The notes beneath the pieces were generated by a model. That model did not search any database, was not told where the DNA came from, and saw only the letters and a program-made list of their open reading frames with translations. 64,000 bases of DNA from Sphingomonas horti (GTDB lineage Bacteria; Pseudomonadota; Alphaproteobacteria; Sphingomonadales; Sphingomonadaceae): contig NZ_WQMS01000016.1 in NCBI RefSeq assembly GCF_009753715.1, positions 124,001-188,000 on the forward strand, in the 5' to 3' direction. Both the position numbers and the translations under genes were made by a program. Positions within the stretch are counted from its first letter, which is position 1, and each line of letters starts with the position of its first letter. Positions 1 through 64,000 of the stretch are shown piece by piece.

Positions 1-1518
1 CTTGAGCGCGGCGGGCAGCAGCCCGGCCGGCAGGTTCTGGTAGCAGACCGGGCGCAGGAAGCGCTCGATCGCCAGCGTGCCGACCGAGGTGGTGCGGCCG
101 TCGGACGTGGCGGGATAGGGCCCGCCATGCACCATCGCGTGGCAGACCTCGACGCCGGTCGGCCAGCCATTGGCGAGGATGCGCCCGGCCTTGCGTTCCA
201 GCAGCGGCAGCAATTCGGCCGCCGCTGGCTCGTCCTCCGCATCGATCTGCAGCGTAGCGGTCAGCTGGCCTTCGAGGCCCGCGACGACCTCCGCCACTTG
301 AGTCAGGTCGCGGCAGCGCACGATGATCGACGATGACCCGAACACTTCATGGCCGAGCGCGGAGTCGGCGACGAAATTATCGGCATCGGTCGCGAACAGC
401 GCCGCCCGCGCCTGGCATCCGTCCTGGCCGGTCGCGCCGCGCGCGATCAACTGCACGGCGTTGTGGCCGAGAAGCGCTTCGACTCCGGCCTCGTAATTGC
501 CATGGATAGCCGCGGTCAGCATCTGGCCGGGCGCGGTGGCCTGGAGAGCGGCGCCGGCCGCGGTCGCGAAGCGGTCGAGATCGGGTCCGGCGAGCGCGAT
601 CAGCAGGCCGGGATTGGTACAGAACTGGCCGGCCCCCATCGTTAGCGAGCCGACGAAGCCGGTCGCGATCGTCTCGGCGCGATTACGGAGCGCGGCCGGG
701 AACAGCAGGATCGGGTTGATGCTGCTCATCTCCGCATAGACCGGGATCGGCTCCGGCCGTGCGGCGGCAAGCTGCATCAGCGCGAGTCCGCCGGCGCGCG
801 AGCCGGTAAAGCCGACCGCCTTGATCCGCGGATCGGCGACCAGCGCGCCGCCGAGCGCGTTGGAGGGGCCGGGCAGGTAGGAAAACACGCCTTCGTGCAG
901 CCCGCATGCCTGCACCGCACTGCGGATCGCGCGCGCGACCAGCTCGCCGGTGCCCGGATGCGCCGGATGGCCCTTGACCACGACCGGGCAGCCCGCGGCG
1001 AGCGCCGATGCCGTGTCCCCGCCCGCGACCGAGAAGGCGAGCGGGAAATTGCTTGCCCCGAACACCGCGACAGGGCCGAGCGCGACATGGCGCCGGCGCA
1101 GGTCCGGGCGCGCCGACGGCGCACGGTCCGGAAGCGCGGAGTCGATCGTCGCATGCAGCCAGTCGCCGCCGCGCACATGTTCGGCGAACATCCGCAGCTG
1201 CCCGACGGTGCGGCCGCGCTCGCCCTCCAGGCGCGCGCGCGGCAGGCCGGTCTCCGCCATCGCACGGACCATCAGCGCGTCGCCAATGCCAAGGATCGCG
1301 TCCGCGATTTCCTCCAGGAACATGGCGCGAGTCTCCGGCTGGGTCGCGGCGAAGGTCGCAGCGGCAGCATCGGCCAGCACGCAGGCCTGCTCGACATGAC
1401 CGGCATCGGCCGCGCTGAATCGCGGCGCGATCGCCTCGCCGATCGCGGGGTCGACCGCGTCGAAGTGCTCGTCGCTCTCGATGTCGCTGGAGCCGATCAG
1501 GATGGAGCCGGTGATCAT
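1..1518 (-). CDS. Alpha-ketoglutarate-semialdehyde (2,5-dioxovalerate) dehydrogenase, C-terminus off window
   Basis: An aldehyde dehydrogenase frame open from ATG 1518 to the window edge (506 codons; the family is about 520-530, so only the last residues are missing). The N-terminus ([11 protein letters not shown]) and the body match the class III ALDH group that oxidises alpha-ketoglutarate semialdehyde to 2-oxoglutarate, the last step of non-phosphorylating pentose, hexuronate and hydroxyproline catabolism. The catalytic cysteine lies in GQFCTNP (about Cys300) and the general-base glutamate in YAEMSSINP (about Glu263). An AAAGG Shine-Dalgarno lies about 8 nt before the ATG. It is transcribed divergently from the amino-sugar genes with a GTATAC palindrome between them. 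The ALDH superfamily assignment is certain; the exact substrate is inferred from resemblance. Confidence 0.9.
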
Positions 1519-1552
1519 GGGCGGCCTTTCGGTGACGGAACGGCCTCCCTAC

Positions 1553-1564
1553 ATCGTATACGAT
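1553..1564. promoter_or_regulatory. Perfect 12-bp palindrome, candidate FadR-type GntR operator
   Basis: ATCGTATACGAT is a perfect inverted repeat in the 131-bp divergent gap, 35 bp before the dehydrogenase ATG and 86 bp before the SIS gene. Its GTATAC core with outer T and A fits the published FadR-subfamily pattern t.GTM-KAC.a. No GntR/FCD regulator is in the window to pair with it, so the cognate protein is unknown. Confidence 0.55.
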
Positions 1565-1649
1565 TCTGGTCAACCCGCGGCTGTGGCCTGGGCCGGTCCG
1601 CATCTGGTATCGGAGAACCGCCTGTGTCCCTGACGGAGCTGAACCTGTT

Positions 1650-2672
1650 GTGATCGCGGCCGAATCGACCCTGATGTTCACCGAAGCCGCCGAGGCCCCC
1701 GCGGCGGTCGAGCGGATGCTGGCCGGCAATGCCGAGATCTTCGCGGCGCTCGGCCGCCGCCTGCGCGAGGCGCCGCCGGAGCTGGTGCTGACCTGCGCGC
1801 GTGGCAGTTCCGACCATGCGGCGACCTTCGCCAAATATCTGATCGAGACGCGCACCGGCACGCCGGTTGCCTCCGCCGCGCCGTCCACCGCGTCGGTTTA
1901 CGGGGTCGCGCCCAGGCTGAGGCGAACGCTGTGCCTCGCCGTCTCGCAATCCGGCGCCAGCCCCGACCTGCTCGCGACCGTCGACGCCGCGGTGCGTGCC
2001 GGCGCCTCGGTCGCCGCGCTGGTGAACGTCGCCGATTCGCCGCTCGGAGAACGCGCCGACTGGCTGCTGCCGCTCCATGCCGGCCCGGAACGGAGCGTCG
2101 CCGCCACCAAGAGCTTCATCGCCAGCCTGGCGGCGCTGCTGCAGATCGTGTCCGCCTGGACGCAGGATGCGAGCGATTTGGGTGAACTGCCGGCCCTGCT
2201 GGCGCAAAGCTGGGAATGCGACTGGTCGCCGCTGGTCGAGGGCCTGCGCGACGCGCGGGGCCTCTATGTCCTCGGCCGCGGCCTCGGCCTGGGTGCCGCG
2301 CAGGAAGCGGCGCTGAAGCTGAAGGAAACCAGCGGTCTCCATGCCGAGGCGTTCAGCACGGCCGAGGTCCGGCACGGGCCGATGGCGCTGGTCGGGCCCG
2401 ATTTCCCGCTGCTCGTGTTCCGGCAGCCCGACGAGACCGCCGTCGGAGTTGAGACATTGGCGGCAGACGCGGCGGCGCGCGGCACACCCGTGTTTGTGGC
2501 CGGCGGCGCGGTGCCAGGTGCGATCGCGCTGCCGACGCCGGACGCCAGTGCGGCCGCCACTCCCTTGCTGCAGGTGCAGAGCTTTTACCGGGCCGCCGCG
2601 CAGCTGGCGGTCGCGCGGGGATTCGATCCGGACCGGCCGCCGCACCTCAGCAAAGTGACCGAGACGGTCTGA
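1650..2672 (+). CDS. SIS-domain glucosamine-6-phosphate deaminase, NagB-II type
   Basis: A 340-residue protein with tandem SIS (sugar isomerase) domains, like the isomerase half of GlmS without its glutaminase domain. It probably converts glucosamine-6-phosphate to fructose-6-phosphate and ammonia. Visible hallmarks are CARGSSDHAATFAKYLIET near residue 50, SQSGASPDL in the first SIS fold, and GAAQEAALKLKET...AEVRHGPMAL in the second, which is the usual sugar-phosphate and catalytic region. The chosen start is GTG 1650 with GGAG about 12 nt upstream; an internal ATG at 1674 has no Shine-Dalgarno. Its stop overlaps the nagA start (TGATG), so the two are translationally coupled. NagA releases the substrate this enzyme would use. 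AgaS-like specificity cannot be excluded. Confidence 0.88.
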   Translation: MIAAESTLMFTEAAEAPAAVERMLAGNAEIFAALGRRLREAPPELVLTCARGSSDHAATFAKYLIETRTGTPVASAAPSTASVYGVAPRLRRTLCLAVSQSGASPDLLATVDAAVRAGASVAALVNVADSPLGERADWLLPLHAGPERSVAATKSFIASLAALLQIVSAWTQDASDLGELPALLAQSWECDWSPLVEGLRDARGLYVLGRGLGLGAAQEAALKLKETSGLHAEAFSTAEVRHGPMALVGPDFPLLVFRQPDETAVGVETLAADAAARGTPVFVAGGAVPGAIALPTPDASAAATPLLQVQSFYRAAAQLAVARGFDPDRPPHLSKVTETV

Positions 2673-3793
2673 TGCGAACCGTCTTCCACAACGGCCGCGT
2701 GCTGATCGATGGTGCGTTCCGCGAGAATGTCACGGTGGCGGTCGAGGACGGGCGGATCGCGGCCCTTGGCGGAGAGATGGAGGGACAGCGCATCGATCTC
2801 GACGGCGACATCCTTGCGCCGGGTTTCATCGACACCCAGGTGAACGGCGGCGGCGGCGTGCTGTTCAACGACGCGCCGACGGTCGAGGCGATCGCGCGGA
2901 TCGGCGCCGCGCACCGCCGCTTCGGCACCACCGGCTTCCTGCCGACGCTGATCAGCGACGATCTGCCGGTGATCGGCCGCGCGATCGAGGCGGCCGAAGC
3001 GGCGATCGAGCAAGGCGTGCCGGGCGTGCTCGGCATTCACATCGAAGGGCCGTTCCTGAACGTGGAGCGCAGAGGCATCCATCTTGCGAGCAAGATCCGC
3101 TCGCTCGATGTCGAGGCTGTCGGGAAGGTGACGCGGCTGCGCAACGGCCGGACGCTGGTGACGCTGGCGCCGGAGCGCACAAGCCCCGCGATGATCCGGG
3201 CGCTGGCCGAGCGCGGGGCGATCATTTCGGCCGGTCACACCAACGCGACCTATTCCGAGGCGATGGCCGCGATCGAGGCTGGGCTCAGCGGCGCAACGCA
3301 TCTGTTCAATGCGATGTCGCCGCTCGGCAATCGCGAGCCGGGCATGGTGGGGGCAGTGCTCGACAGCGACCGCGTGACGGCCGGGATCATCGTCGACGGC
3401 CGCCACGTCAACCCGGCGACGTTGCGAATCGCGATCCGGGCGCGGTCGCCCGACGCCTTCATGCTGGTCACGGACGCGATGCCGACGGTCGGCGACGGCG
3501 ACGATTTCATTCTGCAAGGCAAGCATATCCGCGTCGAGAACGGCGTGTGCGTCGACGACACGGGCACGCTTGCGGGTTCCGATCTCGACATGGCGCTGGC
3601 AGTGCGGAACGCGGTTTCGATGTTGGGTCTCGCACCGGAACAGGCACTGACGATGGCTTCTGCGGTGCCCGCTCGTTTCCTCGGACTGGGGTCAAGCCAT
3701 GGCCGGATCGCGCCCGGAGCCATGGCCAGTCTTGTCCGGCTCGATAGCGAGCTGAACCTGCGCGGCACCTGGATCGACGGCGTTGCGGTCTGA
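2672..3793 (+). CDS. nagA: N-acetylglucosamine-6-phosphate deacetylase
   Basis: A 373-residue amidohydrolase that removes acetate from GlcNAc-6-phosphate in cytoplasmic amino-sugar and peptidoglycan/chitin recycling. Residues typical of NagA are visible: [18 protein letters not shown] near residue 50, the metal ligand Glu125 in HIEGPFL, His189 in SAGHTNA, His210 in GATHLFNAM, and the catalytic Asp268 in LVTDAMP. The length is normal. The ATG overlaps the upstream stop by one base, so it forms an operon with the NagB-II-type deaminase. No GlcNAc transporter or kinase is present in the window. The downstream hutI begins only 26 bp later. Confidence 0.95.
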
Positions 3794-3819
3794 CGCCGCG
3801 CTCTTGTAGGCAGGGCGCG

Positions 3820-5016
3820 ATGCGCGCCGACACACTCTGGACCAATGCCCGCTTGCTGACGATGGCCCCGGGCCGGCCGGTTTCGGCCGAGCTGGGCACG
3901 ATTGCAGCCAGACAGGGCCGGATCGTCCATGTCGGGCCGCAGGCCGTCGAGGCCGAGCGCACGATCGACTGCGTCGGGCGGCTGGTGACGCCCGGGCTGA
4001 TCGATTGCCACACCCACCTCGTCTATGCCGGCAACCGCGCCGCCGAGTTCGAGCTGCGGCTGAAAGGCGCGAGCTACGAGGAGATAGCGCGCGCCGGCGG
4101 CGGCATCGTCTCGACCATGCGCCACACGCGTGAGGCAAGCGAGGCGGAGCTGGTCGAGCAATCGCTGACCCGACTCGACGCGCTGCTGGCCGAAGGCGTG
4201 ACGACGATCGAGATCAAGTCGGGTTACGGTCTGGACGTTGAGTCCGAGCGCAAGATGCTGAGCGCGGCGCGCTCGCTCGGTGAGCGCCGGCCGGTGCGGG
4301 TCGCGACGACATTCCTCGGCGCTCACGCGCTGCCGCCGGAATTTGCCGGGCGTGCCGACGATTATGTCGACGCCGTCGCCGAGATGATCTCCGCGCTCGG
4401 CGGTCTGGCTGACGCGGTGGACGCGTTCTGCGAAGGCATCGGCTTTTCGTCGGCGCAGGTGGAGCGGGTGTTCGCGGCTGCGCGCGAAGCCGGCCTGCCG
4501 GTGAAGCTCCATGCCGAGCAGCTTTCGAACCTGCACGGGGCGGCGCTCGCGGCCAGCTATGGCGCTCTCTCAGCCGATCATCTCGAGCATCTCGACGAAG
4601 CCGGCGTCGCCGCGATGGCGCGCGCAGGCACCGTCGCGACCCTGCTGCCCGGCGCCTATTACTTCACGCGCGAGACGAAGCTGCCGCCGATCGACGGGCT
4701 CCGCGCCGCCGGCGTGCCGGTCGCGCTTGCGACCGACAGCAATCCGGGCACCTCGCCGATGACCTCGCTGCTGCTGGTGATGAACATGGCGGCGACTTTC
4801 TTCCGGATGACGGTCGAGGAGTGCCTGCTGGGCGTTACCCGCAACGCCGCCGCCGCGCTGGGCCTTTCGGACGAGATCGGCACGATCGAGATCGGCAAGG
4901 CCTGTGATCTGGCCATTTGGGACGTGCGGGAGCCGGCGGAGCTGGTTTACCGGATCGGCTTCAACCCGCTCCATGCGCGGGTGTTCGGGGGTGAGACTAG
5001 CGCCCGGCCGGCGTGA
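3820..5016 (+). CDS. hutI: Imidazolonepropionase
   Basis: A 398-residue metal-dependent amidohydrolase that hydrolyses 4-imidazolone-5-propionate to N-formimidoyl-L-glutamate, the third step of histidine degradation. The HxH metal motif is in [18 protein letters not shown] (His64, His66). [16 protein letters not shown] and the [11 protein letters not shown] loop are all characteristic. The start ATG 3820 is preceded by AGGCAGGG. It lies 26 bp after nagA on the same strand and converges on hutC with a 20-bp tail overlap. It is separated from hutHGU by two opposite-strand genes, so it must be transcribed independently of them, possibly by read-through from the nag genes. Confidence 0.96.
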
Positions 5017-5686
5017 AGCGGGCGACCAGGTCGTAGCGGTCGCCTGGGAAGGTCTGGCGCACATGCGTGACTGGCTCGCCATTGCGCCAGGTCGTGCGGG
5101 TGAGGCGGAGGCACGGCGTGCCGCGCGGCAGCTGGAGGCACGTCGCGATATCGCCCGTCGCGCCGGTCGCCGAAATCCGGTGTTCGGCCTCGCTCCATGG
5201 CACATGGTCGAGCAGCCACACGCCGGGGGCGACCGCTTCGAACGGCTCGGCGCGCGCGTCCGGGACCACGGCGAGGCTGATCCAACGCAGCTCGTGCGCG
5301 AACGGGCCGTCAATCGCGTGATGCACGCCCTCGAGCCGCAGCAGCTCGGTGCCGGGGGCGAATGGACTCGCGTCTCCCTGCTCCGCGACCCGCGCGATCC
5401 GCTCGAAACGATAGCCGCCGCCGCGCGCCGCGACCGCCGCGCCGATGTCGGGAATGTCGAGCACGGCCGCTTCGCTGTGCGGATGGGCGACGAACGATCC
5501 GGCCTTGCGCCGTCGCTCGATCAGTCCCGCACGGGCAAGCGACGCCAGCGCCTTGCCGACGGTCGCGCGAGCGCAGCCATAATGGGCGACCAGCTCATGC
5601 TCGAACGGGATGCGCGCACCGGGGCGGAGCTCGCCCGAGCGGATGCGGTGTTCGAGGTCGGCGCGGATGCGCGCCTCGATCGTCAT
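4997..5686 (-). CDS. hutC: GntR-family histidine utilisation repressor HutC
   Basis: A 229-residue GntR/HutC-subfamily regulator. An N-terminal winged helix (residues about 2-70, with [21 protein letters not shown]) is followed by a UTRA ligand-binding domain. In known systems urocanate binding to the UTRA domain releases the repressor from hut promoters. The start ATG 5686 overlaps the hutF stop (ATGA), and a longer in-frame upstream reading is rejected because it runs inside hutF. As the distal gene of the hutF operon it would be autoregulated through the operator at 7054-7065. The C-terminal coding end overlaps the end of hutI by 20 bp on the other strand. Confidence 0.93.
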
Positions 5687-7032
5687 GCAAGGAGCTTGGC
5701 GAGGGTCTTGCGGTAGCGCGTCGCCACTTCTGCGCGTGCGAGATGCGCTCCGTCGCGTACGACCGGTTTTCCGCCGCGCCAGACGCAATCGACCGCCGGA
5801 CGATTGCTGCCGAAGATCCAGCCGTCGATCAGCGCGTCGCCATTGCGCTCGATCAGCGACGAATGGTCGGCATCGAGCGAGACGATATCAGCGGAATGGC
5901 CCACGACAATGCCGAATTCGCCCTGCAGCGCCTGCGCCCCGCCCGTGCCGGCCGCACGGAACAGGCGACCGCCGACCGACGGCTCTTCGGGGGTGGCGAG
6001 GCATCCCCGCGCGCGGTCGCGCAGGCGCTGGCTGTATTCGAGCTGGCGCAGCTCGGCGGCGATGTCGATCTGGATGTTCGAATCGGTGCCGGTCGCGAAC
6101 CGCCCGCCTGCATCCAGATAGCGCCGGGCCGGGAAGATGCCGTCCCCGAGGTTCGCTTCGGTGACCGGGCACAGGCCGGCCGCCGCGTCGCTGGCGGCGA
6201 GCGCGTCGGTCTCAACCTCCGTCAGGTGGATCGAGTGCACGAGGCACCAGCGCGCATCGACGCCAGCATTGCCTAGCAGCCACTCGACGGGCCGCGCCCT
6301 CAGGTGCGCGATGCTGGCCTCCACTTCCTTTGTCTGCTCGGCCGCATGGATGTGCACGGGCGCGGCGGGGCGGAGCGTCAGCAGCTGTTTCAGCTCGTCG
6401 GGCGTGACCGCGCGCAGCGAGTGGGGCGCGATGCCGATCCGATCGTCGCCGTCCAACAGCTTTTCGCTGGCGTCGACCAGCCGCGCGAAGCCGTCCAGGT
6501 TCGAGATGAAGCGGCGCTGGCCGGGCGCGGGCGGAGTGCCGCCGAAATCGGCATGAGCGTAAAAGACCGGCAGCAAGGTCAGGCCGATGCCGGTCTGCCG
6601 TGCGGCCTCCACGATCGCCGCGGCCGTTGCCTCGGGCGCGTCATAGCGTTGGCCATTCGCTGCGTTGTGGAGATAGTGGAACTCTCCGACCCGCGTATAC
6701 CCGGTCTCCAGCATCTCGACATAGGCCTGGGCCGTGATCGCCGCGATATCCTCGGGATCGAGCCGGTCGAGGAAGCGGTACATCAGCTCCCGCCAGCTCC
6801 AGAAATCGTCGTGTGGGCGGCCGCGCTGCTCGGTCAGCCCCGCCATGCCGCGCTGGAAGCCGTGGCTGTGCACGTTGCACTGGCCGGGAAGGGCGATCGC
6901 GTGGCGCTCGTCGCCGGAGGCGGGCTCGACCTGCGTCTCTACGCCTGCAATCCGGCCGCCCTCGATCCGTACGCGCACCCGGCCGGCCCAGCCCTGGGGC
7001 AGCAATGCCGTTTTGAACCAAAGCTGCGTCAT
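5683..7032 (-). CDS. hutF: Formimidoylglutamate deiminase
   Basis: A 449-residue amidohydrolase that converts N-formimidoyl-L-glutamate to N-formyl-L-glutamate plus ammonia, the fourth step in the five-step hut pathway. PGQCNVHSHGFQRGMAG holds the HxH metal site; HIHAAEQTKEVE, VHSIHLTEVE and ATGTDSNIQID supply the other conserved histidines and aspartate. The start chosen is ATG 7032 with AGGAGG about 7 nt upstream; an extension to 7137 would run over the hutH promoter. Its stop overlaps the hutC start. It is paired functionally with HutG in this locus. Confidence 0.95.
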   Translation of the reverse strand: MTQLWFKTALLPQGWAGRVRVRIEGGRIAGVETQVEPASGDERHAIALPGQCNVHSHGFQRGMAGLTEQRGRPHDDFWSWRELMYRFLDRLDPEDIAAITAQAYVEMLETGYTRVGEFHYLHNAANGQRYDAPEATAAAIVEAARQTGIGLTLLPVFYAHADFGGTPPAPGQRRFISNLDGFARLVDASEKLLDGDDRIGIAPHSLRAVTPDELKQLLTLRPAAPVHIHAAEQTKEVEASIAHLRARPVEWLLGNAGVDARWCLVHSIHLTEVETDALAASDAAAGLCPVTEANLGDGIFPARRYLDAGGRFATGTDSNIQIDIAAELRQLEYSQRLRDRARGCLATPEEPSVGGRLFRAAGTGGAQALQGEFGIVVGHSADIVSLDADHSSLIERNGDALIDGWIFGSNRPAVDCVWRGGKPVVRDGAHLARAEVATRYRKTLAKLLA

Positions 7033-7053
7033 CCGGGCCTCCTCCTGATTATT

Positions 7054-7065
7054 ATGACTAGACAT
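7054..7065. promoter_or_regulatory. Candidate HutC operator in the hutF-hutH divergent promoter
   Basis: ATGACTAGACAT is one mismatch from the perfect palindrome ATGTCTAGACAT and fits the HutC-subfamily pattern GT-N-TA-N-AC except for one base. It sits in the 61-bp gap between the divergent hutF and hutH starts, 22 bp from hutF and 29 bp from hutH, so one bound repressor could close both promoters. Confidence 0.55.
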
Positions 7066-7093
7066 ATTTGCCGCGCACGGCAAGATTGTGCCC

Positions 7094-8614
7094 ATGCTCA
7101 CGCCCGGTTCGGTTTCGCTCGCAGAGTGGCGCAACATCTATGAAGGCGGCGCGGTCGCGCTCGATCCCGCCTGCATGGCGGCGATCGACGCCGGCGCCGC
7201 GGCGGTCGAGCGGATCGTCGCCAGGGGCGAACCGGTCTATGGCATCAACACCGGCTTCGGGAAGCTGGCAAGCGTGCGCATCGCCGACGCGGACCTGGCG
7301 ATGCTCCAGCGCAACATCGTGCTCAGCCATGCCGCGGGCGTCGGCGAGCCGATGCCCGCGCCGGTCGCGCGGCTGATGATGGCGCTGAAGCTCGCCAGCC
7401 TGGCGCAGGGTGCGTCCGGCGTGCGGCGCGCGACGATCGAGCTGCTCGCGGCGATGATCGAGCGGGACCTGGTGCCGGTGATCCCGGCGCAGGGGTCGGT
7501 CGGCGCGAGCGGCGATCTGGCGCCGCTGGCGCACCTCGCGGCAACGATGATCGGAGTGGGCGAGATCTGCGTTTCGGGCGAACGACGGCCCGCCGCTGTC
7601 GCGCTGGACGGCGCGGGCCTCAAGCCGCTGTCGCTCGGGCCCAAGGAAGGGCTGGCGCTGCTGAACGGCACGCAATTCTCCTGCGCCTATGCGCTCGCCG
7701 GGCTGTTCGAGGCGGAGCGGCTACTGCAGGCCGCGCTGGTCACCGGCGCGCTGTCGACCGAGGCGGCACGTGGCTCCGACACGCCCTTCGATCCGCGCAT
7801 CCATGCGCTTCGCCGCCAGCGCGGGCAGATCGAAGTGGCCGAGGCGTTGCGCGCACTGGTCGCCGGCTCCGCGATCCGTGAATCGCACCGCGAGAACGAC
7901 ACGCGCGTGCAGGACCCCTATTGCCTGCGCTGCCAGCCGCAGGTGATGGGCGCGGTGCTCGACCTACTGCGCCAGACGGCGGCGACGCTGGCCGACGAAG
8001 CGAACGGCGTTTCCGACAATCCGCTGATCTTCGCCGACAGCGACGAGGCGCTGTCCGGCGGCAATTTCCACGCGGAGCCGGTCGCCTTCGCCGCCGACAT
8101 GATCGCGCTGGCGCTGTGCGAGATCGGCTCGATCGCCGAGCGGCGGATCGCGATGCTGGTCGATCCGGCGCTGTCGGGACTGCCGGCGTTCCTGACCCCC
8201 GCACCCGGCCTCAATTCCGGGTTCATGATCCCGCAGGTGACGGCGGCGGCGCTCGTCTCGGAGAACAAGCAGCGCGCTTATCCGGCCAGCGTCGATTCGA
8301 TCCCGACCTCCGCCAACCAGGAAGACCATGTTTCGATGGCCGCCCATGGCGCGCGGCGGCTGGTCGCGATGGCGGAGAATCTGGGCAACGTGATCGGCAT
8401 CGAGCTGCTGGCGGCCGCGCAGGGCTGCGACTTCCTGGCGCCCCTCACCTCCAGCGAGCCGCTGGAGCGTGCGCGGACGGCGGTGCGCAATGCCGTGTCG
8501 AAACTGCAGGACGACCGCTATTTCCATCCCGATATGCTCGCAGCCACGCGGCTGGTCGCGAGCGGCGAACTCGCCGCAGCCGCCGGCGTGACTCTGCCGG
8601 AGCTGGCCGCGTGA
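7094..8614 (+). CDS. hutH: Histidine ammonia-lyase
   Basis: A 506-residue enzyme that deaminates L-histidine to urocanate, the first step of the pathway. The MIO prosthetic group forms from Ala138-Ser139-Gly140 in [24 protein letters not shown] (49-56), [12 protein letters not shown] and the C-terminal QEDHVSM motif are all in place. ATG 7094 is preferred; GTG 7088 in the same frame adds only two residues, and neither has a strong Shine-Dalgarno. The stop overlaps the hutG GTG (GTGA). It is first in the hutH-hutG-hutU operon and divergent from hutF. Confidence 0.97.
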
Positions 8615-9450
8615 CCGACTGGCTGACGATCCGCCGCGGCGACGCGCCGCTGATCGTCTCGATCCCGCATGCCGGCACGGATATGCCTGCGGACGTCGAA
8701 ACCGCGCTGGTCTCGCCGTGGATCGGGCGCCAGGACGCCGACTGGCATGTCGATCGGCTCTACGACTTTGCGCGCGAGCTCGGCGCGACGATCGTCGCCA
8801 CGTCGATCTCGCGGACTGTCGTCGACGTGAATCGCGACCCGTCGGGCGCGTCGCTCTACCCTGGCCAGGCGACCACGGAACTGTGCCCGACCACGACCTT
8901 CGATGGCGAGCCGCTCTGGCGGGAAGCGCCGGTCGAAGTGGAAATCGCGCGGCGCGTGGACGCCTATTTCCGCCCCTATCATGCCGCGCTTGACAGCGAG
9001 ATCGCGCGTCTGCGGGCGCTGCACCCGGCGATCGTGCTCTATGAAGCCCATTCGATCCGCAGCGTCGTGCCGCGCCTGTTCGACGGCGAGTTGCCGCAGT
9101 TCAACATCGGCACCAACAGCGGGAAGAGCTGCGCGCCTGAACTGGCGGAAGCAGTCCGCTCCGCGTGCTCCGGCGAAGGCCGGAGCGTTGCTCGGCCTTC
9201 GCCGGAGCACGGCGTTGTCATCGATGGCCGCTTCAAGGGCGGCTGGACGACGCGCCATTATGGCCGCCCGGAAGACGGCGTGCACGCGATCCAGATGGAG
9301 CTGGCGATGCGCGGCTATCTCGACGAACCCACCGCCTTCACCCCCGAAACCTGGCCCGTGCGCTACGACGACGCGCGCGCGGCCCCGATGCGCGACACGC
9401 TTGCCCAAGTGCTCCGCGCCTGCATCGCCTTTGCCAAGGAGCAAGCATGA
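8611..9450 (+). CDS. hutG: N-formylglutamate deformylase
   Basis: A 279-residue N-formylglutamate amidohydrolase that yields glutamate and formate, the last hut step. The N-terminal [12 protein letters not shown], the [14 protein letters not shown] stretch, [16 protein letters not shown] and the [13 protein letters not shown] block are conserved in the family. It starts at GTG 8611, overlapping the hutH stop, and ends in an ATGA overlap with hutU. Residues about 185-200 ([14 protein letters not shown]) look like an insertion: they are encoded by a 46-nt inverted repeat that is in frame and open. They fall before the conserved GRFKGGW block, probably on a surface loop, so the enzyme may still be active. 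Confidence 0.94.
9165..9210. repeat. Short palindromic repeat translated inside hutG
   Basis: Perfect 17-bp arms (9165-9181 and 9194-9210, beginning GTGCTCCGGCGAAGGCC) flank a 12-nt loop that is itself partly palindromic (GAGC-gtt-GCTC). The CCGGCGAAGGCCGG core is of the type common in sphingomonad intergenic repeats. Here it lies wholly within coding sequence and is read through in frame. Confidence 0.85.
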
Positions 9451-11099
9451 GCCGCCTCGACAACAGCCGCCACATCCGCGCGCCCCGTGGGTCCGAGCTC
9501 AATGCGAAAAGCTGGCTGACCGAGGCCCCCTTGCGGATGCTGATGAACAATCTCGACGACGAGGTCGCCGAGAACCCGCAGGAGCTCGTCGTCTATGGCG
9601 GCATCGGCCGGGCGGCGCGGGACTGGGAAAGCTTCGACCGCATCGCAGCCGTGCTGAAGCGGCTAGGGGACGAGGAGACGCTGCTGGTCCAGTCCGGCAA
9701 GCCGGTCGGCGTGTTCCGCACCCACCGTGACGCGCCGCGCGTGCTGATCGCCAACTCCAACCTCGTGCCGCGCTGGGCCGATTGGGACCATTTCAACGAG
9801 CTCGATCGCAAAGGGCTGATGATGTACGGCCAGATGACGGCCGGCAGCTGGATCTACATCGGCACGCAGGGTATCGTCCAAGGCACCTACGAGACCTTCG
9901 TCGAGGTCGGGCGCCAGCATTATGGCGGCGACCTTTCCGGCAAATGGATTCTGACGGCGGGCCTGGGCGGCATGGGCGGCGCGCAGCCGCTGGCGGCGGT
10001 GATGGCCGGCGCCTCGTGCCTTGCGGTCGAATGCCAACCGAGCCGGATCGAGATGCGGCTGAAGACCCGCTATCTCGATCGCGCGACCGACAGCCTGGAC
10101 GAAGCGCTGGAGCTGGTCACGACCGCGAAGGCGCCGATCTCGGTCGGTCTGCTCGGCAATGCCGCGGATACCTATCCGGAGCTGGTGCGGCGCGGCGTGC
10201 GGCCGGACGTGGTGACGGACCAGACCTCGGCCCACGATCCGGTCAACGGGTACCTCCCCAAGGGCTGGACGCTCGACCGCTGGATGCGCGAGCGCGAGGC
10301 CGATCCCAAGGCAGTCGAGCACGCGGCCAAGGCGTCGATGGCCGAGCATGTCCGCGCGATGCTCGATTTCTGGAAAGCGGGCGTGCCGACGCTCGATTAC
10401 GGCAACAATATCCGCCAGATGGCGAAAGATGAAGGCGTCGCGGACGCGTTCGCTTTCCCCGGCTTCGTGCCCGCCTATATCCGCCCGCTCTTCTGCCGCG
10501 GTGTCGGCCCGTTCCGCTGGTGTGCGTTGTCCGGCGATCCGGAGGACATCTACAGGACCGACGCCAAGGTGAAGGAACTGCTGCCCGGCAATGCGCATCT
10601 CCATCGCTGGCTCGACATGGCGAAGGAGCGGATCGCCTTCCAAGGCCTGCCGGCGCGCATCTGCTGGGTGGGCCTGGGCGACCGCCACCGCCTCGGCCTC
10701 GCCTTCAACGAGATGGTGCGCTCTGGCGAGCTGAAGGCGCCGGTTGTGATCGGCCGCGACCATCTCGATTCGGGCTCCGTCGCCAGCCCGAATCGCGAGA
10801 CCGAAGCGATGCGCGACGGCTCCGACGCGGTCTCGGACTGGCCGCTGCTGAACGCGCTGCTGAACACCGCGAGCGGCGCGACCTGGGTCTCGCTGCACCA
10901 TGGCGGCGGCGTCGGCATGGGCTATTCGCAGCACGCCGGCATGGTGATCGTTGCCGACGGAACCGACGAAGCCGCCACCCGGCTGGAACGCGTGCTGTGG
11001 AACGACCCCGCCACCGGGGTCATGCGCCACGCGGATGCCGGCTACGACATCGCGGTGGAATGCGCGCGGGAAAAAGGGCTGGACCTTCCCTCTCTTTAG
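9447..11099 (+). CDS. hutU: Urocanate hydratase
   Basis: A 550-residue NAD-dependent urocanase that hydrates urocanate to imidazolonepropionate, the second hut step. The start ATG 9447 overlaps the hutG stop (ATGA). The NAD-binding [17 protein letters not shown] region and the active-site cysteine in [15 protein letters not shown] are clear. The [17 protein letters not shown] block near the C-terminus and the length are as expected. It is the last gene of the rightward hut operon; the next gene starts 69 bp later and is functionally unrelated. Confidence 0.97.
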
Positions 11100-11168
11100 G
11101 CGACGAACCGTGCCTGGGCCGCGTTGACGATCGTTGTTGTCGGGAACCTTCGCCCATACCTTCGATGC

Positions 11169-11780
11169 ATGTTGATTTCGCGGCGGGGGCTGATCGGGTC
11201 CGTGGCGGCGTTGGCGGTGACGGGGACGGCCCGCGCGCCGGCGGCACTGGGGACACTGGTCGCCCCGAAACAGAATGAATCGGATATCGTGAAGGCAGCG
11301 CGGCGGGCGCTGGCAACGCATGGCGGCGCGGCCGAGCATCGCGACCTGGTCGGCGTTGCCGATTTCAGCCCGGCTTCACGCGATCCGCGTTTTTACCTCG
11401 TCGACATGGCCAACGGGCGTGTGTCGAGCTTCCTGGTCGCGCACGGCCGCGGGTCTGACCCGGATCACAGCGGCTGGCTGAAGCGTTTTTCGAACGACGA
11501 AGGGTCGAACGCGACTTCTTCGGGCGTGTACCTGACGGCCGGCGAATATGAGGGCAAGCATGGCCGCTCGATGCGCCTGCAGGGACTTGACCCCACCAAC
11601 TGCAATGCCGAGCCGCGGGCGGTCGTGATTCACGGCGCCTGGTATGTCAGCCCGCAGATGGTCGCGGAGCACGGCAAGCTAGGCCGCAGCGAAGGCTGCT
11701 TCGCGTTCAGCGAGGCCGACCTGCCGCGCGTGCTGGAGCGGCTCGGGCCCGGACGGCTGATTACCGCCGGCAAATTCTGA
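11169..11780 (+). CDS. Secreted L,D-transpeptidase catalytic-domain protein (YkuD_2 type)
   Basis: A 203-residue exported murein L,D-transpeptidase-like protein. The N-terminus MLISRRGLIGSVAALAV has a twin-arginine-like start followed by a hydrophobic stretch and a probable cleavage after TARA, so periplasmic location is likely. The predicted catalytic pair is His155 (VVIHGAWYVS) and Cys177 (GRSEGCFAF), in the order and spacing of the YkuD_2 family, which cross-links or edits peptidoglycan stem peptides. ATG 11169 is preferred over the in-frame 11124 because it begins the signal peptide directly. It stands alone between hutU and a bidirectional terminator. Confidence 0.85.
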   Translation: MLISRRGLIGSVAALAVTGTARAPAALGTLVAPKQNESDIVKAARRALATHGGAAEHRDLVGVADFSPASRDPRFYLVDMANGRVSSFLVAHGRGSDPDHSGWLKRFSNDEGSNATSSGVYLTAGEYEGKHGRSMRLQGLDPTNCNAEPRAVVIHGAWYVSPQMVAEHGKLGRSEGCFAFSEADLPRVLERLGPGRLITAGKF

Positions 11781-11796
11781 TCTCGCCGAATAGAGA

Positions 11797-11833
11797 AAGG
11801 GCGCGCACCGCAACGGTGGACGCCCTTTTCTGT
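11797..11833. terminator. Bidirectional intrinsic terminator
   Basis: GAAAGGGCG pairs with CGCCCTTTTC across a GC-rich loop, giving T-runs on both strands. It lies in the 66-bp gap between the convergent L,D-transpeptidase and DUF4167 genes. Confidence 0.75.
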
Positions 11834-11846
11834 TAGCGGCGATCGA

Positions 11847-12533
11847 TCAGGCTGCGGGCGGCACTTCGACCGTGTCGTTGGCCCCTTCCGGCCGCGGGCG
11901 GCGTGTGCGGCGGCGCGGTGCCGGCTGCTCCTCGGCCGCGCCGGTGTCGGCGGCGATCGACGGTGGCAGGCGATCGACATCGAACGCCTCGACCGGCTCG
12001 CTATCCTCGCGCTGGCGGCGGGGACGGCGGTTGCGGCGCTGGCCTTCCTCGTCGCCGCTGCGGGTCTCCGAGGCTTCGGAGCCATCGCCCGCTGCTTCGG
12101 CCGCTTGCGCCGGCTGCCGGTCGCGTCGCTCATCGTCGCGGCGGAAGCCGTTGCGGTCGCCGCGATCGCGATCGTTGCGCTCGCGCCGCTGGTTGTTGTC
12201 GCGCGCTTCGAACTCGTCGCCGCCGTCTTCGCCCTCGAACTCGTCGTCCGAGCCGCTGCGCTGCGGCCGCTGTTCCTCGAAGCGGGCGCGGGATTCGCTC
12301 AGCACCCGGAAATAATGATCTGCAAACTGCAGATAATATTCGGTGGTGACGCGGTCGCCGGCCATCTGCGCGTCGCGCGCCAGATTCTTGTATTTCTCGT
12401 GAAGCTGCTGGGCGTTCCCGCGGGCGCGATTGTCGATGCGGTTGCCACCGCCACCGCCGGGACGCCCCGGATTGCCCTGCGGCCGCTGGCCGCCACGGCC
12501 GCGACGGCGGCCGCCCTGACGATTGTCGATCAA
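11847..12533 (-). CDS. DUF4167 domain-containing protein
   Basis: A 228-residue protein with a conserved N-terminal domain (residues about 1-80) that begins [17 protein letters not shown] and contains LHEKYKNLARDAQMAGDRV and YYLQFADHYFRVL. This is the alphaproteobacterial DUF4167 signature. The remaining two thirds is low complexity, alternating acidic and Arg-rich segments (RRERNDRDRGDRNGFRRDD), and is probably disordered. The basic RG-rich N-terminus suggests RNA or nucleic-acid binding, but no function is established. It has its own upstream region and is transcribed toward the L,D-transpeptidase. Confidence 0.9.
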   Translation of the reverse strand: MIDNRQGGRRRGRGGQRPQGNPGRPGGGGGNRIDNRARGNAQQLHEKYKNLARDAQMAGDRVTTEYYLQFADHYFRVLSESRARFEEQRPQRSGSDDEFEGEDGGDEFEARDNNQRRERNDRDRGDRNGFRRDDERRDRQPAQAAEAAGDGSEASETRSGDEEGQRRNRRPRRQREDSEPVEAFDVDRLPPSIAADTGAAEEQPAPRRRTRRPRPEGANDTVEVPPAA

Positions 12534-12822
12534 AGGATGTCCTCTACTTCACCCAAAAACTTGTCCGTTCCGGCCCCGTCCAGTTCCTTCTCGAACTCCG
12601 TCGGATGCGCGGCCCTGGGGAGCCGCGCCGCATGCGCAGGCTCACGCCATTCGCCAGCGCGGCCGGGTCATAACCGCGTCTTAGCTGTGGGGATGGGAGG
12701 CCCTTTTCGAACCGCCGTTGGGCGCCGTTTTCGAAAAACTGCCTTCCCCTCTGGCCCCTTATCTAGTGGGTCGTGTCACAAAAACCAAGTGGAAATTAGC
12801 GGCAAATTCTTGCTGATCTGTG
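12534..12822. other. Intergenic region, 289 bp, no gene seen
   Basis: This lies between the DUF4167 start and the prmC stop. It should hold the DUF4167 promoter and 5' leader. The right-hand part (12775-12815) is noticeably A/T-richer than its surroundings. Short open frames here have no convincing start signals or family resemblance. Confidence 0.5.
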
Positions 12823-13732
12823 TCAGGGCGCAGTCACGGCCAGGCAGCGGTCAAGTCCCGCCAGGTCCTTCGCCGTCACGGCCTTCAGTCCGGCCGCCTC
12901 GACCAGCCGCCTCACGGCCGCCGCCTGGGTGGCGCCGATTTCGAGCACGGCGAGCCCCTGCGGCGCCAGCAGGCGTGGCAGCTGGGGAATGAGGGAGCGA
13001 TAATCGTCCAGCCCCTCCGGCCCTGCATAAAGCGCCGCGGATGGCTCGTGGTCGGCGACGTCGGGCGGCAGGGCAGCGCCGGATTCGACATAGGGCGGGT
13101 TGCACAGGACCAGGTCGACGCGGGCATCGAGTGCGTCGGCCCAGCTCCCGCGGACGAACGCGGCGCGGTCGCCAAAACCGAGCCGTTCGGCGTTGCCGCG
13201 CGCGACCTTCAGCGCCGCCGCGGACTGGTCGAGGCCGAGTCCCCATGCGGACCGCCACTGGTCGAGGCCCGCCAGCAGCAGCGCGCCGGAGCCGGTGCCG
13301 AGATCGAGCATGATACGCGGGGCGCGGCCGGTGAAATGCGCGATCGCCGTTTCGAGCAGCGTCTCGGTGTCCGGTCGGGGAATCAGCACGTCCGGCGTGA
13401 CGTGGAGATCGAGCGTCCAGAAGCTCCTGGTGCCGGTGATATAGGCGACCGGCTCGTGCGCGAGGCGGCGGCGGAGCAGCGCTTCGAAGGCGGGCGGCAC
13501 GGGGCGGCCGGGCCCGAGCAGCAGCGCCTCCCGTGAGATGCCGAGCGCGTGGGCGAGCAGCAGTTCGGCGTCGAGACGCGGGGTGGGGGAGATAGGGGCG
13601 AGGCGCCGGGCGGCGGCAGCCAAACTAAGCTCCTCCCCTTCAGGGAAGGGGTTGGGGCTGGGGCTGGTTTGACGCTCGGAGTCCGACGGACCGGCCCCAC
13701 CCCAACCCCTTCCCTGAAGGGGAGGGGTTTTC

Positions 13733-13740
<8 letters not shown>
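12823..13740 (-). CDS. prmC: Peptide chain release factor N(5)-glutamine methyltransferase
   Basis: A SAM-dependent methyltransferase that methylates the glutamine of the GGQ motif in RF1/RF2, encoded directly beside prf[14 protein letters not shown] is the SAM-binding motif and LCNPPYVES the catalytic NPPY. The ATG 13740 overlaps the last prfA codons and gives 305 residues. Residues 2-38 (from [16 protein letters not shown]) are encoded entirely by a palindromic repeat and have no counterpart in the family. An alternative is TTG 13623, just past the repeat, with GGGGAGGAG 5 nt upstream. It gives 266 residues starting [10 protein letters not shown], close to a normal PrmC N-terminus (about 280). 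Function is certain; the start is not. Confidence 0.93.
13632..13725. repeat. Palindromic repeat at the prfA-prmC junction
   Basis: Exact 26-bp inverted arms at 13632-13657 and 13700-13725 (starting CCTCCCCTTCAGGGAAGGGG), each arm containing its own small palindrome. The 42-nt middle includes TCGGA-g-TCCGA. On the minus strand the element lies immediately after the prfA stop, within the annotated 5' end of prmC, and is open in the prmC frame. Its prmC-proximal end carries GGGGAGGAG, a strong Shine-Dalgarno. Confidence 0.9.
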
Positions 13741-14805
<1,065 letters not shown>

Positions 14806-14809
<4 letters not shown>

Positions 14810-16050
14810 GCGGCCTCAGGTGAGGAAAGCGGCAACAGATGACTGATCCGCTCGACTAATTCCTTGTCACCTCGCGAGCCGACACGCACCTTTCCATCGC
14901 GCACAACAAAGCTCAAGATAATCCGTGCCGGCACTTTAGCAGCCTTATCGAAGCGTTTTCGGGGGGAACCCGATGCGATCATGTCCGCTGACAAGCCAGC
15001 ACGTCTTAGATCGGATAATCGAGCAGTTGCATCGGTAAGGGCCTCGTCGTCTTCGACAGCGATAACGACGTCCAAGACCTGACTAGCCGGCGCCTCGACC
15101 AGCATCGCCAGCCGCTCGATTCCCGCCGCCCAGCCGACGGCTGGCGTGTGCGGGCCGCCGAGATTTTCGATCAGTCCGTCATAGCGGCCACCGCCCAGCA
15201 CCGTCCCCTGCGCGCCCAGGCGGTCGGTCACGAACTCGAACGCGGTGTGGCGGTAATAATCGAGGCCGCGGACGAGGCTGGGGTTGCGAGTCCAGGCGAC
15301 GCCGGCGGCGTCGAGGCCTTTCGTCACCGCTTCGAAGAAGGCGCCGGCCTCGCTGGTCAACACGTCGTCGATCGACGGCGCCGCGTCGGCGATCGGGCGA
15401 TCGCGCGGGTCCTTGCTGTCGAGGATGCGCATCGGGTTGCGCTCCAGCCGGTCGAGGCTCTCCTGCGACATCTCGCCGCGATGCGCCGCAAAGTGGCGGA
15501 CCAGCGCGTCGCGCCAGGCGGTCCGCGTCTCGGCATCGCCCAGCGTGTTCAGCTGCAGCGTCACGCCATCGCTGACGCCCAGTTCCTTCAACAACTGATC
15601 GGCCATCACCAGCAGCTCGACATCGGCCGCCGGCTCGGCCGCGCCGATCACTTCGGCGTCGAGCTGGTGGAATTGCCGGAACCGGCCTTTCTGCGGCCGT
15701 TCGTAGCGGAACAGCGGCCCGTGCGTCGCGACCTTCAGCGGCGCATATTGCTGCCAGCCTTCGGTCAGATAGGCGCGGGCGATGCCGGCGGTGAATTCCG
15801 GCCGGAGCGTCAGCGAATCCCCGCCGCGATCTTCGAAGGTGTACATTTCCTTCGAGACGACGTCGGTGGTTTCGCCCAGCGAGCGCGCGAATACGGCGGT
15901 CGCCTCGAACACTGGCACCTCGACGCGCTGGAAGGCGTACAGCTTTCGCACCCGGTCGAACGTGTCGACCACATGCTGGAAGCGCAGGGCCTGCTCGCCA
16001 AGCATGTCCTGCGTACCGCGGATCGGGCGGGGTGTTTCGATCTTTCCCAT
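14806..16050 (-). CDS. hisS: Histidyl-tRNA synthetase
   Basis: A 414-residue class II aminoacyl-tRNA synthetase charging tRNA-His. Motif 2 appears as [22 protein letters not shown]; the histidine-specific [15 protein letters not shown] and the motif 3 GGGRYDGL...GWAAGIERL follow. The C-terminal anticodon-binding domain (about residues 330-414) is present, so this is HisRS and not the HisZ paralogue. The DNA encoding that domain (14820-15060) is about 55% G+C by hand count, against about 70% just upstream, with less biased codon use. The gene is first in the hisS-prfA-prmC operon and divergent from the DUF1345 gene. Confidence 0.97.
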
Positions 16051-16102
16051 AAGGCGCCGCTCTCTATGCGAGACGCGGCGCTTTCGCTAGCGTCCGCAAT
16101 GC

Positions 16103-16732
16103 ATGCGGCCGGTGGGTACCTATCTCGCGCCAGAACGCTTTCTCGCGTTCCTCGTCGTGCTGGCGCTGACGACCTGGCTTGCTGCGCAACAGGCGCCGAT
16201 CGAGCGGGCCGCGATGATCGGTTTCGATGTCGCTGCGCTGGCATTCCTGCTCATCATCCTGCCGCTGCTGCGCAAGGACGCGCGGCATATGCGCGAAAGC
16301 TCCCGGCTGAACGACGCCAATCGCGCGATGTTGCTGGCTGTATCGGGCGCAGTGATCCTTGCGATCTTGGTCGCGATCGGCTCCGAAGTGTCGCAGAAGG
16401 ACAGGCTCGACGCGCTCGGCAAGGCCTTGGTCATCGCGACGCTGGCGCTTGCCTGGCTGTTCTCCAACGCCGTTTATGCGCTGCACTACGCGCACGTCTT
16501 CTACCTGCCGGACGGGAATCGGGACCGGGGCGGACTCGAATTCCCCGGCCGCCGCGAACCGGATTATGCGGACTTCTTCTATTTCGCCTTCACGCTGGGC
16601 ATGACCTTCCAGACGTCGGACGTGTCGATCTGCAGCCGCCGCATGCGTCAGCTCGTGCTGATGCACAGCATGGCGGCGTTCGTGTTCAACATCGGCGTGC
16701 TCGCCTTCACGATCAACGTGTTGGGCTCCTAG
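16103..16732 (+). CDS. DUF1345 integral membrane protein
   Basis: A 209-residue polytopic inner-membrane protein. Hydrophobic segments lie at about residues 12-30, 36-55, 78-95, 108-130 and 180-205. HYAHVFYLPDG, DYADFFYFAFTLGMTFQTSDV and the C-terminal FNIGVLAFTINVLG match the DUF1345 family, which has no established function. ATG 16103 lies 53 bp from the divergent hisS start. The M61 peptidase follows after 32 bp on the same strand and may share a transcript. Confidence 0.9.
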   Translation: MRPVGTYLAPERFLAFLVVLALTTWLAAQQAPIERAAMIGFDVAALAFLLIILPLLRKDARHMRESSRLNDANRAMLLAVSGAVILAILVAIGSEVSQKDRLDALGKALVIATLALAWLFSNAVYALHYAHVFYLPDGNRDRGGLEFPGRREPDYADFFYFAFTLGMTFQTSDVSICSRRMRQLVLMHSMAAFVFNIGVLAFTINVLGS

Positions 16733-16764
16733 CGCGACGCGACAATTGCCGTTAGCGAGCCGTC

Positions 16765-18672
16765 ATGATCATCCGCTCGCTCCTCCTCGCCACCTCGCTG
16801 GTCGCCGCCGCTCCGCTTCTCGCCGAGAACAGCCGGCCGGAGGCGATTCCCGCGATCGCCCAGGTTCCGCAGTCGAAGGACGAGCCCTATCCCGGCACGA
16901 TCCGGCTGGACGTCGACGCGACCGACGTCGCGCGCGGAATCTTCCGTGTGAAGGAATCGATCCCGGTCGACAAACCGGGGCCGATGACCCTGCTCTTTCC
17001 CAAATGGCTGCAGGGTAACCATGCGCCGCGCGGCGAGATCGACAAGCTTGCCGACCTGGTCGTCACCGCGAACGGCAAGACTGTGCCGTGGCGGCGCGAT
17101 CCGTACGACGTCTATGCCTTCCATATCGACGTGCCGCAGGGCGCGAAGACGGTCGAGCTGTCGTTTCAATTCCTCTCAGCCACGGCGCCGAGCCAGGGCC
17201 GAATCGTCGCCACGCCGGCGATGCTGAACCTGCAGTGGAACTCGGTGTCGCTCTACCCGGCCGGCTACTACGCCCGGCAGATCCCGATCCAGGCGACCGC
17301 GCGCTATCCCGAAGGCTGGCGCGCTTTCTCCGGGTTGCCGTCCGACGTGGCTGGCGGCGTCTATCGCTATGAAAAGACGAGCTACGAGACGCTGCTCGAT
17401 TCACCGGTCTTCGCCGGCAAATATGCCCGGCAGGAGCAGCTGACGCCCGACGTCCGGCTGAACATCGTCGCCGACGAGCCAGCAGATCTCGCCGCGACGC
17501 CCGAGCAGATCGAGACGCACCGGCGCCTCGTCGAGCAGGCGGTCAAGCTGTTCGGCGCGCAGCATTACGACAAATACGAGTTCCTGCTCGCGCTAACCGA
17601 CGAGATGGGGGGCATCGGGCTGGAGCATCACCGCAGCTCCGAGAACGGCGCGAACCCGGAATATTTCACCAAGTGGAACGACGGGCCGGGTCGCCGCAAC
17701 CTGCTGGCGCACGAGTTCACGCATAGCTGGAACGGCAAATTCCGCCGCCCGGCCGGCCTATGGACGCCCGATCACAACACGCCCACGAAGAACAGCCTGC
17801 TCTGGGTCTATGAGGGGCAGACGCAATTCTGGGGTTATGTGCTGGGCGCGCGCTCCGGCCTGTTCACCAAGCAGGAGACGCTGGACGCGCTCGCCTCGAT
17901 CGCTGCCACGCTCGACCAGCGGCCGGCGCGCGAATGGCGCGGGCTGGAGGACACCACCTACGACCCGATCATCTCCGCGCGACGCCCCAAGGGCTGGGTC
18001 AGCTGGCAGCGGTCGGAGGATTATTACAACGAAGGCATGCTGGTCTGGCTGGAAGTCGACGCGACGCTCCGCCGCCTGACCGATGGCCGGCGCGGCATGG
18101 ACGATTTCGCCCGCGCCTTTTTCGGCATTGGCGACCGGGACTGGGGCGTCGTCACCTACACGCTCGACGACATCGTCCGCACGCTGAACGGCATCGCGCC
18201 TTATGACTGGGCCGGGCTGCTCGACAAGCGGCTGTTCGAACATGCCGAGGGCGCGCCGCTGACCGGCTTCACTGCGAGCGGCTATAAATTGGTCTACACG
18301 GCGGAGCCGACGCCGTTCTTCAAGGATGCGGAGAAGCGCTCCAAAGGCACCGACCTCAGCTTCTCGGGCGGCTTTTCGGTGGACAAGGACCGCAAGATCT
18401 CGTCGGTGATCTGGGACAGTCCAGCTTACAAGGCGGGGCTGACCGTCGGCACCGAGATCGCGGCGGTGAACGGCAAGCCCTATTCGGCCGAGGTGATCAA
18501 GGACGCGATCACCGCCGCTGCGTCGGCCAAGGAGCCGATTCAGCTGCTGGTGCGCAATTTCGACCAGTATCGCACGCTCCCGCTCGACTGGCACGGCGGC
18601 TTGCGCTACCCGCGCCTCGAAAAATTCGGCACCGGAGAGGGTGCGCTGGACAGGCTGCTCACGCCCAGATGA
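16765..18672 (+). CDS. M61-family metallopeptidase with PDZ domain
   Basis: A 635-residue secreted zinc aminopeptidase of the glycyl-aminopeptidase (M61) family. The first 20 or so residues (MIIRSLLLATSLVAAAPLLA) form a signal peptide. The zinc motif HEFTHSWNGK is at about residues 316-325, with the third ligand glutamate expected in LLWVYEGQTQFWG. A PDZ domain with GFSVDKDRKISSVIWDSPAYKAGL lies near residues 535-600. The length is usual. Such enzymes remove N-terminal Gly or Ala from peptides in the periplasm; the substrate here is unknown. Confidence 0.92.
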   Translation: MIIRSLLLATSLVAAAPLLAENSRPEAIPAIAQVPQSKDEPYPGTIRLDVDATDVARGIFRVKESIPVDKPGPMTLLFPKWLQGNHAPRGEIDKLADLVVTANGKTVPWRRDPYDVYAFHIDVPQGAKTVELSFQFLSATAPSQGRIVATPAMLNLQWNSVSLYPAGYYARQIPIQATARYPEGWRAFSGLPSDVAGGVYRYEKTSYETLLDSPVFAGKYARQEQLTPDVRLNIVADEPADLAATPEQIETHRRLVEQAVKLFGAQHYDKYEFLLALTDEMGGIGLEHHRSSENGANPEYFTKWNDGPGRRNLLAHEFTHSWNGKFRRPAGLWTPDHNTPTKNSLLWVYEGQTQFWGYVLGARSGLFTKQETLDALASIAATLDQRPAREWRGLEDTTYDPIISARRPKGWVSWQRSEDYYNEGMLVWLEVDATLRRLTDGRRGMDDFARAFFGIGDRDWGVVTYTLDDIVRTLNGIAPYDWAGLLDKRLFEHAEGAPLTGFTASGYKLVYTAEPTPFFKDAEKRSKGTDLSFSGGFSVDKDRKISSVIWDSPAYKAGLTVGTEIAAVNGKPYSAEVIKDAITAAASAKEPIQLLVRNFDQYRTLPLDWHGGLRYPRLEKFGTGEGALDRLLTPR

Positions 18673-18700
18673 GCTGACCCTTCAGTTTCGAGACAGACAC

Positions 18701-19240
18701 ATGAATATCGACCTGATCCCGTGCGGCGACGAGCCGCCGCACAACCTCAACGTCATCATCGAAGTGCCGGTCGGCGGCGAGCCGGTGAAATATGAGTTCG
18801 ACAAGAAGTCGGGGGCCCTGTTCGTCGACCGCATCCTGCACACGCCGATGCGCTATCCTGCGAACTACGGCTTCATTCCGCACACACTGTCGCCGGATGG
18901 CGATCCGCTCGACGCGCTGGTCGTCGCGCGCTCGCCCTTCATTCCCGGCTGCGTGGTCCGCGTCCGCCCGATCGCGGTGCTGATGCTGGAAGACGAAGCC
19001 GGCGGCGACGAGAAATTGCTGACCGTCCCGGTCGATGACACCTTCCCCTACTACACCAAGGTGGAAGAGCGCAGCGACCTGCCCGAGATCGTCGCCCAGC
19101 AGATCGAGCACTTCTTCACCCACTACAAGGACCTCGAGGCCAAGAAGTGGGTCCGCATCGGCCATTGGGAAGGCGCCGAAACCGCGCGCCGGATCGTGGT
19201 CGAAGCGATCGAACGTGCGAAGGCAGCGAAGGGCAATTGA
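18701..19240 (+). CDS. ppa: Inorganic pyrophosphatase
   Basis: A 179-residue family I soluble pyrophosphatase that hydrolyses PPi to drive biosynthetic reactions. The metal-binding signature DGDPLDALVV is clear, as are NYGFIPHTLS and the lysine- and tyrosine-containing active-site segment EVPVGGEPVKYEFDKKSG. ATG 18701 is chosen; an in-frame upstream start would run into the M61 gene. It lies 28 bp after the M61 gene on the same strand and ends at a repeat-type hairpin. Confidence 0.96.
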   Translation: MNIDLIPCGDEPPHNLNVIIEVPVGGEPVKYEFDKKSGALFVDRILHTPMRYPANYGFIPHTLSPDGDPLDALVVARSPFIPGCVVRVRPIAVLMLEDEAGGDEKLLTVPVDDTFPYYTKVEERSDLPEIVAQQIEHFFTHYKDLEAKKWVRIGHWEGAETARRIVVEAIERAKAAKGN

Positions 19241-19241
19241 A

Positions 19242-19314
19242 CCGTCACCCCGGCCTTGAGCCGGGGCCTACCTTTTTTTGCGCACGAGAAGAGAAGGTGG
19301 GTCCGGGGTGACGG
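19242..19314. repeat. Inverted repeat between convergent ppa and SDR genes
   Basis: CCGTCACCCCGG (19242-19253) pairs with CCGGGGTGACGG (19303-19314). Inside are a second CCGG palindrome and a run of seven T. This is the CGTCACCCCGG-type sphingomonad repeat, and it probably also serves as a bidirectional terminator. Confidence 0.75.
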
Positions 19315-19323
19315 CGGGTTACA

Positions 19324-20106
19324 TCACCGTGGCGCCATCCGGATCGCGCCGTCCAGCCGCACATCCTCGCCGTTGAAATAGCCGCATTCGATCATCGTCA
19401 GCGCAAGCTGGGCATACTCGTCCGGCCGGCCGAGCCGTTTCGGGAACGGCACCGAGGCGGCGAGCGCATCGCGAACGTTCTGCGGGGCGGCGGCGAGCAG
19501 CGGCGTGTCGAAGATGCCGGGCAGGATCGTGTTGACGCGAATGCCTTCGCTCATCAGATCGCGCGCGATCGGCAGCGTCATGCCGACCACGCCACCCTTG
19601 GACGCCGAATAGGCCGCCTGGCCCATCTGCCCGTCCTCGGCCGCGACCGACGCGGTGTTGACGATCGCGCCGCGCTCGCCGCTGTCCAGCGGCTCCAGCG
19701 TCAGCATGCCCGCCGCCGACTTGGCGATGCAGCGGAAGGTGCCGACCAGGTTGATCTGGATGATCCAGTTGAACGCATCCAGCGGGAAATGCTTGATCGA
19801 GCCGTCTTCCTTGGAGCGGCTGGCGGTCTTGATCGCGTTGCCGACGCCCGCGCAATTGACCAGGATCCGTTCCTGCCCGTGCGCTTCGCGGGCCTTGGCG
19901 AAGCCGGCGTCGACGCTTTCGTCCGATGTCACGTTCACTTCGCAGAACACGCCGCCGATCTCGCGCGCGACCTCCTCACCCTTGCCGGCCTGAAGGTCGA
20001 AGATCGCGACCTTCACCCCCTTCGCCGCCAGCGACCGCGCTGTCGCCGCGCCGAGGCCCGAGGCGCCGCCGGTTACGACCGCGGCGATGTCACTTCCCAA
20101 TTTCAT
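19324..20106 (-). CDS. SDR-family 3-hydroxyacyl-CoA dehydrogenase
   Basis: A 260-residue short-chain dehydrogenase resembling type-2 (HSD17B10-like) 3-hydroxyacyl-CoA dehydrogenases, which oxidise 3-hydroxyacyl-CoA with NAD+. TGGASGLGAATARSL is the cofactor-binding glycine motif, VNCAGVGNA the structural NAG motif, and the catalytic Ser and YxxxK are in TASVAAEDGQMGQAAYSASKGG. ATG 20106 has GGGGAG at good spacing; an ATG two codons upstream is too close to that site. It is downstream of the thiolase on the same strand, and the two enzymes catalyse consecutive beta-oxidation steps. Confidence 0.88.
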   Translation of the reverse strand: MKLGSDIAAVVTGGASGLGAATARSLAAKGVKVAIFDLQAGKGEEVAREIGGVFCEVNVTSDESVDAGFAKAREAHGQERILVNCAGVGNAIKTASRSKEDGSIKHFPLDAFNWIIQINLVGTFRCIAKSAAGMLTLEPLDSGERGAIVNTASVAAEDGQMGQAAYSASKGGVVGMTLPIARDLMSEGIRVNTILPGIFDTPLLAAAPQNVRDALAASVPFPKRLGRPDEYAQLALTMIECGYFNGEDVRLDGAIRMAPR

Positions 20107-20131
20107 TCTCATCTCCCCTTCTCCGCTCGCT

Positions 20132-20169
20132 TCGAGCGTAGTCGAGAAGCGTATCTCGACTACGCTCGA
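20132..20169. repeat. Inverted repeat between thiolase and SDR genes
   Basis: TCGAGCGTAGTCGAGA (20132-20147) and its exact reverse complement (20154-20169) flank a 6-nt loop. It lies in the 94-bp gap of the thiolase-SDR pair. A near-identical single arm recurs at 48644-48661. Confidence 0.85.
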
Positions 20170-20199
20170 TACGAACGGTCTCTCTTGTCGGTTGAACCC

Positions 20200-21372
<1,173 letters not shown>

Positions 21373-21465
21373 CCCAGAACTCCCATTGTCCGTGTGCGCC
21401 GATGCATCGCGCATCGCCGCATCCCGGGCAAGCGGGAATTTACGTTTACGTTAGGGAGAGGCCCA

Positions 21466-21855
21466 TCACTGGATCGTGGGCAGCGCCTTGCGGCAATCAT
21501 CGGCGCATTCGCGGCACATGGTCGCGCACAGCTTGCAATGATCGTGGTCATGCTTGTCGCATTCCTCAGCGCAGAACTCGCAGGCGCGGATGCAGGTCTC
21601 CACCTGCGCGCGGAGCATCGCGATGTTCTGCCCGGCGCGACGGACCGCCATTCGCGACGTCGCTGCGCAGATATCAGCGCAGTCCAGGCAGGTGCGGATG
21701 CACTGCGTCATGTCCATGTCTTCGGCGATGCATGCATCCGCGCACGAGGTGCAGAACAGGGTACAGAGCATCGCATGCCGGGCGGCAGTGGCGAGCTCCG
21801 CATTGACGTTGCCGGCGACGTCCGGGTGAAGCGCGATCATTTTCTCAAGCGACAT
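21466..21855 (-). CDS. Four-helix-bundle copper-storage-like protein (Csp/DUF326)
   Basis: A 129-residue protein with 17 cysteines arranged mostly as Cys-x3-Cys and Cys-x2-Cys along predicted helices (MLCTLFCTSCADAC, CIRTCLDCADIC, CIRACEFCAEEC, CKLCATMCRECADDC). This pattern fits Csp copper-storage proteins, whose cysteines line the core of a four-helix bundle and hold many Cu(I) ions. No signal peptide is visible, so it resembles cytosolic Csp3. GAGGAGG lies about 6 nt before the ATG. It is divergent from the nitroreductase gene, with no metal regulator adjacent. Confidence 0.87.
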   Translation of the reverse strand: MSLEKMIALHPDVAGNVNAELATAARHAMLCTLFCTSCADACIAEDMDMTQCIRTCLDCADICAATSRMAVRRAGQNIAMLRAQVETCIRACEFCAEECDKHDHDHCKLCATMCRECADDCRKALPTIQ

Positions 21856-21937
21856 TGCGATCCTCCTCGCTCATCCAACGATCCAGGCCGGATCGAGTTG
21901 ATTGGCAAGGCGGAACGAGCGCCCTTATGACAAGGGC

Positions 21938-22606
21938 ATGACTGTCGCCGAAGCCGTGCTCGCCCGCCGTTCCGTCCGCGGGTTCCTGGACAAGCCGGTC
22001 GATCCGGCGCTGATCCGGCGGCTGGTCGAGCTCGCCGCGCGGGCCCCGTCCGGCGGCAACCTGCAGTCCTGGCATATCGACGTGGTGGGGGGCGCCGCGC
22101 TGGCCGCATTCAAGCGCGAGATCGCCGCGAAGATCATGGCCGGGGAGCGCGAACAACCCGCCTACGACATCTATCCGCTGGAGCTCGACGATCCGTACCG
22201 CACCCGGCGGTTCGAGATCGGCGAGGCGATGTACGGCCATGTCGGCATTCCGCGCGAGGATCGGCCGGCGCGCCGCGCCTGGTTCGCGCGCAACTTTGCG
22301 TTCTTCGGGGCGCCGGTCGCCTTGTTCTGCACCGTCGGCCGCGGCATGGGCCCGCCGCAATGGTCCGACCTCGGCATGTATCTGCAGACGCTGATGCTGC
22401 TGATCGTCGACGCCGGCCTCGCTTGCTGCCCGCAGGAATGCTGGGCGATGTATCCCGAGACAGTGACGCGGTTCCTCCGAACCCCGCCGGAACGGATGCT
22501 CTTTTGTGGCATGGCGATCGGCTACGAGGACCCGGACGAGCCCGCCAACCGCCTGCGCAGCAGCCGTGCGCCGGTGCAGGAATGGGCGAGCTTCAGGTTC
22601 GACTAG
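21938..22606 (+). CDS. Nitroreductase-family protein
   Basis: A 222-residue FMN-dependent NAD(P)H oxidoreductase. The N-terminus MTVAEAVLARRSVRGF carries the RRSVR flavin-phosphate motif, APSGGNLQSWHID the family's PSxxNxQPW-like motif, and the C-terminal FCGMAIGYEDPDEPANRLRS is typical. The ATG at 21938 directly precedes the conserved start, so the longer in-frame reading is not needed. Its physiological substrate is unknown. It converges on and overlaps the ferredoxin reductase gene by 14 bp. Confidence 0.88.
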   Translation: MTVAEAVLARRSVRGFLDKPVDPALIRRLVELAARAPSGGNLQSWHIDVVGGAALAAFKREIAAKIMAGEREQPAYDIYPLELDDPYRTRRFEIGEAMYGHVGIPREDRPARRAWFARNFAFFGAPVALFCTVGRGMGPPQWSDLGMYLQTLMLLIVDAGLACCPQECWAMYPETVTRFLRTPPERMLFCGMAIGYEDPDEPANRLRSSRAPVQEWASFRFD

Positions 22607-23897
22607 CGGCGATCATCTCGTCGATGGAGACGAACTTCTCCCGTGGGCTGCCGTCGCGGGCGCGCGCGGCCTCGGCGGCCTCGATCTTCTGCCAGTCGCG
22701 GAAGGTGACGACGTCCGCGCCGCGGGCAGCGAGCAAGGCGTTCAATCCGTCCGGCCCCGCCTTGCCGCTGTCGTCGTTCGTGTCGGTCGCGATCAGCTCG
22801 ACGACCGCATAGCCGTCCGGCCGGTTGGTGCCGATAGTGCCGGTCGGCCCGCGACGCGCCCAGCCGACACAGTACAGGCCGGGCAGGATGCGGCCGTCGC
22901 TGTTGGCGAAGCGTCCGCGGCCATGTTCGTACGGCACGCCCTCGATCGGCGGAGTCTTGTAGCCGATGCAGCTGACCACCAGCGAGGCCGGCACGGCGTA
23001 GGTCTCTCCGGTCGGCACCGAGCGCAGCTCCGCGTCGAGCCTCGTGCGCGCGACGATCACCCGCTCCGCGCGCCCGGCCCGCCCTTCGATCGCGACCGGC
23101 ATCGCGAAGAAGTCGAAGTCGATCGTAACCGGCTTGCCGGTCGGGGGAGTCGCGGCGAAGTCGCGCAGATGACCGACCGACTTGCGCATGCCCGGCTCGA
23201 GCAAGGCGTCGTCGCCCGCGGCCGGAAAGTCGGAAAGGTCGACGCGCGGCTGCGCCCGTTCCAGATGCCCCAGCTCGCCCAGTTCCTTCGGTGTCATCGC
23301 GATCTGATGCGGCCCGCGCCGGCCGAGCAAAGTGATGCGGGCGATCCGCGACACCTGAAGCGCGTCGAGCGCGTGGGCGGTGATGTCCGACCCTTCGAAC
23401 TCCGCGCGCGTCTTGGAAAGAATGCGGGCGACGTCGAGCGCGACATTGCCGTTGCCGACAACCACCGCTCCCGGACCCAGAAGCGGCGGGTCGAGGTCGA
23501 CGAAATCGGGATGGCCATTGTACCAGCCGACGAACGCCGCCGATCCCACCACGCCAGCGAGGTCGCTGCCCGGGATGTCCAGTGGCCGGTCGTGCGGTGC
23601 GCCGGTCGCAAGCACGACCGCGTCGTACAGCGACTGCAACTCCGGGATCGAGACGTCCTGTCCCACCGTCACGTTGCCGACGAACCGCACATGCGGAGTC
23701 AGCGCGACCTGCTCGTAGCGTCGCGAGACGGCCTTGATCGACTGGTGGTCGGGCGCGACGCCGAAACGGATCAGGCCGTAAGGGACGGGCAGCCGGTCGA
23801 TCAGGTCGACGCACACGCCGTCACCGAACGCCTTCAACGTCGCTTCCGCCGTATAGAAACCCGCCGGACCCGACCCGATCACCGCGACGTGGCGCAT
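22593..23897 (-). CDS. Ferredoxin/adrenodoxin-type NADP+ reductase (FprA-like)
   Basis: A 434-residue FAD flavoprotein resembling adrenodoxin reductase and mycobacterial FprA, transferring electrons between NADPH and ferredoxins. VAVIGSGPAGFYTAEA is the FAD Rossmann motif at the N-terminus, VVVGNGNVALDVARIL the NADPH motif, and YCVGWARRGPTGTIGTN the conserved late segment. ATG 23897 with GGGAGAG upstream places the Rossmann motif immediately after the start. The partner ferredoxin is not in the window. Confidence 0.9.
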   Translation of the reverse strand: MRHVAVIGSGPAGFYTAEATLKAFGDGVCVDLIDRLPVPYGLIRFGVAPDHQSIKAVSRRYEQVALTPHVRFVGNVTVGQDVSIPELQSLYDAVVLATGAPHDRPLDIPGSDLAGVVGSAAFVGWYNGHPDFVDLDPPLLGPGAVVVGNGNVALDVARILSKTRAEFEGSDITAHALDALQVSRIARITLLGRRGPHQIAMTPKELGELGHLERAQPRVDLSDFPAAGDDALLEPGMRKSVGHLRDFAATPPTGKPVTIDFDFFAMPVAIEGRAGRAERVIVARTRLDAELRSVPTGETYAVPASLVVSCIGYKTPPIEGVPYEHGRGRFANSDGRILPGLYCVGWARRGPTGTIGTNRPDGYAVVELIATDTNDDSGKAGPDGLNALLAARGADVVTFRDWQKIEAAEAARARDGSPREKFVSIDEMIAASRT

Positions 23898-24031
23898 TCC
23901 GCTCTCCCGCCCTATGGCATCGGATGCTAACGGGACGGCAGGGGAGCGCAAGCCCGCTCGCGGTCGAACGAATCGGGGCGTTCGTCGCGAAGCCGGTCGG
24001 CGGCGTGGCGCGCGGTGATAGGGGGACGGCG

Positions 24032-24616
24032 GTGAGACCGTTGGAAGCGCTGGCCGTGCTGCTGGGCCTGATCAATATCTCGCTGATCGTCCGCCGCAGC
24101 GTCTGGAATTACCCGTTCGGGCTGGCGATGGTCGCGATCTACGCGTGGATCTTCGCGCAGCCTGACGTGCGCTTGTATAGCGATGTCGGGCTGCAGGCCT
24201 TTTTCTTCATCGTCCAGCTTTACGGCTGGTGGAACTGGTTGAAATCCGAAGCCCAAAGCGGCGAGGTCGAGGTGCTGCTGCTCTCCGCCGGCGGCCGCAT
24301 CGGCTGGATTGCGGCAATTACGGGGGCGACGCTGGTCTGGGGCGCCGTTATGCACCGCTACACGAGCGCCGCCCTGCCCTGGTGGGACGCGTTCATTGCG
24401 ATGACGAGCGTTTCGGCCCAGCTCCTGATGGCCCGGCGCTATCTGGAGAATTGGGTCTTGTGGATTGCTGTCGACGTGGTCGCGATCGGCGTCTATGCGG
24501 CCAAGGGTCTGATGCTGACCGCGATACTTTATACAATGTTCCTGATCCTGTCAGGCGTCGGACTGCTGAGCTGGCGCAAGGCGCTGCTGGCTGAACGCGG
24601 GGCGATGCCGGCATGA
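24032..24616 (+). CDS. pnuC: Nicotinamide riboside transporter PnuC
   Basis: A 194-residue inner-membrane protein with about seven hydrophobic segments. It carries the PnuC-type tryptophan cluster QLYGWWNW and the LENWVLWIAVDVVAIGVY segment, in which family members bind the riboside. The start chosen is GTG 24032 with GGGGA 5-6 nt upstream; the long N-terminal extension to 23924 is Gly/Arg-rich and unlike the family. The stop overlaps the start of the NadR-like kinase (ATGA). Facilitated uptake depends on intracellular phosphorylation, which the next gene can supply. Confidence 0.9.
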   Translation: MRPLEALAVLLGLINISLIVRRSVWNYPFGLAMVAIYAWIFAQPDVRLYSDVGLQAFFFIVQLYGWWNWLKSEAQSGEVEVLLLSAGGRIGWIAAITGATLVWGAVMHRYTSAALPWWDAFIAMTSVSAQLLMARRYLENWVLWIAVDVVAIGVYAAKGLMLTAILYTMFLILSGVGLLSWRKALLAERGAMPA

Positions 24617-25179
24617 CCCGCACCATCTGTCTGCATGGCCCGGAAAGCACCGGCAAGTCGACGCTGGGCCCGCGCATTGCGAAAGCGCTCGGCGGCCTTT
24701 ACGTGGCCGAGTTCGGCCGGACCTGGTCCGAAGCCAAGGGCATCGGCTTCACCATGACCGACCTGATCGCGATCGCGAAAGGCCATATGGCGGCGACCCG
24801 CGAGGCGCTGAATCGGCGCCCGCCCTGGCTGGTGCTCGACACGGATCCGCTGATGACCGCGGTCTGGGCGGACATGCTGTTCGGCGAGCGCGATCCCTGG
24901 TTCGATCGCTTCACCGACACGGCCGATTTCTACCTGATGTTCGACATCGACCTGCCCTGGGTCGCGGACGGCACGCGGATGTTTGGCAGCGAAGAGCTGC
25001 GCAGGAAATTCTTCGACCTGTCGCGCGCGGAGCTGGAGCGGCGCGGCCTGCCTTGGGCGCTGGTCGGCGGCCAGGGCAATGCGCGCTTCGACAATGCCAT
25101 GAAGGCGATCGGGGAAGCCGCCGAGCGCGGCTGCTTCCCCGACGATGTCCGGCGCGCGACCCGTCGCGACGTAGGCTAG
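24613..25179 (+). CDS. NadR-like nicotinamide riboside kinase (AAA-type P-loop)
   Basis: A 188-residue P-loop kinase equivalent to the C-terminal ribosylnicotinamide-kinase domain of NadR, without the NMN adenylyltransferase or HTH domains. The Walker A motif GPESTGKST is at residues 9-17. EFGRTWSE and LVLDTDPLMTAVWADMLFG are the usual NadR kinase segments. It would phosphorylate nicotinamide riboside to NMN, trapping what PnuC imports. It is translationally coupled to pnuC and converges on the CsgG-like gene by 4 bp. Confidence 0.9.
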   Translation: MTRTICLHGPESTGKSTLGPRIAKALGGLYVAEFGRTWSEAKGIGFTMTDLIAIAKGHMAATREALNRRPPWLVLDTDPLMTAVWADMLFGERDPWFDRFTDTADFYLMFDIDLPWVADGTRMFGSEELRRKFFDLSRAELERRGLPWALVGGQGNARFDNAMKAIGEAAERGCFPDDVRRATRRDVG

Positions 25180-25985
25180 CGGGCCTGGGGCGCCGCCGCC
25201 GCCGCATTCTCCGGCAGGCCGCCCAGCTGCGTCACCAGCTTGGTATAGGCGTCGAGATAGGCGAGCACGATCACCTGCCCGATCTCGGTATTCTGGTAGC
25301 CGCCCCCGCCGGCCGCGGCGAAACCGCCCCACCAGCCGGCGCCGCCGCCGCCCGCGAAGCTGACGTCCGACTTGCGGGCATAGCCTTGGGTCAGTGCTTC
25401 TTCCTCGGTGGTACGGGCATTGACGATCGAAAGCGTCACGTTCGCTTCCGATTTCTTGACCGAAATGCCGCCGAGGATCGAGCCGAAGGTCGAGCGGCCG
25501 AGGAAGCCGCCGAGCGCGCCGCCGAGCCCGCCGCCCCCCGAATTCTTGTTCGAGCTGACGATGTCCGGCTGCAGATAATAGTCGGCGGTCTTCACCTGGC
25601 CGCGGCCCAGGTTCGAGCCGGCCTGCAGCTCGCCCGAATCGGCCATGGCGCGCTCAAAATTGCGGCTCGCCATCGCGCGGCCGCGATTGACGATGGTGAA
25701 GCAGCCAGACTGCTGGACGAACACCTTCAGAATCGCTTCCGGGCTGCCCAGGTTCAGCTCACGCCACCATTGATTGTCCGGCTCGACGATGGCGACGGTG
25801 CCGAGCTTGCGGCTGCAGACCGGGATCTGGCGCTCGCCCCGTTCCTGGTCGCGGCGCCCGGACGAGGCGCCCTTCGTGGTGCCGTCCTTGTAGGTTCTGC
25901 CCGAAGATGAGGTCGCCGTCTGGGCGGCGGCCGGCGTGGTCGCGAGAATGGTCGCGGCCGCGAAAATCGAAATCAGGTTGCGCAC
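25176..25985 (-). CDS. CsgG/HfaB-family secreted protein
   Basis: A 269-residue exported protein with a signal peptide (MRNLISIFAAATILATTPAAAQ). It contains the CsgG-like core: AIVEP, LNLGSPEAILKVFVQQSGCFTIVNRG, ADYYLQPDIV, and a C-terminal VIVLAYLDAYTKLVTQLGG. Gly-rich segments (GGGGLGGALGGFLG and a second near residue 215) interrupt it. CsgG relatives form outer-membrane secretion pores or assist adhesin assembly (HfaB in Caulobacter holdfast), but no curli or holdfast genes are nearby and no lipobox Cys is at the cleavage site. The role is uncertain. Confidence 0.82.
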   Translation of the reverse strand: MRNLISIFAAATILATTPAAAQTATSSSGRTYKDGTTKGASSGRRDQERGERQIPVCSRKLGTVAIVEPDNQWWRELNLGSPEAILKVFVQQSGCFTIVNRGRAMASRNFERAMADSGELQAGSNLGRGQVKTADYYLQPDIVSSNKNSGGGGLGGALGGFLGRSTFGSILGGISVKKSEANVTLSIVNARTTEEEALTQGYARKSDVSFAGGGGAGWWGGFAAAGGGGYQNTEIGQVIVLAYLDAYTKLVTQLGGLPENAAAAAPQAR

Positions 25986-26134
25986 TTCAAAGTCTCCCTA
26001 AACCCAGGCGCTTGGTCCGAATCCGGATGCGCCCTAGCGCGGCCGAAGCCACGGGCGTGTGACCCCAGTCACAGGTTTTGCGATGTGCGACCCCTTTTGT
26101 TCGACGATACTGCAGAAGCGGCTGGATTGCGACG

Positions 26135-26863
26135 CTATTCTGGCTCGACCTCGGCCAGTTCGAGGAAGCGTAGCGCATTGGCCGTAGCGGCGCCCCCGGC
26201 CGTGTTGTCGAACACCACCCAAACCTCCGGCGCCGCTCCGCGCACGCGTTCCGCCCACAGCCGGAGCGCGTCCTCGTCATAGGCAGACCAGTAAACGCGC
26301 GGCGAGCCATGCAGCCGGAAATAAGCCAGGCCGTGCCAGCCGCCGGGCATACTCGCGTCCGCCAACGAGCCGGGATCGGCCGCAACCCGGGCGACGCGGT
26401 GCTTCGCGAGCAGAGCGTCGGCGGCGGGCGTGAACCAGCTCGGGTGCCGCGGTTCGCAAACGAGTGCGCCGGTCAGGGCGTTGCCGGCATCGGCGAAGAA
26501 GGCCGCCGCCAGGCCGGCGTCGAACGCCAGGCTTGGCGGAAGCTGCACGAGGGTGGGGCCGCGTTTTCCATCCAGCGCCGCGATCTCCGCCGCGAAGGCC
26601 GCGAGCAGATCGCCGCAGCCGGCGAGGCGGCGGACGTGCGTGATCGCCTTCGGGAGCTTGACCGCGAAGCGAAAGCCCGCAGGCACGCTGTCGGCCCAGC
26701 GCGCGTACGTCGACGGCCGGTGCGGCCGGTGGAAGCTGGAGTTGATTTCCGTCGCGCTCAGCCGCGCAGCATAGCGCTGCAATGCGCTGCCCTCGCGCGG
26801 GAAACCATCGGCGGCAGCGCGCGGGATCGTCCAGCCCGCAGTCCCGATGCGCCACGCCGTCAT
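26135..26863 (-). CDS. DUF72 domain-containing protein (YecE-like)
   Basis: A 242-residue TIM-barrel-like protein of the DUF72 family. RIGTAGWTIPR at the N-terminus, EINSSFHRPHRPSTYARWADSVPAGFRFAVKLPKAITH, LVQLPPSLAFD, CEPRHPSWF and the final VWVVFDNTAGGAATANAL are all family hallmarks. Biochemical function is not established. ATG 26863 lies 60 bp from the divergent lepA start; the in-frame extension to 27160 would run inside lepA and is rejected. Confidence 0.92.
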   Translation of the reverse strand: MTAWRIGTAGWTIPRAAADGFPREGSALQRYAARLSATEINSSFHRPHRPSTYARWADSVPAGFRFAVKLPKAITHVRRLAGCGDLLAAFAAEIAALDGKRGPTLVQLPPSLAFDAGLAAAFFADAGNALTGALVCEPRHPSWFTPAADALLAKHRVARVAADPGSLADASMPGGWHGLAYFRLHGSPRVYWSAYDEDALRLWAERVRGAAPEVWVVFDNTAGGAATANALRFLELAEVEPE

Positions 26864-26923
26864 GTCCGAATGACGCGCGGCATGCTTCCCCCGTTCCCCG
26901 CCCCCTGCTAACGGCCCCGCGAC

Positions 26924-28732
26924 ATGACCGACCTTTCCCGCATCCGTAACTTCAGCATCATCGCGCATATCGACCATGGCAAGTCGACTCTGGCCGACCG
27001 CCTGATCCAGCGGACCGGCGGCCTGTCCGACCGTGAAATGTCCGCGCAAGTCCTCGACAATATGGACATCGAAAAGGAACGGGGCATCACGATCAAGGCG
27101 CAGACCGTGCGCCTGGACTGGAACGGCTATGTCCTGAATCTGATGGACACGCCGGGCCATGTCGACTTCGCCTATGAAGTGAGCCGCTCGCTCGCCGCTT
27201 GCGAAGGCGCCCTACTGGTTGTTGATGCCGCCCAGGGCGTGGAGGCGCAGACGCTGGCCAATGTCTATCAGTCGATCGAGCACGACCATGAGATCGTGCC
27301 CGTCATCAACAAGATCGACCTTCCCGCCGCCGAGCCCGAAAAGGTGCGCGCCGAGATCGAGGAGATCATCGGCCTTGACGCGAGCAACGCGGTGCTGGCG
27401 AGCGCCAAGTCCGGCATCGGCATCGACGAAGTGCTGGACGCGATCGTCGCCCGGATTCCCCCGCCCAAGGGCGACGCCGGCGCGCCGCTCAAGGCGATGC
27501 TGGTCGACAGCTGGTACGACCCGTATCTGGGCGTCGTGATCCTGGTGCGCGTGATCGACGGCACGTTGAAGAAGGGCCAGCAGATCAAGTTCATGCAGGC
27601 CGGCACCCAGCATCTGGTCGACCGGGTTGGCGTGTTCCGCCCCAAGATCGAGCACCTGCCGGAGCTCGGCCCCGGCGAGATCGGCTTCATCACCGCCCAG
27701 ATCAAGGACGTGGCGCAGGCCCGGGTCGGCGATACGCTGACCGACGCCCGCCGCCCCGCCGATGCCCCGCTGCCCGGCTTCAAGGAAGTGCAGCCGGTCG
27801 TGTTCTGCGGCCTGTTCCCGGTCGACGCCAATGATTTCGAGAAGCTCAGGGAATCGATTTCAAAGCTGCGCCTGAACGACGCCAGCTTCAGCTTCGAGAT
27901 GGAGACGAGTGCCGCGCTGGGCTTCGGCTTTCGCTGCGGCTTCCTGGGGCTGCTCCACCTGGAAATCATCCAGGAGCGGCTGACCCGCGAATACGACCTG
28001 GACCTGATCACGACCGCCCCCAGCGTCGTCTATCGGCTCAACCTGACTCGCAGTGCCGGCGAAGCGGAGGCGCGCACGATCGAGCTCCACAACCCCGCCG
28101 ACATGCCGGACCCGAACAAGATCGATACGATCGAGGAGCCGTGGATCGAGGCGACCATCTATGTGCCCGACGAATATCTGGGCGCGATCCTGAAGCTGTG
28201 CCAGGACCGGCGCGGCATCCAGAAGAACCTCACTTACGTCGGCGGCCGTGCGCAGCTGACCTACGAGCTGCCGCTGAACGAAGTGGTGTTCGATTTCTAC
28301 GACCGACTGAAATCGATCAGCCGCGGCTATGCGAGCTTCGACTATCACCAGATCGGCTATCGCGAGGGCGACCTGGTCAAGATGTCGATCCTGGTGAACA
28401 ACGAGCCGGTCGACGCGCTGAGCATGATCGTCCACCGTGGCACCGCCGAGACGCGCGGCCGCGGCATGTGCGAACGGCTGAAGGACCTGATCCCGAGACA
28501 CCTGTTCAAAATCCCGATCCAGGCCGCGATCGGCGGCAAGGTAATCGCCCGCGAGACGATCGCCGCGCTGAGGAAGGACGTGACGGCCAAATGCTATGGC
28601 GGCGACATCACGCGGAAGCGCAAGCTGCTGGAGAAGCAGAAAGAGGGCAAGAAGCGGATGCGGGAATATGGGTCCGTGCAGATTCCGCAGGAGGCGTTCA
28701 TCGCGGCCCTGCGGATGGGGGATGAAAGCTAG
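26924..28732 (+). CDS. lepA: Elongation factor 4 (back-translocase GTPase)
   Basis: A 602-residue translational GTPase. G1 is AHIDHGKST near the N-terminus, G2 RGITI, G3 DTPGHVDF and G4 NKIDLP. The LepA-specific C-terminal domain is present with [24 protein letters not shown]. It rescues or slows ribosomes stalled by stress on the elongation cycle. Start and length match the family exactly. It is monocistronic and followed by a strong intrinsic terminator. Confidence 0.97.
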
Positions 28733-28814
28733 GCGCCAGCTTCACCGGTCCAAGCGGTCGCCCAGGCCCGGCTTGACCTTGGTCTTCGCGGCGTGGCGGG
28801 AATCGGAAAGCGAA

Positions 28815-28843
28815 AACGGCGCGGGAGCAATACCCGCGCCGTT
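28815..28843 (+). terminator. Intrinsic terminator downstream of lepA
   Basis: AACGGCGCGGG (28815-28825) and CCCGCGCCGTT (28833-28843) form an 11-bp perfect stem with a 7-nt loop, followed by TCC-TTC. Its placement between convergent lepA and the PEPxxWA gene suggests it serves both. Confidence 0.8.
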
Positions 28844-28883
28844 CCTTCACCCCCGTTGGCCCAGCGACCCGGGCGCTCTTTTA

Positions 28884-29591
28884 TCAGGCGTAGACGACCG
28901 TCGTCGACCGCTGGCGGCGGCGGGCGACGCCGCCCACCAGCCCGAAGCCGGCGATCATCATTGCCCAGGTGGCGGGCTCCGGCACCGCGGTCAGCACCTG
29001 GCTCTGGCTGGTCGCCGAATGGAACAGCTTCAGCGAGCCGCTCTGCGGGGTGCCCCAGGCGCCGCTGGTGATCCCGTCCAGATAGGTCATGGCGAGCGCG
29101 CGGGCGCCGTCGCTGTTGCCGCCGGACGAGCGGAAGGTGCCGGTCGCAAAGCCGTAGCTGCCGGTGTTCTCGTTGACGATCTCCCAGGTGGCGAGCTGGA
29201 TCGCGGCGGTCGCCTCCGTCTTGTTCGACGCGTGCGCGATCACCGCGTTTGCGTTGCCGATCAGCGTCAGCAGCCGCGTCTGCTTGGTCGCATCCGGGAT
29301 CAGCGCGCCGATCGGCAGCACGTCGAACGTCGCGGGAACCGTCAGCGTGTGGAAGATGTCGATGCAGTAGGTGAGGAAGCTGGCGGTATCGCCGCTCCCC
29401 TGCTCCGTGCCCGTCAGGTTCAGCCGGCCGATGCCGACGTTGAGGCTGAGATTGGTGGGCGTGTACTTGATGTTCCCGGTCAGCGAGCCGGGCGCGAAGC
29501 TGTAGCCGGTGATGGTGTAGGCGGCGGCCTGGGCGCCGCTCGGCACGGCGGCGGCAAGCACGGCCGCGGCAAGCAACGAACGCATCTTCAT
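28884..29591 (-). CDS. PEPxxWA-CTERM protein with putative Cys-Gln thioester motif
   Basis: A 235-residue secreted protein. The signal peptide is residues 1-22 (MKMRSLLAAAVLAAAVPSGA). The C-terminus has the exosortase-type sorting signal VPEPATWA (203-210), a hydrophobic helix, then GGVARRRQR. The middle contains YCIDIFHTL (Cys76) and AAIQLATWEI (Gln132). This resembles the two halves of TQxA/thioester domains, in which Cys and Gln side chains form an intramolecular thioester. ATG 29591 with GGGGAG upstream is chosen. It should be processed by an exosortase and anchored or released at the envelope. No exosortase is in the window. Confidence 0.87.
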   Translation of the reverse strand: MKMRSLLAAAVLAAAVPSGAQAAAYTITGYSFAPGSLTGNIKYTPTNLSLNVGIGRLNLTGTEQGSGDTASFLTYCIDIFHTLTVPATFDVLPIGALIPDATKQTRLLTLIGNANAVIAHASNKTEATAAIQLATWEIVNENTGSYGFATGTFRSSGGNSDGARALAMTYLDGITSGAWGTPQSGSLKLFHSATSQSQVLTAVPEPATWAMMIAGFGLVGGVARRRQRSTTVVYA

Positions 29592-29658
29592 AATCGCGAC
29601 TCCCCTATGCAACACGCCCCCTTGTGGCGCATGCGCAGGCCCAGCGCGGGAGAGGGTT

Positions 29659-30057
29659 ATGGTTAACGCTGTCTCAATCGGGGACTGTGTCGGGACGGGA
29701 CGGGCTGCGGCGTTCGACGTGGCCGCGGTGCGTGCGCTGCTGGTCGCGGCGGCGCGGGAGCGGCGCGCGGTCTCCTATTCGGAGATGCTGGCGGGCCTGG
29801 GCCACCGCTTCACCCGGCCGAAGATGCGGGCGCTCTGCGCGGTGCTGGGGCGGATCGACGAGGCCGGCGCGGGTGCCGGAGAGCCGGAGCTGGCAGTGTT
29901 GGTGGTGCGCGAATCGGACGGGCTGCCCGGCCAGGGTTGGTGGGTGGCGCGGGCCGATCCGCTCGGCCATGAAGGCGACTGGACCGGGCCGCAGGCACGC
30001 GCGCTGGTCCGCGAGCTGCAGGGACAGGCCTTCGATTATTGGGAGGAGCGCGGATGA
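29659..30057 (+). CDS. Conserved hypothetical protein, 132 aa
   Basis: A soluble protein with the conserved-looking block AVSYSEMLAGLGHRFTRPKMRALCAVLGRI followed by GEPELAVLVVRESDGLPGQGWWV. The layout (SYSE-x-LG, then R-AL-x-VLG, then a short beta segment ending GQGWW) is loosely reminiscent of the winged-helix DNA-binding part of alkyltransferase-like proteins. The PCHR active site is absent and the resemblance is weak. The stop overlaps the following SDR start (ATGA), so the two are co-expressed. ATG 29659 is preceded by GAGAGGGTT. The function is unknown. Confidence 0.7.
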   Translation: MVNAVSIGDCVGTGRAAAFDVAAVRALLVAAARERRAVSYSEMLAGLGHRFTRPKMRALCAVLGRIDEAGAGAGEPELAVLVVRESDGLPGQGWWVARADPLGHEGDWTGPQARALVRELQGQAFDYWEERG

Positions 30058-30896
30058 GCTTTCGGGGCAAGCGAGTGTGGATCACCGGCGCCTCGTCGGG
30101 AATAGGTGCAGCGCTGGCTGAAGCGTTTGCGGCCGAAGGCGCGCGGCTGGTGCTGTCAGGCCGGCGGCGAGACGCGCTGGCCCAGGTGGCGGCACGGGTG
30201 CAGCCGGACGCCGCGATCCTGCCGTTCGACGCTACCGACTGGGCGGCGCTGCCGCGCGTCGCGGCGGAGGCCGGCGTGATCGACGTGCTGGTCAACAATG
30301 CCGGGATCAGCCAGCGCAGTCTGGCCGTCGACACGCGGCCCGAAGTGTATCGCACGATCGTCGAGACCGACCTGCTGGCGCCGATCTGGCTGACCCAGCT
30401 GGTGCTGCCCGGCATGGCGGCCCGCCGCTCCGGCCACATCATCGGCATCAGCTCGGTCGCCGGGCGGATCGGGACGGTGCTGAGGACCGGATATTGCGCC
30501 GCGAAGCACGGGCTGATCGGCTATCTGGACGCGCTGCGTGCCGAGGTCGAGCAGGCCTATGGCATCAGCGTGACGACGGTGCTGCCGGGATCGGTGCGCA
30601 CCCGGGTCGCGGCCAACGCGCTGCTGGCCGACGGCTCGGCGCGCGGCGCATCGGACCCTAACATCGAGGCTGGCATGGACCCGGCGGAATGCGCGCGGCG
30701 AATCCTGGCCGGCATCGCCGCGGGAGAACGCGAAATCCTGGTTGCGCAAGGGGCGGAAGCGCATGCCGCGGCGCTGCGCTTCAGCGATCCCGAGCGGCTG
30801 TTCGACATGCTGGCCAGGGAAGGCGCGCGCCTGGCGGCGGAACGCGAGCAGGGAGGGCGGCCGGAGCCGGCCCCCGTCAGCCGGACGATCGCCTAA
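30054..30896 (+). CDS. SDR-family NAD(P)-dependent oxidoreductase
   Basis: A 280-residue classical short-chain dehydrogenase. WITGASSGIGAALAEAFAAEG is the cofactor motif near residue 10 (shown in part), VNNAGISQR the NAG motif, and ISSVAGRIGTVLRTGYCAAKHG holds the Ser and YxxxK catalytic residues. The C-terminal 40 residues are rich in Arg and Ala beyond the core fold, as in DHRS7-like SDRs. ATG 30054 follows GGAGGAG and overlaps the upstream stop. Its substrate cannot be deduced. Confidence 0.88.
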   Translation: MSFRGKRVWITGASSGIGAALAEAFAAEGARLVLSGRRRDALAQVAARVQPDAAILPFDATDWAALPRVAAEAGVIDVLVNNAGISQRSLAVDTRPEVYRTIVETDLLAPIWLTQLVLPGMAARRSGHIIGISSVAGRIGTVLRTGYCAAKHGLIGYLDALRAEVEQAYGISVTTVLPGSVRTRVAANALLADGSARGASDPNIEAGMDPAECARRILAGIAAGEREILVAQGAEAHAAALRFSDPERLFDMLAREGARLAAEREQGGRPEPAPVSRTIA

Positions 30897-31096
30897 GCGA
30901 CGGGGCGGGCGAGGACAGGCTCGCGGCCGGCCGGGATCAGCGCGATCTTGCGCGTGCCGCACCAGAGCTCGCAGGTCTCGTCAGGAAATTCGGTGCGCGC
31001 CCCGGCAATCGCGGCGGCATCGTCCGCCGCCTCGAATTCGTGGCGACGCTGGATGCGACCCTTGGGGTCCAGGCAGTAAAGCTTATACTCGGCCAC
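30893..31096 (-). CDS. Small hypothetical protein, 67 aa
   Basis: A 67-residue protein starting at GTG 31096 (VAEYKLYCLD) with GGGGGTC upstream. It contains KLYCLDPKGRIQRRHEFEAADDAAAIAGA and CELWCGTRKIALI. The pattern is a YKLYxLD strand, an Asp/Ala-rich helix and a W-CG-R strand. Such short proteins are frequent in sphingomonads and have no known function. It overlaps the SDR stop by 4 bp on the opposite strand. Confidence 0.72.
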   Translation of the reverse strand: MAEYKLYCLDPKGRIQRRHEFEAADDAAAIAGARTEFPDETCELWCGTRKIALIPAGREPVLARPVA

Positions 31097-31239
31097 GCAC
31101 AACGACCCCCCGACAGCGGTCTTACTAGCACAGGCCCGACCGCGAATCTGTCCGCCAGCCGACATAAGGATATGTGATCGAACGCACGGCAGAAGCCGCA
31201 CGCCGTGTTAATGGCGTCCTGACAAGGGAGGTTAATGCG

Positions 31240-31665
31240 ATGAGACCCATATGGATGCTGATCGCGGTGCTGGCCATGCCCGCGGCGGCCGCGGCGCCGA
31301 TGCCGCGCTGGGCGGCGGTCGGAACGGGGGCCGGCGGCGGCGCGATCGAAATCGACCGCGCCTCGCTCACCTGGCGGGCGCAGCAGCGCGTCTGGTGGCG
31401 CATCCGCTATGTGCCGGCCAAGCGCGACGGCACGGTCGAAGAGCGGCATCTGGAGCTGATCGACTGCCGCAGCGGCGAATCAGCTGTGATCGAAACGGTG
31501 TCGCTGAACGGCGCCGGGCAAGTCATCGCCAACCAGCGCGACGGCGAGGAGCTGGCGATGCAGCGCATCAACCCGCCGACACCCGGCACCACCGGTGAAA
31601 CGGTGGTGGAGGGCGCCTGCAGGCTGCGGCCGCCACCTCCTCCTCCGCCCCGCAAAAGGCGCTGA
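31240..31665 (+). CDS. Secreted hypothetical protein, resembling surface-adhesin E family
   Basis: A 141-residue exported protein. The signal peptide MRPIWMLIAVLAMPAAAAA is followed by a domain with GGGAIEIDRASL, RVWWRIRYVPAKRDGTVEERHLELIDC and SGESAVIETV. The order (a personal-pronoun-like EIDRASL, a VWW strand, then an LELIDC strand) is like the small surface-adhesin protein E family. The C-terminus is a proline run and a basic tail (PPPPPPPRKRR). ATG 31240 with GGAGG 9 nt upstream is chosen. Its stop abuts the convergent DUF4199 stop. Confidence 0.72.
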   Translation: MRPIWMLIAVLAMPAAAAAPMPRWAAVGTGAGGGAIEIDRASLTWRAQQRVWWRIRYVPAKRDGTVEERHLELIDCRSGESAVIETVSLNGAGQVIANQRDGEELAMQRINPPTPGTTGETVVEGACRLRPPPPPPPRKRR

Positions 31666-32214
31666 TCAAGCCGGCGCCGGTTCGCGCCGGGCCGGCAGGA
31701 AGCGCGGGTTGCGGAGCAGGGCCGCCGAAACCAGCGATACCAGCACGCCGACCGGGAAGATTTCCGCGAACGTCATCGGCAGGCGGAACAGCGGGTCCGC
31801 ATATTGGGCGGCGAACGCCTTCATCTCGGCGGCATAGCGGGCGAGCTCGGCCGCGCTGGCGCCCGACGCCTTCTTGTCCGCGATCAGCGCCGCCGTGTAG
31901 CTGTCGATGAAGCCGGACACCGTCGTCGCCTGGGCGAGCTCCCACGCCAGTACGTAGAAAATGCCGGCAACCGCGCTGATGCCGAGTCCCATGCCGAAGG
32001 CGGGCCAGAAGCCGATCACGCCGCCGCCGGCATCGTCGCGCTGCCGCTTGATGCCGACAAAGACCAGGCTCAGCGCAATCAGCATCGTCGTGTAGCCGAT
32101 CAGCATGCCTACGGCGCCGTGCGGCATGCCCCAAGGCGCCGCGGTGGTGGCGTAGAGCATGGCGCCGACCGCCAAGCCGGCCATGGTGCCGTAGATCAGG
32201 ATTCGCTTCAGCAT
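31666..32214 (-). CDS. DUF4199 membrane protein
   Basis: A 182-residue inner-membrane protein with four predicted segments (about residues 3-22, 34-54, 68-90 and 146-166). The third begins at GFWPAFGMGLGISAVAGIFYVLAWE, and between the third and fourth is a long charged loop (IADKKASGASAAELARYAAEMKAF). This is the DUF4199 layout. ATG 32214 has GGGAGG 6 nt upstream. The membrane-anchored LuxR gene lies 95 bp upstream on the same strand, so the two probably act together. Function is unknown. Confidence 0.87.
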   Translation of the reverse strand: MLKRILIYGTMAGLAVGAMLYATTAAPWGMPHGAVGMLIGYTTMLIALSLVFVGIKRQRDDAGGGVIGFWPAFGMGLGISAVAGIFYVLAWELAQATTVSGFIDSYTAALIADKKASGASAAELARYAAEMKAFAAQYADPLFRLPMTFAEIFPVGVLVSLVSAALLRNPRFLPARREPAPA

Positions 32215-32309
32215 CGCACCCTCCCCTTGGTGAGTGGCCGAGGATGCGCCGATCGCCGGCGGACGCAATCGCCCGAATGGGTGATTTGGTCGCGATCGCC
32301 CGAAAAAAA

Positions 32310-32732
32310 TCAGCGCAGCAGGCCCAATTCGCGGGCGCGGGCGATCGCTTCGGTGCGGCGGCGAGCGTCGAGCTTCTCGAGCAGCCGCGCGACGTGCGTC
32401 TTCACCGTGTTCGGCGAGACGTGGAGCATCGCCGCGATTTCCTTGTTCGAGCGGCCGTCGGCCAGTTGGCGCAGCACAGCCATCTCGCGCGGGCTGATGC
32501 CGAGCGCGGCGACGGCGAGCGGGTTGCCGTCGAACGGAGCGGCACGCGGCGCGAACAGCCGGACGCCAATCGCGACGCCGAGCGCCAGAAAGGCGGCGGC
32601 GATCAGGAAACCGTAGAGCTCCCCGGTGCGGGTGCGGGCGAGCCGCTGATAGTCGAGCCACTGCAACGCGAAGGCGCCGGCGGCGAGCAGCGCGCCATAG
32701 GCAAGGATCCGCTTCAGTGCAGGCAAGGCCAT
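32310..32732 (-). CDS. Membrane-anchored LuxR-type transcription factor
   Basis: A 140-residue protein with two transmembrane segments (about 7-24 and 40-62) joined by a short loop, then a C-terminal LuxR/GerE helix-turn-helix. The HTH has LGISPREMAVLRQLADGRSNKEIAAML and SPNTVKTHVARLLEKLDARRRTEAI. There is no receiver, PAS or autoinducer-binding domain, so signal input would be through the membrane part or through the adjacent DUF4199 protein. Start ATG 32732. It is most likely in one transcription unit with the DUF4199 gene. Confidence 0.87.
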   Translation of the reverse strand: MALPALKRILAYGALLAAGAFALQWLDYQRLARTRTGELYGFLIAAAFLALGVAIGVRLFAPRAAPFDGNPLAVAALGISPREMAVLRQLADGRSNKEIAAMLHVSPNTVKTHVARLLEKLDARRRTEAIARARELGLLR

Positions 32733-32869
32733 GACGCAGGCTAGCGCCGGTGCGGCGCGTGCTCAATTGGGGTTGGGAAGCGGCCCAGAGGGTGATGCGG
32801 CATGACCTGCATCGGTTCGCCCCACGATCCGCTCGAATTGACCTAACCACCACCCGCGATGCCACGCAC

Positions 32870-32952
32870 GTTCATGTGCCCGCAAGGTGGAGGTGCGCGA
32901 TCAAGCCTGCAGCCGGGCGGAAGCTTAAACCACGCACGCCCGGCACATGAAC
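32870..32952. promoter_or_regulatory. Spaced inverted repeat in the ompA-family leader
   Basis: GTTCATGTGCC (32870-32880) and its exact complement GGCACATGAAC (32942-32952) are 61 nt apart. The direct repeat CCACGCACG (32862 and 32930) precedes or overlaps the same region. The second arm ends 3 nt before the GGAGGAG Shine-Dalgarno of the OmpA-family gene, so folding could affect its translation. The rest of the 237-bp gap shows no gene. Confidence 0.5.
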
Positions 32953-32969
32953 TTCGGAGGAGTCGCGCA

Positions 32970-33872
32970 ATGACTGTCATGTCCAAGAGTCCAAGAGTTC
33001 TCCTGCCGCTTGCCTTGCTGGCCGGGTCGGCTTCGGCGAGCCTGGCCCAGCAGCCGCAAGAGCTGCCAGAGGCCGACAGCGCTGTAACTGTAAACGGCTC
33101 GCCCGCGCTTGATGCGGCTGCGATGGCCCCGGGGCCGGAGATCGAAGGCATCATTTCCGCGCGCAGCCGGGACACGATGAAGATCACGACCGCCGACGGC
33201 AGCGACACGGTCATTGCCTTCAACGACGCCACCCGGATCAAGAGCAGCGGTGGGTTCCTGGGCCTCAACCGCAGCAAGCTGACCGCGGACGCGCTGCTCA
33301 ACGGCCTACCCGTCACCGTCAAGACGATGCAATCGGGTGGTGTCCTGGTGGCGAGCCAGATCGATCTGAAAAGCAAGGACCTCAAGGCCGCCTCGATGAT
33401 CCGGAACGGCACCGACCAGCGCTTCGGCGAACAGGGTGCGGCAATCGCGCAGAACGCCGCGGCAACGGAGGCACTGCGCGGCCGCATGGGGGATATCGAC
33501 CAGTATAACGTCAAAAGCACGACGAACGTGAACTTCGATACCGGCAAGGCAGCGCTGTCCGCTCAGGCAAAGAACGATCTCTGCGCCACGGCAGCAGCGG
33601 CCGACGCGATGGATAACGCCCTGCTGCTCGTCGTGGGCTACACCGATTCGACGGGAAGCCAGGAATTCAACCAGCAGCTGAGCGAAAAGCGCGCGGGCAG
33701 CGTCGTCAACTACCTTCAACAGGCCTGCGGCTGGAAACCTTATCGCATGCTGACCCCCACCGGAATGGCCGAGTCGGACCCGGCGGCGAGCAATGACACC
33801 GTCGAGGGCAAGGCACAGAATCGCCGCGTCGCGGTGAATATCCTGGTCAGCAAGGCCGTGGACGGCATGTGA
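32970..33872 (+). CDS. OmpA-family outer-membrane protein
   Basis: A 300-residue exported protein. After the signal peptide (ending ASASLAQQ) comes a DUF5666-like central region (IEGIISARSRDTMKITTADG, VIAFNDATRIKS, LLNGLPVTVKTMQSGG). A C-terminal OmpA peptidoglycan-binding domain follows, with NVNFDTGKAALSAQAKNDL, VVGYTDSTGSQEFNQQLSEKRA and the diaminopimelate-contacting NRRVAVNI. ATG 32970 has GGAGGAG upstream. It is monocistronic, with a hairpin terminator after it. Confidence 0.88.
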   Translation: MTVMSKSPRVLLPLALLAGSASASLAQQPQELPEADSAVTVNGSPALDAAAMAPGPEIEGIISARSRDTMKITTADGSDTVIAFNDATRIKSSGGFLGLNRSKLTADALLNGLPVTVKTMQSGGVLVASQIDLKSKDLKAASMIRNGTDQRFGEQGAAIAQNAAATEALRGRMGDIDQYNVKSTTNVNFDTGKAALSAQAKNDLCATAAAADAMDNALLLVVGYTDSTGSQEFNQQLSEKRAGSVVNYLQQACGWKPYRMLTPTGMAESDPAASNDTVEGKAQNRRVAVNILVSKAVDGM

Positions 33873-33878
33873 GGCGCC

Positions 33879-33898
33879 GGGGTGGGCTTTGCCCACCC
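33879..33898 (+). terminator. Hairpin after the OmpA-family gene
   Basis: GGGTGGGC and GCCCACCC pair around TTT, 7 nt after the stop codon, followed by TCGGTTCC. It is stable but lacks a long T-run. Confidence 0.6.
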
Positions 33899-33975
33899 TC
33901 GGTTCCCGCCGGGGAAGCGTCGATGGCCGCCCTCCACCCGTTGCGGGCGCGGTGGTTGTCGTTACTATCCCGGCG

Positions 33976-35157
33976 ATGAAGACCTGGCTGCTGCCGCTGC
34001 TGGTTCTGCTTCAGCCGCCCGCTGCGATGGAGGGCGGCTTGCCGGCCGGCAAGGTCTCCGCGATAGATTCGGCCGTTCATCGGGTGATGGCGCGCACCGG
34101 CGCCAAGGGACTGGCCTTGGCCGTGATCAAGGGCGGGCGCGTTCGCTACGTGCAGGCCTATGGCGTGCGCGATGCGGCGGGCGATCCGCTGACTCCCGAC
34201 ACGGTCATGTACGGCGCCTCGCTGACCAAGACCGTGTTTGCCTATTCGGTGCTGCAGCTTGTCGACCGCGGGACGATCGCGCTCGACAGGCCTCTCGCCG
34301 ATTATCTCGACAAGCCGCTGCCGGACTATGACACCGAGGCGATCTATCCCGGCAAATACGGCCCCTATCGCGATCTGGCCGGTGATCCGCGCTGGCGGCG
34401 GATCACCGCGCGGACGGTGCTGACCCATTCCACCGGCTTTCCCAATTTCTGGTGGGACGAGCCGGACCAGAAGCTGCGCATCCATTTCGATCCGGGCACG
34501 CGCTACAGCTATTCCGGCGAGGGCATGATCCTGCTGCAGTTCGTGATCGAGAACGGGCGCAAGGACATGGGGCTCTGCCTCGACCTGGGCGCGCTTACCC
34601 AGTCGAGCTTCACGCGACTGGGCATGGCCCGCACCAGCCTGATGTGGCGCCCCGAATTCCGGCCGAACCTGGCCGACGGGTTCAACGATCACGGCGCAGC
34701 GGTTCCGCACGACGAGCGGTCGAAGGTCCGCGTCGCCGGATCGATGGACACGACGATCGCCGATCTCTCGAAGTTTGTCGCAGCCCTTGTCCGAAACGAG
34801 GGGCTCAGCGCGAAAGCCTATGCGGAGATACTGAAGGCGCAACTGCCGATCGGAACGGCGCACCAATTTCCGAACTTCGCGCCCGAGCTGCCGGTCTCGC
34901 GCCGCCACAAGAACCTGGCCGCCGGCCTCGGCGTGATTGTCTTTAGGGGGCCACAGGGTCCCGGCTTCTTCAAGGGCGGGCACGACGAGCAGACCGCCAA
35001 CATGATGGTCTGCATCGAACGGAGCCGGAGTTGCGTGCTGCTGATGTCGAACGATGTCCGCGCCGAAGCGGGCGTCGGGGAGCTGGTCAAAGCGGTGCTG
35101 GGCGACACCGGCGTGCCGTTCGACTGGGAATATGGCGACCACGCCGGGAAGTCGTGA
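33976..35157 (+). CDS. Serine hydrolase, beta-lactamase/class C family
   Basis: A 393-residue protein beginning MKTWLLPLLVLLQPP, a probable signal peptide. ASLTKTV is the SxxK nucleophile motif (about residue 82), and GTRYSYSGEG the second (Tyr-x-Ser/Asn) motif. A plausible third motif is KGGHDE near the C-terminus (residue about 332). The ITARTVLTHSTGF segment is characteristic of esterase- and peptidase-like members. Related proteins are D-aminopeptidases, esterases or beta-lactamases; the activity of this one is not determinable. It is convergent with the NRAMP-like gene. Confidence 0.85.
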   Translation: MKTWLLPLLVLLQPPAAMEGGLPAGKVSAIDSAVHRVMARTGAKGLALAVIKGGRVRYVQAYGVRDAAGDPLTPDTVMYGASLTKTVFAYSVLQLVDRGTIALDRPLADYLDKPLPDYDTEAIYPGKYGPYRDLAGDPRWRRITARTVLTHSTGFPNFWWDEPDQKLRIHFDPGTRYSYSGEGMILLQFVIENGRKDMGLCLDLGALTQSSFTRLGMARTSLMWRPEFRPNLADGFNDHGAAVPHDERSKVRVAGSMDTTIADLSKFVAALVRNEGLSAKAYAEILKAQLPIGTAHQFPNFAPELPVSRRHKNLAAGLGVIVFRGPQGPGFFKGGHDEQTANMMVCIERSRSCVLLMSNDVRAEAGVGELVKAVLGDTGVPFDWEYGDHAGKS

Positions 35158-35175
35158 CCGCCAAACCACGCCCCA

Positions 35176-36492
35176 TCAGAACCAGCTGATCACCAGCGTG
35201 GCGGTGCACAGGAACGTGATCGCCGTCGTCGCCCAGCCGAGGAAATTGGTCCAGCGGCTGTTGGTGCGCGCGCCGACGACGCGGCGGCTGTTGGTGAGCA
35301 GCATCATCAGGAACAGGAGCGGCGGCACCGAAAAGCCCTGGACGATGCCGGACCAGACCAGCGCCCGCATCGGATTGAAGCCGAGGAAATTGAGCCCCAT
35401 CGCCAACACGGTCACCAGCGCGATCACGCCGTAGAACAGGCGGTTGTCACTGGGATCGTCGTGCAGGCTGCCCTGGCGGCCGAGGCCCTGGACGATATCG
35501 TAGGCGGCGCCGGTGGTCATCACCGGCACGGCGAGGAAGCCGACGCCGATCACGCCGGCCGCGAACAGGTATTTGGCGGCGTCGCCGGCGAGCGGCTCCA
35601 GCGCGGCGGCGGCCTGGGCGGCGGTCTCGATCTGGTGCTGGCCGGCCGGGTGCAACGTCAGGCCGGTGGCGAGGATGATGAAATAGAGGATCAGGTTGGA
35701 AAAGATCATGCCGGTCAGCACGTCGCGGCTGGTCCGCTTCATCTCGCGCCGGCTGGCACCTTTACGCTGCCACAGCTGGCGGCGGCCGATCGCGATCTGC
35801 TCCTCAACTTCCTGGTTTGACTGCCAGGTATAGATGTAGGCGGAAAGCGACGTGCCGATGCAGGCGACCACCAGCGCCAGGAACTCGGTATCGAAGTGGA
35901 TGCGGGGCAGGAAGGTCGCGCGGAGCACCTCGATGGGGTCGGGCCGCGCCATCACCGCGGCGGCGACATAGGCGAACAGCACCAGCGCGAGCCAGCGGAA
36001 CATCGCGCGGATCAGCGTGTAGGAACCGAAATACTGGACGCCGTAGATCAGCGCGGCGGCGGCGACCACGATCGCGGGGATCGGCACCGGCACCAGCAGG
36101 TTCAGCGCAGAGGCGATGCCGCCCAGGTCCGCCGCGGCCTCGATGATGTTGCCGGCAAAGGCCAGCACAACCATCGGCACCAGCACCCAGCGCGGGAATT
36201 GGTCGCGGATGCAGGCGAACAGTCCCTTGCCGTACACCTGCCCGACCTTCGCCGACAGGTAGGTGACGACGTACATCATCGGCAGCAGGACGGGGGCGAT
36301 CCACAGGAAGCCGAGCCCGTAGCGCGCGCCCGCGCTCGCGTAGGTCCCGATCGCGGAAGGATCGTCGTCGGCAGCGCCGGTGACGATGCCGGCGCCGACC
36401 AGCTTCAGCAGCCCTGGAGGCGGCGGAGGCGCCTCAGCCTGGGTATCCGATTCCAGCGGTTCTCGGATCGGGCGGTTCACGAGGCCTCGCAC
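35176..36492 (-). CDS. NRAMP-family divalent metal transporter, non-canonical
   Basis: A 438-residue polytopic protein of the NRAMP fold, with about eleven hydrophobic segments. TM1 has DDDPSAIGTY (42-51), keeping the metal-site Asp of DPGN but replacing the Asn. The TM6 equivalent is IGTSLSAYIYTWQS (212-225), in which Ser-Ala-Tyr occupies the place of the conserved Met-Pro-His. Loss of the soft Met ligand suggests a substrate other than Mn2+/Fe2+, possibly Mg2+ as in NRAMP-related magnesium transporters (inference). It starts at GTG 36492; GTG 36480 is an alternative. It lies downstream of two small envelope genes on the same strand. Confidence 0.85.
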   Translation of the reverse strand: MRGLVNRPIREPLESDTQAEAPPPPPGLLKLVGAGIVTGAADDDPSAIGTYASAGARYGLGFLWIAPVLLPMMYVVTYLSAKVGQVYGKGLFACIRDQFPRWVLVPMVVLAFAGNIIEAAADLGGIASALNLLVPVPIPAIVVAAAALIYGVQYFGSYTLIRAMFRWLALVLFAYVAAAVMARPDPIEVLRATFLPRIHFDTEFLALVVACIGTSLSAYIYTWQSNQEVEEQIAIGRRQLWQRKGASRREMKRTSRDVLTGMIFSNLILYFIILATGLTLHPAGQHQIETAAQAAAALEPLAGDAAKYLFAAGVIGVGFLAVPVMTTGAAYDIVQGLGRQGSLHDDPSDNRLFYGVIALVTVLAMGLNFLGFNPMRALVWSGIVQGFSVPPLLFLMMLLTNSRRVVGARTNSRWTNFLGWATTAITFLCTATLVISWF

Positions 36493-36506
36493 GCTACGAC
36501 GAGACG

Positions 36507-36535
36507 CTGAACCCCCGACCGCTATTCGGGTTCAG
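36507..36535 (-). terminator. Hairpin between the small membrane gene and the NRAMP gene
   Basis: CTGAACCC (36507-36514) and GGGTTCAG (36528-36535) form an 8-bp stem in the 46-bp gap. There is no T-run, so it could be an attenuator or mRNA-processing hairpin within an operon as easily as a terminator. Confidence 0.45.
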
Positions 36536-36538
36536 GAA

Positions 36539-36856
36539 TCAGTCGAGCTTCTTTTGCCGGGTGGCGTCGGTGACGTCGCGGTCATGGCCGCTCTGGTCGC
36601 TGAAAAAGGCCGCGGCGAACAGGCCGCAGCCAACCACGACCGACAGGAACACGCCCGCGATCGTCGCGACGACCATGTGGGCGCGCAGCGGTCCGAACAG
36701 CGACAGGTACCAGAGCGCGGCGGCGGCTAGGATGATTCCGCCCAGCGTGATCCACATCATCTTCCGCTTGAATTCGGCCACCGCCTGTTCGCGCGTCGGC
36801 ACCGGGGCGGACCCGCCCCCTGAGCGCTCGTCCGCGCCCGGTTCCCTCATCGACAT
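36539..36856 (-). CDS. Small membrane protein, 105 aa
   Basis: The N-terminal 25 residues are polar (MSMREPGADERSGGGSAP). Two transmembrane helices follow, at about residues 34-52 (MMWITLGGIILAAAALWYL) and 60-85 (HMVVATIAGVFLSVVVG). The cytoplasmic-looking tail DQSGHDRDVTDATRQKKLD is charged. GGAGG precedes the ATG by 7 nt. It lies between exbD and the NRAMP gene, all on the minus strand with about 50-bp gaps. No function is recognised. Confidence 0.8.
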   Translation of the reverse strand: MSMREPGADERSGGGSAPVPTREQAVAEFKRKMMWITLGGIILAAAALWYLSLFGPLRAHMVVATIAGVFLSVVVGCGLFAAAFFSDQSGHDRDVTDATRQKKLD

Positions 36857-36905
36857 TGCTTACCTCCACCCGCGCTCGAACCGGTCGGCCCCGCGCGGCT
36901 GCACC

Positions 36906-37319
36906 TTATATAGGGAAGCGGTCGTTGCCGACGAAGCCCAAGCGGGTGATTCCGGCGCGTTTTATTTCGGCCAGCACCGCGTCGAAGCGGGCGTAGCGCG
37001 CCTCGGCGGCGGATTCGAGCTGAAGAACGGCGTCCGGCCGCGCGGCTATCGCGCGCAGCCGCGCTGCCAGCGCAGCGCCGCTGATCGGCGTGCCATCCCA
37101 GCGGAGCGTGCCATCGGCGGCGATCGCGAGGCGGTGCGCTTCCAACTGTACCGGCGGCCCGGGACGCTGCCGGGGCAGGTCGACGGCGACCTTGTCGGTC
37201 TGCGCCGGGATGGTCAGGATGAACATGATCAGCAGCACCAGCAGCACGTCGATCAGCGGAGTCGTGTTCATCTGCGCGAACGGCCGGAATTCGGGGGCAG
37301 CAACAAAAGTACGGCGCAT
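36906..37319 (-). CDS. ExbD/TolR-family biopolymer transport protein
   Basis: A 137-residue protein with one N-terminal transmembrane helix (about residues 20-40, MNTTPLIDVLLVLLIMFI) carrying the conserved proton-pathway Asp24, and a periplasmic domain ending in RFDAVLAEIKRAGITRLGFVGN. In TonB systems ExbD works with ExbB to energise outer-membrane transport; neither ExbB nor TonB is encoded nearby. ATG 37319 with GGAGG at 5 nt is preferred over a TTG further upstream. A palindrome lies just upstream. Confidence 0.87.
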   Translation of the reverse strand: MRRTFVAAPEFRPFAQMNTTPLIDVLLVLLIMFILTIPAQTDKVAVDLPRQRPGPPVQLEAHRLAIAADGTLRWDGTPISGAALAARLRAIAARPDAVLQLESAAEARYARFDAVLAEIKRAGITRLGFVGNDRFPI

Positions 37320-37340
37320 CCCATCCTCCCTCAATAATTA

Positions 37341-37357
37341 ATGTGATAACATCACAT
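37341..37357. promoter_or_regulatory. Palindrome upstream of exbD-like gene
   Basis: ATGTGAT-AAC-ATCACAT has perfect 7-bp arms with a 3-nt spacer, 22 bp before the exbD-like start in an A/T-rich patch. It is a candidate repressor site for an unknown regulator; it does not match a Fur box. Confidence 0.45.
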
Positions 37358-37410
37358 CACTAACCAATGCGCAAGCGCGATCCTTCGCCTTTCCTTAAGC
37401 AGTTCCGTTT

Positions 37411-37596
37411 ATGCCGGATCGCATGAAGCTGATCACGTCCATGTCGATCGCGCTGGCGTTGACCCTGGTCTGCGACCGGGCGTTCAATCACGGGATGCTG
37501 ACGGTGAAGCTGTTCGACACCACCGCCAGTGCCCGCGACTGGGCCACTCAGAGCGGCGAAGAGATCGCGCAGACCTTCACCGGCTTCAGCTCCTGA
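37411..37596 (+). CDS. Possible small membrane/secreted protein, 61 aa
   Basis: MPDRMKLITSMSIALALTLV gives one N-terminal hydrophobic segment, then a soluble tail with HGMLTVKLFDTTASARDWATQ. ATG 37411 or 37423 may be the start; neither has a strong Shine-Dalgarno. Codon use and the signal-like start favour a real gene, but there is no family support. Confidence 0.5.
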   Translation: MPDRMKLITSMSIALALTLVCDRAFNHGMLTVKLFDTTASARDWATQSGEEIAQTFTGFSS

Positions 37597-37621
37597 GGCC
37601 GGTTCCGGCCGCAGCCGGCGT

Positions 37622-40656
<3,035 letters not shown>

Positions 40657-40944
40657 GCGGTTCTGCCCGGATCGAGTGGTTCGCAAAGGCAGAGTTTGCG
40701 ATGTATTTTGCGGCCCGCAATCCGCAGCACCTCATGTCCTTGGTCGCCCGCTCGCCGCGTGATGCACTGAGTGACCCTTCACGTGGGTTACGCCACGACG
40801 TCATCTCGCGTCGGTATTCCCTATGGTGAGCGCGGGCCCGATCACGGCAGAGACTTCGATGCTCGTTTGCGAGCCTGCGCGCTCCAAACCCCGTATGTTC
40901 GTTCTATGTTCTGTATTTCGGAGTTAAGTCGCGGGGAGTAGTCT
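40657..40944. other. Intergenic region, 288 bp, no gene seen
   Basis: The sequence after gyrB has mixed base composition, with stretches near 53-58% G+C at both ends. No hairpin terminator, repeat, or credible ORF was found. It should carry the promoter of the 2H phosphoesterase gene. Confidence 0.45.
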
Positions 40945-41484
40945 ATGACCGGCCGCAGACCAGATCGTTCGCGTGCATCAAATCCGCTCTATCTGATGGC
41001 GAAGCCTTCGGACGAAGTGCGTACGCAAATGATCGCGACCGGGCGGGTCGATCCGTTCCGCGATGCCGGCTTGCTGCATATGACCATCCAGCCGCTTTGC
41101 GACCTCGCAACGCTTCCGGCCGGCGTCGCGGCTTGGGTGGCCGGGCTGTTGAACGGCCAGTTGCCCTCATTTCAGTTGGTCTTTGACCGGATCGTTGAGA
41201 GCGCCCGCACGGTTTCGCTGCGCGGCAGCCAACCGGCGGAGGGGGCGATCGCGTTTCAAAGAGCGATCGTTTCGGCGCTTATCGAACGCGGTTTCCCGGT
41301 CCCACCGTACCGCTTGGTCCCGCACGTCACGATCGCCTACCATTGCGACGGCTTGGGATCGGAGGCGATCTTGCCAATCCACTGGTCGGTTCAAGAAGTG
41401 CTGCTGGTTGAAAGTGTCGTCGGCCGGGCCCGACACATTGTGCACGGCCGGTGGGGCCTCGCCGCCCGCGTGCCCTGCGCATAG
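40945..41484 (+). CDS. 2'-5' RNA ligase-like 2H phosphoesterase
   Basis: A 179-residue protein with the paired H-x-T motifs of the 2H family: HMTIQ (His45) and HVTIAY (His127), about 80 residues apart as expected. Members act on 2',3'-cyclic phosphates or 2'-5' RNA linkages; the bacterial role is unclear. GGGGAG lies 6 nt before the ATG. G+C is somewhat lower than in gyrB, which may reflect acquisition. It is followed after 11 bp by a GNAT gene. Confidence 0.87.
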   Translation: MTGRRPDRSRASNPLYLMAKPSDEVRTQMIATGRVDPFRDAGLLHMTIQPLCDLATLPAGVAAWVAGLLNGQLPSFQLVFDRIVESARTVSLRGSQPAEGAIAFQRAIVSALIERGFPVPPYRLVPHVTIAYHCDGLGSEAILPIHWSVQEVLLVESVVGRARHIVHGRWGLAARVPCA

Positions 41485-41495
41485 TCGGTGCCTTG

Positions 41496-42002
41496 GTGAC
41501 TGACCCGGCGATCGAGACCGCGCGGTTGGTCCTGCGTGCCCCCGCGGCTTCTGACTTTCCCGTCTATCGCGACTTTTATGCCGATGCGGACGCTTCGGCC
41601 TTCTATGGAGGCCCGCTCGCGCCGGCGCTTGCATGGCGCAAGCTGGCCTTCGACATCGGCCATTGGAGCCTGCGCGGTTTCGGCATGTGGTCGGTGGCCG
41701 AGCGGGCGAGCGGCACGATGGTGGGCGGCTGCGGCCTCGTCCGGCCGGAAGGCTGGCCACGACATGAGCTCACTTGGTGGATCATGCCGGGCGCGCGCCG
41801 TCGCGGCTTTGCGTTCGAATCGTCGTGCGCCGCCATCGGCTGGGCCTATGCGGCCTTGGGCTGGGAGCGGGTCGAGACGCACATGAAGGACGACAATGTG
41901 GCTGCTCGCGGGCTTGCGGTAAGGCTTGGCGGCGTGATCATCGCTCGCGAACGGTTCCCCGACGGGATCGAGCGCGACATCTTCGCGCTGCCGCGCCCCT
42001 GA
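41496..42002 (+). CDS. GNAT-family N-acetyltransferase
   Basis: A 168-residue acetyltransferase of the RimJ/RimL-like type. The start is GTG 41496 (VTDPAIETARLVLRAP, where ETARLVLR is the standard N-terminus). The acetyl-CoA-binding region is ELTWWIMPGARRRGFAFESS, in which an R-R-x-G-x-A-like signature is replaced by RRRGFAFES. VETHMKDDNVAARGLAVRLG is the late conserved segment. The acceptor is unknown. It may be co-transcribed with the 2H phosphoesterase. Confidence 0.87.
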   Translation: MTDPAIETARLVLRAPAASDFPVYRDFYADADASAFYGGPLAPALAWRKLAFDIGHWSLRGFGMWSVAERASGTMVGGCGLVRPEGWPRHELTWWIMPGARRRGFAFESSCAAIGWAYAALGWERVETHMKDDNVAARGLAVRLGGVIIARERFPDGIERDIFALPRP

Positions 42003-42032
42003 CGCAGCGGCGGCCGGGGGTCGGCCCAGCTC

Positions 42033-42257
42033 TTAGCGCCAATAGCCGTTGGCGGCGGCGATCGTCTGGAAATTGATGGCGACCACCTGAGAGATCGCGA
42101 TCAGCGATTCGGCGTCGTCTTCATAATCCTTGCGCACCTTCTCCCGCACGTCTTCAGAGGGCTGGGCTTTCTTCACCGCCATCCGAGACAGTTTGAACGC
42201 CAGGTCGAAACCCTGTTCCGGCGTGGCGACGATGAGAGTGGGCAGCCAATTGTCCAT
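42033..42257 (-). CDS. Small hypothetical protein, 74 aa
   Basis: MDNWLPTLIVATPEQGFDLAF begins the protein; a Lys/Glu/Asp-rich helical middle (KKAQPSEDVREKVRKDYEDD) and a C-terminal AISQVVAINFQTIAAANG segment follow. GGGAGGG 7 nt upstream supports ATG 42257 over the longer frame. There is no recognised domain. Confidence 0.72.
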   Translation of the reverse strand: MDNWLPTLIVATPEQGFDLAFKLSRMAVKKAQPSEDVREKVRKDYEDDAESLIAISQVVAINFQTIAAANGYWR

Positions 42258-42374
42258 TCGATCCCTCCCGGATGATGTTTGGGCCCTGACGGGCGCGCCC
42301 TTAGGCAAACACGCGAACGGCGCGGAGGGTCCATCAGCCGCGCTCCCCTGTTTGCGGAGAGCGCGGCCCGTGGC

Positions 42375-42467
42375 TCAGCAGTTGCAGTTCTTGCAGGTGC
42401 AAGGATTGCACTTGCAGCCGCTGGACCTGCAGGTGCAGGCCGCCTTGGTCTCTTCGGTCTTGGTCAT
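42375..42467 (-). CDS. Metallothionein-like 30-residue cysteine-rich peptide
   Basis: A 30-residue peptide starting MTKTEETKAAC and containing eight cysteines as C-x-C and C-x2-C pairs (ACTC, GCKC, PCTC, CKNCNC). There are no aromatic or large hydrophobic residues, as in metallothioneins. AAGGAG lies about 8 nt before ATG 42467. It is transcribed divergently from the MerR gene, from a promoter with the mer-type layout at 42505-42536. It is expected to bind Cu(I), Zn, Cd or Hg through thiolates (inference). It is shorter than the characterised bacterial metallothioneins (about 50-56 residues). Confidence 0.78.
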   Translation of the reverse strand: MTKTEETKAACTCRSSGCKCNPCTCKNCNC

Positions 42468-42504
42468 CGCGTGTCTCCTTCTTGCCCGGGGATCGAGCCT
42501 GACC

Positions 42505-42536
42505 CATATGGCATCTGTACCATAGTACGGAGTCAA
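42505..42536 (-). promoter_or_regulatory. MerR-type promoter/operator for the cysteine-rich peptide
   Basis: On the minus strand TTGACT (-35, 42536-42531) is followed by CCGTAC-tatg-GTAC, the same GTAC-n4-GTAC dyad seen in classical mer operators. A CATATG-like -10 lies at 42510-42505, giving a 19-20-bp spacer. The overlong spacer and central dyad are the mark of promoters that MerR proteins untwist. Confidence 0.75.
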
Positions 42537-42539
42537 GCG

Positions 42540-42950
42540 ATGAATTCGCTCACGATCGGGGCGCTCGCCAAGGCCGGTGACGTCGGGGTGGAAACGATCC
42601 GCTATTACCAGCGCCGCGGCCTGTTGCCGGAGCCGCCGCGCACCGGCGGCATCGGGCTCGGCGGCGGGGTCCGGCGTTACGGCGCGGACGACGTACGGCG
42701 GCTGCGTTTCATCCGTGCCGCGCAGAGCGCTGGCTTCACGCTCGAGGAGATCGGGGAGCTGCTGGCGCTCGATGCGTCGGAGGACCGCGCGCGCGCCCGT
42801 GCGCTTGCGTCGGCCCGGCTCACGGCGCTCGACGCGAAGATCGCCGAGCTGCAGCAGGCGCGCGCGGCGCTCACTCGCCTTGCCACTGCCTGCGCCGGCA
42901 GCGCGTCCGGCCCGTGTCCGATCATTGCAGCATTCGAGCACCCCGCCTGA
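42540..42950 (+). CDS. MerR-family metal-responsive regulator
   Basis: A 136-residue MerR protein. The winged helix has TIGALAKAGDVGVETIRYYQRRGLLPEP (given here in part), RRYGADDVRRLRFIRAAQ and GFTLEEIGELL; a dimerisation helix follows. The metal-binding loop is Cys118-AGSASGP-Cys126 followed by PII, with eight residues between cysteine positions as in CueR. The residue that is Cys in MerR/ZntR at the start of the dimerisation helix is not Cys here. ATG 42540 has GGAG 8 nt upstream. It is divergent from the Cys-rich peptide, whose operator overlaps the region just before this start, so it is probably autoregulated. Confidence 0.88.
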   Translation: MNSLTIGALAKAGDVGVETIRYYQRRGLLPEPPRTGGIGLGGGVRRYGADDVRRLRFIRAAQSAGFTLEEIGELLALDASEDRARARALASARLTALDAKIAELQQARAALTRLATACAGSASGPCPIIAAFEHPA

Positions 42951-42954
42951 GGCG

Positions 42955-43650
42955 CTATGCGTCCGGGAGCGCCCAGTCGATCGGCGGCAGGCCTCTGCTC
43001 TCCAGGAACACGTTCGCCTTGCTGAAATGGCGGCAACCGAAAAAGCCCGAATGGGCGGAAAGCGGCGACGGGTGGGGCGCCTTCAGTACCAGGTGCGGCC
43101 CGCCGCGATCCAGTGAATCGACGGACGCGGCTTTCTTCTGCGCGTGGCTGCCCCACAGCAGGAAGACGACAGGGTCCGGGCGGGCGTTGACCAGGCGGAT
43201 CACCGCGTCGGTGAACCGTTCCCAGCCGCGGCCCTGGTGCGAGGCGGCGAGCCCGTGCTCGACCGTCAGCACGCTGTTGAGCAGCAGCACGCCCTGGCGC
43301 GCCCAATGCTCCAGAAACCCGTGCCGCGCCGGCGCGATGCCCAGGTCAGACTCCATCTCCTTGTAGATATTGACCAGGCTCGGCGGAATCCGCGTCCCCG
43401 GCCGCACCGAAAAGCACAGGCCGTGCGCCTGGCCCGGCCCGTGATACGGGTCCTGCCCCAGGATCACGACGCGCACCCGGTCGAGCGGCGTCAGGTCGAG
43501 CGCGCGGAACCACTCGCTCCCGGCCGGAAAGATGCGCTTGCCGGCGGCCTTCTCCGCGACGAGGAAGGCGCGCAGCTCGGCCATGTAGGGGCTGGCGAAC
43601 TCGCCGCTGAGCGGCTCCCGCCAGCCCGGATGCAGTTTGATCTCGCCCAT
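42955..43650 (-). CDS. ung: Uracil-DNA glycosylase (family 1)
   Basis: A 231-residue base-excision repair enzyme removing uracil from DNA. The catalytic water-activating Asp67 is in GQDPYHG, the DNA-intercalation loop is HPSPLSAH, and [12 protein letters not shown] and LLWGSHAQ are conserved. The start and length are normal. It ends 4 bp from the end of the convergent merR gene. Confidence 0.96.
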
Positions 43651-43700
43651 GCGCCGCCGGCATCCGCAAGGCCGGCGGCGGTGTCAACCGGGCGAAGGCC

Positions 43701-45338
43701 TCAGTTCGGCCCCGGCCCCGCATCGCCGGTGCGGGCGACCGGCCGCGCCGGCGGCTGGCTGGAGCGCGCGTCAGCCAGCGTCGCGTCATACCAGGCGGCG
43801 AGGTCGGCGTGCATCTTCGCCAGCTCGGCCGGGTTCAGATACACCATGTGCCCGGACTCGTAATATTTGAACTCGACATTCTTCTGGAGCGACGGCTCCA
43901 GCAGCATGTGATTGACGTCGAATTCGGTCCCGTAGAACGGCGTCGCCATGTCGTAATAGCCGTTCAGGAAGAGCGCCTTGAGATACGGATTGGTCCGCAT
44001 CGTATAGGCCAGGTCGATCGCCGTGTTGGGATTGTTCTGCGGGAAATTGCTGCCCGGCGCGACGTGCTTCCAGTCCCAGTCGAAACCCTTGTCGCGTGCC
44101 GAGATCTTGTACGGCATCGCGGTCTGATAGCCGAGCGTCTTCTTGGCATAGTCCATAAAGCTCGACACGAACGCGCCGGAGATGGCGGTGGACGAGGGAT
44201 CGTCGTCCGGCCGCTCGGCATTGGCGTCGCTGGGGATCAGCGTGTAGCGCGAATCGAGCCGGCCGACCACCAGCCGCCGGTCGCGCAGCAGCTCGGTCCG
44301 GAAATGGTTGAGGTCGATGCGAAGGTCCGCACGCATGATGAAGTCGGGGCTGATGCCGATATATTTCGACATCTGCTCGGCAACCTGGCGCTTCTCGTCG
44401 GGGCTGATCGTCGAGCCCTTGGCCAGCGCCGCGGCATAGGGCCCGCTGGTAAAGGCGCGGACCTCCTGCAGGAACGCTTCCAGGTTCGGCGGCCGGTTCT
44501 GCAGGTGGTTGTGGTACCAGGCGGTCGCCGCATAGCCGGGGAACAGCGTCAGGTAGTTGGCGTCATAGCCGGGCTGGCGAACGCCGTAGTTCATGATCGA
44601 CGACAGATAAACGATACCGTTGAGGCTGAGGCCGCGTTCCTCCAGCAGCGCGGCGACCGCGCCGTTCCGAAGCGTGCCATAGCTCTCGCCGAACAGGAAT
44701 TTCGGCGACGACCAGCGGCCCGTCTTGGTGACGTAGCGCTCGACGGTGCGGGCGAAGGCATCGGCGTCCTGATCGACGCCCCAGAAATCCTTGCCGGTCT
44801 TGGCGCCCAGCGGCCGCGACCAGCCCGCACCCATCGCATCGATGAAGACCAGGTCGCTCTTGTCGATGAGCGAGTGCGGGTTGGGGCCGAAGCCATAGGG
44901 GGCGGGGCGGATGTACTCCGGGTTGGCCGTGGTCACCCGCACCGGGGCAAAGCTGCCCATGTGCAGCCACACGGTCGCCGAGCCGGGACCGCCATTGTAG
45001 AAGAACGTCACCGGCCGCGAGGATGGCGCCGCGCCGTCCTTGGTATATGCAGTGTAGAACATCGAGCCGGTGGGCTTGCCGTCATTGTCGCGGATCGTGA
45101 GCGTGCCGGCGGTCGCGGTATAGGCGATCCGCTGCCCTCCGACGGTGACGGCGCCGTGGCTGACCGCGCTTGCCTCGTCCACCGGCGGCTTGACCCAGGC
45201 GTCCTCCGCCTCTGCGATCATCGCTTCCTGGTGGGTCTTCGCCATCTTGCTGGCGGGGGTGGCCTTGTCGGCGGGGAGCTCCTGTGCCGGAGCTGCCACC
45301 GCTGTCATCAACAATATCAGCGCGATCGTCGAACGCAT
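43701..45338 (-). CDS. S10-family serine carboxypeptidase-like protein
   Basis: A 545-residue secreted alpha/beta-hydrolase. The signal peptide is MRSTIALILLMTAVAAPAQ. FFYNGGPGS is the oxyanion region, FLFGESYGT carries the nucleophilic Ser, and SGHMVYLNP the catalytic His; the Asp is expected in YYDMATPF. The length is as expected for bacterial S10 members. ATG 45338 is the start with AAGAGG upstream; an in-frame extension to 45527 would run into the MFS gene. It follows the MFS gene by 62 bp and may be co-transcribed. Confidence 0.9.
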   Translation of the reverse strand: MRSTIALILLMTAVAAPAQELPADKATPASKMAKTHQEAMIAEAEDAWVKPPVDEASAVSHGAVTVGGQRIAYTATAGTLTIRDNDGKPTGSMFYTAYTKDGAAPSSRPVTFFYNGGPGSATVWLHMGSFAPVRVTTANPEYIRPAPYGFGPNPHSLIDKSDLVFIDAMGAGWSRPLGAKTGKDFWGVDQDADAFARTVERYVTKTGRWSSPKFLFGESYGTLRNGAVAALLEERGLSLNGIVYLSSIMNYGVRQPGYDANYLTLFPGYAATAWYHNHLQNRPPNLEAFLQEVRAFTSGPYAAALAKGSTISPDEKRQVAEQMSKYIGISPDFIMRADLRIDLNHFRTELLRDRRLVVGRLDSRYTLIPSDANAERPDDDPSSTAISGAFVSSFMDYAKKTLGYQTAMPYKISARDKGFDWDWKHVAPGSNFPQNNPNTAIDLAYTMRTNPYLKALFLNGYYDMATPFYGTEFDVNHMLLEPSLQKNVEFKYYESGHMVYLNPAELAKMHADLAAWYDATLADARSSQPPARPVARTGDAGPGPN

Positions 45339-45400
45339 CCTCTTGCCTCTCTCCTCGACCACCCGGGAGAGCACATGCAACGTGCGAAGGCGACGGTCAA

Positions 45401-46714
45401 TCAACCCCTTAGGCGCCGCCACAGCCAGGGCAGCATCGCCAGCAGCGCCCCGCCGGCGACGAGATAGGGCAGCGAGCCCCAGAACTGATAGAGTCCCACG
45501 CCGATCGAGGGGCCGAGCACGAAGCAAGCGCCGTTGACCGATGTGGTGCGGCCGGCCACTGCGCCCTGCTCATGATGGCCGACGGCCAGCGAGGCGCCGG
45601 CGGTGAAGGCCGGACGCAGGAAGCCGAAGCCGAGCGAGGCGAGCCCGTAGGAAACGGCCAGCATGTGCAGCGACTCCGAAAAGCCGGTCAGCACGCAGCC
45701 GGCCGCGGCCAGCAGCGCGCCGGAAATGGCGAGCGCGCGGGGTTTCAGATTAAGGTTCGGGATCAGCCCCCATTGGGCGAGCAGCGCAGCCCCGGCGCCG
45801 ACCATCAGCACCACGCCAGTCTCTGCCGCGGCCTGTTCCGCGGAGATATTGAGCCGGTCGATGATAAGGAAGCCGACCGCTTGCCCCGTCATGGCCTGGG
45901 CATGGCCGGTAACCAGCCCCAGCACCATCCACGGCCAGATGCGCGGATCGGTGAGCGGCATCGGCTTGCCATGGTCCTCCGCGGTCGCGGCGCGGACGCT
46001 GGCGCCGGTCGGCTCGCCGCCGATCGACGGATAGCTGGTCGCGGCACCCCGCGCATCGCCGGGCGCGTCGTCGGGCAGCAGCCGGGCCGCGACCGCCAAC
46101 ATGCCCATGCCGAAGATCGAGAAGACGAAGGCCGGCCCGGAAAGCCCGACCACCGGCAGCACGAAGAAGGGCGCGAGTGCGGGGCCGAGGATGGTGCCGA
46201 GCCCGAACGCGGACGCGAGCAGGGTCAGCGCCCGCGTGCGCTCCTCGCGCGAGGTGCCGGCGGCGACGATCGCCTGGGCGGCGGGCGGGGCTGCGGCGCC
46301 GAACGTGCCATAGAGCATCCGCGCGACGATGAAGCAGCCGAAGGCGGGCAGCGGCGCCAGCCAGCCGAGGATGCCGGCGGCCAGGAACGCGCCGCACAGG
46401 AAAACCGAGGAGCAGAAGCCGAACAGGCCGAGCAGCACCATCTGCCGCCGTCCCTGCCGGTCCGACCGGCGCGCCCAATAGGGTGCGGAGATCACCCAGA
46501 CCAGCGCGGACACCGAAAAGGCGGCGGCGACGGCATTGTCAGGCACTTTCAGCGATCGGCCGAGCGCGGGCAGCACCGACTGCAATGCGGTGTTCCCGGC
46601 CGCGATCGTCAACATCACCAGGAACAGCAGCGTGAAGGGCGGAGCGGCACCAAGTGCCTCGCCTCGCGTTGTATCTGGGCCGGGGTGCCCCGCCATGCCG
46701 CTGTCCGCCGCCAT
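45401..46714 (-). CDS. MFS transporter
   Basis: A 437-residue major facilitator superfamily protein with twelve predicted transmembrane segments. The conserved loop 2-3 motif is APYWARRSDRQGRRQMVLLG, and a hydrophilic central loop (DDAPGDARGAATS) separates the halves. The substrate is not identifiable. ATG 46714 (MAADSGMAGH) is the most likely start; ATG 46696 is possible. An in-frame frame further upstream crosses the divergent methyltransferase promoter and is rejected. Confidence 0.87.
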   Translation of the reverse strand: MAADSGMAGHPGPDTTRGEALGAAPPFTLLFLVMLTIAAGNTALQSVLPALGRSLKVPDNAVAAAFSVSALVWVISAPYWARRSDRQGRRQMVLLGLFGFCSSVFLCGAFLAAGILGWLAPLPAFGCFIVARMLYGTFGAAAPPAAQAIVAAGTSREERTRALTLLASAFGLGTILGPALAPFFVLPVVGLSGPAFVFSIFGMGMLAVAARLLPDDAPGDARGAATSYPSIGGEPTGASVRAATAEDHGKPMPLTDPRIWPWMVLGLVTGHAQAMTGQAVGFLIIDRLNISAEQAAAETGVVLMVGAGAALLAQWGLIPNLNLKPRALAISGALLAAAGCVLTGFSESLHMLAVSYGLASLGFGFLRPAFTAGASLAVGHHEQGAVAGRTTSVNGACFVLGPSIGVGLYQFWGSLPYLVAGGALLAMLPWLWRRLRG

Positions 46715-46812
46715 CAACAGGCGCGATAGTGCAGAGCGGCCGCGGCCGGAAGCGCGGTTGCAAGTGCCTGAAAGATTTGCGACGGCGCTGAAACGAAGAA
46801 AGAGGTTCGTCA

Positions 46813-47427
46813 ATGTCCGTTTCCTCCGCCGGCGAGAAGGCCGGGGCACTTCCCCGGCGCCGGCCGAGCCACCCGCTCGCCTTGTTCTTCAAGGGATTCC
46901 TGAAGCATCCCGCGATGGTTGGATCGGTGATCCCGTCGTCGCGAGCGCTGGTCGACAAGATGCTTGCTCCCGTCGACTGGGAGCGCGTGAAGCTGTTCGT
47001 CGAATACGGCCCCGGCGTCGGCACCTACACCGCGCCGATCCTGGACCGGCTCGGCCCCGACGCGACGTTGATCGCGATCGACACGAATCCGGACTTCGTC
47101 ACTTTCCTGCGCCGCGAGATGGCCGACCCGCGCCTGCACGCGGTGCGCGGGTCGGCCGCAGACGTGCGGCGGATCGTCGCCGATTTCGGCTTCGACCAGG
47201 CCGATTATGTGCTCTCCGGCCTGCCTTTCTCGACTCTTCCGGAAGGTGTCGGCGACCGGATCGCCGCGGAAACGGCCGCCGTGCTGAAGGCCGACGGCGC
47301 ATTCCTGGTCTATCAGGTCTCAGCCAAGGTCGCCGACTATATCGGCCCGCATTTCCCGGCGATCGAGCGCGGCTTCGAATGGCTGAACATCCCGCCGATG
47401 CGCCTGTTCTGGGCGCGGAAGGGCTGA
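46813..47427 (+). CDS. Class I SAM methyltransferase, phospholipid N-methyltransferase-like
   Basis: A 204-residue protein resembling rhizobial PmtA and related rRNA-adenine-dimethylase-like enzymes. ALFFKGFLKHPAMVGSVIPSS at the N-terminus and FVEYGPGVGTYTAPIL (SAM motif I), IAIDTNPDFVTFLR and VLSGLPFSTLP are its main features. It may methylate phosphatidylethanolamine; the neighbouring PLD-like gene also belongs to phospholipid metabolism. GAGG lies about 10 nt before ATG 46813. Confidence 0.83.
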   Translation: MSVSSAGEKAGALPRRRPSHPLALFFKGFLKHPAMVGSVIPSSRALVDKMLAPVDWERVKLFVEYGPGVGTYTAPILDRLGPDATLIAIDTNPDFVTFLRREMADPRLHAVRGSAADVRRIVADFGFDQADYVLSGLPFSTLPEGVGDRIAAETAAVLKADGAFLVYQVSAKVADYIGPHFPAIERGFEWLNIPPMRLFWARKG

Positions 47428-47433
47428 GCGGTT

Positions 47434-47466
47434 CTCGTCGCCCCGGCTCAGGGCCGGGATGACGAG
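47434..47466. repeat. Inverted repeat between convergent lipid-related genes
   Basis: CTCGTCGCCCCGGC pairs with GCCGGGATGACGAG around a short loop, with one unpaired base. It is the same CGTC-CCCCGGC repeat class as at 19242-19314, and likely acts as a bidirectional terminator. Confidence 0.72.
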
Positions 47467-47467
47467 G

Positions 47468-48643
47468 TCATTCGGCGTCGATGTTCAGCCGGCGCGTGAC
47501 GCCGTAGTCGAGCGTCGAGACCAGGAAATAGGCGATGGCGTTGCGTGCGCGGGCCAGGGTGTGGCCCCAGCCGATCATCGCATCGAGCGTGATCTCGACG
47601 CTGTCGTTCAGCTCGTGATTGAAGAGCGCGCGCAGGCGGTCCGCGAAGACGCGGTCCTCGATCCGCAGCATCAGCTCCATGTTCAGGAACAGGCTACGCA
47701 TGTCGAAATTCGCGGAGCCGATATGGACCGCATCATCGATGATGTAGAGCTTGGTGTGCAGCTTTGCCCGCTGATATTCGAAGATCCGCACGCCCTTGCG
47801 CAACAGGCCCGGATAGGTGAATCGCGCGGCCGCAATGGTCGTCGTATTGTCGGACTTGGCGGCGGTGATCACGCGCACGTCGCCGCGGATGCCGGCCTTG
47901 TCGAGCCGCTGCAGCATTGCCGGGCTGGGCGCGAAATAGGCCGCGATCAGCGAGGCCGAGCGCGCCTTCAGCATGTCGGAGCGCATCGCGCGTGCCCAGG
48001 GGCTCAGGCGCCGCGCCGGTCCGCCGAGCAGCCAGCGCACTTTTCCTTCAGGCTCGCTCCAGCGCCTCAGCGCGCGCCGCAAGTCGCGCATCCGCGCCTG
48101 CGGCCGCTTGGTCCAGGCGGACAGCGCGTCGAAATAGCCGACAAGCCGCCCGGCCGCGGGCCCTTCCACGATCAGGCCCAGGTCGCGCCAACCATCCTCC
48201 TCGGGGCCTGCGAAATAGGCGTCCTCGATGTTGAAGCCGCCGATCACCAGGCGAGTCTCGTCGGCGATGCACAGCTTCTGGTGGTTGCGCAGCAGGAAGC
48301 GTCGGCCGTAGCGCGGCAGGAACCGGCAGATGTCGACGCAGGCGTCGCGCAGGGGCTGCAGGAACGCGTCGTCCGGGTCGCTGCCGAAGCCGTCGATGAT
48401 CAGGCTGACATGCACCCCCCGCTCGCACGCGGCGATCAGCGCGTTGCGCACGCGCCCGCCGATATGGTCATCCGCGAAAGTGTAATAGAGAAGGCGCAGG
48501 CTCTGCTCCGCGCCTTCGATCAGGGTAAGCAGGCCGGTCAGCCGGTCGCGCGGCTCCACCAGCAGGGTCAGGCGGTTGCCTTCGACGTCGAAGCTGTCGC
48601 TTTGCTCAGGCATCACCCATTCATCGACAACAATCCGGCTCAT
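47468..48643 (-). CDS. Phospholipase D-like / cardiolipin synthase-type protein
   Basis: A 391-residue protein with two HKD-type active sites: NHQKLCIADETRLVIGGFN and KLHTKLYIIDDAVHIGSANFD. This pair is the hallmark of bacterial cardiolipin synthases and related phosphatidyltransferases. No N-terminal transmembrane region is present, unlike ClsA, so it resembles ClsB/ClsC-like soluble forms. ATG 48643 abuts a repeat and lacks a Shine-Dalgarno. The conserved part begins at DVEGNRLTLL, so ATG 48613 (MPEQSDSF) is a serious alternative. Confidence 0.86.
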   Translation of the reverse strand: MSRIVVDEWVMPEQSDSFDVEGNRLTLLVEPRDRLTGLLTLIEGAEQSLRLLYYTFADDHIGGRVRNALIAACERGVHVSLIIDGFGSDPDDAFLQPLRDACVDICRFLPRYGRRFLLRNHQKLCIADETRLVIGGFNIEDAYFAGPEEDGWRDLGLIVEGPAAGRLVGYFDALSAWTKRPQARMRDLRRALRRWSEPEGKVRWLLGGPARRLSPWARAMRSDMLKARSASLIAAYFAPSPAMLQRLDKAGIRGDVRVITAAKSDNTTTIAAARFTYPGLLRKGVRIFEYQRAKLHTKLYIIDDAVHIGSANFDMRSLFLNMELMLRIEDRVFADRLRALFNHELNDSVEITLDAMIGWGHTLARARNAIAYFLVSTLDYGVTRRLNIDAE

Positions 48644-48661
48644 GTCGAGCGAAGTCGAGAC
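48644..48661. repeat. Repeat arm adjacent to the PLD-like gene start
   Basis: GTCGAGCGAAGTCGAGAC differs by one base in the core from an arm of the repeat at 20132-20169. It touches the upstream side of ATG 48643. Confidence 0.6.
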
Positions 48662-48769
48662 ACTTGCGTTCCGAGCTGGCGGTAGGGCCGGGGACAGGAA
48701 CATTGACTCACGGGACGCCCGACCTTATGTCGCCCGCCTTCCCGAAGTGCCGATTTTTTGGAGCGTTCA

Positions 48770-49111
48770 ATGGCGCGCGTTACCGTCGAGGATTGCGTCG
48801 ACAAGGTCCCGAACCGGTTCGACTTGGTGCTGCTGGCCGCTCAGCGCGCGCGCCAGGTCTCGGGCGGCGCCGAGCTGACGATCGATCGCGATCGCGACAA
48901 GAACCCGGTCGTCGCGCTGCGCGAGATCGCCGAAGAGACGATCCGGCCGGACAATCTGCGCGACACGCTGATCGGCAGCCTGCAGCGCGTGCAGGTCGAC
49001 GACGACGACGCGGTCGACGAGCTCGGCTCGCTGGCGCAGCAGGCGGAGGCGCTCCGCCTCACTGCGGCCGCCCCGCCGCGCAACCAGAACATGGGCGGCG
49101 ATTACGAGTGA
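48770..49111 (+). CDS. rpoZ: RNA polymerase subunit omega
   Basis: A 113-residue omega subunit. [29 protein letters not shown] (given in part) with the conserved [15 protein letters not shown] and [15 protein letters not shown] segments is unmistakable. It promotes assembly of the beta' subunit. The start ATG 48770 is preceded by GGAG. No spoT or gmk neighbour follows; the next gene is convergent. Confidence 0.96.
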
Positions 49112-49229
49112 GCGCGCGCGGCTCGGCGCAGCCTAGCCGAAGACAGCGCGAACTTCGGCCGGCCGGCTAAGCCGTTGTCGTAACCACGGGTTGCTTCTCG
49201 ACCCCGCTCAAAGCGAATCGTTTCGGACC

Positions 49230-50165
49230 TCACGTCTCCGGCGTCTCCCGCAGATCCTCGTCATATTGCCCGGCGCGGTCGATCTGCCCCTCGGGATCGA
49301 GGTGGATCAGCACTTCCGCCCCGGGAAAGGCCGACTGCAATGCGTGCTCTGCGGCTTCGACGATGTCGTGCGCTTCCGCGATCGTCATCTGCGGATCGAC
49401 CCAGGCATGGAATTGGGCGAAATCATGCGCGCCGCTGGTGCGGGTGCGCAGGTCGTGGATTCCACGAAAGCCGGCTTGCGCATTGGCGAGCTCAACGAAG
49501 CGTCGCCGCCGCTCTTCCGGCCATTCGCGGTCCATCAGTTGGTCGATCGCCTGCGACGATGCCTGCCAGGCGCCCCATGCCAGCCACAGCGCGATGCCGA
49601 TGCCGAACACCGGATCGGCGCCGCGCAGGCCGGCGAATTGCTCCAGGACGAGCGCGACGATAACGCTGCCGTTCAGCAGCAGGTCGGATTGGTAATGGAC
49701 GTTGTCGGCGTGGATCGCGACCGATCCGGTGCGGGCGATCACCCGCCGCTGATAGGCGAGCAGCAGGAAGGTCGACAGGATCGCGATCGCCGAGACGCCG
49801 ATGCCGAACTCCGCGCCCTGGGTCTCGCCGCCGCTGCGCAGCCGGTCGACGGCACGCCACAGGATGGCGGCGGCAGAAACTGCGATCAGCGCGACCTGGA
49901 CCAGTGCGGCCAGCGCTTCCGCCTTGCCGTGGCCGAAGCGGTGATCATAGTCGGCCGGCTGCGCCGCCAGCCGGACGCCATAGAGCGTGATCAGCGAGGC
50001 GCATACGTCGAAGGCGGTGTCGGCGAGCGAGCCGAGCATCGCGACCGAGCCGGTCGTCCATGCCGCCCAGGCCTTCAGCCCGAGCAGGAACAGCGCCATC
50101 GACACGCTGGCGATCGCCGCGCGCGCGGTCAGCGAGCCGCGCTCCTGAAGCCGGGCGTCGCTCAC
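49230..50165 (-). CDS. Cation diffusion facilitator transporter (FieF-like)
   Basis: A 311-residue CDF antiporter exporting divalent metal (Zn, Fe or Cd) in exchange for protons. Transmembrane helix 2 has Asp49 and Asp53 in SLADTAFDV, and helix 5 has His157 and Asp161 in HYQSD. Together they form the tetrahedral transport site of FieF/YiiP. DYDHRFGHGKAEALAAL is the conserved interhelical loop, and a C-terminal metal-sensing domain is present (HAWVDPQMTIAEAHDIV). It starts at GTG 50165, overlapping the pdxH stop (GTGA). Confidence 0.92.
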   Translation of the reverse strand: MSDARLQERGSLTARAAIASVSMALFLLGLKAWAAWTTGSVAMLGSLADTAFDVCASLITLYGVRLAAQPADYDHRFGHGKAEALAALVQVALIAVSAAAILWRAVDRLRSGGETQGAEFGIGVSAIAILSTFLLLAYQRRVIARTGSVAIHADNVHYQSDLLLNGSVIVALVLEQFAGLRGADPVFGIGIALWLAWGAWQASSQAIDQLMDREWPEERRRRFVELANAQAGFRGIHDLRTRTSGAHDFAQFHAWVDPQMTIAEAHDIVEAAEHALQSAFPGAEVLIHLDPEGQIDRAGQYDEDLRETPET

Positions 50166-50740
50166 GGGTAGAGCAGGCTTTCGCGCCAGCCGGCGCCGTC
50201 GCGCTCCAGCAGGCGCCGCTCGTGCAGCCGATGCTCACGGTCCTGCCAGAACTCGATCCGCTCTGGCGCCAGCCGATAGCCCCCCCAATGCGGCGGCCGC
50301 GGCACCAACTGCCCTTCGAAGCGCTGCCCCATCGCCTCGTAACGCTGTTCGAAGGTCTCGCGCCGGTCGAGCGGCCGCGACTGGTCCGACGCCCAGGCGC
50401 CGAGCTGCGAGTCGCGGCTGCGCGACGCGAAATAGGCGTCCGATTCCTGGTCGGACGCGAGCGCCACCGGCCCTTCGATCCGCACCTGGCGGCGAAGCGA
50501 CTTCCAGTGGAACAGCAAGGCGGCGTGCGGATTGGCGGCCAGCTCCACGGCCTTGCGGCTTTCGCGGTTGGTATAGAAGACGAACCCGCGCTCGTCGAAG
50601 CCCTTCAGCAGCACCATCCGCACCGATGGCCGCCCTTCGGCGTCGGCCGTGGCCAGCGCCACCGCGTTCGAATCGTTGATCTCGGTCTCGCGCGCTTCGG
50701 CATACCAGGCGCGGAACAGGGCGAAGGGGTCGGTCTGCAT
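50162..50740 (-). CDS. pdxH: Pyridoxamine 5'-phosphate oxidase
   Basis: A 192-residue FMN enzyme producing pyridoxal 5'-phosphate. RPSVRMVLLKGFDERGFVFYTN (in part), NRESRKAVEL, FHWKSLRRQVRIEG and the C-terminal RPPHWGGYRLAPERIEFWQ are diagnostic. ATG 50740 (MQTDPFALF) is chosen over a longer frame beginning at 50839. It is in an operon with the CDF transporter by GTGA overlap and divergent from ku. Confidence 0.95.
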   Translation of the reverse strand: MQTDPFALFRAWYAEARETEINDSNAVALATADAEGRPSVRMVLLKGFDERGFVFYTNRESRKAVELAANPHAALLFHWKSLRRQVRIEGPVALASDQESDAYFASRSRDSQLGAWASDQSRPLDRRETFEQRYEAMGQRFEGQLVPRPPHWGGYRLAPERIEFWQDREHRLHERRLLERDGAGWRESLLYP

Positions 50741-50829
50741 GGCTCGCGCGTTTAAGTGGCGCGGCGGGGCCCCGCAAGGAACCAGCGGGCGCTCCGGCGA
50801 TTGAATCGGTCTCGCAACGAAGGTGACCC

Positions 50830-51696
50830 ATGGCCGCACGCGCCTATTGGCAGGGACAGATCAGACTCGCGCTCGTCTCGATTCCGGTCGAGCTCTATTC
50901 GGCGACGAAGAGCGGCGCGCAGATCCAATTCCACCAGATCCACGAGCCGACCGGCAAGCGGATCAAATATGAGAAAGTCGCGCCGGGCGTCGGCGCGGTC
51001 GATCCGGAGGATATCCGTAAGGGCTTCGAGTATGAGAAGGGCCATTATGTCCTGCTCGACGAGAGCGAGATCGATGCGGTCAAGCTCGAGAGCAAGAAGA
51101 CTCTGGAGCTGACCCAGTTCGTCGACGCGCATGAGATCGACGTGCTCTATTTCGAGAAGCCCTATTATGTCGTCCCCGCCGACGACCTCGCCGAGGAAGC
51201 ATTCATCGTGCTGCGCGAGGCGCTGAAGCGGACGAAGAAGGTCGGCCTCGGCCAGCTGACGCTCAGGGGTCGCGAATACATCATCAGCCTGAAGCCGTGC
51301 GGGCGCGGCATCGTGCTGGAAACGCTGCGCTATTCGGATGAAGTCAACAAGGCGCAGGGCTATTTCCGCGACATCGCCGACACGAAACCGGACGAGGAAT
51401 TGCTCGACCTCGCCGAAACGCTGATCGCGAAGAAGAGCGCGCCGTTCAAGCCGGACCAGTTCCACGACCGCTATGTCGACGCGCTGAAGGCGCTGGTGCA
51501 GAAGAAGCTGAAGGCGAAAGGCGGCAAGGTCGCGCCCGAGCCCGAGGAGGAAGCGCCGAAGCGCGGCGGCAATGTCGTCGATCTGATGGCCGCGCTGAAG
51601 AAGTCGCTCGAAAAACCCGGGGAGCCGGCCCGCAAGCCGGCGGCCAAGGCGCCGGCGAAGAAGGCGGCGACGGTGAAGAAGAGGGCGGCGGGATGA
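50830..51696 (+). CDS. ku: Ku protein, non-homologous end joining
   Basis: A 288-residue bacterial Ku homodimer subunit that binds DNA double-strand ends and recruits LigD. RAYWQGQIRLALVSIPVELY is the conserved start, followed by the core beta-barrel domain through about residue 235. The C-terminal 50 residues are a Lys/Ala/Pro-rich tail (RKPAAKAPAKKAATVKKRAAG in part), typical of extended DNA-binding tails. ATG 50830 is preceded by AAGGTG. Its TGA abuts a palindromic element that separates it from ligD. Confidence 0.96.
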   Translation: MAARAYWQGQIRLALVSIPVELYSATKSGAQIQFHQIHEPTGKRIKYEKVAPGVGAVDPEDIRKGFEYEKGHYVLLDESEIDAVKLESKKTLELTQFVDAHEIDVLYFEKPYYVVPADDLAEEAFIVLREALKRTKKVGLGQLTLRGREYIISLKPCGRGIVLETLRYSDEVNKAQGYFRDIADTKPDEELLDLAETLIAKKSAPFKPDQFHDRYVDALKALVQKKLKAKGGKVAPEPEEEAPKRGGNVVDLMAALKKSLEKPGEPARKPAAKAPAKKAATVKKRAAG

Positions 51697-51840
51697 AATC
51701 CTCCCCTGCGCGGCAGGGGAGGGGGACCATGCGAAGCATGGTGGCGGGGCGGCGCGTAGCGCCGAGCTTAACCCTCCGCTTCGTTCCGGTCCCCTCCACC
51801 GCGCTTCCCGCGGTCCCCTCGACAAGCGAGGGGAGGATTT
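51696..51840. repeat. Composite palindromic element filling the ku-ligD gap
   Basis: About 145 nt bounded by AAATCCTCCCC and GGGGAGGATTT. It has a left hairpin (CCTCCCCTGC/GCAGGGGAGG) and a right hairpin (CCCTCG/CGAGGGG), with a CATGC-gaa-GCATG stem and GGTCCCC segments between. It begins on the last base of the ku TGA and ends 2 nt before the ligD ATG. Its end GGGGAGGA is the ligD Shine-Dalgarno. The architecture matches the element inside ligD at 52413-52554. Confidence 0.85.
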
Positions 51841-51842
51841 AG

Positions 51843-54377
51843 ATGGCCGACCCGCTCGCCCGCTACAATGCCAAGCGCGATTTCACCAAGACCGCGGAGC
51901 CGGCCGGCGCGATCGCGAAGGGGACCGGTCATAGTTTCATGGTCCAGAAGCACGACGCGACGCGGCTGCACTGGGATTTGCGGCTGGAGATGGACGGCGT
52001 GCTCAAATCCTGGGCAGTGACGCGCGGGCCGAGCCTCGATCCCGACGACAAGCGGCTCGCCGTCCGCACCGAGGACCATCCGCTTTCCTACGCCACGTTC
52101 GAAGGCACGATCCCCAAGGGCGAATATGGCGGCGGCACGGTGATGCTGTGGGACCGCGGCACCTGGGCGCCGGTCAAGGGCAAGAGCGCGAAGGACCTGG
52201 AGAAAGGGCACCTCCACTTCATCCTGGACGGCGAGCGGATGAAGGGCGAATGGCTGCTGATCCGCCTGAAGCCGCGACCGAAGGAGCGGACGGAGAATTG
52301 GCTCCTGCGCAAGATCGACGACGAATATGCGGGCCCGTCCGGCGGCCTGGTCGACCGCTGCCTGACCAGCGTCAGCACCGGCCGCACGATGGACGAGATC
52401 GCGGCGGGCAAAGATCCTCCCCCAGCTCAGCTGGGGGAGGGGGACCGCTCGCCGAAGGCGAGGGGTGGAGGGGCGGCGCGTCAGCGCCGTGCCGGCGCTG
52501 CCCCTCCACCGCGCTCCGCGCGGTCCCCCTCCCCGAGCAAAGCTCGGGGAGGACCTGAACTCCCCGCTTTCACCCCGCCCCAGCTCGCCACGCTCGTGGA
52601 TACCGTCCCCACCGGCTCCAACTGGCTGCACGAAGCGAAATACGACGGCTATCGCGTGCTGCTCGCGGTCGGCCGCGGTCCTTCGACAGGCTCAGAGGCG
52701 AAGCTGTTCACGCGCACCGGCCTCGACTGGACCGACAAATTCGCCGTCATCGCCGAGGCGGCGCAGTCGCTCGATGTTGGCGCCGCGCTGATCGACGGCG
52801 AAGTGGTCGCGCTCGACCAGGCGGGCAAGCCCAGCTTCTCGGCGCTGCAGGACGCGCTGTCGCGCGGCAGCCGGGATCTCACGATGTTCGCGTTCGACCT
52901 GCTGTCGCTGGACGGCGAGGAGCTGAAGCGGCTGCCGAACCTGGAGCGCAAGGAGCTGCTGCGCACGATCATTCCCGCCGAGGGGCCGATCCTGTTCGCC
53001 GAGCATGTGATCGGCGAGGGCGAGAAATTGTTCCAGGCCATGTGCCGAGAAGGATTCGAAGGCATCGTCTCCAAGCGCGCCGACGCTCCATATCTCGGCA
53101 AGCGCACGCAGAACTGGCTGAAGATCAAATGCATCCAGCGCCAGGAATTCGTCATTGTCGGCTGGACCGCCAGCGAAGCGCGCGGACGCGGCTTCCGTTC
53201 GCTGCTGCTGGGCCTGAACGAGGGCGGAAAGCTGCGCTATGCCGGCAAGGTCGGGACCGGCTTCAACGCCCGGCTGATCGAGGAGCTGAGCGCGAAGCTT
53301 GAAAAGCTGAAGAGCGACAAGCCGACCGTCGAGGCGCCGCGTGCGGCCGTGCGCGGCGCGCATTGGGTCAAGCCGCAGCTGGTGGCCGAGATCGCCTTCG
53401 CCGAGTTCACCGCCGACAATGTCGTTCGCCACGGCAGCTTCATCGGCCTGCGGGAGGACAAGAAGCCGGCCGAGGTGAAGCCCGAAAAGCCGGTCGAGCC
53501 GCCCGCCGCGCCGGAGACCAGCGTGAAGATCAGCAATCCCGAACGCGTGATCTACCCGGATTCGGGCATCACCAAGGGCCAGTTGGCGTCCTATTATGCG
53601 CAGGTGTCCGGCATCATGCTGCCCTGGCTCGCGAACCGCCCGATCAGCTTGGTGCGGTGTCCGCAGGGACGCGCGAAGAAGTGCTTTTTCCAGAAGCACG
53701 ATGCCGGCAGCTTCGGCGAGCATGTGCGTCACGTGCCGGTGAAGGAAAAGAACGGCGCGACCGAAGACTATCTCTACGTCGATTCCGCCGAGGGGCTGCT
53801 GACCTGCGTGCAGATGGGCACGATCGAATTCCATGGCTGGGGCTCGCTGGTGCCCGATATCGAGCGGCCGAATAGGATCGTGTTCGACCTCGACCCGGAC
53901 GAAGGCCTCGATTTCGAGCAGGTGAAGAAGGCGGCGCTCGACCTGAAACGCTATCTGGGCGATCTCGGCCTCGTCACTTTCCCGATGCTGACCGGCGGCA
54001 AGGGCGTGCACGTGGTGGCGCCGCTGACGCCGGAGGCGGCCTGGCCGGCGGTCAAGGATTTCACCCACCGCTTCGCGCTGGCGCTGGAGCAGTCGGAGCC
54101 GGAGCGCTTCGTCGCCAATATGTCAAAGGCGAAGCGGGTCGGCCGGATATTCGTCGACTATCTGCGCAACCAGCGCGGCGCGACCGCGATCATGCCCTAC
54201 GCCGCGCGCGCGCGGCCGCACGCGCCGGTCGCGGCGCCGATCGCCTGGGACGAGCTGAAGGACCTCGATACCGCCGCCCGGTTCACGGTGCTCGACGGGG
54301 AGGAATTGATCGAACGCGCCAATTCGCGCCCGCTGAAAGGCTGGGGGGTGGCTGAGCAGGTGCTGCCGGACTTCTGA
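51843..54377 (+). CDS. ligD: DNA ligase D (phosphoesterase-ligase-polymerase)
   Basis: An 844-residue NHEJ ligase with domains in the order 3'-phosphoesterase (about 1-185, HDATRLHWDLRLEMDG with His43), ATP-dependent ligase (about 245-545, adenylated Lys266 in EAKYDGYR), and primase-like polymerase (about 560-844, with FDLDPDEGLDFEQVK). This is the Pseudomonas-like order. The linker between the first two domains is expanded by about 47 residues (191-237, low-complexity Pro/Ala/Arg) encoded by an in-frame palindromic element. A shorter repeat-like stretch encodes GPSTGSE at about residue 280, just after ligase motif I. The frame is open throughout, so it is probably functional. Confidence 0.95.
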   Translation: MADPLARYNAKRDFTKTAEPAGAIAKGTGHSFMVQKHDATRLHWDLRLEMDGVLKSWAVTRGPSLDPDDKRLAVRTEDHPLSYATFEGTIPKGEYGGGTVMLWDRGTWAPVKGKSAKDLEKGHLHFILDGERMKGEWLLIRLKPRPKERTENWLLRKIDDEYAGPSGGLVDRCLTSVSTGRTMDEIAAGKDPPPAQLGEGDRSPKARGGGAARQRRAGAAPPPRSARSPSPSKARGGPELPAFTPPQLATLVDTVPTGSNWLHEAKYDGYRVLLAVGRGPSTGSEAKLFTRTGLDWTDKFAVIAEAAQSLDVGAALIDGEVVALDQAGKPSFSALQDALSRGSRDLTMFAFDLLSLDGEELKRLPNLERKELLRTIIPAEGPILFAEHVIGEGEKLFQAMCREGFEGIVSKRADAPYLGKRTQNWLKIKCIQRQEFVIVGWTASEARGRGFRSLLLGLNEGGKLRYAGKVGTGFNARLIEELSAKLEKLKSDKPTVEAPRAAVRGAHWVKPQLVAEIAFAEFTADNVVRHGSFIGLREDKKPAEVKPEKPVEPPAAPETSVKISNPERVIYPDSGITKGQLASYYAQVSGIMLPWLANRPISLVRCPQGRAKKCFFQKHDAGSFGEHVRHVPVKEKNGATEDYLYVDSAEGLLTCVQMGTIEFHGWGSLVPDIERPNRIVFDLDPDEGLDFEQVKKAALDLKRYLGDLGLVTFPMLTGGKGVHVVAPLTPEAAWPAVKDFTHRFALALEQSEPERFVANMSKAKRVGRIFVDYLRNQRGATAIMPYAARARPHAPVAAPIAWDELKDLDTAARFTVLDGEELIERANSRPLKGWGVAEQVLPDF
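52413..52554. repeat. Composite palindromic element translated in frame inside ligD
   Basis: 142 nt with three nested levels. The terminal hairpins are CCTCCCCCAGCT-c-AGCTGGGGGAGG (52416-52440) and CCTCCCCGAGC/GCTCGGGGAGG (52528-52552). An outer dyad pairs GAGGGGGACCGC (52437) with GCGGTCCCCCTC (52520). An inner dyad pairs GGTGGAGGGGC (52464) with GCCCCTCCACC (52500). It has the same architecture as the element between ku and ligD. Confidence 0.9.
52679..52697 (+). repeat. Short repeat-like stretch inside ligD
   Basis: TCCTTCGACAGGCTCAGAG resembles the CTTCGACAGGCTCAG repeats frequently seen between sphingomonad genes. It encodes PSTGSE where the ligase domain normally has a short turn. Only a partial match; it could be chance. 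Confidence 0.45.
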
Positions 54378-54399
54378 CGCACCGTTGCGCCCGCTGGTG

Positions 54400-55263
54400 T
54401 TACGGCCGCCATCCCAATGCCTTCACCTGGTCCGCGAGGCAGTCGACCAGCACGCGGATTTCGTGCCGGCCGCGGAGCCGCTCGGGATAGACCGCCCAGA
54501 GGCCGGTCCGGTCTCCCTCGAACAGGCCGCAGCGAACGAGGTCGGGCTCGGCATCGCCGATGAACAGCGGCAGGCCGGCAATACAGTCGGCGCCGCCGAG
54601 CGCCGCGAGCAGCCCGGTCAGGCTGCTGGTGACATGGACGATGCGGGCGTGCGGCGCCATCGCGCGCGTCGATTCGAGCGGATAGCCGTCCACGCTCGCG
54701 ATCGGATGCTCCAGCATGTTGTCGGGGGTGACGGGGGCCGGATAATCGCGATGGCGGTACAGGCCCCACGGAGTCTGCGCGAGCTTGCGCGCGACGAGCC
54801 CGAGTTCGTCGGGCTCCGGTCCGGCCCGCACGGCCAGGTCGGCCTCGCCGCGGAGCAGGTCCCGCCGCTCGCTGCCGACGTCGATCTCGACCGCGAGGCC
54901 GGGCAGCTTCCGGCGCGCGGCGGCCACGGCGGGCGCGACCAGCGCATGCTCGAACCCGTCCACGGTCGTCAGTTTCAGGGCGAAGCTCGCGGCGCGCCGG
55001 AGCGCGGTCGCCGCGTCCTCGAACGCGGCCGCGGCATCCGCCAGCCGCTCGCCGGCGGCCACCAATCGCTGGCCGGCCGGAGTAGGCTGGTAGCCGCTGC
55101 CTGACTTGTCGAACAGGCGCAGTCCCAGCGCGCCCTCCAGCGCCGTGATCCGCCGCGCGCAGGTCGTCTGGTTCATGCCGAGATCGCGCGCGGCGCGCAG
55201 CGTCGCACCGTGCCGGGCGACGGCCAGGAAGCAGCGCACGTCGCTCCATTCCCATGCCGGCAT
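54400..55263 (-). CDS. LysR-family transcriptional regulator
   Basis: A 287-residue LysR regulator. The N-terminal winged helix includes FLAVARHGATLRAARDLGMNQTTCARRITALE and LFDKSGSGYQPTPAG. An effector-binding domain follows, with LKLTTVDGFEHALVAP, VRAGPEPDELGLVARKL and VDCLADQVKALGW. ATG 55263 is the start. It is divergent from two small uncharacterised genes, which are its likely targets under the usual LysR arrangement. The effector is unknown. Confidence 0.9.
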   Translation of the reverse strand: MPAWEWSDVRCFLAVARHGATLRAARDLGMNQTTCARRITALEGALGLRLFDKSGSGYQPTPAGQRLVAAGERLADAAAAFEDAATALRRAASFALKLTTVDGFEHALVAPAVAAARRKLPGLAVEIDVGSERRDLLRGEADLAVRAGPEPDELGLVARKLAQTPWGLYRHRDYPAPVTPDNMLEHPIASVDGYPLESTRAMAPHARIVHVTSSLTGLLAALGGADCIAGLPLFIGDAEPDLVRCGLFEGDRTGLWAVYPERLRGRHEIRVLVDCLADQVKALGWRP

Positions 55264-55388
55264 GCCGACCCCCCTTCTGCGGATTTGCAGAACAGGTCTG
55301 CAGGATCGTTGATTGCCTGTCCAGCCGGGCCGCCGCTACACCCCGGCCGGCCATTCTGTGCCGTTGGCCACAGCGGATACGGCGGAAA

Positions 55389-55541
55389 ATGCGATTAGCC
55401 GGAGTCATGAAGACGATGATGCAGCCCCTCCAAATCCGGCCTCGTCCCCGGCTCGATCCCGCGCTTGCCGTGCTGGCGAGCATCTTCCTGAGCCTAGGCA
55501 CGCTGCCGCTGCTCTATGCGCTCTTGTCGCTTCAAGGCTGA
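55389..55541 (+). CDS. Possible single-pass membrane peptide, 50 aa
   Basis: The frame MRLAGVMKTMMQPLQ continues into a hydrophobic segment (ALAVLASIFLSLGTLPLLYALL). Start codons at 55389, 55407 and 55416 are possible and none has an ideal Shine-Dalgarno. Its stop is 11 bp before the next start, which has a good Shine-Dalgarno, so it is probably the first gene of a two-gene unit divergent from the LysR gene. Confidence 0.5.
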   Translation: MRLAGVMKTMMQPLQIRPRPRLDPALAVLASIFLSLGTLPLLYALLSLQG

Positions 55542-55552
55542 GGAGACGTGCG

Positions 55553-55876
55553 ATGATCGTTCGCGCCGACCATCCCGAGCGCGCGGCGGCTGCGCTTGCG
55601 GCGCTGCTGGGCGCACCGTCGTCCATCAGTCCGGGCGGCCGGGCGGTCGGCGGGCGGATTACCGTGCTGCCGGCGGAATCGAGTGCGAGCATTATCGAGC
55701 GACTGCCGCTGCCTGTCGCCCGTAGCGTCGAGCAGGTCATCGAGATCGCGTGCATGCATGGTTTTCATGCAGAGGAGCTGGGGCGCAGCGGCCTCGTCGA
55801 ATTCTGGATCGGCGAGGCGATGGCGGTCGAGCTCGTGACCTCCGATGCCCGCACGCTCCCCGCGCTTGCTGCCTGA
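55553..55876 (+). CDS. Hypothetical protein, 107 aa
   Basis: Starts MIVRADHPERAAAALAALLG. It contains a beta-rich centre (GRITVLPAES, ARSVEQVIEIACMHGFHAEEL) and the ending VEFWIGEAMAVELVTSDART. No signal peptide or transmembrane segment is seen. AGGAG lies 8 nt before ATG 55553. Its position beside the LysR gene suggests shared control. No family could be named. Confidence 0.72.
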   Translation: MIVRADHPERAAAALAALLGAPSSISPGGRAVGGRITVLPAESSASIIERLPLPVARSVEQVIEIACMHGFHAEELGRSGLVEFWIGEAMAVELVTSDARTLPALAA

Positions 55877-56065
55877 AATCATTCCGGCTTCGCAATATCG
55901 CGTTAGGCAGTCGGCTGATCGTTCCTGAACAGAAACGGGCCGGTTTTACCGCCTTTTCTGAACAGCTTGCCGTTGCTGTGGATAAGTGATGTGATACCTT
56001 CTCACCCGGCGACTCTCCTCGGCCGTAACAGCGGTAGGGGGCGCCGGTCGTGAAGGGGAACTCAC

Positions 56066-56977
56066 ATGATTGGTGGGCGTATCAGCGCTTTTGCGCTCCT
56101 ATTGTCGTGCGCGTCAGCGCCGCTGCACGCGAACATCTCCTCGTTCGACACAGACTGCTGGCAGAGCAGCGAACTGGATGCGTTGAAGGTTCAGCGATTC
56201 AAGACGATGCTGCTGGTCGCAATGCTGAACTGCCGGGATCTGGAACCCGGGATCGTGGTCGATTCCAACCGCTTCGTGCGCGCCAACCGCGCGCTGATCG
56301 CGGAAAAGCAGGCGATCGTGCGCGCGCATTTCGTCCGCACGCGCGGCGCCCTTGCCGGGCTCGACGCCTATTCGGAATATGAAACCGCGCTCGGCAACCA
56401 ATATTCGGATGCCGATTTCACCCCCGATCGTTGCGCAGACGCGGCGGCCGATCTGCGCGACGCCGGCTATGTGTCCGAACGCGGGTTGACGGACATGATC
56501 CGGTCGGTGCCGGACGAAGGCGACGCGCTGCTGTGCCCGCCCGAACGGCGCTATGCGGAACGGCCGGCCACTTACGCGCCGCCGCCGCCGCTGATGATGC
56601 CGCGGGCCGATCCGTCCCCCCCGCCCTTGGCGGCGCAGGCCGAGCCGGTATTGCCGCCCGCTCCGGTCGCGGCCGCGCCCGAGCCGGCGCCGCAGGCAGC
56701 GGACGAAATGGCGCAAACCGAATGGCCGGACCTGGCTCCGGTCCAGCCTGAGGGTCCGGCGCGCGCGGTCGATCCCAATGCAGTGAAGCTGGCGGAAGCC
56801 CCGCCCCCGCCGGCGGCGATGCCGGCAAAACCGGCCGAGCCGGTGCAGGTCGCGGCGGTCGATGCGCCGAAGCCGGCGGTTGCGCCCGACCGGATGAAGG
56901 CGGTTCGCGATGCCGCCCGGGCGCTGCGCGAAGCGCTCGCCGCGCTGGAGGCGGAAGGAGCGGAAAGCGGAAAATAA
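56066..56977 (+). CDS. Exported Pro/Ala-rich hypothetical protein, 303 aa
   Basis: The signal peptide is MIGGRISAFALLLSCASAPL. The next roughly 130 residues form a helical domain with cysteines in TDCWQ, LNCRDL, DRCADAAADLR and LLCPPERR, allowing two disulfides. The rest (about 160-265) is a Pro/Ala-rich low-complexity spacer (PAPVAAAPEPAPQAADE), followed by a C-terminal helix RMKAVRDAARALREALAALEAEG. The layout suggests a periplasm-spanning tether. GGGG precedes ATG 56066 (AAGGGGAACTCAC). No family was recognised. Confidence 0.78.
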   Translation: MIGGRISAFALLLSCASAPLHANISSFDTDCWQSSELDALKVQRFKTMLLVAMLNCRDLEPGIVVDSNRFVRANRALIAEKQAIVRAHFVRTRGALAGLDAYSEYETALGNQYSDADFTPDRCADAAADLRDAGYVSERGLTDMIRSVPDEGDALLCPPERRYAERPATYAPPPPLMMPRADPSPPPLAAQAEPVLPPAPVAAAPEPAPQAADEMAQTEWPDLAPVQPEGPARAVDPNAVKLAEAPPPPAAMPAKPAEPVQVAAVDAPKPAVAPDRMKAVRDAARALREALAALEAEGAESGK

Positions 56978-57005
56978 GAAGCCGGGGCGGCCCGGCTCGA
57001 AAGAC

Positions 57006-57302
57006 TCAGGCCGCCCGGCGTTGCGTCGCGTGCAGCCAGGCGCGCGCCTGGCGCTGCGCCTCGGCGATCTCCCGCGCCGTCATTTCGTCGGCGACTTCGG
57101 CCCGGCATTCGGCGGCGCGCGTCGATCCCGACAGCGCCGACAGGTTAAACCATTTGTGCGCCTCGATCAGGTCGACCTCCAGGCCGCCTGCGCCCGACGA
57201 ATAGGCGATTCCCAGGTCGAAGCACGCATCGGCATCGCCGCGGGCCGCGTCGGCAAGCCGGCTCTCGATCAGGAACGCGGCACTCTTGTAACTGCTTCCC
57301 AT
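57006..57302 (-). CDS. SEL1-like repeat protein, 98 aa
   Basis: A short protein with a Sel1-type helix pair: ADACFDLGIAYSSGAGGLEVDLIEAHKWFNLSALSG (given in part), then an Ala/Arg/Glu-rich helix containing AREIAEAQRQARAWL. The segment VDLIEAHKWFNLSA is the Sel1/TPR consensus. No signal peptide is seen. These act as protein-binding scaffolds; the partner is unknown. It lies between a Pro/Ala-rich exported protein and panC. Confidence 0.82.
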   Translation of the reverse strand: MGSSYKSAAFLIESRLADAARGDADACFDLGIAYSSGAGGLEVDLIEAHKWFNLSALSGSTRAAECRAEVADEMTAREIAEAQRQARAWLHATQRRAA

Positions 57303-57341
57303 CTCAGCAAATCCCCTTCTGCTGCATGGGGCAGAGTGGGG

Positions 57342-58226
57342 TCAGGGTTTTGAAGAATGGTTAACGGGGTCGGTGGATAAATCCCTGGGCATGACGGGGA
57401 CGTTGTCGATCAGCCGCGCCGCGCCGATCCGGGCGGCCGCCAGCAGCCGTGCCGGGCGGTCCAGCGACTCCAGCGGCTGCAGCGTCGCGGCGTCGCACAG
57501 GGTGACATAATCGACCGATTGAAAGCCGCCCTCGACCAGTGCCGCTTCGGCGCGGGCGAGCGCTTCGCCCACGTCGCCGCCGCCTTCGATCGCGGACGCG
57601 GCCATGCCCAGCGCCCGGGGAAGTGCGCGCGCCTGCTGCCGCTCCTCTTCGGTCAGGTAGACGTTGCGCGACGACAGCGCGAGGCCGTCCTCGTCACGCT
57701 CGGTCGGGACGCCGACGATCTCGATGCCGAAATCCAGGTCCGCGACCATCCGGCGGACCACCGCGAGCTGCTGGAAATCCTTTTCGCCGAACAGCGCGAC
57801 GTCCGGCCGGACCTGGTTGAACAATTTGGCGACGACGGTCGCCACGCCCTCGAAATGGCCCGGCCGCGCCGCGCCGTCGAGCCCCTCGCTGACGCCGGCG
57901 ACCGAAATGCTCGTCGCATAGCCGGCCGGATACATGACCTCGGCGTCGGGCATCCACAGCAGCGCGGCCCCGGCCTCGCTCAGCATCGCCGAATCCTTGG
58001 CGGCACGGCGCGGATAGGCGCCCAGATCCTCGTTCGCGCCGAACTGCCTGGGGTTGACGAAGATCGAGACGACGACGTGCTTCGCGCGCTTCCGCGCCTC
58101 CGCAACCAGCGCCATGTGCCCGGCATGAAGCGCGCCCATCGTCGGCACCAGCGCCAGCTTGCCCCCTTCGGCACAAAGCGCCGCGAGCGCTTTGCGCAGC
58201 GGTTTCAATTGACGGATGGTTTGCAC
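57342..58226 (-). CDS. panC: Pantoate-beta-alanine ligase
   Basis: A 294-residue enzyme forming pantothenate from pantoate and beta-alanine with ATP. VPTMGALHAGHMALV carries the nucleotide-binding HxGH. SIFVNPRQFGANEDLGAYPR, LFGEKDFQQLAVVRRMV and ALSSRNVYLTEEER are diagnostic. The start GTG 58226 (VQTIRQLKPLRKAL) agrees with family N-termini; an ATG at 58271 in the same frame is less likely. It is divergent from mipZ with about 80 bp between. Confidence 0.95.
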   Translation of the reverse strand: MQTIRQLKPLRKALAALCAEGGKLALVPTMGALHAGHMALVAEARKRAKHVVVSIFVNPRQFGANEDLGAYPRRAAKDSAMLSEAGAALLWMPDAEVMYPAGYATSISVAGVSEGLDGAARPGHFEGVATVVAKLFNQVRPDVALFGEKDFQQLAVVRRMVADLDFGIEIVGVPTERDEDGLALSSRNVYLTEEERQQARALPRALGMAASAIEGGGDVGEALARAEAALVEGGFQSVDYVTLCDAATLQPLESLDRPARLLAAARIGAARLIDNVPVMPRDLSTDPVNHSSKP

Positions 58227-58309
58227 GGTGACTCGGGGCTGATATGAGCGGGCTCCATAGGGGGCGCTCATGTTCCCGATCAAGTAACCTGATCATGGAA
58301 AGCGGTCGC

Positions 58310-59095
58310 ATGGCCTTGCACGGCGCGCACGTCATTGTTTTCGCGAACGAAAAGGGAGGCACCGGGAAATCCACCACGGCGGTGCACGTGGCGGTCGCGC
58401 TCGCCGCCCAGGGGCGTTCGGTCGCGGCGCTGGACCTGGATCATCGCCAGCGGACCCTCGCCCGCTACCTCGAGAACCGCGCCGCGACGATGAAGCGGCG
58501 CGGTGTCGACCTGCCGCAGCCGCGCTTCGCCGTCGTCGACGGATCGAGCGAGGCGGGCTTCGACGCGGCGCTGGCCGAGGCAGCCGCCGATGCCGAGTTC
58601 GTCGTGATCGACACGCCGGGCCGCGACGACCCGATCGCCCGGCGGGCGGCGACGATGGCCAATACTTTGGTCACGCCGATGAACGACAGCTTCGTCGATT
58701 TCGACCTGATCGGCCAGGTCGATCCGGAGAATTACAAGGTCAGCCGGCCGAGCTTCTATTCCGAGCTGATCTGGGATGCGCGCAAGGTGCGGGCGAAGAC
58801 CGACGGCGCGACGATCGACTGGATCGTGCTGCGCAACCGGATGCAGCATATCGAGGCGCGCAACATGCGCCGGGTCGGCGAGGCGCTGGTCGCGCTGTCC
58901 AAGCGCGTCGGCTTCCGTATCATCCCCGGCCTCGGCGAGCGCGTCATCTATCGCGAGCTGTTCCCGAGCGGCCTCACCATGCTCGACATCGGCCAGATCC
59001 CGGACATCGGCCTCGGCCATGTCGCGGCGCGCCAGGAATTGCGCGAGCTGGTCGCCGGACTCGCGCTGCCGGACCGGATCGGCGCCGCCGCCTGA
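58310..59095 (+). CDS. mipZ: Division-plane positioning ATPase MipZ
   Basis: A 261-residue ParA/MinD-type ATPase which in Caulobacter forms a gradient from the ParB-bound origins and blocks FtsZ polymerisation near the poles. The deviant Walker A is NEKGGTGKSTT at about residues 13-23, Walker B is FVVIDTPGRDD. RMQHIEARNMRRVGEAL and ERVIYRELFPSGLTMLDI are MipZ-specific. The start ATG 58310 has GGAAAG upstream; ATG 58295 is an alternative. The J-domain gene begins on its stop codon (TGATG). Confidence 0.94.
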   Translation: MALHGAHVIVFANEKGGTGKSTTAVHVAVALAAQGRSVAALDLDHRQRTLARYLENRAATMKRRGVDLPQPRFAVVDGSSEAGFDAALAEAAADAEFVVIDTPGRDDPIARRAATMANTLVTPMNDSFVDFDLIGQVDPENYKVSRPSFYSELIWDARKVRAKTDGATIDWIVLRNRMQHIEARNMRRVGEALVALSKRVGFRIIPGLGERVIYRELFPSGLTMLDIGQIPDIGLGHVAARQELRELVAGLALPDRIGAAA

Positions 59096-59370
59096 TGGCC
59101 AAGCTGCTGACCCTGGTCGCACTGGCGGCGCTGGTCGTTTTCTGGTGGCGGGGGAATCAGCAGCGGCGGCGCGTCAGCATGCCGCTTGCCGAGGCGCGCC
59201 AGTTGCTGGGGCTCGGCGCCGATGCGGATGCCGATCAGGTCCGCGACGCCCATCGCCGCATCATCGCGCGAGTGCATCCGGATGCCGGTGGCACGATCGA
59301 GCTTGCGCGACGCACCAATCTCGCTCGCGACGTGCTGCTGAAGGAACTGGCGCGGCCCTCGACAGATTAG
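59095..59370 (+). CDS. Membrane-anchored J-domain protein (TIM14/Pam18-like)
   Basis: A 91-residue protein with an N-terminal transmembrane helix (about 3-19, LLTLVALAALVVFWW), a short basic linker, and a C-terminal J-domain of about 60 residues. The J-domain carries the HPD at 61-63 in IIARVHPDAGG, needed to stimulate DnaK-type ATPases. The layout is that of Pam18/TIM14, the inner-membrane import-motor component of mitochondria. Its start overlaps the mipZ stop by one base, so the two are translationally coupled. Confidence 0.88.
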   Translation: MAKLLTLVALAALVVFWWRGNQQRRRVSMPLAEARQLLGLGADADADQVRDAHRRIIARVHPDAGGTIELARRTNLARDVLLKELARPSTD

Positions 59371-59404
59371 GCTCGAAACGCGGGCCATCCACGACGGAGA
59401 TCAA

Positions 59405-60793
59405 ATGACTCATCAATTCCACCCCACGTCGCTGCGCGAGTACGATATCCGCGGCGTGATCGGCGAGACGCTCGGGCCCAACGATGCACGCGCGATCGGG
59501 CGCGGATTCGCGACACTGTTGCGCCGCGCCGGCGGCACGCGGGTGGCGGTGGGCTGGGACGGGCGCGAAAGCTCGCCGGTGCTGGCCGACGCGCTGGTGG
59601 AAGGGTTGACGCAAAGCGGCTGCGACGTGGTGCGGGTCGGCCTCGGCCCGACGCCGATGCTCTATTATGCCGAGGCAGTCCTTGAAGTGGACGGCGGCAT
59701 CATGATCACCGGCAGCCACAATCCGCCGAGCTACAACGGCTTCAAGATGGTGTTCCAGCACCGGCCCTTCTTCGGCGCGGACATCCAGCAGATCGGCAGG
59801 CTGGCCGCCGAAGGCGACTGGGAAGCGGCCGAAACGCCCGGGCAGGTCGGCGACTTCGACATTCTCGACCAATATGTCGGGCGGCTGGTCGCTGGCTATC
59901 AGGGCGGCGCGTTCCGCATCGCCTGGGACGCGGGCAACGGCGCCGCCGGACCGGCACTGGAAAAGCTCGTCCAGCAGCTGCCGGGCGAGCATCATCTCCT
60001 CTTCACCGATGTCGATTCGCGCTTTCCCAACCACCACCCCGATCCGACCGAGGAAAGGAACCTCGAGCATCTTCGCGCCGAAGTGCGGAGCAAGGGCCTC
60101 GATTTCGGCATCGCCTTCGACGGCGACGGCGACCGGATCGGCGCGATCGACGGCGAGGGCCGGATCGTCTGGGGGGACCAATTGCTCGGCATCCTGGCCG
60201 AGCCGGTGCTGAAGGCTGAGCCGGGCGCGACCATCATCGGCGACGTCAAGGCGAGCCAGGCGCTCTACGATCGCATCGCGGAGCTCGGCGGCAAGCCGCT
60301 GATGTGGAAGACCGGCCACAGCCACATCAAGGCGAAGATGAAGGAGATCCATGCGCCGCTCGCCGGCGAGATGAGCGGCCATATCTTCTTCGCGCACGAT
60401 TATTACGGTTATGACGACGCGCTCTACGCCGCGGTGCGGCTGCTGGGGGCGGTGCGGCTGTCGGGCAAGTCGCTGACGCAGCTGAAGTCCGAGATGCCGC
60501 TGGTGCTCAACACGCCCGAGATGCGCTTCCAGGTCGACGAAAGCCGCAAATTCGCGGTCGTGGACGAAGTGCTCGACCGGCTGGAGAAGAACGGGGCCGA
60601 CGTGAACCGCACCGACGGCGCCCGCGTCACCACTGCCGATGGCTGGTGGCTGCTGCGCGCGTCCAACACCCAGGACGTGCTGGTCGCGCGCGCCGAAGCG
60701 AAGGACCAGGCGGGGCTGGACCGGCTCGTCGCCCAGATCGACGATCAGCTCGCGGCGTCAGGAATCAAGCGGGGGCCGCAGGCGGGGCACTGA
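59405..60793 (+). CDS. Phosphomannomutase/phosphoglucomutase
   Basis: A 462-residue alpha-D-phosphohexomutase interconverting the 1- and 6-phosphates of glucose or mannose, for polysaccharide and nucleotide-sugar synthesis. REYDIRGVIG begins the protein. The phosphoserine loop is TGSHNPPSYNGFKM, the metal loop FDGDGDRIG, the sugar loop GEMSGHIFFAHDYYG, and the phosphate-binding loop RASNTQDVLVARAEA. All four active-site elements are present. ATG 59405 lies 34 bp after the J-domain gene. A palindromic element follows the stop. Confidence 0.94.
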   Translation: MTHQFHPTSLREYDIRGVIGETLGPNDARAIGRGFATLLRRAGGTRVAVGWDGRESSPVLADALVEGLTQSGCDVVRVGLGPTPMLYYAEAVLEVDGGIMITGSHNPPSYNGFKMVFQHRPFFGADIQQIGRLAAEGDWEAAETPGQVGDFDILDQYVGRLVAGYQGGAFRIAWDAGNGAAGPALEKLVQQLPGEHHLLFTDVDSRFPNHHPDPTEERNLEHLRAEVRSKGLDFGIAFDGDGDRIGAIDGEGRIVWGDQLLGILAEPVLKAEPGATIIGDVKASQALYDRIAELGGKPLMWKTGHSHIKAKMKEIHAPLAGEMSGHIFFAHDYYGYDDALYAAVRLLGAVRLSGKSLTQLKSEMPLVLNTPEMRFQVDESRKFAVVDEVLDRLEKNGADVNRTDGARVTTADGWWLLRASNTQDVLVARAEAKDQAGLDRLVAQIDDQLAASGIKRGPQAGH

Positions 60794-60797
60794 TGCA

Positions 60798-60924
60798 GCC
60801 CCTCTCCCGCTTGCGGGAGAGGGTGCGGAGCGGAACGACGCCGGGGTGAGGGTACTCGGCGCGTGACAGGCCCTCACCCGCCTCGCTTACGCTCGGCACC
60901 CTCTCCCGCAAGCGGGAGAGGGGC
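60798..60924. repeat. Palindromic element between convergent hexomutase and nusB
   Basis: Exact 29-bp inverted arms (60798-60826 and 60896-60924), each containing its own hairpin CCTCTCCCGC-TT-GCGGGAGAGG. The spacer of about 69 nt includes CCTCACCC/GGGTGAGG. Its right end overlaps the nusB TAG by one base. It probably serves as a bidirectional terminator. Confidence 0.9.
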
Positions 60925-61376
60925 TACTTCCGCACCTCTTTCGCCACGGTATCGAGCAGCCCGTTCACGAAGGCGGTCTCGCGCTTGTCGTAGAAGGCGT
61001 GCGCCACGTCGACATATTCGCTGATCACGCTCGCCACCGACACATCGGCGCGGGCGAGCAGCTCGTAGGTGCCGGCGCGCAGGATCTGGCGCATCGGGCG
61101 GTCGAGCCGGGACAGGCTCCAGCCCTGGGCGAGCTTGGCCGCGATCAGCCGGTCGATTTCCTCGCGCCGCGCGTCGACGCCGGTCACGATGTCGTCGAAG
61201 AAGGCGACCTCGGCATCGGCATATTCGACGTCTTCGATCGTCGCGCCAAGCCGGTGCATGTGGAATTCGTGCAACAGCGGACGGAGCGCGGTCCCTTCCA
61301 TTTCCTGCTGGTACAGCGCCTGCACCGCGGCAAGGCGGGCGGCGGAACGGGATTTGGATCGTGCGGTCTGGGTCAT
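60924..61376 (-). CDS. nusB: Transcription antitermination protein NusB
   Basis: A 150-residue NusB which with NusE binds boxA in rRNA leaders. ARLAAVQALYQQEM, LDRPMRQILRAGTYELLARADV and AFVNGLLDTVAKEVRK are conserved. The start ATG 61376 overlaps the hisD stop (ATGA), so it is the distal gene of the hisG-hisD-nusB operon. Confidence 0.95.
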   Translation of the reverse strand: MTQTARSKSRSAARLAAVQALYQQEMEGTALRPLLHEFHMHRLGATIEDVEYADAEVAFFDDIVTGVDARREEIDRLIAAKLAQGWSLSRLDRPMRQILRAGTYELLARADVSVASVISEYVDVAHAFYDKRETAFVNGLLDTVAKEVRK

Positions 61377-62662
61377 TGGCCTAATCTGAGGGCGACGGAG
61401 CGTGCGTGGGCCGGTAGCCCTTCCGCCTCCGCCAGTGCAACCGCGGCCGGCCCAAGTTTTTGCAGCGACTCCGCCGAGCAGCCGAGAAAGCTCGTGCGCT
61501 TCATGAAATCCAGCACGCTGAGCCCCGACGAAAAGCGCGCGCGGCGGCCGGTCGGAAGGACATGATTTGGGCCGCCCAGATAATCGCCGATCGCTTCCGG
61601 CGTGTGGCGGCCAAGGAAGACAGAGCCGGCGTGGCGCACGGCCGCGAACAGCGGCTCGGGATCGGTGACGGCCAGCTCCAGATGCTCGGGCGCGAGCCGG
61701 TCGATCAGCGGCGCGGCGTCGATCAGCCGTTCGACCAGGATGATCGCGCCGTTCGCGTCCCAGCTCGCTCGCGCCGTCGCGCCGGTGGCGAGTTCGCCGG
61801 TCTGGCGGTCGACCGCGGCCGCAACCGCGCCGGCGAACCCATGGTCGTCTGTGAACAGGATCGACTGGCTGGTCGGGTCATGCTCGGCCTGGCTCAGCAG
61901 GTCGGCGGCGATCCATTCGGGATCGTTGTCCGCATCGGCGATGACCAGGATTTCCGATGGCCCCGCCACCATGTCGATGCCGACCACGCCGTAGAGCTGG
62001 CGCTTGGCTTCCGCGACCCAGGCGTTGCCGGGCCCGACGATCACGTCGACCGGATCGATCCGGTCGGTCCCGTACGCGAGCGCCCCGATCGCCTGCGCGC
62101 CGCCGATGCGCCAGATTTCCTCGATGCCGACCAGCGCCGCCGCCGCCAGCACGAGCGGATTGACCTCGCCTTTAGGCGTCGGCGTCACCATCGCCAGCCG
62201 CTCGACTCCGGCGACCTTGGCGGGAATCGCGTTCATCAGCAGCGAACTCGGGTATGCCGCCCGTCCCCCGGGCACGTACAGCCCTGCCGCCTCGACCGGC
62301 CGCCACCGTGCGCCAATCCGCACGCCTGCGGCGTCGACTTCGTCGCGATCCGCCGGCCGTTGCTTTTCGTGATAGGCAGCGATGCGCGCGGCAGCGAGCT
62401 CCAGCGCCTCGCGCAGATCGGGCCTGAGCGCATCGAGCGCCGCCCCGCATTCCGCCGCATCGATCTGCCAGCCGCTCGTTTCGAGGTCGTGGCCATCGAA
62501 CGCTTGTGTGTAGTCGCGCAGCGCAGCGTCGCCTTCTGCACGCACGCGAGAGAGAATCCCGAGCACGTCAAGCGACACGTTGGCATCTGCCTCGCACCGC
62601 GCATTCACCAGCGCGTCGAAGCGGGCGCGGAAATCGGGATCGGAGGCGGAAAGGCGGATCAT
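61373..62662 (-). CDS. hisD: Histidinol dehydrogenase
   Basis: A 429-residue NAD-dependent zinc enzyme oxidising L-histidinol to L-histidine in two steps. [23 protein letters not shown] (in part), [34 protein letters not shown] and [12 protein letters not shown] are all diagnostic; catalytic Glu and His lie in APEHLEL. The start ATG 62662 overlaps the hisG stop (ATGA). The length is normal. Confidence 0.97.
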
Positions 62663-63309
62663 CGCACCGCCGCCCGGAACGCGTCTATCAGCGGCCCGAT
62701 CTGCGGCGAGCGCATCTTGAACGCCGCGCGGTTGGCGATCAGGCGCGCGCTGACCTCGGCGATGACCTCAACCTCGACCAGCCCGTTCTCCCTGAGCGTG
62801 CGGCCGGAGGACACCAGGTCGACGATCCGGCTGGACAGGCCGAGCAGCGGCGCCAGCTCCATCGCGCCATTGAGCTTCACGCATTCGGCCTGCACGCCCC
62901 GCGCCTCGAAATGCCGGCGGGTCAGCGCCGGATATTTGGTCGCGACGCGGACGTGGCTCCATTCGCGCGGGTCGTCCAGCGCGGCGAGCGTCGCCGGCTC
63001 GGCCACCGATACGCGGCAGCGCCCGATGCCGAGGTCGACCGGCGCGTAGAGCTCGGAATAGTCGAACTCCATCAGCACGTCGGAGCCGACGATCCCCAGT
63101 TGCGCGGCACCGTGCGCGACGAAGGTCGCGACGTCGAACGCACGCACGCGGATCAGCGAGATGTCCGGCCGGTTGGTCGCGAAGCGGAGCGCGCGGCTGG
63201 CTTCATCGGCAAAGGCGGGCTCAGGCTTGATCCCGGCGCGCGCGAGCAAGGGGAGTGCCTCGTCGAGGATGCGCCCCTTCGGCACGGCGATGATGACGGG
63301 ATCGGCCAT
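62659..63309 (-). CDS. hisG: ATP phosphoribosyltransferase, short form
   Basis: A 216-residue catalytic subunit for the first step of histidine synthesis, joining ATP and [31 protein letters not shown] and [13 protein letters not shown] are conserved. It has no C-terminal ACT-like regulatory domain, so it is the short form, which in other bacteria needs HisZ for activity and feedback inhibition by histidine. No hisZ is seen in the window; the hisS at 14.8-16.0 kb is a full HisRS. First gene of the hisG-hisD-nusB operon. Confidence 0.95.
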
Positions 63310-63347
63310 GGCCGGGCGGCTTTAGAGGTGCCGCCACCGCCGGGCAA

Positions 63348-63578
63348 CTAACGCTGCCGCGGCTTCGTGTCGTTGAGCGCAATCTGGTTGGTGACTGAGC
63401 GGCAGCTCGCCATCAGTTCGGGGAAGTCGAGGTCGCCGTTCCTGATCAGCTCGGCTTCGGCGGCCTGCTGGCATTGGGCCATCGTTTCGAAGCGCGTGTC
63501 GACGATGCGGGCCTGCGTGCATTGATAGCCGCCGTCGCCGCAGCCCATGATCGCCATCACGTAAATGAACGGGCCCAT
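63348..63578 (-). CDS. Small hypothetical protein, 76 aa
   Basis: MGPFIYVMAIMGCGDGGYQC begins the protein. The cysteines in GCGDGGYQCTQA, MAQCQQAAEA and LMASCRS suggest two disulfides. The first ten residues are hydrophobic, so the protein is possibly exported or envelope-associated. ATG 63578 has GGAGAG upstream and is preferred over the longer frame. There is no named family. Confidence 0.75.
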   Translation of the reverse strand: MGPFIYVMAIMGCGDGGYQCTQARIVDTRFETMAQCQQAAEAELIRNGDLDFPELMASCRSVTNQIALNDTKPRQR

Positions 63579-63664
63579 CGCCACTCTCCTCGGGAGCGAC
63601 TCAACCAATGACATTGCGACCGGTTGCATTGGTTTCGCGCGCGGTCCTCCCTACATCGACGAGG

Positions 63665-64000
63665 ATGTCGAAATCTGTGACCGGGGGCACATCGGACGAC
63701 CGGCTCAGCTGGGCGATGTTCCGCCGCTTCCTTCCCTATCTGTGGCCGGAGCATGAGCCGGCGATCCGCAGGCGCGTCGTCGCCTCGCTGGCGCTGATCC
63801 TGATCGCGAAGGCGACGACGCTGCTGATGCCGTTCGCCTACAAAGGCGCGATCGACCGGATGGCGCCGGGGCTGGAGCCGGGCGCCGCCCTCGCGGTCGC
63901 GCTGGTCGTCGCCTATGCGGCCGCCCGCTTCGGCGGCGTGTTCTTCGACAATGTGCGGAACACGATCTTCGAGCGGGTCGGCCAGGACGCGACGCAGCGG
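63665..64000 (+). CDS. ATM1-type ABC transporter, N-terminal membrane domain (cut by window end)
   Basis: The frame ATG 63665 reads through to the window edge (112 codons). MSKSVTGGTSDDRLSWAMFR is followed by RRFLPYLWPEHEPAIRRRVV and transmembrane helices (LALILIAKATTLLMPFAYKG, ALAVALVVAYAAARFGGVFF). NTIFERVGQDATQR is the start of an intracellular coupling helix. This order matches Atm1/ABCB7-like exporters for glutathione-linked sulfur or heavy metals. The ATPase domain is not in the window, so the assignment rests on the membrane part. Confidence 0.82.
   Translation, partial: MSKSVTGGTSDDRLSWAMFRRFLPYLWPEHEPAIRRRVVASLALILIAKATTLLMPFAYKGAIDRMAPGLEPGAALAVALVVAYAAARFGGVFFDNVRNTIFERVGQDATQR

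Follow-up and report, generated by a model that had tools for sequence, protein, structure and literature searches.

The ligD gene of Sphingomonas horti raises the question of how a long palindrome can come to lie in frame within a protein gene and be kept there. In the window, the 64,000-nt stretch of DNA that we analyzed, this gene spans 51843..54377 on the + strand and, by its ORF and Pfam matches, encodes the NHEJ DNA ligase D (844 aa), with a LigD_N/phosphoesterase domain at residues 35-141, a ligase domain at 258-429, a ligase C-terminal domain at 447-540 and a Prim-Pol domain at 577-823. A sequence-only reading had proposed that a palindromic element at 52413-52554 is translated within the phosphoesterase/ligase linker. 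We confirm the in-frame element and its place; of the proposed bounds, a core of 139 nt at 52415..52553 stands (LigD residues 191-237), delimited by conserved ends (TCCTCCCC on the left, GGGGAGGA on the right), and the three flanking bases are extra. It has zero stops in the ligD frame. We consider it very likely that this segment is a copy of a dispersed, non-autonomous repeat of the Sphingomonadaceae, here called R1, that entered the linker in a stop-free register and is translated, kept and tolerated there.

The ligD element is built of two inverted halves, each with one outer and one inner hairpin. The left half lies at 52415..52474 on the + strand (outer phase 2, PPPAQLGEGDRSPKARGGG; R1 model score 67.0 bits) and the inverted right half at 52500..52553 on the - strand (80.8 bits), and between them, at 52475..52499, is a variable middle, a part that differs greatly among the LigDs of a related clade. 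As RNA, the 142 nt of 52413-52554 fold with -118.2 kcal/mol; 200 dinucleotide shuffles average -77.4 +/- 4.5 (z -9.1), and none does as well. An Rfam scan of the window gave no match at gathering thresholds. In an AlphaFold model of LigD made with 38 sequences (mean pLDDT 74.8, pTM 0.44), residues 194-238 have pLDDT below 50, as expected for a disordered insert; the model is also low at 1-18, 39-42, 89-98, 161-181 and 549-555.

The element has many relatives elsewhere in the genome. A DNA search of this genome returned at least 93 pieces, merged into 40 places, a lower bound given that 40 of 145 initial candidates were scored. A covariance model made from 75 half-elements of this genome, both ligD halves included, gave at least 110 half-matches in 58-61 places depending on merging distance, 10-14 of these being one half only; with 150 of 3705 candidates scored, these copy counts too are lower bounds. 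Adding to the 40 places of the first search the 19 more found among the 110 half-matches puts the copy number at about 59 places. The top score among the at least 110 half-matches is that of the ligD right half, which is itself among the 75 model rows. The consensus half starts with TCCTCCCC and ends with GGTGGAGGGGC, and its hairpins covary, with 93.9% of cells paired and a score of 0.342, compared with 0.130 +/- 0.008 for shuffled and at most 0.106 for slid controls. Low-complexity linkers occur in other LigDs, which would fit a Pro/Ala/Arg linker maintained at the protein level and palindromic in look through composition alone; the fold z of -9.1, the roughly 59 related places and the covariation all speak against that reading, which the genomic copies refute and to which we give virtually no credence.

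R1 was present in 23 of 59 genomes, counting this one and its relatives, with at least 94 matches here, 90 in G005, 55 in G001, 49 in G004 and, in the family's other genera, as many as 93, all of them lower bounds from no more than 94 scored candidates per genome. The same survey found no R1 in G002 or G003, of the same genus, and outside the family it found 3 matches each in two genomes of one other family. By a home-made gene finder, the first 40 places comprise 27 intergenic, 5 partial and 8 within an ORF, and 21 further rows comprise 15 intergenic, 1 partial and 5 inside (two of these are the glyS copies, one counted before); the counts are approximate because the gene finder is crude, having placed an antisense ORF over ku. 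Intergenic R1 is open in 70.6% of the six frames, as against 53.4% for length-matched windows drawn at random from the genome and 45.1% for base shuffles (46 elements, 38 taken as intergenic).

Several features of the copies and their surroundings were noted in passing. Two bases ahead of the element, all 38 intergenic copies have a purine, and two bases past it 36 of the 38 have a pyrimidine; R1 copies often adjoin a stop codon. At one locus (L129, G000:C6:87178-87498) two near-identical R1 pieces follow each other, separated by an N, an arrangement that may be an assembly artifact. In the related genome G005, contigs break off where our genome has R1 in valS (L158), glyS and the mutase gene, so the repeats probably break assemblies and draft copy numbers are probably too low.

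Nine R1 copies lie internally and in frame in eight genes, encoding LigD, ValS, GlyS (two copies), RNase R, MurD, methylmalonyl-CoA mutase, GcvPB and the terminase large subunit, a set that rests on Pfam domains or relatives and whose genic copies were recognized partly by their open frames; copies at gene ends (L120, L126 and L278) are excluded from it. With about 59 places and these nine copies, the lineage does have a protein-coding palindromic family, as the sequence-only reading had suggested. R1 falls between Pfam domains in LigD, RNase R, the mutase and the terminase. In ValS it forms residues 476-521, at a gap in the alignment with the solved enzyme 1gax that falls between residues 473 and 477 of the chain. 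The left half is read as GEGD, in the same inner frame, in 7/9 copies; GcvPB uses another frame and the mutase copy lacks GEGD. The inserts add 46-54 residues in 8/9 cases, and the mutase match covers 37. For the copy in front of a UvrD-type helicase (L126), a position ahead of the true start of that gene is more likely. The proposed special tie to the enzyme that joins broken DNA is not supported: 7/8 of the interrupted genes are not DNA repair genes, and a preference of R1 for repair genes is rejected with one clear case among the eight. The suggested effect of the element on its own spread or on repair likewise gains no support here.

Relatives reveal the corresponding empty sites in 6/8 genes (rnr, valS, glyS, murD, mutase and gcvPB). 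At the rnr site, the DNA of 7/7 relatives read, including five from this genus, shows no element. Of seven relatives at the valS site, three are empty, three have other palindromes without an R1 match (one type in G001 and G004, z -7.9 and -6.5, another in G006, z -6.1) and one meets a contig end. At the first glyS site R1 occurs here and in G004; at the second it occurs here, in G001 and in G009, several relatives are empty, and others have different palindromes (G004 z -10.0, G015 z -7.0, G011 z -3.5). R1 sits at the same place of murD in G001, G004, G005 and G016, with the site empty in G003, G011 and aligned order-level relatives; it recurs in gcvPB of G001 and G005, empty in G002 and G003, and in the mutase gene of G001, empty in G002. 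The spots in ValS, GlyS and MurD, proteins that are essential in model bacteria, have probably been filled repeatedly by R1 or other palindromes, as has the LigD linker. The expectation that close relatives would lack the LigD segment failed: no very near relative with an empty LigD site appeared among those fetched, and the three closest LigDs (L030, L031 and L032, 82-89% identical) all carry it.

A ribosome has great difficulty passing a hairpin of -118 kcal/mol, and hairpin bypass is known from a yeast mitochondrion, so R1 might be removed or skipped before protein is made, by RNA splicing or ribosomal bypass, leaving LigD without the extra residues. We regard this as highly improbable. None of the nine internal copies shifts the frame or contains a stop, features that would be unneeded if they were removed, with the qualification that the copies were partly recognized by open frames. 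Nor do the intergenic copies split conserved genes in the pairs covered: of 14 same-strand pairs flanking an intergenic R1, 13 have different Pfam families and one (L130) includes a gene without a match, with L128, L135, L154 and L273 among the pairs left out of the test. One pair (L132) consists of a PQQ dehydrogenase and a cytochrome c; these domains are fused in some proteins.

On the reading that we favor, and most simply, an R1 copy would have inserted between the phosphoesterase and ligase domains of LigD no later than the last common ancestor shared with L030-L032, and would be translated and retained as a disordered linker rich in Pro, Ala, Arg and Gly. Two things would make it tolerable: this linker has no fixed structure and varies in both length and sequence, and a palindrome so rich in GC leaves most frames open. 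Where R1 landed elsewhere in genes, selection would mostly have purged it, so that the remaining genic copies sit in linkers and loops. The family, the open frame, the empty sites, the several families at one site and the hairpin covariation are observed; that R1 is mobile, translated and retained, and that its neutrality makes it tolerated, we infer.

Applied to 80 relatives, the R1 model, built from this genome alone, matches the LigD linker in 31 (E <=0.05; 32 copies with the window), the weakest matches being single halves of 24-25 bits in L093 and L104. Among the 32 copies, eight have the left half in outer phase 2, sixteen in phase 0 and five in phase 1, and three have the right half only. 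A further 16 linkers fold with z < -4 and have no R1 match; 15/16 of these palindromes have CGTC followed by GACG, as in known REP dimers, a tag so short that it is only suggestive. Neither an R1 match nor a fold z < -4 is seen in 32 of 79 labelled LigDs, a few of which (L043, L074) resemble decayed palindromes; the fold scores omit L036, L053, L061 and L064, which had no anchor. We take the LigD linker to have received palindromes, R1 or others, again and again.

On a LigD tree made by a quick method with the linker excluded (19 of 77 inner branches open, L036 left out and L061 unlabelled), R1 presence needs 17 changes, and a six-way label needs 28, versus 41.9 when shuffled. The window groups with L030, L031 and L032 with good support, and all four have R1 in phase 2; a neighbor of this group, L057, has a 19-residue linker without a palindrome. 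The stem sequences differ among these four and yet stay paired, and the present copies are therefore not simple vertical descendants. Two LigDs only about 3% apart (branches 0.011 and 0.022, 94-96% DNA identity outside the linker) carry different families, R1 in L059 and a CGTC-type palindrome in L062; such linker swaps between near-identical LigDs may partly reflect allele exchange by recombination. It could instead be argued that all LigD copies descend vertically from one ancient insertion in the family ancestor with frequent loss, as the linker is shared and the type often is too, the window group of four fits one event, and changes on the tree cannot separate gain from loss. The 17 changes, the three outer phases, the other palindromes at the same place and the L059/L062 pair make this very unlikely in our view, with the reservation that phase differences are no proof of separate insertions because a change of stem length shifts the inner frame, as in MurD.

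In the LigD copies, 97.5% of cells are paired, with covariation of 0.220 versus 0.070 for shuffled and at most 0.049 for slid controls; this count uses 24 loci out of 31 (L054, L068, L079, L082, L093, L098 and L104 are left out), which give 37 distinct rows, in an alignment fitted to the model, a step that favors pairing. The homologues accordingly share the segment as DNA with paired hairpins, and not as protein over unrelated DNA, the contrary outcome that the sequence-only reading had envisaged; its other contrary outcome, a lack of further genomic copies, is set aside by the many copies found. In nine related phase-0 LigDs (L052, L055, L056, L059, L060, L064, L066, L067 and L071), not one of the 46 sites in the left half varies, compared with 11.5 +/- 3.3 variable sites per 46-nt window elsewhere in the gene (minimum 3; 0 of 2231 windows as low), and the same sequences vary at 26 of 48 sites in the middle of the element and at 8 of 55 in the right half. 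This near-perfect conservation exceeds the neutral prediction, and it goes beyond protein constraint alone because third positions elsewhere are 58% variable. What is preserved in the left arm of these nine is the DNA itself; gene conversion with another copy of the repeat may account for this, or else selection acting on DNA or RNA.

These observations also bear on whether the LigD element is kept for a function, as an mRNA hairpin at the domain border, a basic flexible tether or a DNA binding site. The invariant left half, the paired and covarying LigD copies and the interdomain position in LigD, RNase R, the mutase and the terminase point that way. Against it, the 32 of 79 LigDs with neither R1 nor a strong fold do without such an element, other families replace R1, the eight interrupted genes have no common function, and the conservation could stem from gene conversion with other genomic copies; we judge a function unlikely. 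More tentatively than the insertion and tolerance of R1, and at somewhat less than even odds, we propose that the LigD linker serves as a landing pad in which the translated palindrome stays "alive": its arm would remain identical even at synonymous sites, double changes would re-pair its hairpins through gene conversion or hairpin selection, and families would replace each other. Sphingomonad interdomain linkers would then be exchangeable repeat cassettes, whose ends may also act as ready-made ribosome-binding sites.

How R1 spreads was approached through the Y1 transposase. Y1_Tnp (PF01797) had 0 matches in this genome, with 5 of 14 control genomes positive, and it was also not found in G001 or G005. 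It occurs in 14 of the 59 genomes and is not more frequent with R1 (5/23 R1-positive versus 9/36 R1-negative), and the 20 Y1 loci fetched from relatives gave 0 R1 matches. With a cut chosen after seeing the data, Y1 is present in 5 of 8 genomes with at least 49 R1 matches versus 9 of 51 others (Fisher p 0.014), and within the family, at the same post hoc cut, in 5 of 8 R1-rich genomes versus 2 of 27 (p 0.003). A RAYT as the mover of R1 is not supported, given no Y1 in this genome and no R1 at the 20 loci; a link between the two is possible, with no R1 at Y1 loci and yet Y1 commoner in R1-rich genomes. Among 46 R1 copies the longest direct repeat averages 2.67 nt versus 2.51 for shuffled flanks, giving no sign of a target-site duplication, and no constant duplication was found at the empty sites; mobility is for this reason inferred from distribution and empty sites.

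R1 has the features of the kind of element known from Rickettsia: it is a dispersed palindrome with several in-frame copies in unrelated genes, and orthologues of six of the eight genes have empty sites. Rickettsia palindromic elements are palindromic repeats of about 150 nt, some in frame in unrelated protein genes and others intergenic, according to passages of PMC10969869 (citing Ogata et al. 2000, 2002). R1 resembles them, by that description, in being palindromic, in its length and in having copies of both kinds; it differs in a host of another order, in being GC-rich and in its two inverted halves with two covarying hairpins each. R1 in LigD also occurs in several reading phases, at sites that other families use too. 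One constant reading frame is a trait expected of Rickettsia inserts; R1 gives a mixed picture, with GEGD in 7/9 copies of this genome and all three outer phases in LigD.

The remark in the sequence-only reading that sphingomonad repeats are treated as intergenic was too strong. Passages of Di Nocera et al. 2013 (PMC3733652) describe GTAG- and CGTC-tagged REPs as inverted dimers, mostly near gene 3' ends and some in frame in genes, including repair genes and tRNA synthetases of S. alaskensis and E. litoralis; they also report that recB of two Xanthomonas was struck at about the same site and that the inserts mostly have 20-30 residues, with clusters of 43-82. R1 is likewise made of inverted halves with in-frame copies in genes including tRNA synthetases, but its halves lack GTAG or CGTC at their ends, have two hairpins each and yield longer inserts (46-54 residues; mutase 37). 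As in REPIN/RAYT systems, it has two inverted REP-like halves, a variable middle and tens of copies per genome; unlike in them, no Y1 transposase was found in this genome, and no R1 at the Y1 loci fetched from relatives. R1 is like MITEs and intragenic ERIC/RU in being a short inverted-repeat element sometimes fused in frame to genes, and like MITEs in its terminal inverted repeats (AAATCCTCCCC...GGGGAGGATTT), but it shows no target-site duplication. In-frame palindromic repeats in genes are thus already known; among the papers listed by a literature search of titles and abstract openings, with few subscription journals, none gave an account of the R1 family, of the LigD linker as a repeat site or of such turnover of palindromes in LigD. 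Long palindromes that code for protein are familiar mainly from Rickettsia; R1 adds free-living bacteria, which offer a large set of orthologues. Different families at the same spot make it possible to separate element properties from site properties, and the system allows testing whether repeats supply new protein segments and start signals.

The window holds two further repeats at this locus. Within the ligase domain, an 18-nt copy of a second repeat (CCTTCGACAGGCTCAGAG) at 52680..52697 on the + strand, identified by alignment and genome search, adds about 5 residues; other aligned LigDs have no similar insert, and L099 has a different one of 4 residues. Repeats of this type (CCTTCGACAGGCTCAGG) have 26 genome matches at <=2 mismatches, with 0 for the reversed control, and the single window match alone is not significant (26 of 100 shuffles at <=3 mismatches). 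Upstream, between the NHEJ partner ku (50830..51696, + strand, Pfam Ku) and ligD, lies a second R1 copy at 51699..51837 (61.5 and 33.1 bits), which is absent at that place in the upstream sequences of L030, L031 and L032. It ends in GGGGAGG (51830..51836, + strand), by sequence in an RBS-like position 6 nt before the ligD ATG at 51843. This outer end of R1 amounts to a ready Shine-Dalgarno sequence, as seen at window 51830-51845 and at L124, L127, L128, L129, L151 and L271. A start codon 4-7 nt past an outward R1 end opens at least 150 codons in 13 of 71 cases, versus 1-7 of 71 at ten shifted positions. By Pfam, the genes after such ends include those for a NADH dehydrogenase 30 kDa subunit, RuvC and a Mur ligase, alongside ligD, and R1 also lies directly before ligD in L068, L082 and L098.
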